NCBI GenBank assembly: GCA_013044185.1
Contig: JABEUX010000169.1
Coordinates: 1 to 32,817, forward strand
Length of the DNA stretch: 32,817 nt
Reading direction: 5' to 3'
DNA from: Vulcanimicrobiota bacterium
GTDB taxonomy: Bacteria; Vulcanimicrobiota; Vulcanimicrobiia; Vulcanimicrobiales; Vulcanimicrobiaceae
Numbering within the stretch: the first letter of the stretch is position 1; the number at the start of each line of letters is the position of its first letter. The notes beneath the pieces are model-generated. The model saw only the letters and a list, made by a program, of their open reading frames with translations. It was not told the origin of the DNA and made no database searches. Positions 1 through 32,817 of the stretch are shown one piece after another. A program made the position numbers and the translations under genes.

Positions 1-34
1 CAGCGGGGGTAAAGCGAGAGAAGTCGCAGAGGAA

Positions 35-64
35 GCCCCCCAACGGCGGCTCGCCGCACGGGGC
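35..64 (-). terminator. Possible terminator hairpin after the Met-rich secreted protein gene
   Basis: Just past the TAA of the minus-strand gene ending at 68 there is a compound stem. An outer gcccc/ggggc pair (35-39 with 60-64) encloses a perfect cggcg-gct-cgccg hairpin (44-56). Read on the minus strand, it is followed by a pyrimidine-rich but not pure-T stretch. Position and structure fit an intrinsic terminator. The lack of a real U-tract keeps confidence low. Confidence 0.35.
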
Positions 65-67
65 CCC

Positions 68-1129
68 TTAGGAGCCCGCCGGGGTAAAATCGCTCGGAAC
101 CGAAAAAAGCCGCTCGGCCTCGGGGCGATAGAGCCAGCGAATATTTCCGCGCTCGAGGAGCGACCCGACGCTCTCGCCCGAGCCATTCTGCATCTCCAAG
201 AGTCGGTAGAGCGCGAGCTTCCTGCCCCCGGTCATCAAACCGAGGGCCGCGTCGCCCTTGGTAAGGACATGCGGCTTGCAGCCTCCACGATCGATCGCCC
301 CCTTGACCGAGAGCGGCGCCATTCCCGAAACGCTCGGCAGCGGGCAGTACGCACGCCACCTATCGATGCCCGAGAGATACCGCACGACCGTCATCCCTGA
401 GGAACCGTTGCGGCACGATCCCGTCGCGCGAGTCGTCGTCATCGTGATGCGCGCCTGCGATCCATGCGTCCGGAATCCCTCAAGCATTTTCGTGCCGAGA
501 TCCCTCCGCGTCGCCGAGAGCGTCATCGTTGCAGTTCCCGGCGCCATATTCATCATGTTTCCCGGCATATTTGCCATCGGCGCGGGCGGAACGATCGCGC
601 CTCCGCATCCCTCGCCATCCTTGACGATACGATAGGTCTTCTTCGCGAGATCGAGATAGATCGTCTCATGCCGATCGCATTTCTCGATCGTTGCGGTGTG
701 CTGCAGCGGAAGATCGGTCCGAACCCAATTTTTATAAAAGGTTACTCGTTCGAGCGAACCATCACGCATCATCGCCATCATCGACGGCAACGAGTTCGCA
801 GCGCCCATCGCATGCTTCATCATGCCTCGGGCGAGCATCCCCCCCAAGCCGGAGAAACCGTGATGTGCGGGGGAGGGCGATGGGGTTGCATCGGCGATCG
901 CCATCAATTGCCGGTAGCTCTCGTCGAAACTCCCGGCGGGCGGCGCCGTCGCAGAGGGCATCAGCATGCGCGTGATTTGATCGTACTGGAGAGCGACCGG
1001 AGTCGGCGTTGGAGTCGGCCTCGGCGAGCCACGGGTCGCGGCTCGAGCCGATATCGCTCCGGGTGTAGCCGCGGCGATAACGAGCGCGCAGAAGGCGGCG
1101 GCAGAAGCGGCATCGCGTATAGACGTCAT
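68..1129 (-). CDS. Secreted Met-rich protein of unknown function
   Basis: I do not recognise this family. From the ATG at 1129 the product is 353 aa. This start is preferred over the track's 1162 because GAGGGGG lies about 8 nt upstream and the N-terminus becomes a clean signal peptide (MTSIRDAASAAAFCALVIAA, then an ISARA-type cleavage region). A Pro/Thr linker (PRPTPTPTP) follows. The mature part has two Met-rich patches (MMKHAMGAANSLPSMMAMM and PMANMPGNMMNMAPG) and five scattered cysteines. The central segment with VRTDLP and IYLDLAKKTYRIV faintly resembles LolA-like or DUF4412 periplasmic proteins, which is a weak inference. It is divergent from the CDGSH gene, with about 100 bp between the starts. 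The Met-rich patches could bind Cu(I), but nothing else here supports that. It is a real gene by codon structure; its function is open. Confidence 0.75.
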   Translation of the reverse strand: MTSIRDAASAAAFCALVIAAATPGAISARAATRGSPRPTPTPTPVALQYDQITRMLMPSATAPPAGSFDESYRQLMAIADATPSPSPAHHGFSGLGGMLARGMMKHAMGAANSLPSMMAMMRDGSLERVTFYKNWVRTDLPLQHTATIEKCDRHETIYLDLAKKTYRIVKDGEGCGGAIVPPAPMANMPGNMMNMAPGTATMTLSATRRDLGTKMLEGFRTHGSQARITMTTTRATGSCRNGSSGMTVVRYLSGIDRWRAYCPLPSVSGMAPLSVKGAIDRGGCKPHVLTKGDAALGLMTGGRKLALYRLLEMQNGSGESVGSLLERGNIRWLYRPEAERLFSVPSDFTPAGS

Positions 1130-1233
1130 AGAGAGTACCCCCTCGCTTGAATTGCTATGCAATCTTCGCAGTGGGGGGCACCCTCCCTGCCGCTTGCGGG
1201 GCTCGTCGAAGCGCTGGAAGAAGAGCGCTCTCT

Positions 1234-1440
1234 ATGGCAGATGTAACGATAAAAGTCCGCGAGAGCGGTCCCTATTTAGTCAAGGGCCCGGTGACGATCG
1301 CGGATGTCGATGGGCACCCCTACCGGATCGAGGGAGAGAACGTGGCGCTCTGCCGTTGCGGTCAATCGAAGAGCAAGCCGTTCTGCGACGGCTCGCACCG
1401 CGACGGCTTTGTCGCGACCGAACGCGCGCCGGAAGCATAG
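1234..1440 (+). CDS. CDGSH-type iron-sulfur domain protein
   Basis: This is a 68-aa protein with a complete single CDGSH iron-sulfur motif: C40-x-C42 ... C51-D-G-S-H55 (CRCGQSKSKPFCDGSH). In this family these residues ligate a [2Fe-2S] cluster through three Cys and one His. The ATG at 1234 is chosen over the track's 1147 because GGAAGAAGAG lies about 9 nt upstream and the protein then starts just before the conserved fold. There is no signal peptide or membrane anchor, so it is likely cytosolic. It ends 3 nt before hmgA and is almost certainly co-transcribed with it. The partner is an Fe(II) dioxygenase, so a redox or iron-handling role in ring cleavage is plausible but is inference only. Confidence 0.9.
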   Translation: MADVTIKVRESGPYLVKGPVTIADVDGHPYRIEGENVALCRCGQSKSKPFCDGSHRDGFVATERAPEA

Positions 1441-1443
1441 GCG

Positions 1444-2598
1444 ATGCCGAGTTATCACGCCGAAGGCGAACTTCCCGAAAAACGCCACATTCAATTTCGC
1501 CGCCCCGACGGCGGGCTCTATGCCGAAGAGCTCTTCTCGACGCGCGGGTTTGAGAGCATCTACTCGTTGCTCTACCACGAACGTCCGCCGACCGCGACGC
1601 GCGAGGTTCGCCAATGGCATCGGTCGCGCGTCGAACTCCACGAGAACGATCCCTTGCGCAACCGCCACTTCCTTACCGGCAAATTGACGCTCTCGGGCGA
1701 TGCGATCGATTCGCGCACGCCGATTCTCGGCAACGACGATCTCCTATTATCGCTCGCGACGGCGCGCGAGCCGATGGCGCATTTCTACCGCAATGCCGGC
1801 GGCGACGAACTGCTCTTTATTCATCGAGGCACGGGAACGTTCGAAACTCCTTTCGGAAAGCTCGATTACCGCCCGCTCGATTACGTGCTCATGCCGACGG
1901 GAACGACGTGGCGGATCGTTCCCGCCGAGCCGACCGATATGGTCGTCCACGAATCGGTCGGCATGGTGACGGTACCGCGCAAATATCGGAACGAGTTCGG
2001 ACAGCTGGAAGAACACGCCCCCTACTACGAACGTGATTTTCGCGCTCCGGTATTGGCGTCACCGAGCGTCGAGATCGGTTCCTATGAAATTCGCGTCACC
2101 AATCGTGGGCGCAACGCTATCTACATTGTGGAAAATCACCCCTGCGATGTCGTCGGATGGGATGGGTATTGTTACCCGTATGCCTTCAACCTCACCGATT
2201 TTATGCCGATTACCGGCAAGCTCCACCAGCCTCCGACGGCGCACGCAACCTTCGAGGCCCCCGGAGCCGCATTCTGTGCCTTCGTGCCGCGGCTCTTCGA
2301 TTACCATCCGCTCGCCATTCCGGTTCCGTATAACCATTCCAGCGTCGACTGCGATGAGGTGCTCTACTACGTGAGCGGCAACTTCATGAGCCGACGCGGC
2401 ATCGTCGAAGGGTCGATCACCCTCCACGCTGCCGGAGCACCGCACGGCCCGCAACCCGGAGCGGTAGAGGCGAGCCTCGGAAAACGGGAGACCGACGAAA
2501 TGGCGATTATGGTCGATACCTTTAAGCCGCTACGCCTCGCCCGCGCGGCGACGCTCTGCGAGGACGAGCAGTACTATCGCTCCTGGTCGACCGAGTAA
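1444..2598 (+). CDS. hmgA: Homogentisate 1,2-dioxygenase
   Basis: The product is a 384-aa cupin-type Fe(II) dioxygenase that opens the homogentisate ring to maleylacetoacetate in tyrosine/phenylalanine catabolism. Family landmarks are present: RNADGDE-like NAGGDELLFIHRGTG (near 117-131), the NHP/GWDGYCYPYAFN region (231-249), and the metal-ligand region YNHSSVDCDE (H298, E305) followed by APHGPQPG (H334). The H298-H334 spacing equals the 36 residues between ligands His335 and His371 of the human enzyme. At 384 aa it is shorter than the ~430-440-aa human/Pseudomonas type but fits the shorter form seen in various bacteria. The ATG at 1444 follows the CDGSH stop by 3 nt. It is convergent with fah, with 65 bp between stops. 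Confidence 0.95.
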   Translation: MPSYHAEGELPEKRHIQFRRPDGGLYAEELFSTRGFESIYSLLYHERPPTATREVRQWHRSRVELHENDPLRNRHFLTGKLTLSGDAIDSRTPILGNDDLLLSLATAREPMAHFYRNAGGDELLFIHRGTGTFETPFGKLDYRPLDYVLMPTGTTWRIVPAEPTDMVVHESVGMVTVPRKYRNEFGQLEEHAPYYERDFRAPVLASPSVEIGSYEIRVTNRGRNAIYIVENHPCDVVGWDGYCYPYAFNLTDFMPITGKLHQPPTAHATFEAPGAAFCAFVPRLFDYHPLAIPVPYNHSSVDCDEVLYYVSGNFMSRRGIVEGSITLHAAGAPHGPQPGAVEASLGKRETDEMAIMVDTFKPLRLARAATLCEDEQYYRSWSTE

Positions 2599-2605
2599 GG
2601 GCTCG

Positions 2606-2651
2606 CCGTACCGAATCGACCCGCTGATGACCGTGACTCCCGCAGGTACGG
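2606..2651. terminator. Inverted repeat between convergent hmgA and fah
   Basis: The 65-bp gap between the two converging stop codons contains ccgtacc (2606-2612) and its exact reverse complement ggtacgg (2645-2651), with a 32-nt loop. Placement between convergent genes suggests a bidirectional terminator. The arms are only 7 bp, the loop is long and there is no T-run, so this is a weak call. Confidence 0.2.
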
Positions 2652-2663
2652 ATGCTCGATCGG

Positions 2664-3959
2664 TTACCGCGCCGCCGAGAGCACTCGTCCGCGCGCGACG
2701 CCAAATCCGATCGAACGAAATCCGTCGCGCAGGCAACGGCCGAGGATGCTCACTTCATCGCCGTCCTCCAGAAAGGCCCGCTCGTCGCCGTCGGGAAGCC
2801 GCAACGGGTGCGCGCCATTCTCGGTGAGTTCGATCAAACTCCCTTGCGAGCCGGGACGAGCACCGCTGATGGTGCCCGAGGCAAAAAGATCGCCCGGGCG
2901 GATCGCCGCACCATTGCTCGCCGCATGCGCGAGTTGCTGCGCCTGGCTCCAATACATCCCGGCAAAGCTGGTCGACGAGATCGCCGCCGCATCGATCGCG
3001 CGCGCCCGCATCGCCGCGCTCGACAGCAACACCGAGAGAGCGATTTCGTAATTGTCGGGCTCGTGCCGTTGGAGATACGGCAACGGAGCTGGGATCTGCG
3101 TCGGCCCTGCGACGCGGAAGGGTTCGAGCGCCTCCGTCGTCACGACCCAGGGTGAGATGGTCGTCGCAAATGACTTGCCGAGAAATGGCCCCAACGGTTG
3201 GTACTCCCAGGCTTGAATATCCCGGGCGCTCCAGTCGTTCACTAAGACGGATCCGAAAATATGCTCGCGAGCACGCTCGATTGGGAGCGGTTCACCGAGC
3301 GCATTCCCTGGGCCGGCAAAAAAACCAACCTCCAGTTCGATATCGAGCCGCGTGCTCGCGCCAAAGATCGGCGCCTCGGCGCCGGGCAGCTTCCGCTGAC
3401 CGAGGGGCCGTCGAATTGGCGTTCCGCTTGGGACGATCGTTGCGCTACGGCCGTGATACCCGATCGGGATCCAGCGCCAATTCGGCAATAGCGGTTCGCC
3501 TTGTGGCCGAAAGATGCGGCCGAGATTGGTGGCGTGCTCGATCGAGGAGTAAAAGTCGACGTAATCGCCCACGATTGCGGGAAGATGCATCGTCGCCTCC
3601 TCGGCGGTAGTGAGCGCTTGCGGCATCTCGAGAAGTGCTCGATCGCCGCCGACGCGCAGCAGATCGCTCAGCCTCGCTCGCAGCGCGCGCCAAACCGGGC
3701 GTCCGGCCGCCATCATCGCGTTGAGCGTCTCGGCGGAGAGCGTCGCGCGATCGACGATGCCGTCGAAGAGGCCCGCTTCTGCGAGCGCGCGCAGATCGAC
3801 GATGCGTTCGCCGATTGCAACGCCGATACGACGTTCGCGTCGTTGCGTCGAAAAAATACCGTACGGTAAGTTCTGAATCGGAAAGTCGCTCTCCGCAGCG
3901 ACCTCGATCCAACTCGTTCGGTTCGGGTCGTGGCTCGCGTCGAGATCGAGCGCGTTCAC
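2664..3959 (-). CDS. fah: Fumarylacetoacetase
   Basis: The product is 431 aa from the GTG at 3959. It hydrolyses fumarylacetoacetate to fumarate and acetoacetate, the last step of the homogentisate pathway. The N-terminal SH3-like domain begins at WIEVAAESDFPIQNLPYGIFST. Catalytic and metal residues are all there: D135 and H142 in DFYSSIEHATNLG, E208 and E210 in ELEVGFF, D242 in NDWSARDIQAWEYQPLGPFLGKS, and a C-terminal ASGTISG. The track's start at 4082 would add 41 residues out of keeping with the family. The GTG at 3959 overlaps the stop of the upstream gene by 4 nt (GTGA), which strongly implies translational coupling with that unknown protein. Length is close to the usual ~420 aa. Confidence 0.95.
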   Translation of the reverse strand: MNALDLDASHDPNRTSWIEVAAESDFPIQNLPYGIFSTQRRERRIGVAIGERIVDLRALAEAGLFDGIVDRATLSAETLNAMMAAGRPVWRALRARLSDLLRVGGDRALLEMPQALTTAEEATMHLPAIVGDYVDFYSSIEHATNLGRIFRPQGEPLLPNWRWIPIGYHGRSATIVPSGTPIRRPLGQRKLPGAEAPIFGASTRLDIELEVGFFAGPGNALGEPLPIERAREHIFGSVLVNDWSARDIQAWEYQPLGPFLGKSFATTISPWVVTTEALEPFRVAGPTQIPAPLPYLQRHEPDNYEIALSVLLSSAAMRARAIDAAAISSTSFAGMYWSQAQQLAHAASNGAAIRPGDLFASGTISGARPGSQGSLIELTENGAHPLRLPDGDERAFLEDGDEVSILGRCLRDGFRSIGFGVARGRVLSAAR

Positions 3960-4888
3960 CTCAGCCACCCGAGGGCAACCAAATCGTCGAGCGGCTCGCT
4001 GACGCTGCAACTGCCGTACGAAAGCAACCCGTTCCGACGAGAGCGTTCGATCGCCGTCGTTTCGCAGCGTCGACCGCGCCACGAAAGCCCGTCCCCATCA
4101 AACGCGAACGCGGCGCTCGAGCGCTCTGCAAGGACGGCTTCGATCTCCTCAAAGGGCGCGCTCTGAATCGCAAGGCACGAAGCCACCAGCAGATTGACGA
4201 AGCCGTGCATCTCGAAACCGGTTCCGACCTCGCGATGCGCCACTGGATGATGTAAGCCGGCGGTCGCCTTCCACGCGACCCCATACTCGGCGCAGGCTCG
4301 AAGGTGCGCCGCGATCTCGGAGGCCGAAGGAAAGGCGGCAGCGGCGAGGCCGCCGCAGCGAATTTTCGAGCGCAGCCTGCCACGAGCGAGCGATTCGACG
4401 GCAGCGGGCATCTCGTGCTCCCATCGGTCGTCCCGTGGGAACTCCACGTAGCACGGGAGTTCGCGCAGCCCGAAACGGTCGAGCAACGCTCCTATCTGGG
4501 AAAGCACGGCACCGTAATTTTCCCGGGCGGCCAGTAACCGCGGCACCGGAATCTCCAGCGCGACCGGTACGACCGTCGCCGCACCGCGCGCTCCTTCGGC
4601 GAGCGTTGCGAGCTGCTCCGAGATCTCGTTGAGCCAGAGCCTCGATTCCCGATCTGCATCGAGGATAACGCTCGCTGCGATCGACGTGGAGCTCCCGTGA
4701 ACTCCGACGAGTTCCGAGAACCGCGAGAACGGAACGATAAATCGGCCGAGCATCCATGCGTGGGGAGCTTGAAGCGAGCGTCGATACTCATCGTAGGCCG
4801 TCGGCAATGCACGCTGCGCCGGCGGGAAGAGCCCGGCATAGTCGATGAGGTCGGTAAACATCGCCCGTGCGAGGGCCTCGGTCGTCAT
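3956..4888 (-). CDS. Conserved protein of unknown function, coupled to fumarylacetoacetase
   Basis: This is a soluble protein of about 310 aa with no signal peptide or membrane segment. I do not recognise a characterised family. Conserved-looking stretches are TDLIDYAGLFPPA at the N-terminus, HAWMLGRFIVPFSR, CYVEFPRDDRWE, IRCGGLAAAAFPSASEIA, WKATAGLHHPVAHR and MHGFVNLLVAS. The alternating strand-like and helix-like blocks, with a late Lys/His-rich motif, could fit a barrel-type enzyme (inference). It lies between the HPPD promoter and fah, and its TGA overlaps the fah GTG by 4 nt, so the two should work together. The locus has HPPD, HmgA and FAH but no maleylacetoacetate isomerase, so it is a candidate for that step. 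The start is uncertain: ATG 4888 leaves a divergent promoter, while 4960 would overlap the HPPD start; ATG 4858 (MFTDLIDY) is also possible. No clear Shine-Dalgarno sequence marks any of them. Confidence 0.85.
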   Translation of the reverse strand: MTTEALARAMFTDLIDYAGLFPPAQRALPTAYDEYRRSLQAPHAWMLGRFIVPFSRFSELVGVHGSSTSIAASVILDADRESRLWLNEISEQLATLAEGARGAATVVPVALEIPVPRLLAARENYGAVLSQIGALLDRFGLRELPCYVEFPRDDRWEHEMPAAVESLARGRLRSKIRCGGLAAAAFPSASEIAAHLRACAEYGVAWKATAGLHHPVAHREVGTGFEMHGFVNLLVASCLAIQSAPFEEIEAVLAERSSAAFAFDGDGLSWRGRRCETTAIERSRRNGLLSYGSCSVSEPLDDLVALGWLR

Positions 4889-4891
4889 CGT

Positions 4892-4908
4892 TCGCGCGGT
4901 TTGCGCGA
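4892..4908. promoter_or_regulatory. Palindrome in the divergent control region of the tyrosine locus
   Basis: The 64 bp between the fah-side gene (start 4888) and HPPD (start 4953) must hold both promoters. It contains tcgcgc-ggttt-gcgcga, an inverted repeat with 6-bp arms and a 5-nt spacer, typical in size of a dimeric repressor or activator site. No regulator gene lies next to it. In such a CG-rich genome a 6-bp palindrome can arise by chance. Confidence 0.25.
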
Positions 4909-4952
4909 GCGAGCACAAGGGCCCTGCCGACATCCCCGCTAAGACGCCCTCC

Positions 4953-6080
4953 ATGAGCACAACCCATCCCTCGCAGGCCGCCGACGCGACGACCCCGCTC
5001 TCGCAGATCGACTGGGATCATGTCGAATTCTACGTCGGGAACGCCAAACAAGCGTCGCAATTCTACCAATGCACCTTCGGATTCGAACAGATCGCCTACG
5101 CCGGCCCCGAGACGGGGCTGCACGACCGAGCGAGCTACGTCCTCGAGCAAAACGACCTCCGTTTCGTTCTCACGTCGAGCCTTCGCGGCGACGACGCGAT
5201 CGCCGAACACGTCAAGCTTCACGGCGATGGCGTGCGCGACGTGGCTATTCGCGTGAACGATACGCGTGGAGCGTGGGAGATGGCGGTTCGCGGGGGGGCG
5301 CGCAGTATTCTCGATCCAATCGAACGCCGCGACGATCGCGGGCGCGTCGTCGTAGCGACGATTGCAACCTACGGCGATACGGTTCACACGTTCGTTCAAC
5401 GCGACGGCTACGAGGGCGTATTTCTTCCGGGCTTCGTTCCCGCTCGCAAAACGTATGGGCGCTCGTCGAAGCCGCATCTTCTTGCGATCGACCATTGCGT
5501 CGGCAACGTCGGATGGGGAGAGATGGACGCATGGGGCGAGTTTTACCAAAAGGTATTCGGTTTTTCGCAGCTGATTTCGTTCGACGATAAAGACATCTCG
5601 ACGGAGTACACCGCACTAAAATCGAAAGTCATGAGCGACGCCCGTCACCGCGTGAAATTTCCGATCAACGAACCCGCTCACGGAAAGAAAAAATCCCAGA
5701 TCGAGGAGTACCTCGATTTCTATCGCGGATCGGGCGTGCAACACATTGCGATACGCACCGACGACATCGTTGCGACGATCGATGCGCTCCGAGAGAACGG
5801 AGTCGAGTTTCTCGATACCCCCGACTCCTACTACGACGATTTGCGAGCGCGCGTCGGCGAGATCGATGAAAACATCGACGTATTGCACCAACGAAAGATT
5901 CTCGTTGACCGCGACGACCAAGGCTATATGCTGCAAATATTCACCAAACCGTTGCAAGACCGGCCGACGGTGTTTTTCGAGATCATTCAACGAAAGGGAA
6001 GTCTCTCGTTTGGGAAGGGGAACTTCAAAGCGCTATTCGTCTCGATCGAAAAAGAGCAAGAGAAACGCGGCACGTTGTAG
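4953..6080 (+). CDS. hppD: 4-hydroxyphenylpyruvate dioxygenase
   Basis: The product is 375 aa. It converts 4-hydroxyphenylpyruvate to homogentisate using Fe(II) and O2. It has two vicinal-oxygen-chelate halves: the N-terminal one begins at DHVEFYVGNAKQASQFY (residue ~22) and the C-terminal catalytic one at HLLAIDHCVGNV. Iron ligands are visible as H181 (IDHCVGN), H264 (GVQHIAI) and E343 (FFEIIQR). The C-terminal gating helix region GKGNFKALFVSIEKEQEKRGTL is complete. The ATG at 4953 gives the normal family N-terminus. The track's 4845 start would run through the divergent promoter and into the neighbour. It is the first gene of the rightward run hppD-deoC-ALDH; the TAG is directly followed by the deoC ATG. 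No strong Shine-Dalgarno sequence precedes it. Confidence 0.96.
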   Translation: MSTTHPSQAADATTPLSQIDWDHVEFYVGNAKQASQFYQCTFGFEQIAYAGPETGLHDRASYVLEQNDLRFVLTSSLRGDDAIAEHVKLHGDGVRDVAIRVNDTRGAWEMAVRGGARSILDPIERRDDRGRVVVATIATYGDTVHTFVQRDGYEGVFLPGFVPARKTYGRSSKPHLLAIDHCVGNVGWGEMDAWGEFYQKVFGFSQLISFDDKDISTEYTALKSKVMSDARHRVKFPINEPAHGKKKSQIEEYLDFYRGSGVQHIAIRTDDIVATIDALRENGVEFLDTPDSYYDDLRARVGEIDENIDVLHQRKILVDRDDQGYMLQIFTKPLQDRPTVFFEIIQRKGSLSFGKGNFKALFVSIEKEQEKRGTL

Positions 6081-6959
6081 ATGACACAGGTCTGCGTCGA
6101 TGCCGTCATGCTCGAATCGCGTGCGAGCGAGTTGGCGGCGCGATCGATCAAGGGTGAGACGAAGAGCGCGTGGATAGATCTCGCGATATCCTGTATCGAT
6201 CTCACGACGCTCGAAGGACGCGACTCTCCGGGACGCGTGCGTTCGCTCTGCGCGAAGGCACGCACGCCGCTCCCGGGAAGTGACGCCCCCTCGGTGGCGG
6301 CGGTCTGCGTCTATCCAAATTTTGTTGGAATCGCACGCCGGGCGCTCGAGGGCAGCGCCCTTCGCATCGCCTCGGTAGCGACGGCATTCCCAGCGGGGCA
6401 GGCGGAGCTCGCAGTGAAGCTCGCCGATACCGAACAGGCACTCGAAGCCGGCGCCGATGAGATCGACATGGTGATCGACCGTGGAGCCTTCCTCAGCGGG
6501 GAGGAGGATCGCGTCGCCGCTGAGATTGCCATCATTAAGAAGCGATGCGGCGATCGACATCTCAAAGTCATTCTCGAAACCGGCGAGTTAGGAAGTTACA
6601 CCGCGATCCGTCGCGCGTGCGATCTTGCGTTGGAAGCGGGGGCGGATACCATTAAAAGTTCGACGGGCAAGATTGGAACCAACGCGACCTTTCCAACGGC
6701 ACTGGCGATGTGCGATGCGCTCGCAGCCTTCTTCCGCCGCACCGGAGTACGGCGCGGGCTCAAGCTTGCCGGAGGCATTCGAACGACAAAACAGGCGCTC
6801 GGCTACCTGGCGATCCTCAACGAAACGCTCGGAGCGCCTTGGCTCGCTTCGGAGAGGTTCCGGCTCGGTGCGAGCGCGCTACTCGACGATCTCTTGATGC
6901 AACGCGAACGCATGCGCACCGGACACTACACGCGCCCCGAGCGCATTCCCAAAGATTAA
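6081..6959 (+). CDS. deoC: Deoxyribose-phosphate aldolase
   Basis: The product is a 292-aa class I aldolase that splits 2-deoxyribose 5-phosphate into glyceraldehyde 3-phosphate and acetaldehyde. The Schiff-base lysine is K192 in DTIKSSTGK. The proton-relay residues match E. coli DERA: D129 in DEIDMVID and K228 in LKLAGGIRT. Phosphate-binding glycines (AGGIRT) are present. It is somewhat longer than the ~250-aa E. coli enzyme, like the long form in many Gram-positive-type clusters. The start codon abuts the HPPD stop with no gap. The following gene is an aldehyde dehydrogenase, which could oxidise the acetaldehyde. Being in one transcript with a tyrosine-catabolic dioxygenase is unusual. Confidence 0.93.
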   Translation: MTQVCVDAVMLESRASELAARSIKGETKSAWIDLAISCIDLTTLEGRDSPGRVRSLCAKARTPLPGSDAPSVAAVCVYPNFVGIARRALEGSALRIASVATAFPAGQAELAVKLADTEQALEAGADEIDMVIDRGAFLSGEEDRVAAEIAIIKKRCGDRHLKVILETGELGSYTAIRRACDLALEAGADTIKSSTGKIGTNATFPTALAMCDALAAFFRRTGVRRGLKLAGGIRTTKQALGYLAILNETLGAPWLASERFRLGASALLDDLLMQRERMRTGHYTRPERIPKD

Positions 6960-6971
6960 CGAGAGGTTTCG

Positions 6972-8405
6972 ATGAACTCCTCCGCTTACGCACCAGCGCT
7001 CGAGGGTACACGTCCGATCATTCGCACCGAGTACGGACTCTTCATCGGCGGTAAGTGGCATGCGCCCCAAAGCGGCCGATACGATGAAACGATCGACCCC
7101 GCCCACGAAACGGCGATCGCTCGCGTTGCCTACGGAGGCCCCGAGGATATCGCGCGTGCGATACGGAGCGCGCGTAAAGCCTACGAACGGTGGTGGGCCC
7201 CGATGAAACCGGCGACGAGGGCGAAATACCTCTTCCGCATCGCGCGGGCCATTACCGAACGTTCCCGCGAGATTGCGGTGCTGGAATCGATGGATGGCGG
7301 CAAACCTATTCGCGAGGCACGCGACTTCGACGTTCCCACGGCGGCGGCACACTTCTTTTACCATGCGGGCTGGGCGGACAAACTCGAATGGGTGCTTCGC
7401 GCGGGTCGTGCGCCGCAACCGCTTGGCGTCTGTGGAGCGATCGTACCGTGGAATTTTCCGTTGCTCATGGCGGCGTGGAAAATTGCTCCCGCGCTCGCCT
7501 GCGGCAACACCGTTGTCCTCAAACCTGCCGAGACGACGCCGTTAACCGCGCTCTTGCTCGCTCAAATCGCCCAAGATGCAGATCTGCCGCCCGGCGTTCT
7601 CAACGTCGTCACCGGAGACGGCGCAACCGGGGCTTCCTTGGTCGCCCACCCCGGCCTCGATAAACTCGCATTTACGGGTTCTACCGAGGTCGGCCGTGAG
7701 ATCGCTCGCGCGCTCGCAGGGCGATCGACGCGGCTGACGCTCGAGCTCGGCGGCAAGGCCGCGCACATCGTGTTCGCCGACGCGCCGTTGGACCAAGCGA
7801 TCGAGGGCGTCGTCCGCGGCATCTACTTTAACCAAGGGCACGTCTGTTGCGCCGGATCGCGACTGCTCGTCGAAGAGTCGATCCTCGACGAAACCGTCGC
7901 TCGGCTCCAGCAGCGAATCGACCGCCTACGCATCGGCGACCCGCTCGATAAGAACACCGACATCGGCGCGGTTAATTCGCGCGCTCAACTCGAGAGGATC
8001 GACGAACTCGTCCGCAGCGGCGTCGAGCAGGGTGCGACGCTCGTCCAACAGCGCTGCGACCTTCCCGAGCGTGGGTACTTCTATCGTGCTTCATTTTTCA
8101 CCAACGTCCAGAGTTCGCACCGAATCGCGCGTGAGGAGATCTTCGGCCCCGTTCTCGCCGTCATGACGTTCCGAACCCCCGAAGAAGCGATCGAGAAAGC
8201 AAACGATACCCCGTATGGGCTCTCGGCGGGCGTCTGGACCGAACGCGGCAGTAAGAATATGGCCGTGGCGCAGCAACTCAAAGCAGGCGTTGTTTGGTGC
8301 AATACCTACAACCGATTCGATCCTGCCTCGCCTTTCGGCGGTTTCCGCGAGAGCGGCTTCGGCCGCGAGGGCGGAATCCACGGCCTGACCGAATACTTAG
8401 CGTAA
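6972..8405 (+). CDS. NAD(P)-dependent aldehyde dehydrogenase
   Basis: The product is a full-length 477-aa ALDH-superfamily enzyme. Catalytic residues are intact: N161 in VPWNFPLL, K184 in VVLKPAE, the FTGSTEVG cofactor loop, E258 in LELGGK and the nucleophile C292 in GHVCCAGSR. The C-terminus [13 protein letters not shown] is normal. GAGAGG lies just upstream of the ATG at 6972. It sits 12 nt after deoC, and the next gene starts 6 nt after its stop. In deoC-linked clusters such enzymes are expected to oxidise acetaldehyde to acetate. A second ALDH homologue, short and lacking the active site, lies at 15361-16206; in other bacteria I recall the two as a pair. Exact substrate cannot be read from sequence. 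Confidence 0.92.
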
Positions 8406-8411
8406 GAAGCG

Positions 8412-11312
8412 ATGTCAAGAACGGCGTACGACGCGACTCTCCTCGATCGAATCGAGCCCCTTCTCGTGCACGCTCGTACGGCGCTCGTCGGGTGGGACAG
8501 ACATCACCGTATCTCCTACTGGTCGCAAAGCGCGACGAGCCTTTTTGGAATCGATTCCAAGGAGATGATGGGGAAAACCGTTGACGACGGCGCGTTCGTT
8601 CACCCTGCAGATCGGCCTGCAGTCGTAGAGCGGAGCGCTCGGCTACGCGAGGGCAATCAACGCGAGCGGGTCAATATCAACCGAAACACCCGCGGCGACG
8701 GTAGGACGATCGTCTGTCGTTGGACGCGAGCGGCCGAGCAGGACGACGATACGCTCTCAATTATTTCCTTCGTCGAGGATATCACCCGCGAATATGCCGC
8801 ACGAGACAGTATTCTCGAAAGTGAAGCCCGCTTTCGCACGCTCTACGCCGATAACCCAGATCCCATACTCATTCTGGATCGCGATGGCTTCGTTACCGAC
8901 GTCAACGATACAGCTCGACGCGTTCCCGAAGCCCTTTACGCCGATGCGATCGGAGTGCATTTTCACGATCTCGTCCCCGCCGATCGGCGGGCGGAACACG
9001 AAGCCTATTTCGAGCGAGCGCGCTCGGGCATCACGCAAGAGTACGAAATATCGCTCGTCGATAATGCCGGCATCGCGCGATATCTCTTAGTAAAAACGGT
9101 TCCTCTTTTTGAAAACGGTACGTTTGCCGGCGTGTACTCGATCCTTCACGACGATACCGTTCGACGAAAAGAGCAAGAGGACTTCGCGGCCACCGAACGC
9201 GAGCGGTACGAAAGCGCGCGTCGCTTACGTTCGCTCTTCGAGGCGAATCCGGACGGCGTCATCGCGCTTGATCGCTTTGGCCGCGTAACTGAAGCGAATG
9301 CAGCTGCGGTGCGAATCGGCGGATACAACATCGACGCGGTCATCGGTCGCAAATTTGAAGAATTCCTTACCGCAGCATACGCGTCGACGGCGCAACGACA
9401 TTTTTTGACCGCAATCGCCGGCGAGGGCTGTTCCCTCGCTCTGGAAGGCTATCGCATAGACGGCAGCATCGTTCCGCTCGACGTTACCCTTATTCCACAG
9501 TACGGCGGTGAGAATATTATCGGCGTATACGCGATTCTTCAAGATATCACGTTGCGACTCGACGCACAGGAGCGCGCGCGCGTTCAGGCGCAACGCGTGC
9601 GCGACCTGTACGCTATTGCGAGCGCGGTCGGCGAACCGCTCGTCGGCATGGTCGAGGCGCTACGCCTCGGTTGCCGCGTGTTTGAAGCCGAGATCGGGAT
9701 CGTTATCGATACGACGGGGCGCGCCCCGACGATCGAGGCCTCGGCGAACTCCTCCTCCGAGAGCGCGCTCGATCCCGACATTGCGTCGTTCGCCCGACAA
9801 ATTGCCGGGGCAGGTCTCGACGCCTCCCCGGTTATTACGCCCGAGACCCTCGCCGTACCGATCGACGTAGCCGGCGAGCGCTTTGGAGCGGCGATTTTTT
9901 CACGCATTTCTCGAACCCGAACCTTTACCGAAACCGACGCCGAGTTTCTCGGCCTGATCGCAACCTTGCTCCAGAGCTTCCTCGAGCGTAGCCGAGTCCG
10001 CCTCCACCTGCAACGCATGGCCTACGTAGACGTGCTTACCGGCCTCCCCAACGGTAGCGGTTTCCGCGAGCGCCTGCGTTCGGCGATAGAGAGCGCGCCG
10101 ATTCGAATGCAGCGCGTCGCCATACTTTTCTTCGGGCTCGATCGATTCAAGGATATCAACGAAACCCTGGGACATCGGCTCGGCGATCGACTCCTGCAAG
10201 CGGTGGGAACTCGTATCGAAGGCCTCTTTTCGTCGGTCGGCACCGTGGCGCGGATGGGAGGCGACGAATTCGCTATCGTGGTTCACGACGCCGGTACGAT
10301 CGACCGGTTACGAGACCTCGCCGAACAGATCATTGCCGCCATCGAAGAACCATTTATCGTCGACGAGTTCGAGCAATTTCTTTCTGCAAGCATCGGTATC
10401 GCCGTCTATCCCGAGGATGGAACCGACAGCGACGCTCTCGTAAAAAATGCCGACATTGCGATGTCGCGAGCGAAAGATCGCGGTCGCGGCGGCTATTATT
10501 TTTATAACGCCACGCTCGAATCGCCGATACTCATGCGACTTTCGCAAGAACGACTCTTACGGCGCGCTTTAGAACGAAACGAATTCCTCGTTTATTATCA
10601 GCCGCAAATTGATCTCACGGACGGCAAAATCGTCGGCCTCGAAGCCCTCGTTCGCTGGCAACATCCCGGCGCCGGTCTTATAGAACCGGGACGTTTTATA
10701 CCCAGTGCGGAAATATCCGGCCTCATCGTTCACTTAGGACGCTGGGTTTTAGAGACGGCTACCATGCAGGCGAGCGCGTGGGTGAAGCGCTTCGGCCCTC
10801 TCCGCCTCGCCGTAAACATCTCCGCCCGGCAGTTGCATCACCGACATTTGCGTCAAGAAATTCTCGGAGCCATCGACCTCTCCGGCCTCGATCCCCACCT
10901 TTTAGAACTCGAAATCACCGAGAGCGTTGCAATGAGCGACGTCGAACACGCTATTACGATCGTGCGAGAGATCAAAAGCTTGGGCGTCCGCACCGCAATC
11001 GACGATTTTGGAACGGGATACTCCTCGCTCGCATACTTGCGACGATTTGCTTTCGATGTTTTGAAAATCGATGGATCCTTCGTCGAGGGAATCGGGCGCG
11101 AACGCGAAGATGAAACGATCGTGAAAACGCTCGTTGGAATGGCCGCGAGCTTGGGATTGGAGACCGTTGCCGAATGCGTCGAGCGCAACGAGCAAGCGGT
11201 ATTTCTTCGCGACTATGGATGTCGATACGCCCAAGGGTTCCTTTACGTACCGCCTCTGCCGGCAAACGAAATCGACTCGCTCCTTGGATCTGGAACGATT
11301 TATAGTATTTAA
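8412..11312 (+). CDS. PAS-PAS-PAS-GAF-GGDEF-EAL c-di-GMP turnover protein
   Basis: This is a 966-aa cytosolic multidomain signalling protein with no membrane segments. The order is: PAS-like (~10-130), PAS (~135-265, beginning EARFRTLYADNPDPILILDRDG), PAS (~270-395, RSLFEANPDGVIALDRFG), a GAF-like region (~400-530), GGDEF (~535-700) and EAL (~705-960). The cyclase motif RMGGDEFAIV is intact, but no RxxD inhibitory site precedes it. The phosphodiesterase motifs GLEALVRW, NISARQ, LEITES, DDFGTGYSS, LKIDGSFV and AECVE are intact, so either activity is possible. The ATG at 8412 is 6 nt after the ALDH stop. The downstream EgtB-like gene starts immediately after the TAA, so the three form one transcription unit. 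The PAS domains may bind heme or flavin, but no diagnostic residue was established. Confidence 0.93.
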   Translation: MSRTAYDATLLDRIEPLLVHARTALVGWDRHHRISYWSQSATSLFGIDSKEMMGKTVDDGAFVHPADRPAVVERSARLREGNQRERVNINRNTRGDGRTIVCRWTRAAEQDDDTLSIISFVEDITREYAARDSILESEARFRTLYADNPDPILILDRDGFVTDVNDTARRVPEALYADAIGVHFHDLVPADRRAEHEAYFERARSGITQEYEISLVDNAGIARYLLVKTVPLFENGTFAGVYSILHDDTVRRKEQEDFAATERERYESARRLRSLFEANPDGVIALDRFGRVTEANAAAVRIGGYNIDAVIGRKFEEFLTAAYASTAQRHFLTAIAGEGCSLALEGYRIDGSIVPLDVTLIPQYGGENIIGVYAILQDITLRLDAQERARVQAQRVRDLYAIASAVGEPLVGMVEALRLGCRVFEAEIGIVIDTTGRAPTIEASANSSSESALDPDIASFARQIAGAGLDASPVITPETLAVPIDVAGERFGAAIFSRISRTRTFTETDAEFLGLIATLLQSFLERSRVRLHLQRMAYVDVLTGLPNGSGFRERLRSAIESAPIRMQRVAILFFGLDRFKDINETLGHRLGDRLLQAVGTRIEGLFSSVGTVARMGGDEFAIVVHDAGTIDRLRDLAEQIIAAIEEPFIVDEFEQFLSASIGIAVYPEDGTDSDALVKNADIAMSRAKDRGRGGYYFYNATLESPILMRLSQERLLRRALERNEFLVYYQPQIDLTDGKIVGLEALVRWQHPGAGLIEPGRFIPSAEISGLIVHLGRWVLETATMQASAWVKRFGPLRLAVNISARQLHHRHLRQEILGAIDLSGLDPHLLELEITESVAMSDVEHAITIVREIKSLGVRTAIDDFGTGYSSLAYLRRFAFDVLKIDGSFVEGIGREREDETIVKTLVGMAASLGLETVAECVERNEQAVFLRDYGCRYAQGFLYVPPLPANEIDSLLGSGTIYSI

Positions 11313-12530
11313 ATGAACGACGTACGTAACGATACGGATTATATCAAAAATCGAGAACGCACGAACGCTCTTTTCTCAACTATTGCGCGCGATGCATTTT
11401 TCGATTCTCCTATTCCGCTGCGACATCCCTTTATATTCTATTACGGACACCTGCCTGCGTTTAGTTTTTTAACTCTCAATCGAGCCCATTGCGGAGAGCG
11501 AGCGATCGACGAAGGACTTGAAGAATTATTTCGCCGAGGAATCGACCCTGCGGATCGAACGAAGGCTCACCAACTCACGATCGAGCGTTGGCCTGATCGC
11601 GATACAATCGAACGCTTTATCACCGAATGCGATCGCCGAGTTCTCGCCGTGTTGCGGAAAAACGAACCCAAGGATCGCTTTGCAACGCATACGATTCTCG
11701 AACATGAGGATATGCATCACGAGACGCTAACCTACATCATTCATCAACTCGCCTACGAAAAAAAGCGCGCACCCCGTTTTTTGCATCCCGATGGATCCGT
11801 CCCACAAAGCGACCCCCTCCCCGTTTCGCGGGGGATCGCCGTACTTGGCCTGCCAAGCGATGATGAGCGTTTTTCGTGGGACAACGAGCGGGGTTCGCTC
11901 GAATGCAACGTTGAGGAATTTGCCATCGATCGCTTCAAGGTTACGAATGGCGATTGGCTTGAGTTCGTCGATGCCGGCGGCCCCTTTCCGTTTTTTTGGG
12001 AACGCGCGGAAGGACGGTGGAACTTGCGAGCCTGCTTCGAACGGATCCCCCTTCCCCTTTCGTGGCCGGTCTATGTAACGCTCGAACAAGCACGAGCCTT
12101 CGCTCGCTGGAAAGGCGCTCGACTGCCGACCGAGGCGGAGTATCATCGGGCGGCGTTTTGCACTCCCTGGGGCGAGACGCGTAGCTATCCGTGGGGGAAT
12201 GAGTCGCCCTCCGATCGTCACGGGAACTTCGATTTCCGGCGCTACGACCCGGAGCCGGTTTTTGCCACCCCGGCCGGAGCGAGCGCCTGGGGAGTGGAGG
12301 GCCTTTTCGGCAATGGCTGGGAGTGGACGACGACGCCATTTGCACCTTTTCCGGGCTTCGTTCCCCATCCAACCTATACGAGGTACTCCGCCGATTTCTT
12401 CGACGGTCGGCACTTCGTTCTCAAGGGAGCCTCGCCGGTAACGCCGCGCCGTTTACTTCGCGCGAGTTTTCGCAACTGGTTTTATCCGAATTATCCATAC
12501 CTCTATGCTTCATTTCGATGCGTTCGATAA
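11313..12530 (+). CDS. EgtB/OvoA/SenA-like non-heme iron enzyme (DinB_2 + FGE-sulfatase domains)
   Basis: The product is 405 aa. The N-terminal DinB-like four-helix domain holds three candidate iron-binding histidines: YYGHLPAFSF, then EHEDMHHET (HxxxH). The C-terminal formylglycine-generating-enzyme-like fold runs from FAIDRFKVTNGDWLEFVDAGG through RLPTEAEYHRAAF and LFGNGWEWTTTPFAPFPGF to LKGASPVTPRRLLRASFRNW. This architecture is that of ergothioneine/ovothiol sulfoxide synthases and the selenoneine synthase SenA, which join a thiol or selenol to a histidine derivative using Fe(II) and O2. No EgtD methyltransferase, EgtC or SenB/C is nearby, so product and substrate are open. The start abuts the preceding GGDEF-EAL stop (TAA ATG), implying co-transcription. 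The motif EHEDMHHETL differs from the classical EgtB HExxHxEL form, hinting at a divergent subgroup. Confidence 0.85.
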   Translation: MNDVRNDTDYIKNRERTNALFSTIARDAFFDSPIPLRHPFIFYYGHLPAFSFLTLNRAHCGERAIDEGLEELFRRGIDPADRTKAHQLTIERWPDRDTIERFITECDRRVLAVLRKNEPKDRFATHTILEHEDMHHETLTYIIHQLAYEKKRAPRFLHPDGSVPQSDPLPVSRGIAVLGLPSDDERFSWDNERGSLECNVEEFAIDRFKVTNGDWLEFVDAGGPFPFFWERAEGRWNLRACFERIPLPLSWPVYVTLEQARAFARWKGARLPTEAEYHRAAFCTPWGETRSYPWGNESPSDRHGNFDFRRYDPEPVFATPAGASAWGVEGLFGNGWEWTTTPFAPFPGFVPHPTYTRYSADFFDGRHFVLKGASPVTPRRLLRASFRNWFYPNYPYLYASFRCVR

Positions 12531-12580
12531 ACGCTCGCGCGAAGAGGCGGTATACCGGGCGCGTCTAACTACATCGCTCT

Positions 12581-14026
12581 ATGACTGCACATGAAAAGCG
12601 CGTTCCCATCACCGTCGCCGACGGCGACGGCATCGGCCCGGAGATCATGGATGCCACCCTCCGGATCATCACCGCAGCAGGCGCTCGTATCGAGATCGAA
12701 AAGATCGAAATCGGCGAGGCCGTCTACAGCCGCGGACTCGACAGCGGCATCGAACCCTCATCGTGGGAGTCGCTGCGGCGAACTCAGGTTTTCCTAAAAG
12801 CTCCGATAACCACGCCTCAGGGTGGCGGCTTTAAGAGCCTCAACGTGACCGTGCGTAAGGCGCTGGGCATGTACGCCAACGTCCGCCCGTGCGCCTCGCT
12901 ACATCCGTTCGTCTCTACCAAACACCCAAAAATGAACATCGTCATCGTGCGTGAGAACGAAGAGGACGTCTACGGCGGCATCGAGCATCGGCAAACAAAT
13001 CAGGTCGCTCAATGCCTGAAGCTGATCTCTCGCCCTGCAAGTAAACGTATCGTTCGCTATGCATTCGAGTACGCTCGTGCGAATAAGCGGAAAAAAGTTA
13101 CCTGCTTCACCAAAGACAACATTATGAAATTTACCGACGGGCTCTTCCATCGAACGTTCGAAGAGATCGCGTTGGAGTATCCCGATATCGAGCACGAACA
13201 TTGGATCGTCGATATCGGCGCTGCGAAGCTTGCCGATACCCCCGAGGCCTTCGATGTGATCGTCATGCCGAATCTCTACGGCGATATTCTCTCCGACGTC
13301 GCTGCGCAGATTACCGGATCGGTCGGGCTCGCCGGGTCGGCAAACATCGGCGACCACTGCTCGATGTTCGAAGCAATTCACGGCTCCGCTCCGCGGCGCG
13401 CCGGTCAAAATCTTGCAAATCCTTCGGGCCTGCTCCACGGCGCACTGCTGATGCTGGTGCATATCGGACAGGGCGACGTCGCAGAACGCGCTCACAATGC
13501 ATGGCTCACGACCATCGAAGACGGCATTCACACCTACGACATCTTCAAAGAGGGTGTCTCGAAGGAAAAGGTCGGCACGCGTGAATTTGCCGACGCCGTC
13601 ATCGCTCGCCTCGGCCGCGAGCCGAAGGTACTCCCTCCGGCTCGCTACGCCGTCGGCGCGGCGATGGATCTCTCGATCCGTCCGGGCGGCGTGCCGCCAA
13701 AAAAGGAGCAGGTTGGCGTCGATATCTTTATCGATCAACGTGACGGCAACCCCGACGAAATCGCCGCACGTGCGAAGCGCGTTGCTATCGATGGTGTGAA
13801 GCTCGTGGTCATCGCCAATCGTGGAAGCAAAGTCTGGCCCGACGGCAACCCCGACACCTTCTGGAGCGATCACTGGTCGCTCCGGTTCGAAGGCAAGCCT
13901 TTCGATGGGAAGCGCGTCGCCGATATCATCGCGGCGATGCACGCGGCGGGCTTCGATGTTATCAAAACCGAGGGGCTCTATACCTTCAACGGTGAGCGAG
14001 GCTACTCGCTCGCACAGGGGCAATAG
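12581..14026 (+). CDS. icd: Isocitrate dehydrogenase, long C-terminal form
   Basis: The product is a 481-aa beta-decarboxylating dehydrogenase converting isocitrate to 2-oxoglutarate in the TCA cycle. Visible motifs are GDGIGPEIM at the N-terminus, the substrate site KSLNVTVRKALGMYANVRP (S-x-N-x2-x-R and R residues), RENEEDVYGGIE, the Tyr/Lys/Asp site, and the signature NLYGDILSDVAAQITGSVGLAGSANIG. The cofactor loop is IHGSAPRRAGQNLANP. The two arginines where E. coli Icd has K344-Y345 make NADP use plausible. About 120 residues beyond the core (GVDIFIDQ...GYSLAQGQ) match the extended Thermus/Rickettsia-type enzymes. It starts 50 bp after the EgtB-like gene and probably has its own promoter. 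The 376-aa antisense ORF over it is a compositional shadow. Confidence 0.93.
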   Translation: MTAHEKRVPITVADGDGIGPEIMDATLRIITAAGARIEIEKIEIGEAVYSRGLDSGIEPSSWESLRRTQVFLKAPITTPQGGGFKSLNVTVRKALGMYANVRPCASLHPFVSTKHPKMNIVIVRENEEDVYGGIEHRQTNQVAQCLKLISRPASKRIVRYAFEYARANKRKKVTCFTKDNIMKFTDGLFHRTFEEIALEYPDIEHEHWIVDIGAAKLADTPEAFDVIVMPNLYGDILSDVAAQITGSVGLAGSANIGDHCSMFEAIHGSAPRRAGQNLANPSGLLHGALLMLVHIGQGDVAERAHNAWLTTIEDGIHTYDIFKEGVSKEKVGTREFADAVIARLGREPKVLPPARYAVGAAMDLSIRPGGVPPKKEQVGVDIFIDQRDGNPDEIAARAKRVAIDGVKLVVIANRGSKVWPDGNPDTFWSDHWSLRFEGKPFDGKRVADIIAAMHAAGFDVIKTEGLYTFNGERGYSLAQGQ

Positions 14027-14687
14027 CATTCGTATCGTCAGCCTGCTCCCGAGCGCTACGGAGATTCTCTACGCGATCGGAGCAGGCGCCGCAAGCACGA
14101 ACGCTACCGGCACTCACCTCGTCGGCACTCCCGGAAGGGAGCGACGCCGCTACGATCGATCGCCACGTTCGCAGCGGAATACACGAAGGATCGAGCCCGA
14201 TCTCATCATCACGCAGGAGCTCTGCGGCGTCTGCGCGGCGATCTTCGAATCGTCACGATCGAGCCGTGCTCGTTTGAGCAGGTTCTCGATACGATACGAA
14301 CGCTCGGATCGCTCACCGGACACGCGAGCGAGGCTGCGCGCCCGCGCCCGGCGCGCATTGCACGATCCGCCGTTCGCGCCCGGTCACTGGACGCCCGACC
14401 TGCTCGAATTGCTCGGCGTGCGCTCGACGATTGCATTTCCACACGAACCCGCTCGCTCCGTGAGCTGGGAAGAGATCGCGGGCAGCGATCCCGAAAGCTC
14501 GCCGCGCCGTTGCCGAACTCGACCGGATTGCGGACGGCGCGATCTTCGCGCCGTCCGCGACGGGCGCATTATCGTGCTCGACGGGAACGCCTATTTCAAT
14601 CGTCCTGACGTGCGCCTCGTCGAAGGGACGGAGATGCTTCTGGAGGCACGCTCGGCGCTCGAAGATGCGCGGTATCGTCGAGCGTAA
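13992..14687 (+). pseudogene. Decayed BtuF-like cobalamin/siderophore-binding protein gene
   Basis: This remnant would start at the GTG at 13992 or near 14029, overlapping or abutting the end of icd. Recognisable BtuF-family segments appear in order but in different frames: RIVSLLPSATEILYAIGAG; then LTSSALPEGSDAATIDRHVRSGIHEGSS in another frame; then IEPDLIITQELCGVCA; then DLRIVTIEPCSFEQVLDTIRTLGSLTGHASEAAR in another; then DPPFAPGHWTPDLLELLG...SVSWEEIAGSDPE; and finally AVRDGRIIVLDGNAYFNRPDVRLVEG. Expected pieces between them are missing (the G-V-T-H-E-C-D region, the stretch after CGVCA, and the segment following DPE). It therefore looks like several short deletions rather than single-base errors. 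The open frame shown as 288 aa is accidental. The 3' end overlaps the antisense phosphatase gene. Sequencing or assembly error is a less likely alternative. Confidence 0.85.
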
Positions 14688-15252
14688 GAATACGTGCCCG
14701 GCCATCAACGTATTCGATACGCGTGATCGACGCGTGCGAGAAGCGCACCGTCATCGCATCGAAGCTCCTCCCTAGTAGCTCGGCGAGGAGCGCATGGAGC
14801 GTGCCGGCGTGCGCGACGACGAGGATGCGCCGTTCGTCGTAGGGCGCTCGCTCGTTCAACCACGCACGAACGCGCAGCCGAACGTCGGCAAACGTTTCGC
14901 CGCCTTGAGGATGGTAATCGCGAGCCGAGGTTAACGCGGTACCGCCCGCTGCGGGAAACTCCTCGACAATCTCCGCCCACGTTCTACCCTCCCAGGCACC
15001 GAAGTCGAATTCGCGGAGTCGAACGTCGAAGGCAAGCGGCACCGCGCGCCCAAAAAGGATCGCCTCGGCGGTCGACGCGGCCCGTATGAGATCGCTTGAG
15101 AACGCCGCATCGATCGGGTCGTCGGCGAGTGCTTCGGCGGCAGCGCGCGCCTGCGCGATCCCCTCGGGCGAGAGCGGAATATCGCTGCGCCCTTGAAAGC
15201 GCCCGGAGCTGTTCCAGGCGGTACGTCCATGCCTGACCAGCAAGAGTTCCAC
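14596..15252 (-). CDS. Histidine phosphatase (phosphoglycerate-mutase-like) family protein
   Basis: The product is about 218 aa. The RHG phosphohistidine motif is at the extreme N-terminus (LLVRHGRTAWN). The second arginine region is SSDLIRAASTAEAI, the acid residue lies in EFDFGAWEGRTW, and the second histidine is in VVAHAGTLHALL. All catalytic elements of the GpmB/CobC/broad-specificity phosphatase branch are present. I place the start at GTG 15252 rather than GTG 15258 because GAGGGG then sits 5-7 nt upstream; for 15258 it would be too close. Its last ~90 bp are antisense to the 3' end of the btuF pseudogene, and its tail (PSVPPEASPSLRRGARQDD) lies in that overlap. It is divergent from the short ALDH. 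CobC activity (cobalamin) is possible next to a btuF remnant but not demonstrable. Confidence 0.88.
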   Translation of the reverse strand: MELLLVRHGRTAWNSSGRFQGRSDIPLSPEGIAQARAAAEALADDPIDAAFSSDLIRAASTAEAILFGRAVPLAFDVRLREFDFGAWEGRTWAEIVEEFPAAGGTALTSARDYHPQGGETFADVRLRVRAWLNERAPYDERRILVVAHAGTLHALLAELLGRSFDAMTVRFSHASITRIEYVDGRARILTLDDTAHLRAPSVPPEASPSLRRGARQDD

Positions 15253-15360
15253 GAGCACCCCTCATGCTCGCTGCAGCATTGCCCTTCCTGCACGTCGAAT
15301 GCGCCCCGCATGGGCGACGGAACGGCTGCAACGCGCGAGCAACGCATCGGCGTGCGCAAA

Positions 15361-16206
15361 ATGTATAAGCTCTTCATTAACGGGAGATTCGTGCGCTCGG
15401 AGTCCGCGCGCAGCACGCCGCTCTGGGACGGGAAAGCGTTCCAGGCAAATATCGCGCAGGCGTCGCGAAAAGATCTGCGCGATGCGGTAACCGCCGCACG
15501 CGCAGCACAGGTTCGATGGTGGGAGCAAGACCCGCAACTGCGCGGCCTCATGATCTACCGCCTCGGAGAGATGATCGAGGCACGGCGCTCCGAGTATATC
15601 GATGCGATCGCCGCGAGCCTGGAGCGGGATACTCCGAGCGCTTCCGAAGAGGTCGATCTCGCAATCGATCGCGTCGTATGGTATGCGGGTTGGTGCGACA
15701 AATACTCAGCGTTGCTCTCCTCGATGAATCCCGTCGCCGGGCCGCATTTTAATTGCTCGACACCCGAACCGATGGGGGTCGTCGGCATCCTCGCCCCGCA
15801 GGCGCCGCTCTTTCTCGGAGCGCTCACGGCACTTCTTCCCCCGTTGGTAGCGGGGAATTCCGTGATCATTCTCGCTTCCGAACGCGATCCGCGCCCCGCG
15901 GTCGCCCTCGCCGAAGCGATTGCCCTCTCCGATATTCCAGCCGGCGTCGTCAACGTGCTCACCGGGTTTCGCAGCGAAATCGGCCCGGCGATGGCCAAAC
16001 ACGACGGTCTTGAAGCAATCGCTTGCGCGCGTGAGGACCTCGCGCAATGGAGCGAGATCGAACGCGAATCTGCGGCCGCTATCAAACGTATTCGCGCGTT
16101 TCCGCTCCACCATGCCGCCGATTACTTCGGCGACCGCGCCCAGTCGCTTGAGGCGATCGCAGAATTTTGCGAGATCAAGACGATCTGGCATCCGACGGGA
16201 TTCTAA
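15361..16206 (+). CDS. Short aldehyde-dehydrogenase homologue lacking the catalytic site
   Basis: The product is 281 aa from ATG 15361 (MYKLFINGRFVRSES), a typical ALDH N-terminus. The track's 15193 start would run through the divergent promoter. Homology to the ALDH cofactor domain runs from residue ~1 to ~220 (WWEQDPQLRGLMIYRLGEMIE, PEPMGVVGILAPQAPLFLGALTALLPPLVAGNSVIILASERDP, IPAGVVNVLTGF). It then jumps to a short end, FCEIKTIWHPTGF, which matches the C-terminus of full ALDHs. The catalytic-cysteine domain is absent, the PWNF asparagine motif is replaced by APQAP, and the cofactor lysine (VVLKPAE in the 477-aa paralogue) is alanine. The frame is clean and codon use normal, so it is probably a maintained pseudoenzyme or subunit, not decay. 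It is followed 8 nt later by a class II aldolase. Confidence 0.85.
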   Translation: MYKLFINGRFVRSESARSTPLWDGKAFQANIAQASRKDLRDAVTAARAAQVRWWEQDPQLRGLMIYRLGEMIEARRSEYIDAIAASLERDTPSASEEVDLAIDRVVWYAGWCDKYSALLSSMNPVAGPHFNCSTPEPMGVVGILAPQAPLFLGALTALLPPLVAGNSVIILASERDPRPAVALAEAIALSDIPAGVVNVLTGFRSEIGPAMAKHDGLEAIACAREDLAQWSEIERESAAAIKRIRAFPLHHAADYFGDRAQSLEAIAEFCEIKTIWHPTGF

Positions 16207-16214
16207 TCGAGGCC

Positions 16215-16877
16215 ATGGCTACGCGCACCGCTGAGTCGCAGTTGCGAGCCGAGATCGTCGACTGTGCGATGCGGCTCTGGCACCGCGGCCTCGTCACGGG
16301 CAGCAGCGGGAACATCAGCGCTCGCATGGAGGACGGGAATCTGCTCGTTACGCCCTCGGGGCGTTCGTTCGAACGTCTGCGCGAAAGCGATATCGTTCGC
16401 GTCGACCGAAGCGGAAGGGCGCACGACGCAGCGGCGCTCCCGAGCAGCGAGCTACCGCTTCACCTCGCAGCCTATCGGGTGCGCACTGATGCGGCCTTTC
16501 TCGTGCACACGCACCCAACCGCCTGCGTGATCTGGAGCAAACGTGGCCGGCTCTTTGCGCGCGACACGGTTGGAGCGATGGAGACGTTGGGGGCGGTCGG
16601 CTGGGTGCCCTACGCCGCGGCCGGTAGCTCGGAGCTCGCCGAATCGGGCGCCGAGATCTTCGCTCGCGGTGTCGACACCATTCTGATGGAACGCCATGGA
16701 CTCTCCGTTCTTGCCGCGACGATGGAGCGTGCGTTTATCTTGACCGACCTCGCAGAGGAGAGCGCCCGCATCGCCATCGGTAGCGCAGAGGCGAGGCACG
16801 CTGAATTCTCCGAGCAAGGTAAGCCGTGCCTCGGAGATGAAGAACGCTGCATGCCGCCGTATCGCGTGATCTTCTAA
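16215..16877 (+). CDS. Class II aldolase/adducin family protein (FucA-like)
   Basis: The product is a 220-aa Zn-dependent aldolase-type enzyme. The phosphate-binding motifs are GSSGNISAR (29-37) and TPSG (46-49). Catalytic and metal residues are E79 (SSELPLHL), H98 and H100 (VHTHPTA) and H161 (MERHGLS). Each is offset by exactly +6 from E73, H92, H94 and H155 of E. coli L-fuculose-phosphate aldolase. The family includes FucA, AraD epimerase and MtnB dehydratase, and the substrate cannot be fixed from sequence. ATG 16215 with ATCGAGG upstream is preferred over the track's 16167, which overlaps the ALDH homologue. It probably forms an operon with the short ALDH upstream and possibly the EAL gene 8 nt downstream. 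Confidence 0.9.
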   Translation: MATRTAESQLRAEIVDCAMRLWHRGLVTGSSGNISARMEDGNLLVTPSGRSFERLRESDIVRVDRSGRAHDAAALPSSELPLHLAAYRVRTDAAFLVHTHPTACVIWSKRGRLFARDTVGAMETLGAVGWVPYAAAGSSELAESGAEIFARGVDTILMERHGLSVLAATMERAFILTDLAEESARIAIGSAEARHAEFSEQGKPCLGDEERCMPPYRVIF

Positions 16878-16885
16878 ACCGACGA

Positions 16886-17689
16886 ATGAATCCGCGCCGA
16901 TATTCGACGGGGCAGCGCCTCGCACGAGCGCTCGATTTCGGTGAGTTTTGCCTCCATTATCAACCCGTCGTCGACCTACAGAACGATCGAATCGTCGGCG
17001 TCGAAGCCCTCTGTCGCTGGCCGCAATCCGGAAACATCATCGGCCTGCCCGATGCCTTCATTCCGCAAGCCGAGGCTTCGGGCGTCATCATCGCGCTTGG
17101 CGAGTGGGTCTTTCGCACGGCGACCGACCAGGTGCACCGTTGGGAATCGCAGTACGGCATTCGGCTCGACCTTGCGGTCAACCTCAGCAGCCGTCAATTT
17201 CTCCATCTTCAACTCGTCGCCGCAATCGAAGATGCCCTCCGGCAAGCATCTCTTTCGCCGGAACGTTTGGAGTTCGAAATTACCGAGTCGGTTGCGATGC
17301 ATAACGCCGAGGATTCAATCGGGATCATGCGTCAGCTCAAGCAACTCGGCATCTCCCTGGCCCTCGATGATTTCGGAACGGGGTACTCGTCGCTCTCGTA
17401 TCTCAAACGTTTTCCTATCGACAAAATCAAGATCGACAAGAGCTTCGTTCACGATATCCCCAACGACGCAAACGACCTGGCGATCGTTACGGCGATCATC
17501 GCTATGGCCCACGCACTCGGGCTACGAGTACAGGCAGAGGGGGTCGAGACGAAAGCGCAAGCCGATTTTTTGCGCGACTGCGGCTGCGAGTTCGCTCAGG
17601 GATTTCTCTACGGCCGTGCCCTACCGGCATTAGAATTCGCCGAGGCATTCGACCCAAATCTCGGCATCATGCGCTCGCTGAGCGCGTAA
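16886..17689 (+). CDS. Stand-alone EAL-domain c-di-GMP phosphodiesterase
   Basis: The product is 267 aa, almost exactly one EAL domain with no sensory domain or membrane segment. All expected catalytic residues are visible: E40 (VGVEALCRW), N99 (NLSSRQF), E131 (FEITES), D161-D162 (DDFGTGYSS), K182 (IKIDKS) and E218 (AEGVET), plus the final CGCEFAQGFLYGRAL. It should hydrolyse c-di-GMP to pGpG. It is closely related in sequence to the EAL part of the 966-aa protein at 8412. Its start is 8 nt after the aldolase stop, and its last 23 bp overlap the 3' end of thyX on the other strand. Confidence 0.93.
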   Translation: MNPRRYSTGQRLARALDFGEFCLHYQPVVDLQNDRIVGVEALCRWPQSGNIIGLPDAFIPQAEASGVIIALGEWVFRTATDQVHRWESQYGIRLDLAVNLSSRQFLHLQLVAAIEDALRQASLSPERLEFEITESVAMHNAEDSIGIMRQLKQLGISLALDDFGTGYSSLSYLKRFPIDKIKIDKSFVHDIPNDANDLAIVTAIIAMAHALGLRVQAEGVETKAQADFLRDCGCEFAQGFLYGRALPALEFAEAFDPNLGIMRSLSA

Positions 17690-18485
17690 GCCAGGCGATC
17701 GCCTCCACGTCCGCTCGCATTTGACGCCATCCGCGAAAATTCGCATTCGCTCCCGGCACGGGCGTCGCCACGTGTTCGAAGGGGCTCAAATGACGCTGCT
17801 CCATGAGACGCTCGCAAAGTTCGATATCCTTCGACCGATCTCGCTGCCCATCGTGCGTGAGGTAGGAGACGCGCGCGCATCGAGCGGCACTCATGCGCTT
17901 ACGCAGTTCGATATCGAGCCCGAGTTCGTCGTCTTGGAGCAACGGTGTATGCCACTCCGCGTCGTTCAACGGTACCGGGCTACTACGCTCGTATGCGGCG
18001 CGCATCTTGAGGGCGACCTCGCGAATCTCCGGCTGCGCTTGCGGCGTACAGCGCAGCGAAAAAAAGTTCGTCCACTCCGTTGCGGTGACGATGACGGTGT
18101 GCCACAGGAACGGTTCTAAAAGCCTGTTGAGCACTTGCTTGTGCACTTGCAGCGTCTGGAGTTCGCGAACCGATTCGACCGCTTCGTCGCGCGCGTGCAA
18201 CCAGGCGCGTTCGGCAATACGGACGGCCTCAAGGTCGAGCAACGAAGAGGCGGCCATTCCGGGTTGATTGCGTCCCCATTCCAGCGGCAAAACGGGGTCG
18301 GCGAGAACGCGCTCGATCAGCTTCGCGGTGGGAATCGCGCGCGAACTCGCGCTATTGCGCGAAAATTGCCGATGCGTGTTGAACTCTGCCAGCACAAAGC
18401 GGGGGAAGCAGACCTCCATGGTGGTCAAGCGTTCCCCCGTCGGCGCGAGTGAATCGAGGAGTATTTTCGCTCCGTAGCCCGCCAA
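17667..18485 (-). CDS. thyX: Flavin-dependent thymidylate synthase
   Basis: The product is 272 aa. It methylates dUMP to dTMP using FAD, NADPH and methylenetetrahydrofolate. The ThyX signature appears as EFNTHRQFSRNSASSRAIP, the variant seen in the longer ThyX branch rather than the classic RHRxxSxNExSxRY. Other family features are FLWHTVIVTATEWTNFFSLRC, AEWHTPLL and the C-terminal HLSPFEHVATP. The start is a TTG at 18485, with GGGGG about 9 nt upstream inside the end of ftsZ. No ATG gives an intact N-terminus. It lies 4 nt after the ftsZ stop, so it is likely translated from the ftsA-ftsZ transcript. It is convergent with the EAL gene, overlapping by 23 bp. Confidence 0.94.
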   Translation of the reverse strand: MAGYGAKILLDSLAPTGERLTTMEVCFPRFVLAEFNTHRQFSRNSASSRAIPTAKLIERVLADPVLPLEWGRNQPGMAASSLLDLEAVRIAERAWLHARDEAVESVRELQTLQVHKQVLNRLLEPFLWHTVIVTATEWTNFFSLRCTPQAQPEIREVALKMRAAYERSSPVPLNDAEWHTPLLQDDELGLDIELRKRMSAARCARVSYLTHDGQRDRSKDIELCERLMEQRHLSPFEHVATPVPGANANFRGWRQMRADVEAIAWLTRSASA

Positions 18486-18489
18486 TTGG

Positions 18490-19560
18490 TTAGCCCCCGC
18501 GATAGCGGAGAAACGCCGGCACTTCGATATCGTCCATATTCACCGGCGTGACGGTCTCGATGCGCGTATTTTCAAAGGCAAAGCCACTGCTTTCGGTGCG
18601 GCGGATCGGCCCGAACCCAGCGGCGAGAACCGTGACGCGAACGCGTCCCTGAAGATTTGGGTCGAGGCTCGCGCCGAAGATAATCTGAGCGTCGGGGTCG
18701 ACGCTCCGGCTGATCATTTCGGCGGCTTCATTGACTTCGTACATCGAGAGATCGCTGCCGCCGGTAATATTGAGAATGACGCCGCGCGCACCGTCGATCG
18801 TCGTATCGAGAAGCGGCGAGGCAATCGCCTTCTGTGCGGCATCGGCGGCTCGATGTTCCCCAGATCCTTCGCCTATACCCATCATTGCCGTGCCCGCGTC
18901 GGTCATCACCGCTTTGACATCGGCGAAATCGAGGTTGATGAGTCCCGGCTGGGTGATGAGATCGCTAATCCCGGCGATGCCCTGGCGCAGGACATCGTCG
19001 GCGAAGCTGAACGCTTCGTTCAGCGGCGTCTTCTTCTCGATCACCTGGAAGATACGCTCGTTGGGAATCGTGATGAGCGTATCGACTTTCGCCTCGAGTT
19101 GAGCGATACCGCGCTCGGCGGCCTCCATACGCTTACGCCCTTCGAAGGCAAACGGTTTGGTGACGACCGCGATCGTCAGCGCACCGGACTCCCGTGCGAG
19201 TTCGGCGAGCACCGGGGCCGCCCCGGTTCCCGTACCACCGCCCATTCCTGCAGCGATAAAGACCAGGTCGGCGCCGTCGACGATCATCGCGAGATCTTCG
19301 CGCGATTCCTCGGCGGCATCTCGGCCCAAGGTCGGGTTCGCACCCGCTCCAAGGCCGCGCGACATGCCCGTCCCAATCTGCACCGTATTTTCGGTGAGCG
19401 AATTACGCAGAGCTTGAACGTCGGAGTTCACGGCGAAGAAATCTACGCCTGTCAACCCCGCTTCGATCATGCGATTGATCGCGTTACACCCGCCCCCACC
19501 GACGCCGATGACGCGAATCGTCGCGGCATGTTCGGGAACATAGCGTTTTGCTTCAGCCAT
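18490..19560 (-). CDS. ftsZ: Cell division protein FtsZ
   Basis: The product is the 356-aa tubulin-like GTPase that forms the division ring. Motifs are GGGGCNAINRM (T1 loop), the tubulin signature GMGGGTGTGAAPVLAELA, NLDFADVKAVM (T7 catalytic loop), and a C-terminal conserved peptide NMDDIEVPAFLRYRGG for partner binding. The linker between core and C-terminal peptide is short. ATG 19560 is chosen over the track's 19608 because a strong GGAGG precedes it by about 6 nt and the protein then begins MAEAKRYVPEHAATIRVIGVGGGG. It lies 23 bp downstream of ftsA and 4 nt upstream of thyX, giving an ftsA-ftsZ-thyX operon. Confidence 0.98.
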   Translation of the reverse strand: MAEAKRYVPEHAATIRVIGVGGGGCNAINRMIEAGLTGVDFFAVNSDVQALRNSLTENTVQIGTGMSRGLGAGANPTLGRDAAEESREDLAMIVDGADLVFIAAGMGGGTGTGAAPVLAELARESGALTIAVVTKPFAFEGRKRMEAAERGIAQLEAKVDTLITIPNERIFQVIEKKTPLNEAFSFADDVLRQGIAGISDLITQPGLINLDFADVKAVMTDAGTAMMGIGEGSGEHRAADAAQKAIASPLLDTTIDGARGVILNITGGSDLSMYEVNEAAEMISRSVDPDAQIIFGASLDPNLQGRVRVTVLAAGFGPIRRTESSGFAFENTRIETVTPVNMDDIEVPAFLRYRGG

Positions 19561-19583
19561 CGTTTCCTCCATATGAAAGAGAT

Positions 19584-20798
19584 TTAATTCCACAGCGCCG
19601 CGAGCCACCCGCGAAGCCGAGTAAAGAGCGAGCCGTTCCGTGCCGATTCGACACCGGTCAGTTCGCTCTTGCGCGCGAAGAGCACGAGCCCAATCGCCGT
19701 TGCGTATTGCGGAAAAGCCAATGCGTCGATCGGTCCGCCGAGATTCGCCGGAATACCGATACGCACGGGCGCTTCAAAGGTCTTTTCGGCGATCGCTTCG
19801 AGCCCCGGCAACTGAGCGCCGCCCCCGGTGAGAACGACTTCACCGACCACGAGGTCGCGCGGCACGTTTTCGAGGACCTTCGCTCGGGCCATCCGCAGCG
19901 TCTCGAGGACGCGCGGCACGACGATCGAGTTGAGCTCGTGCGTACTCGCTTCGCGCTGCGTTCGGCCATCGAGCGATTGAAGCGGGAAGGTGCGCGCCGC
20001 GGCGCCCTGCCCGTCGCCGACGCCGAAACGGTGTTTGACCTCCTGCGCCTGCGCGAGCGAGGTCTTGAGTCCGAGCGAGATATCGTTGGTGAGGGTCTGT
20101 CCGCCGACCGGAATCGTCGCAGTGTATAGAGCGCTCCCGCCGGAGTAGACCGCGATATCGGTGGTCCCACCGCCGATATCGAGCAGGAGCACGCCGACGT
20201 GCTGCTCCTCGGGGAGCAGGGTCGCGGCGGCGCTCGCCAGTGGCTCGAAGACGATCCCAGCGGATTCGATGCCGGCCCGATGGACGCACTTGAGCACGTT
20301 GGAGAGAAAGCTGCTCGCCGCCGTGACGATGTGCGTGTCGACCTCGAGCCGACCACCGGCCATGCCGACCGGATCGAGGATGCCGTCTTGCCCGTCGACG
20401 GTAAAAAAGCGCGGGAGAGCGTGGACGATCTGTCGGTCGCTTGGAACGTTGATGATTTTGCTGGCATCGACAACCCGCTCGACGTCGATCGCCTCCACCT
20501 CACGATCGTCGTTCGCGACGGAAACGACGCCCCGATTGTTCACGCTCCGCACGTGCTCCCCGGTGATTCCGACGATCGCTTCCTCGATGTGAACCCCGGA
20601 CATCCGCTCGGCCTTCTCGGTCGCCGCCTCGATCGATTTCACGGTCTGCTCGAGATCGATCACGACGCCACGGCGCATCCCTAAGGACGGCGCCTCGCCG
20701 AACCCGAGGATCTCCAGGCCGTTCGGCCCTTCGGCAGCCACGACCACGCACGTCTTGGTGGTGCCGATGTCGAGGCCGCACAGGGTGCCTTGTTTCAT
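19584..20798 (-). CDS. ftsA: Cell division protein FtsA
   Basis: The product is the 404-aa actin/HSP70-fold ATPase that tethers FtsZ to the membrane. Motifs are GLDIGTTKTCVVV (phosphate 1), EEAIVGITGEHVRSVNNRGVV (1C/SHS2 domain), LLLDIGGGTTDIAVY (phosphate 2) and VVLTGGGAQLPGLEAIAE (adenosine). The C-terminal RLRGWLAALWN is a plausible amphipathic membrane-targeting helix. ATG 20798 is preceded by GGATG a few nt upstream. Unusually, ftsQ is not adjacent: two plus-strand genes (a chemoreceptor and a small secreted protein) lie between ftsA and ftsQ. ftsA must therefore use a promoter in the 159-bp divergent gap. Confidence 0.97.
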   Translation of the reverse strand: MKQGTLCGLDIGTTKTCVVVAAEGPNGLEILGFGEAPSLGMRRGVVIDLEQTVKSIEAATEKAERMSGVHIEEAIVGITGEHVRSVNNRGVVSVANDDREVEAIDVERVVDASKIINVPSDRQIVHALPRFFTVDGQDGILDPVGMAGGRLEVDTHIVTAASSFLSNVLKCVHRAGIESAGIVFEPLASAAATLLPEEQHVGVLLLDIGGGTTDIAVYSGGSALYTATIPVGGQTLTNDISLGLKTSLAQAQEVKHRFGVGDGQGAAARTFPLQSLDGRTQREASTHELNSIVVPRVLETLRMARAKVLENVPRDLVVGEVVLTGGGAQLPGLEAIAEKTFEAPVRIGIPANLGGPIDALAFPQYATAIGLVLFARKSELTGVESARNGSLFTRLRGWLAALWN

Positions 20799-20835
20799 TC
20801 ACATCCTAAATATTAACGCCGGTATCTACCATATA

Positions 20836-20864
20836 TTGGGCTACTGGGTGAGAACCCCTACTAT
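20836..20864 (+). promoter_or_regulatory. Candidate sigma-70-type promoter for the chemoreceptor gene
   Basis: In the 159-bp ftsA/chemoreceptor divergent gap, TTGGGC (20836-20841) is followed after exactly 17 nt by TACTAT (20859-20864). This is within an A/T-richer patch than the surroundings. Matches to the E. coli consensus are 3/6 and 4/6. The ftsA promoter must lie in the same gap on the other strand, but I could not settle on one. This is inference only. Confidence 0.3.
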
Positions 20865-20957
20865 CCCTGCCCAGAATGGCTATCCCGAGCATCTTGGCGC
20901 CTCCTCGCGCAGCTCCTCTTGAGGAGAACGCCCGGAGTAAGACGAAGCCTGCTTGCG

Positions 20958-23000
20958 ATGAGCCAAAAGCGAACCTCCATCGAGCGCGGCCTCGTGATCT
21001 CCGCCATTATCGTCTTTATCGTCGTACTGGCGGTTATTCCGGCGGCATTCTTCGTCACCAATCTCATTGCAACGCAAGCTGCAACCTTGCACGACAAGAT
21101 CGTAAAGGGTGAGTTCGCGTACGCCCGCGTTGCCGACGATGCAAATGGTTTGCGCGCGGCATCGCTCGAAGCGGCAACGAATGCAGATCCCACTCGCGCG
21201 GCAGCCTCGTTGAAATCGGCAATAGCACTCGTCAGCAAATTTCCAAAGGACGAGCGCGCACTCGCACAACTCACGGGAAAAGATTCGAGTACCAGCAAGG
21301 AAGTCGCCGCCTTTACCAAGAGCGCGGGCGCATACGATTTCGAATCGCTCGCAACGATCGGGCTCCTGCAGCAGGGCAAAAAAGCTGAGGCATTAGTACA
21401 GTTACAGGGGACCCTCGCCGATGCATACACCCAACAAAATATCGACGGACGCGCGGTGCTCGAAGCGCTCAATCGCGCTGCAGACGTTCGTTACGCCGCG
21501 CTCATTCAGGCGAAAAACCTCGCCCTAGGCGTCTTGGTCGCGGGAGCGGTTTTCGCACTGATCGTCGTCGTCATTGCGTTCTCGCTCTTGCGCGTACGCT
21601 TACTCCGCAACATCAATCGTTGCGTCACCGTCTTCGAAGCCATGGGGCGCGGCGATCTTACCGCGCGCACCGGGTGGAGCGGGAACGACGTCCTCGGGAG
21701 GCTCGGACAATCGATCGATGATTTGGGCGACCGCCTGAGTTCGCTCGTCGGGCGCATCCAGATCGCCACCCGCTCGGTAAAGGCCGCGAGCGCGACGAGC
21801 ACCGAGGTCTCGCGCGATGTCGACCGACGCGTTCAAGACGAACTCGCAACGCTCGGAGACGCCCTGCGCTACTCGGCCGACGTCGCACGCGGCTCCGGTA
21901 CCGTCGCCGACAACGCCGAAGCGGTCGCACGCCGCGTCTCCGATATTTCGAGTTCGATCGCCGAGATGACGGCATCGATCCAAGAGATGGATCAGAACTT
22001 GCTCAACCTTGCGACCGTCGTCGAACAGGCCGTCGCCAACACCCAGGAGATGTCGGCATCGATCGTCCAAGTCGCAGGAAACGCGAAACGCGTCGGAACC
22101 GAATCGACGGAGACCGACCAGCACGTCCGCACGGGACAGAATGAAATTTCGCGGCTGTCGACGGGAATCGACCAAATGACCTCCTTGGTCAGTTCGGTCG
22201 TCGTCGAAATGGAGAGCCTCGATGGAGCGTCGCGGCAGATCGGCGAAATTCTCGGCCTAATCGAAGAGATCGCCGACCAAACGAATCTTCTCGCGCTCAA
22301 CGCTGCTATCGAAGCGGCTCGTGCGGGCGAACACGGCCGCGGCTTCGCCGTCGTCGCCGACGAGGTGCGGAAGCTCGCCGAGAACTCCGCAAGTTCCGTG
22401 AAGCAGATCGCTTCGCTCGTTGCAGATATTCAACGTCGTACCTCGGCGGTGCTCGAACGGACCGGGCGCGCGAACGTTCAGGTAAAAGAGAGCGCGACCC
22501 TCGCGCAGTCCGTCAATGCCATGATGTCGGATGTCTCCAAGCGCGTCTCCGAGGTCGCCACGCTCATGAGCGAGATCAGCCTCGCGACCAACGAGCAAGC
22601 CCGCGCCTCCGAAGAGCTGGCGAAGGCGAGCGAGCAGATGGGCGCGATGACCCACGAGGCGGCGGCGACGATGCGCGAGCAGACCATCACCGCGAACCAG
22701 ATTCTCGAGAGCGTCTCCGAGATCGAGCAACGAACCGCCGATGTAGCGCGTGCCTCCACCGAGCAGCAGTCGGCGATCGAAGCCCTTGGCACCCGCATCG
22801 AGCGCTCCAGCACGCTAGGCTCCCAGAATGCCGACGCCGCGACGCGCCTCGCCGAAGAGGCGATGCTTCTCCAAGAGCAGTCCGGCGGTCTTGAAGAGCT
22901 GGTCGACCAGTTCGCTATCGATGAGGGACACGGGATCGCCGGCGAGCTCAATAAGCAGGCGGGCCTTGATGAGCGGGCGGCACTTGCGCTAGAATCCTAG
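20958..23000 (+). CDS. Methyl-accepting chemotaxis protein
   Basis: The product is 680 aa from ATG 20958. The track's 20919 is a TTG upstream and cannot be excluded. TM1 is at ~10-38 ([20 protein letters not shown]), a helical extracytoplasmic sensor of about 150 residues follows, and TM2 is at ~188-211 ([21 protein letters not shown]). Then come a HAMP segment (~212-265) and a long signalling coiled coil. The invariant hairpin reads [40 protein letters not shown]. The C-terminus lacks a CheR-type tether peptide. No che genes are in the window. It sits in opposite orientation between ftsA and ftsQ. The ligand is unknown. Confidence 0.93.
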
Positions 23001-23039
23001 ACTACTGCCTCCCCTCCCCCTGAAGATAAGGTACCGGCT

Positions 23040-23333
23040 TTGAAGATACGTACGTTTTTTACCACCGTACTCGCCACCCTCGCGCTCGGCGCGCCGGCAA
23101 TCGCTGCCAGCGTCATTAGCGCTACGATGATTCCCGATGGTACCTATACTGCAAAAGTCGTCAAAGTGATCGATGCAAAACACGTCACGGTGACGATGCA
23201 GAACGGTTTGGAGACGACGCTCGCTGCCGGGCGCCCGACGATTGATTTTTCGAAGCTCCACGCAAACGACTCGATGAAGTTTTCACTGGCGAATGGTGAG
23301 GTACTCGTCTATCTCGACCTTTCGTCGCATTAA
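23040..23333 (+). CDS. Small secreted protein of unknown function
   Basis: The product is 97 aa starting at a TTG (23040) with AAGG about 9 nt upstream. The N-terminus is a clear signal peptide, MKIRTFFTTVLATLALGAPAIAA. The mature ~74 residues (DGTYTAKVVKVIDAKHVTVTMQNGLETTL...) look all-beta and could form a small barrel, but no family is recognised and there are no cysteines. It follows the chemoreceptor by 39 bp, so the two are probably co-transcribed. Its 3' half (23185-23333) is antisense to the 3' end of the ftsQ frame. The signal peptide and regular codon use on this strand argue that this is a real gene. Confidence 0.7.
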   Translation: MKIRTFFTTVLATLALGAPAIAASVISATMIPDGTYTAKVVKVIDAKHVTVTMQNGLETTLAAGRPTIDFSKLHANDSMKFSLANGEVLVYLDLSSH

Positions 23334-24102
23334 TCGGTACAAGAGCGCCGGCCACGGACTTTCTCCCGTCGACGACCACCGGCGTCGATGGAGCGCGAAG
23401 GTCGATCGCTCGTACCCTTCCCCAGCTCGCGCGTAACCGTTTTTCGAGAGCGCGGAGCTCTGCAAATTTCCGATCGAGATGGGTTCCGTCACCGATATAG
23501 ACGAGCGTTCCGTCAGCGAGTACGCCGCGATCCTCGCCATAACGGTCGTGAGAGAGCGCTGCGATCCGTACGTCGGCGGCATCTGCGAGGCGCAGAACGG
23601 AGAGCAGTCGCATCGTCATCGATCTCGCGGGGATGCGGCGCTCGGCACAGGTTCTCCGCTTGGTCAGCACGGCCGGAAGCGCACGATCCTTCCGAAGCGC
23701 CGGAAAGAGAAATCCGCGGCGGTCTACGACGCAGGGGCCGTCCCCGGCGACGAGCCGTGCCACCGGCGTACGCTCGCGAATGACGATCGATAGACGATTC
23801 GGTAGATAACGGTGCACTGCAACGTGCGCGATCGCGCGCATCCGCAGCAGACGTGCGGAGATACCGGCCGATGACTGAAGCCAGATATTGATTCGTGGAT
23901 CGATTGAGGCAGCCTCGAGGATGCGCGCTTTCGATACGCGCTCGTTCCCGACGACCGTAATCCTCCCGGGACGGAATCCCGGCCACGAGGCGGCCCAGGC
24001 GAAGCCCGCACCCAAAAGGAGCGCGGCGACGAACGCCACGAGGGCGAATGGGCGGAGCCGCGAACTGCGCCCGCGCCGTCGCCCAGTGCGTTCGCCCTTC
24101 AT
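23185..24102 (-). CDS. ftsQ: Cell division protein FtsQ (DivIB), with odd C-terminal tail
   Basis: The product is 305 aa as open. It has a short basic cytoplasmic N-terminus (MKGERTGRRRGRSSRLR), one membrane helix (~19-38), a POTRA domain beginning at FRPGRITVVGNERVSKARILEAASI and running to RLSIVIRERTPVARL, then the FtsQ beta domain (GFLFPALRK... to APSTPVVVDGRKSVAGALVP). The recognisable fold ends near residue 257. The last ~49 residues (GRDRRVPHHSPVKTSSSRLRG...) are Ser/Arg-rich, read antisense to the small secreted gene, and look non-native. The start ATG overlaps the HAD gene stop by 4 nt (ATGA), so ftsQ is the last gene of the dnaE-his operon. It recruits the FtsL/FtsB and FtsW/FtsI septal complex at the membrane. 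Confidence 0.88.
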   Translation of the reverse strand: MKGERTGRRRGRSSRLRPFALVAFVAALLLGAGFAWAASWPGFRPGRITVVGNERVSKARILEAASIDPRINIWLQSSAGISARLLRMRAIAHVAVHRYLPNRLSIVIRERTPVARLVAGDGPCVVDRRGFLFPALRKDRALPAVLTKRRTCAERRIPARSMTMRLLSVLRLADAADVRIAALSHDRYGEDRGVLADGTLVYIGDGTHLDRKFAELRALEKRLRASWGRVRAIDLRAPSTPVVVDGRKSVAGALVPINATKGRDRRVPHHSPVKTSSSRLRGASKNQSSGARQRASSPNRSASSP

Positions 24103-24896
24103 CGAAGCACGAACCGTTCGAGCGCATCACAAACCCCGTCGTCGTCGACAGCGCCGACTACCGCATCGGCGCGCTCGCGCACTTCGACCGGTGCGTTGCC
24201 CATGGCCACGCCGATGCCCGCACGCTCGATGATCGGAAGATCGTTCCACGAGTCGCCGATCGCGAGCACCCGCTCCATAGGGATCCCCAACGCTTGCGCG
24301 ACGAACTGCAAGGCGATCCCTTTGTCGACGGTGGGGTCGAGCATCTCGACGAACTCCGGATAGCTCCGCGTGATATAGAGTCGTTCGCCAAAACGCCGTC
24401 GCGCTCGGAGCTCTATCTCTGCGGCGATATCCGGATCCGCCACGATAACGGCCTTGGTCGCGCTACGATTTGCAAACCGCTCGCGTATCGGCCCGACGAT
24501 AGGCGCGAAACCGGCTAACGATGCATAGAGCTCGGCGAAGCGATTGTTCCGTTCGCAGTAATAGCGGTCTTCGGCGTAGAGCTGCAAGTGCAGATCCTCC
24601 GAATCGAATTCGTCGAGAATCTCTCGCACGAGATCCGACGCGATCGGTCGATCGAGCAGGCGCCGCTCGCTCTCGGTATCGACGACCCACGCACCTTGAT
24701 AACAAATGGTCGGCGCGCCCAGCCCCAGTTCCCGTACGAAGGGAGCGGCAGCCCGGAACATTCGACCGGTGACGATGCAACCCGCCGTTCCCTGTGCGAG
24801 CATCGCGGCCACGCACGCGCGGACTCGGCGTGAGAGCTTCGTCTCGCGCCCTACCAGCGTGCCGTCGAGATCGAAGGCCACCAATGCAACGCTCAC
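24099..24896 (-). CDS. HAD-superfamily (Cof/IIB-type) hydrolase
   Basis: The product is 265 aa. The haloacid dehalogenase motifs are complete: motif I DLDGTL (nucleophile Asp), motif II TGR (as VTGRM), motif III Lys in VDKGIAL, motif IV GDSWNDLPI. A large C2-type cap lies between motifs II and III. This Cof-like subgroup mostly dephosphorylates sugar phosphates and nucleotides or flavin precursors. The start is a GTG overlapping the hisD stop by 4 nt (GTGA), and its TGA overlaps the ftsQ ATG. Its place directly after hisD allows the idea that it supplies histidinol-phosphate phosphatase activity, but known HAD-type histidinol phosphatases belong to another subgroup, so this is speculative. 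Confidence 0.88.
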   Translation of the reverse strand: MSVALVAFDLDGTLVGRETKLSRRVRACVAAMLAQGTAGCIVTGRMFRAAAPFVRELGLGAPTICYQGAWVVDTESERRLLDRPIASDLVREILDEFDSEDLHLQLYAEDRYYCERNNRFAELYASLAGFAPIVGPIRERFANRSATKAVIVADPDIAAEIELRARRRFGERLYITRSYPEFVEMLDPTVDKGIALQFVAQALGIPMERVLAIGDSWNDLPIIERAGIGVAMGNAPVEVRERADAVVGAVDDDGVCDALERFVLR

Positions 24897-26179
24897 GGTT
24901 TCATCCTCAGGCGCGCGCTTTGCGCGTGCGCGTCGAGCCCTTCAAAGGATGCGAACGCTGCAATCGCGGCGGCATCGCCGTGCATGCGTTCCGATGAATT
25001 CCGCACGACGCTATAGCTTCTCGTAAAATCCGCGAGCGAGAGCCCCGATGCAAAGCGAGCCGATCCCGACGTCGGCAGGACGTGGTTGGTTCCGGCGAGA
25101 TAGTCGCCGCATGCAACCGGCGTCGCAGATCCGACGAATACCGCGCCGACGCAGCGCAGGTGCGAGAGATAGAATTCCGGCTCCGCGACCTGCAGGCTCA
25201 AATGTTCGGGCGCAAATGCCGCGATCGTCGCGGCGATCTCTCCCTTCGAACGCGCCTCGATGAAGAAGCCGCCGCGCTCGAGTGCCGCGGCGATCGTCGC
25301 GCCGCGCGGTAATCGAGCGACGTCGAGTGCCTGGAGCAATTGCGCGCAACTCTCTAACAGCTCGAACGAATCGCTGACGACCGCAACGCGCGCCTCCGCA
25401 TCGTGCTCCGCCTGCGCCAGCAGTTCGGAGACGACGAGCTCCGAGGAAGCCGCTGCGTCGGCGACCACCAGTACCTCCGAGGGCCCGGCGAGTCCGTCGA
25501 TGCCAACCATACCGAAAACTTGGCGTTTCGCCTCGGTCACATACGAATTCCCCGGGCCGACGATCTTATCGACCGCCGCGATGCTCGCCGTGCCGAAGGC
25601 CGCCGCGGCGATCGCTTGCGCGCCGCCGACGGCGTAGAGTTCGTCTACCTCGCAGAGACTCGCTGCAAACAACACCGCCGGATGCACGCGTCCGTCGCCC
25701 TGCGGCGGCGTAAGGACGATCGTGCGCCGCACGCCGGCGAGCTTTGCAGGTAACGCGCCCATGAGCACCGAGGAGGGCAGTGCGGCGCTCCCTCCGGGAG
25801 CGTAGACCGCAACCGATCCCAGCGGCTCGCGTCGAAACGCATATTCCGTGCCGTCGTCGCTACGATATGCGATATCCTCGGCGCGCTGACGACGATGAAA
25901 ATCGACGATACGATCCCGAGCGCGTTCGATCGCAGCCGCAACCTCCTCTTGCATCGCTCCGCGCGCAACCGTCGGCATCGGAATCGGAACGCGCAAGTGC
26001 GTCAGGCGATACTCCGGAGCGTCGAAGCGCTGCGAATACTCGAGGATCGCGCGATCGCCTCTCGATTCGACGTCGGTGAGAATAGCGGCAACGCGAGCGA
26101 CTATTCCGGGATCGGGTCTCCATCCGCGCCGCAGAACCGCGGCCATGCCGATTGGGTCGTCGGCGCGCACGAACCTCAT
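24893..26179 (-). CDS. hisD: Histidinol dehydrogenase
   Basis: The product is a 428-aa Zn enzyme performing the last two oxidations from histidinol to histidine with NAD. Visible landmarks are VAVYAPGGSAALPSSVLMGALPAK, the signature VDKIVGPGNSYVTEAKRQVFGMVGIDGLAGPSEVLVVAD, Zn ligands Q and H in LLAQAEHDAEA, the catalytic pair E-H in FAPEHLSLQV, D in CGDYLAGTNHVLPT, and the final His in GLDAHAQSARLR. Length is normal. The ATG at 26179 overlaps the hisG TGA by 4 nt. Together with hisZ and hisG this gives a partial histidine operon; the other his genes are not in the window. Confidence 0.96.
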   Translation of the reverse strand: MRFVRADDPIGMAAVLRRGWRPDPGIVARVAAILTDVESRGDRAILEYSQRFDAPEYRLTHLRVPIPMPTVARGAMQEEVAAAIERARDRIVDFHRRQRAEDIAYRSDDGTEYAFRREPLGSVAVYAPGGSAALPSSVLMGALPAKLAGVRRTIVLTPPQGDGRVHPAVLFAASLCEVDELYAVGGAQAIAAAAFGTASIAAVDKIVGPGNSYVTEAKRQVFGMVGIDGLAGPSEVLVVADAAASSELVVSELLAQAEHDAEARVAVVSDSFELLESCAQLLQALDVARLPRGATIAAALERGGFFIEARSKGEIAATIAAFAPEHLSLQVAEPEFYLSHLRCVGAVFVGSATPVACGDYLAGTNHVLPTSGSARFASGLSLADFTRSYSVVRNSSERMHGDAAAIAAFASFEGLDAHAQSARLRMKP

Positions 26180-26811
26180 ACCCCCTGCTTCCTCTTCAGG
26201 CGATCGCAGAGTGCGGAAAGGCGAGCGTACTTGCTCCGATAGGCGACCGGATTGAGCACGAAGCGTGCCGTCGATCGAGCTATGTCGTCAACGACCACCA
26301 TATCGTGTTCGCGGAGCGTACTCCCCGTCGCAACTAAATCGACGATAACGTCGGCGAGACCGACGATCGGTGCGAGTTCGACCGATCCATGTAATGCGAT
26401 AATTTCACAAGGAATATCGCGCTCCGAAAAATATTGCGTTGCCATGCGTTTAAATTTCGTCGCTACGCGCAAAAACGTCGGATAGCGTGCGCCTTCGTGA
26501 AATCCATCGGCGCGACGAGCGGCAACGACGAGGCGACATGCGCCGAATTCGAGATCGACTGCCTCGCTCACCGAGCGCTCGCTCTCCCAGAGCGTATCTT
26601 TCCCAACGATGCCACAATCTGCAGCCCCGAATTCCACGTATGCGGGCACGTCGGTGGGGCGCAACAATAACAGCTCCGCCGAGCCATCGGTGCTCGTCAT
26701 CGTCAGCCGACGCCCCGGATCGCTCGGAATTCCGATACCGATCGCTGCGAGCACCGCTGCACTCTCTTCATAAAGGCTGCCCTTCGGAAGCGCGATCGTG
26801 AGCGAGCTCAC
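26176..26811 (-). CDS. hisG: ATP phosphoribosyltransferase, short form (catalytic subunit)
   Basis: The product is 211 aa. It condenses ATP and PRPP, the first and committed step of histidine synthesis. It begins [26 protein letters not shown]. It contains AADCGIVGKDTLWE and the PRPP-binding segment GLADVIVDLVATGSTLREHDMVVVDDI. It lacks the C-terminal ACT-like regulatory domain of the ~300-aa long form, so it should need HisZ, which is the gene immediately upstream. The start is a GTG (26811) overlapping the hisZ stop by 4 nt (GTGA), which would couple equal synthesis of the two subunits. Confidence 0.96.
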   Translation of the reverse strand: MSSLTIALPKGSLYEESAAVLAAIGIGIPSDPGRRLTMTSTDGSAELLLLRPTDVPAYVEFGAADCGIVGKDTLWESERSVSEAVDLEFGACRLVVAARRADGFHEGARYPTFLRVATKFKRMATQYFSERDIPCEIIALHGSVELAPIVGLADVIVDLVATGSTLREHDMVVVDDIARSTARFVLNPVAYRSKYARLSALCDRLKRKQGV

Positions 26812-28004
26812 AGCGGCGCCCGTTCGTCGGGTTCCAAGAGGATCTCTTCGACATCATCGCCGCGCGCGATGAGGACGCGAGGAATCGCCTTATGCCGAGC
26901 GTAGGCGATCGCCGCAGTGCGATCGAGTCCGCGTACGTCGACGCGGACGCGACGACCGCTCGCGCGCTCGGCCATCGCCACGCGGTCGGAGCCGACAACG
27001 AAGACGTCGACTTCGCGGCTGTGGCGTTCGCCGATGCGGCGCCGTTCGAGTGCGAGCAAAATGCGTTCGACTCCGACCATCCAGCCGACGGCCGGAACGT
27101 CGTATCCAAAGCGCGGGAGCAGCGCATCATAACGACCGCCCCCGCAGAGCGAGAACCCCAGATCGCCCAGAAAGCCTTCGAAAACGAAACCGGTATAGTA
27201 TTCGAGATCCCGCAAGAGTGCCGGATCGATGGCGATGCGTTCCTCGAAGCCGAGCTGGGCGCCGCGCGCGAGTATCCGTTCCAGGCGATAGATCGCGGCC
27301 TGTGCCTCCGGATTTGGGGCGAGTTCGCGTGCTATCGCGAGCACCTCGTCGGTTCCGCGCGTGACGACCAGGCGACGCAAGAGCGCGTAATGATCCGTGC
27401 GAACGCCGTCGCGCAACGCAAAGCAGTCGAGATCGACGAGATTCCGCGCTGCGATTGCCTCCTTCCAGGATCGCGCTGCCGCAGCGGAGATACGGAGCGT
27501 CACCAGCGCTCCATCGACGATCGCCGAATCATTAATATCGAATTGAGCGTCCGAGAGTCCTACGGCGTCGAGCGTCTCGATCGCCATAAAGAGCGCTTCC
27601 GCGTCGGCATCGGCACCGGCCGCGCCGATCAATTCCGCGCCGGCTTGCGTAAATTCGCGCATCCGCCCAAGCTGCGGTTCTTCGTAACGATAGGCAGGTG
27701 CGATATACGACAAGCGAATTGGAAGGCTCGCGTTACGCAACCGAGTGGAGACGACCCGTGCGATCGGGGTCGTCATCTCCGTACGCAGGGCCAACTCTTC
27801 TCCGAGCGGATCGCTGAAGCGAAACGTTTGTCGCATGAGTTTTTCCCCTAACCCACGCTCGAGCGACTCGTAGCTTTCGAAGGTCGGGGTTAAAATACGG
27901 GCATAGGACCATCGGTCGAAAACGACGGCAACGCGATCCTCGACGCTCTGCTTAAACGCAAATTCTTGCGGTAGCCAATCTCGAACTCCGGGTGGAAGCC
28001 TCAT
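26808..28004 (-). CDS. hisZ: ATP phosphoribosyltransferase regulatory subunit HisZ
   Basis: The product is a 398-aa paralogue of class II histidyl-tRNA synthetase. It begins [21 protein letters not shown], and class II motifs are seen as [15 protein letters not shown] and [23 protein letters not shown]. Later come [13 protein letters not shown] and [15 protein letters not shown]. The anticodon-binding domain is short and atypical compared with HisS. This, plus adjacency to short-form hisG, favours HisZ over HisS. It binds histidine for feedback control of the HisG-HisZ complex. The ATG at 28004 has GAGGA about 5 nt upstream and lies 11 nt after the dnaE stop. Confidence 0.92.
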
Positions 28005-28015
28005 ACGGTTCCTCG

Positions 28016-31456
<3,441 letters not shown>

Positions 31457-31519
31457 CCTATACAAATCCTTAACACGCGTTCCCTAAACTTCTACAGATG
31501 CCTGACGTAACCTTAATAG

Positions 31520-32683
31520 ATGGAGAGTAGCCTCTCCCCCGGCGAGGCTGGGAGCGTTTTGCCATCCTCCGACCCCGAGGCCCTAGCCGAGGAGGTTGCT
31601 CGTTTGCGTTCTCGGCTCGCCATGGTCGAAGCCGAGAGAGATGAATACGCCGCACAGAACGCGGAACTCTTTGTCCTGCAACAAGTTTTCACGACGCTGA
31701 ACTCAACGCTCGAGATCAACGATATTCTTTCGACGGTCATGCGCGGCGTTACGGAGGCCCTCCGCTTCAAGCGCGTCATTCTCTTCGATGCAATCGACGG
31801 TGGTAGCCTCATCCGACGGCTCGAATGCGACGGATCGGGCACCGTGTTGCATGCGGCGGATCCTCGCGAATATCGCACTCCATCGACGATGGACGATCTC
31901 GTCACACGCAGCGTCGAACTTGCTTTTGGGAACGAAGGCGACCCGGATCGGCCGCTCGAGGATGGACACGGCCCGTACTGTGCCGTGCCGCTGATCGCTC
32001 GCGAAGTCGTTCGCGGCATCCTCTATGCCGATTCGCCGCCGGGGGAGGATATCTCCGAGAACCAACTGCGCATGATGCTCGATTTTGCCTCGCAGGCCGC
32101 CGTCGCGGTGGAGAACGCGCGCCTGCATGAAGAGACGCGCCGGTTACTTGAGGAATCCCAGCGCCTCGCGCTCACCGATAGCCTTACCGGTATTCCTAAC
32201 CGCCGCGCGCTCAACGAGATGCTCGACCGAGAACTCCATACCTCCGAGCGCTACGACACCCCCTTCGCCTTCGTCATTCTCGACCTCGACGACCTCAAGA
32301 AGATCAACGATACCGGTGGGCACGGGCTCGGAGATCTCGCGCTCAAACGCTTCGCCCAGGTTCTCAAAAAGAACGCTCGGAAGGGAGATATCGTCGCCCG
32401 ATATGCCGGCGACGAGTTCGTCCTGGTGATGGCTCAAAGCGATCGCGAGCACGCTCAGCAGGGCGTCCAGCGTATGTTGGCGGCGATGCGCCGGAGCGGC
32501 CTCTCCACCTCGATCGGCGTCTCGATGTTTCCGACCGATGGCGTCGAGGGGCAGACGCTCTTCCATGCAGCCGACGAGGCGCTCTACAAGGCCAAGCAAC
32601 GCGGAAAGAACTGCTTCGTTTTCTACGAGCGCAAGAAGGCCATCGAGAGCGAGAGCGCGGCCTCGACCGACACCGCGCCGTAG
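31520..32683 (+). CDS. GAF-GGDEF diguanylate cyclase
   Basis: The product is a 387-aa cytosolic protein. A predicted coiled coil (PEALAEEVARLRSRLAMVEAERDEYAAQNAEL) leads into a GAF sensor (~50-205, from LQQVFTTLNSTLEINDIL to ASQAAVAVENARL). A linker helix then leads to the GGDEF domain (~215-370). The active-site signature is AGDEF (RYAGDEFVLVM), a common active variant. The autoinhibitory I-site RxxD is present as RKGD, five residues before it. The metal region is DLDDLKKINDTGGHGLGD. It should make c-di-GMP under GAF control with product inhibition. ATG 31520 has no obvious Shine-Dalgarno sequence and shares a 63-bp divergent region with dnaE. Confidence 0.93.
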   Translation: MESSLSPGEAGSVLPSSDPEALAEEVARLRSRLAMVEAERDEYAAQNAELFVLQQVFTTLNSTLEINDILSTVMRGVTEALRFKRVILFDAIDGGSLIRRLECDGSGTVLHAADPREYRTPSTMDDLVTRSVELAFGNEGDPDRPLEDGHGPYCAVPLIAREVVRGILYADSPPGEDISENQLRMMLDFASQAAVAVENARLHEETRRLLEESQRLALTDSLTGIPNRRALNEMLDRELHTSERYDTPFAFVILDLDDLKKINDTGGHGLGDLALKRFAQVLKKNARKGDIVARYAGDEFVLVMAQSDREHAQQGVQRMLAAMRRSGLSTSIGVSMFPTDGVEGQTLFHAADEALYKAKQRGKNCFVFYERKKAIESESAASTDTAP

Positions 32684-32773
32684 CTGGCCCTTTCCTCCCG
32701 ACCAAGGTCGTGGGGCCCGTGCGCTGCGCGGAGGTATACAAAGAAGCAAACGCCTCTCCCCGGAAAGGTCAAC

Positions 32774-32817
32774 GTGATCAAGCACGACGTCGTCGTCATC
32801 GGTGGCGGTCTCGCGGG
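32774..32817 (+). CDS. Flavoprotein N-terminus, probably succinate dehydrogenase flavoprotein subunit (partial)
   Basis: Only the first 14 complete codons are in the window: a GTG start preceded by GGAAAGG about 5 nt upstream, then IKHDVVVIGGGLAG. This is the dinucleotide-binding GxGxxG motif of an FAD enzyme. The form M-I-K-H-D-V-V-V-I-G-G-G-L-A-G is typical of SdhA/FrdA proteins, but many FAD oxidoreductases begin similarly. The 90 bp between the diguanylate cyclase stop and this start contain no recognised motif. The gene runs off the right edge. Confidence 0.6.
   Translation, partial: MIKHDVVVIGGGLA

Follow-up and report, generated by a model that had tools for sequence, protein, structure and literature searches.

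Homogentisate breakdown is a textbook pathway, and the closest described counterpart of the protein family presented here is its maleylacetoacetate isomerase, MaiA (GST zeta, TIGR01262), a thioredoxin-fold GST of ~210 aa that uses glutathione, the role of which in MaiA is one of thiol addition. A non-GST solution to an analogous cis-trans isomerization is also known, namely MDMPI (PF11716), which has a DinB-type fold and is thiol-dependent. Furthermore, a maleylacetoacetate isomerase activity that does not depend on glutathione was reportedly found by Hagedorn and Chapman (J Bacteriol, 1985) in Gram-positive bacteria, among them Bacillus megaterium (now Priestia megaterium). We know of no gene or protein sequence that was ever attached to this activity, and a search of the literature outside subscription journals returned no described gene for a glutathione-independent maleylacetoacetate isomerase. 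To our knowledge, Gram-positive bacteria, archaea and many uncultured phyla have one enzyme of the homogentisate pathway without a gene.

The locus described here carries a gene, FAI (our own label for the protein and its family), that shares with MaiA the proposed reaction and the operon position beside fah and hmgA. Unlike MaiA, it specifies a predicted TIM barrel of ~310 aa, has no sequence relation to the GST enzyme and is found where maiA is absent. On the basis of genomic context and predicted structure, we consider FAI very likely to be a new, glutathione-independent maleylacetoacetate isomerase; what would be new is the protein family, the reaction itself being known.

The FAI gene and its neighbours

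Within the window (the whole stretch of 32,817 nt that was analysed), FAI is a minus-strand ORF of 310 codons, running from an ATG at 4888 to a TGA at 3956–3958 (Table 1). A longer, GTG-started frame extends to 4960; homologues from the same genus, with 64–90 % identity, start at the methionine at 4888. The FAI stop overlaps the fah start (GTG, 3957–3959) by 4 nt (GTGA, 3956–3959), exactly as the preliminary description had it, and the control region that it regarded as common to FAI and the divergent HPPD gene measures 64 bp up to the HPPD ATG at 4953. The ORF is a genuine gene. The pathway genes recognized earlier (HPPD, HmgA and FAH) are indeed in the window: FAH and HPPD score above curated cut-offs, whilst HmgA is short and divergent and lies far under the classical model (68 bits for TIGR01015, where the cut-off is 511).

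Table 1. Coordinates of the FAI gene, its pathway neighbours and the codons of invariant residues in the window
Feature	Position	Strand	Evidence and remarks
FAI, candidate glutathione-independent maleylacetoacetate isomerase	3956..4888	-	ORF, 310 aa; 96-member aligned family
FAI/HPPD divergent intergenic region	4889..4952		64 bp, from sequence
Fumarylacetoacetase (fah)	2664..3959	-	TIGR01266 538 bits, cut-off 375, E 1.5e-161; GTG start
4-Hydroxyphenylpyruvate dioxygenase (HPPD)	4953..6080	+	TIGR01263 455 bits, cut-off 277, E 1.9e-136; divergent from FAI
Short divergent homogentisate 1,2-dioxygenase (HmgA)	1444..2598	+	HgmA_N and HgmA_C over Pfam cut-off; convergent with fah
D16, invariant 96/96	4841..4843	-	Motif LIDYAGLFPPA, end of beta strand 1 (alignment, DSSP)
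E112, invariant 96/96	4553..4555	-	End of barrel strand E106-114 (alignment, DSSP)
K175, invariant 96/96, candidate Schiff-base lysine	4364..4366	-	KxRxGG, strand E173-177
K207, invariant 96/96	4268..4270	-	KATAGLHH, strand E206-209
H213, invariant 96/96	4250..4252	-	Loop after strand E206-209
C294, invariant 96/96, candidate internal thiol	4007..4009	-	GSCS, just past last barrel strand

This short, divergent dioxygenase type (1444–2598) travels with FAI. In two genomes whose FAI lies away from fah (L041 and L044), the dioxygenase near fah matches the short type weakly; in L041, the one of the two that was tested, it is a classical full-length enzyme. Directly after HPPD follow DeoC (6081–6959, plus strand) and an aldehyde dehydrogenase (6972–8405, plus strand). 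At least seven other genomes of the phylum (G026, G034, G048, G050, G052, G054 and G057) likewise have DeoC close to FAI, which makes it a conserved extra neighbour. Elsewhere in the window, a half-length aldehyde dehydrogenase (15361–16206, plus strand) has a Pfam match restricted to positions 20–210 of 461, and the catalytic half is therefore missing; a binding-protein gene at 13821–14687 (plus strand) looks frameshifted, with its start and body in different frames.

Linkage to fah and the distribution of maiA

Among 148 genomes of the phylum, contigs of which are filed publicly as Candidatus Eremiobacterota, 91 encode both FAI and FAH, one (82 % complete) FAI only, seven a true FAH only and 49 neither. 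FAI is thus present in 91 of the 98 genomes with a true FAH (Fisher p ~2e-30, uncorrected for relatedness, so that relatives are counted as if they were independent). In 88 of the 92 FAI genomes fah lies directly downstream on the same strand, with match ends nearly always within 60 nt. The seven FAH-only genomes remained FAI-negative with a 96-sequence profile and had no maiA over the cut-off either; at the fah genes that were inspected in them, no substitute isomerase was evident alongside. As such, some organisms appear to manage otherwise.

Scanning GTDB representative genomes yielded at least 557 confirmed FAI-encoding stretches, of which the best 80 were analysed. These derive from archaea (Marine Group II/III, Heimdall) and from bacteria of the Bacillota, Cyanobacteria, Planctomycetota, Acidobacteriota, Chloroflexota and Actinomycetota, as well as Rhodothermia, Balneolia, Ignavibacteria and further Eremiobacterota. 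FAH directly follows FAI in ~71 of 78 decidable loci (70 scored by script and one, L052, by eye, its FAH frame being cut by the contig end), a count that includes the Eremiobacterota relatives and leaves out two of the 80 loci at contig ends. Outside the phylum, this order is shared by archaea, Bacillota, Cyanobacteria, Planctomycetota, Actinomycetota and Bacteroidota-type lineages. Homologues unlinked to tyrosine catabolism, which would have weakened the preliminary reading, are therefore the exception, the family being overwhelmingly found directly upstream of fah. In seven of the 80 loci FAH does not adjoin FAI; one of them, from a Heimdallarchaeon (L078, 8789–12006), lacks fah altogether, its FAI being flanked by an enolase-superfamily gene and a glycosyltransferase. 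The surrounding gene orders vary (hppD-hgd-FAI-fah, hppD-FAI-fah-hgd, or with a divergent hppD), which argues against the FAI-fah pair being left over from a single arrangement. Moreover, pairwise distances of FAI and FAH correlate with r 0.67, a value reached in none of 2000 permutations, as co-inheritance predicts. One contig filed as Moorena sp. (L081) carries an FAI 96 % identical to a Priestia megaterium plasmid protein and is probably a contaminant.

The earlier remark that no MaiA lies in the window can be extended to the source genome (2.08 Mb, 73 % complete), which had no match to the maiA profile even at E ≤ 10. No maiA exceeded the cut-off in any of the 148 phylum genomes or in any of 50 FAI-bearing genomes tested from diverse phyla outside it, such that FAI homologues do not co-occur with maiA in either set; the same profile scored over the cut-off in one of 14 control genomes. 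A strong glutathione synthetase (gshB, > 150 bits) was detected in 3 of the 148 phylum genomes and 6 of the 50 outside it (four cyanobacteria and two planctomycetes); gshB alone was searched for, so an absence of glutathione is deduced from this one gene. The suggestion that FAI belongs to lineages without glutathione accordingly describes the typical case, in which the synthetase is missing, but is not universal, as these four cyanobacteria and two planctomycetes have both. In the window, an EgtB-like protein (11313–12530, plus strand; FGE-sulfatase and a weak DinB_2 match) suggests that a thiol of the ergothioneine type is made, no glutathione synthetase having been detected in the genome. 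The MDMPI profile (PF11716) found no match in the source genome and exceeded its cut-off in two of the 148 phylum genomes, marginally in both.

As a contrast between FAI and maiA we also tried the phylum of G196, which has no true maiA and was therefore uninformative, and we used plasmids. FAI was found on 24 plasmid records (Streptomyces, Priestia, Pseudonocardia, Rhodococcus, Nonomuraea, Kovacikia and Tsukamurella), labelled 'hypothetical protein' wherever annotated, FAH on 119 and MaiA on 231. Among the matches listed, the MaiA plasmids are all from Pseudomonadota, with no FAI record among them. The Priestia operon reads hppD-FAI-fahA-hisC-hgd and that of Tsukamurella hppD-hgd-FAI-fahA, whilst plasmids of Acinetobacter, Serratia and Agrobacterium carry fahA-maiA, extended to hmgA-fahA-maiA in the latter two. 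The plasmid gene for FAI in Priestia megaterium is LIT33_RS30610 (protein WP_235565656.1). Comparison of the Priestia and Tsukamurella operons with those of Serratia and Agrobacterium bears out the view that FAI sits where maiA would be expected; in the compact Gram-positive operons, all other enzymes of the ring-cleavage pathway are present and FAI occupies the maiA slot. A Tropicibacter plasmid has hmgA-fahA with neither FAI nor maiA adjoining, and on one Streptomyces plasmid an MDMPI-type gene lies upstream of FAI-fahA.

Predicted structure and invariant residues

The FAI protein found no match in Pfam, NCBIfam or PDB sequences, in keeping with its first description as uncharacterized. None of its 96 aligned relatives matched Pfam, DeoC and MDMPI_N/DinB-type domains included; against NCBIfam the 96 gave two stray weak matches to unrelated families and no match to the maiA profile, and a PDB sequence search with the 96-member profile returned nothing credible. 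AlphaFold models of the window protein (mean pLDDT 95.1) and of an Alteribacillus relative (95.2), with pTM 0.92, are both alpha/beta (TIM) barrels. Foldseek matched the FAI fold to numerous TIM barrels with little sequence identity. Ranked by coverage-normalized score, deoxyribose-phosphate aldolases (DERA) came first, with further class I aldolases high on the list; several DERA entries had a probability of 1.00 and TMt of 0.55–0.68, the highest (0.68) being 1ub3. No GST was among the top structural matches, and a viral structure library gave no match at E ≤ 0.001.

Like DERA and other class I aldolases, FAI is a predicted TIM barrel with lysines on two successive strands. It differs from DERA in having additional conserved Asp, Glu, Arg, His and Cys residues and in its genomic context, and the profile–profile comparison is non-significant (hhalign probability 0.2 %), although its register pairs K175 and K207 with DERA K167 and K201. 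Direct DERA homology found no significant support, hhalign against the DeoC of the window and against a 32-sequence DERA alignment being non-significant and global hhalign giving nothing usable; on the predicted structure, membership of the DERA superfamily is nonetheless plausible. Other identities were discarded: a canonical GST/MaiA by the lack of a TIGR01262 match and by the TIM-barrel fold, MDMPI by the absence of its domain from the 96 members and of any match in the source genome, and a maleate cis-trans isomerase of the Asp/Glu racemase type by the TIM barrel and by one conserved Cys as against two catalytic ones. The objection foreseen at the outset, a structural match to an unrelated enzyme class, is answered in part. 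The fold is unlike GST and, by coverage, nearest to class I aldolases, but a TIM barrel with a rich invariant active site is a plausible scaffold, which points to an unrelated origin, not an unrelated function.

Across the 96 members, D16, E112, K175, R177, K207, T209–H213, G292, C294 and P299 are invariant, and most of these sit at strand ends (DSSP), where TIM barrels place their active sites. C294 is the sole Cys column conserved above 60 %. All four motifs quoted in the preliminary description are present in the protein, and three of them (TDLIDYAGLFPPA, KATAGLHHP and HGFVNLL) hold residues that are invariant or nearly so. Three conserved peptides served as seeds for the genome scan, and the invariance of KATAGLHH, GSCS and DYAGLFPPA is therefore partly selected; members found without the seed peptides show the same residues, except for one decayed copy. 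This copy (L179; G061:C3:2038934-2039761) lacks KATAGLHH, R177 and C294, and still lies directly upstream of fah.

Proposed function and competing readings

Since the isomerization is the only step without a gene in FAI operons, and FAI stands in the position of maiA, we infer an isomerase role, and the preliminary proposal of a replacement isomerase is supported as a candidate function. FAI would act after homogentisate dioxygenase and before fumarylacetoacetase, turning the cis compound maleylacetoacetate into the trans compound fumarylacetoacetate without glutathione, and would replace the unrelated GST-zeta enzyme. With regard to mechanism, K175 or K207 may form a Schiff base (iminium) with the 4-oxo group of the substrate, whilst the C294 thiolate would undergo Michael addition at C2 in place of the glutathione thiol, paralleling the part that glutathione plays in MaiA; the C2–C3 bond could then rotate, and elimination would free the trans product. 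Covalent catalysis of this kind inside the protein, by a lysine iminium and an internal cysteine thiol, would need no soluble thiol cofactor, and we offer it as a tentative scheme.

The gene for a glutathione-independent isomerase has apparently never been identified before. The activity reported from Gram-positive bacteria in 1985 is that expected of FAI, in the same kind of bacteria, and the Priestia plasmid operon carries the gene; if that record is right, FAI would supply the sequence for a 40-year-old orphan activity. It would also fill the missing-gene gap in the pathway, replacing the label 'hypothetical protein' in hundreds of genomes (at least 557 stretches), and would mean that the reaction carried out in people by GSTZ1 has a second chemical solution, unrelated to the first.

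Several observations count against an isomerase function: the seven phylum genomes with FAH and neither FAI nor maiA, the decayed G061 copy, the seven of 80 loci away from fah, the presence of FAI in glutathione-containing cyanobacteria and the non-significance of class I aldolase homology by profile comparison. The seven FAH genomes, together with class I aldolases being the nearest folds, would also suit a protein that acts in the tyrosine/homogentisate pathway on another compound, as an aldolase or in side-product detoxification, with maleylacetoacetate isomerizing without an enzyme or via low-molecular-weight thiols, which are known to bring this about slowly. We regard this as unlikely, because every other step from hydroxyphenylpyruvate onwards has a gene, leaving the isomerase slot alone vacant, and because FAI takes the place of maiA in compact operons and does not turn up among the maiA listings.

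The constant place of FAI directly upstream of fah, with ends often overlapping or near-abutting, and the co-variation of FAI and FAH distances would likewise be expected of a non-catalytic partner or stabilizer of a fumarylacetoacetase that itself accepts maleylacetoacetate. The invariance, in archaea and bacteria alike, of no fewer than six polar or charged residues at the ends of barrel strands, as is typical of an active site, and the copies that lie away from fah make such a partner highly improbable compared with an isomerase. Lastly, the seven unlinked loci might be taken to mean that FAI has nothing to do with the pathway and adjoins fah by accident or through common inheritance, which is scarcely credible given that many phyla show the same linkage within differing gene orders.
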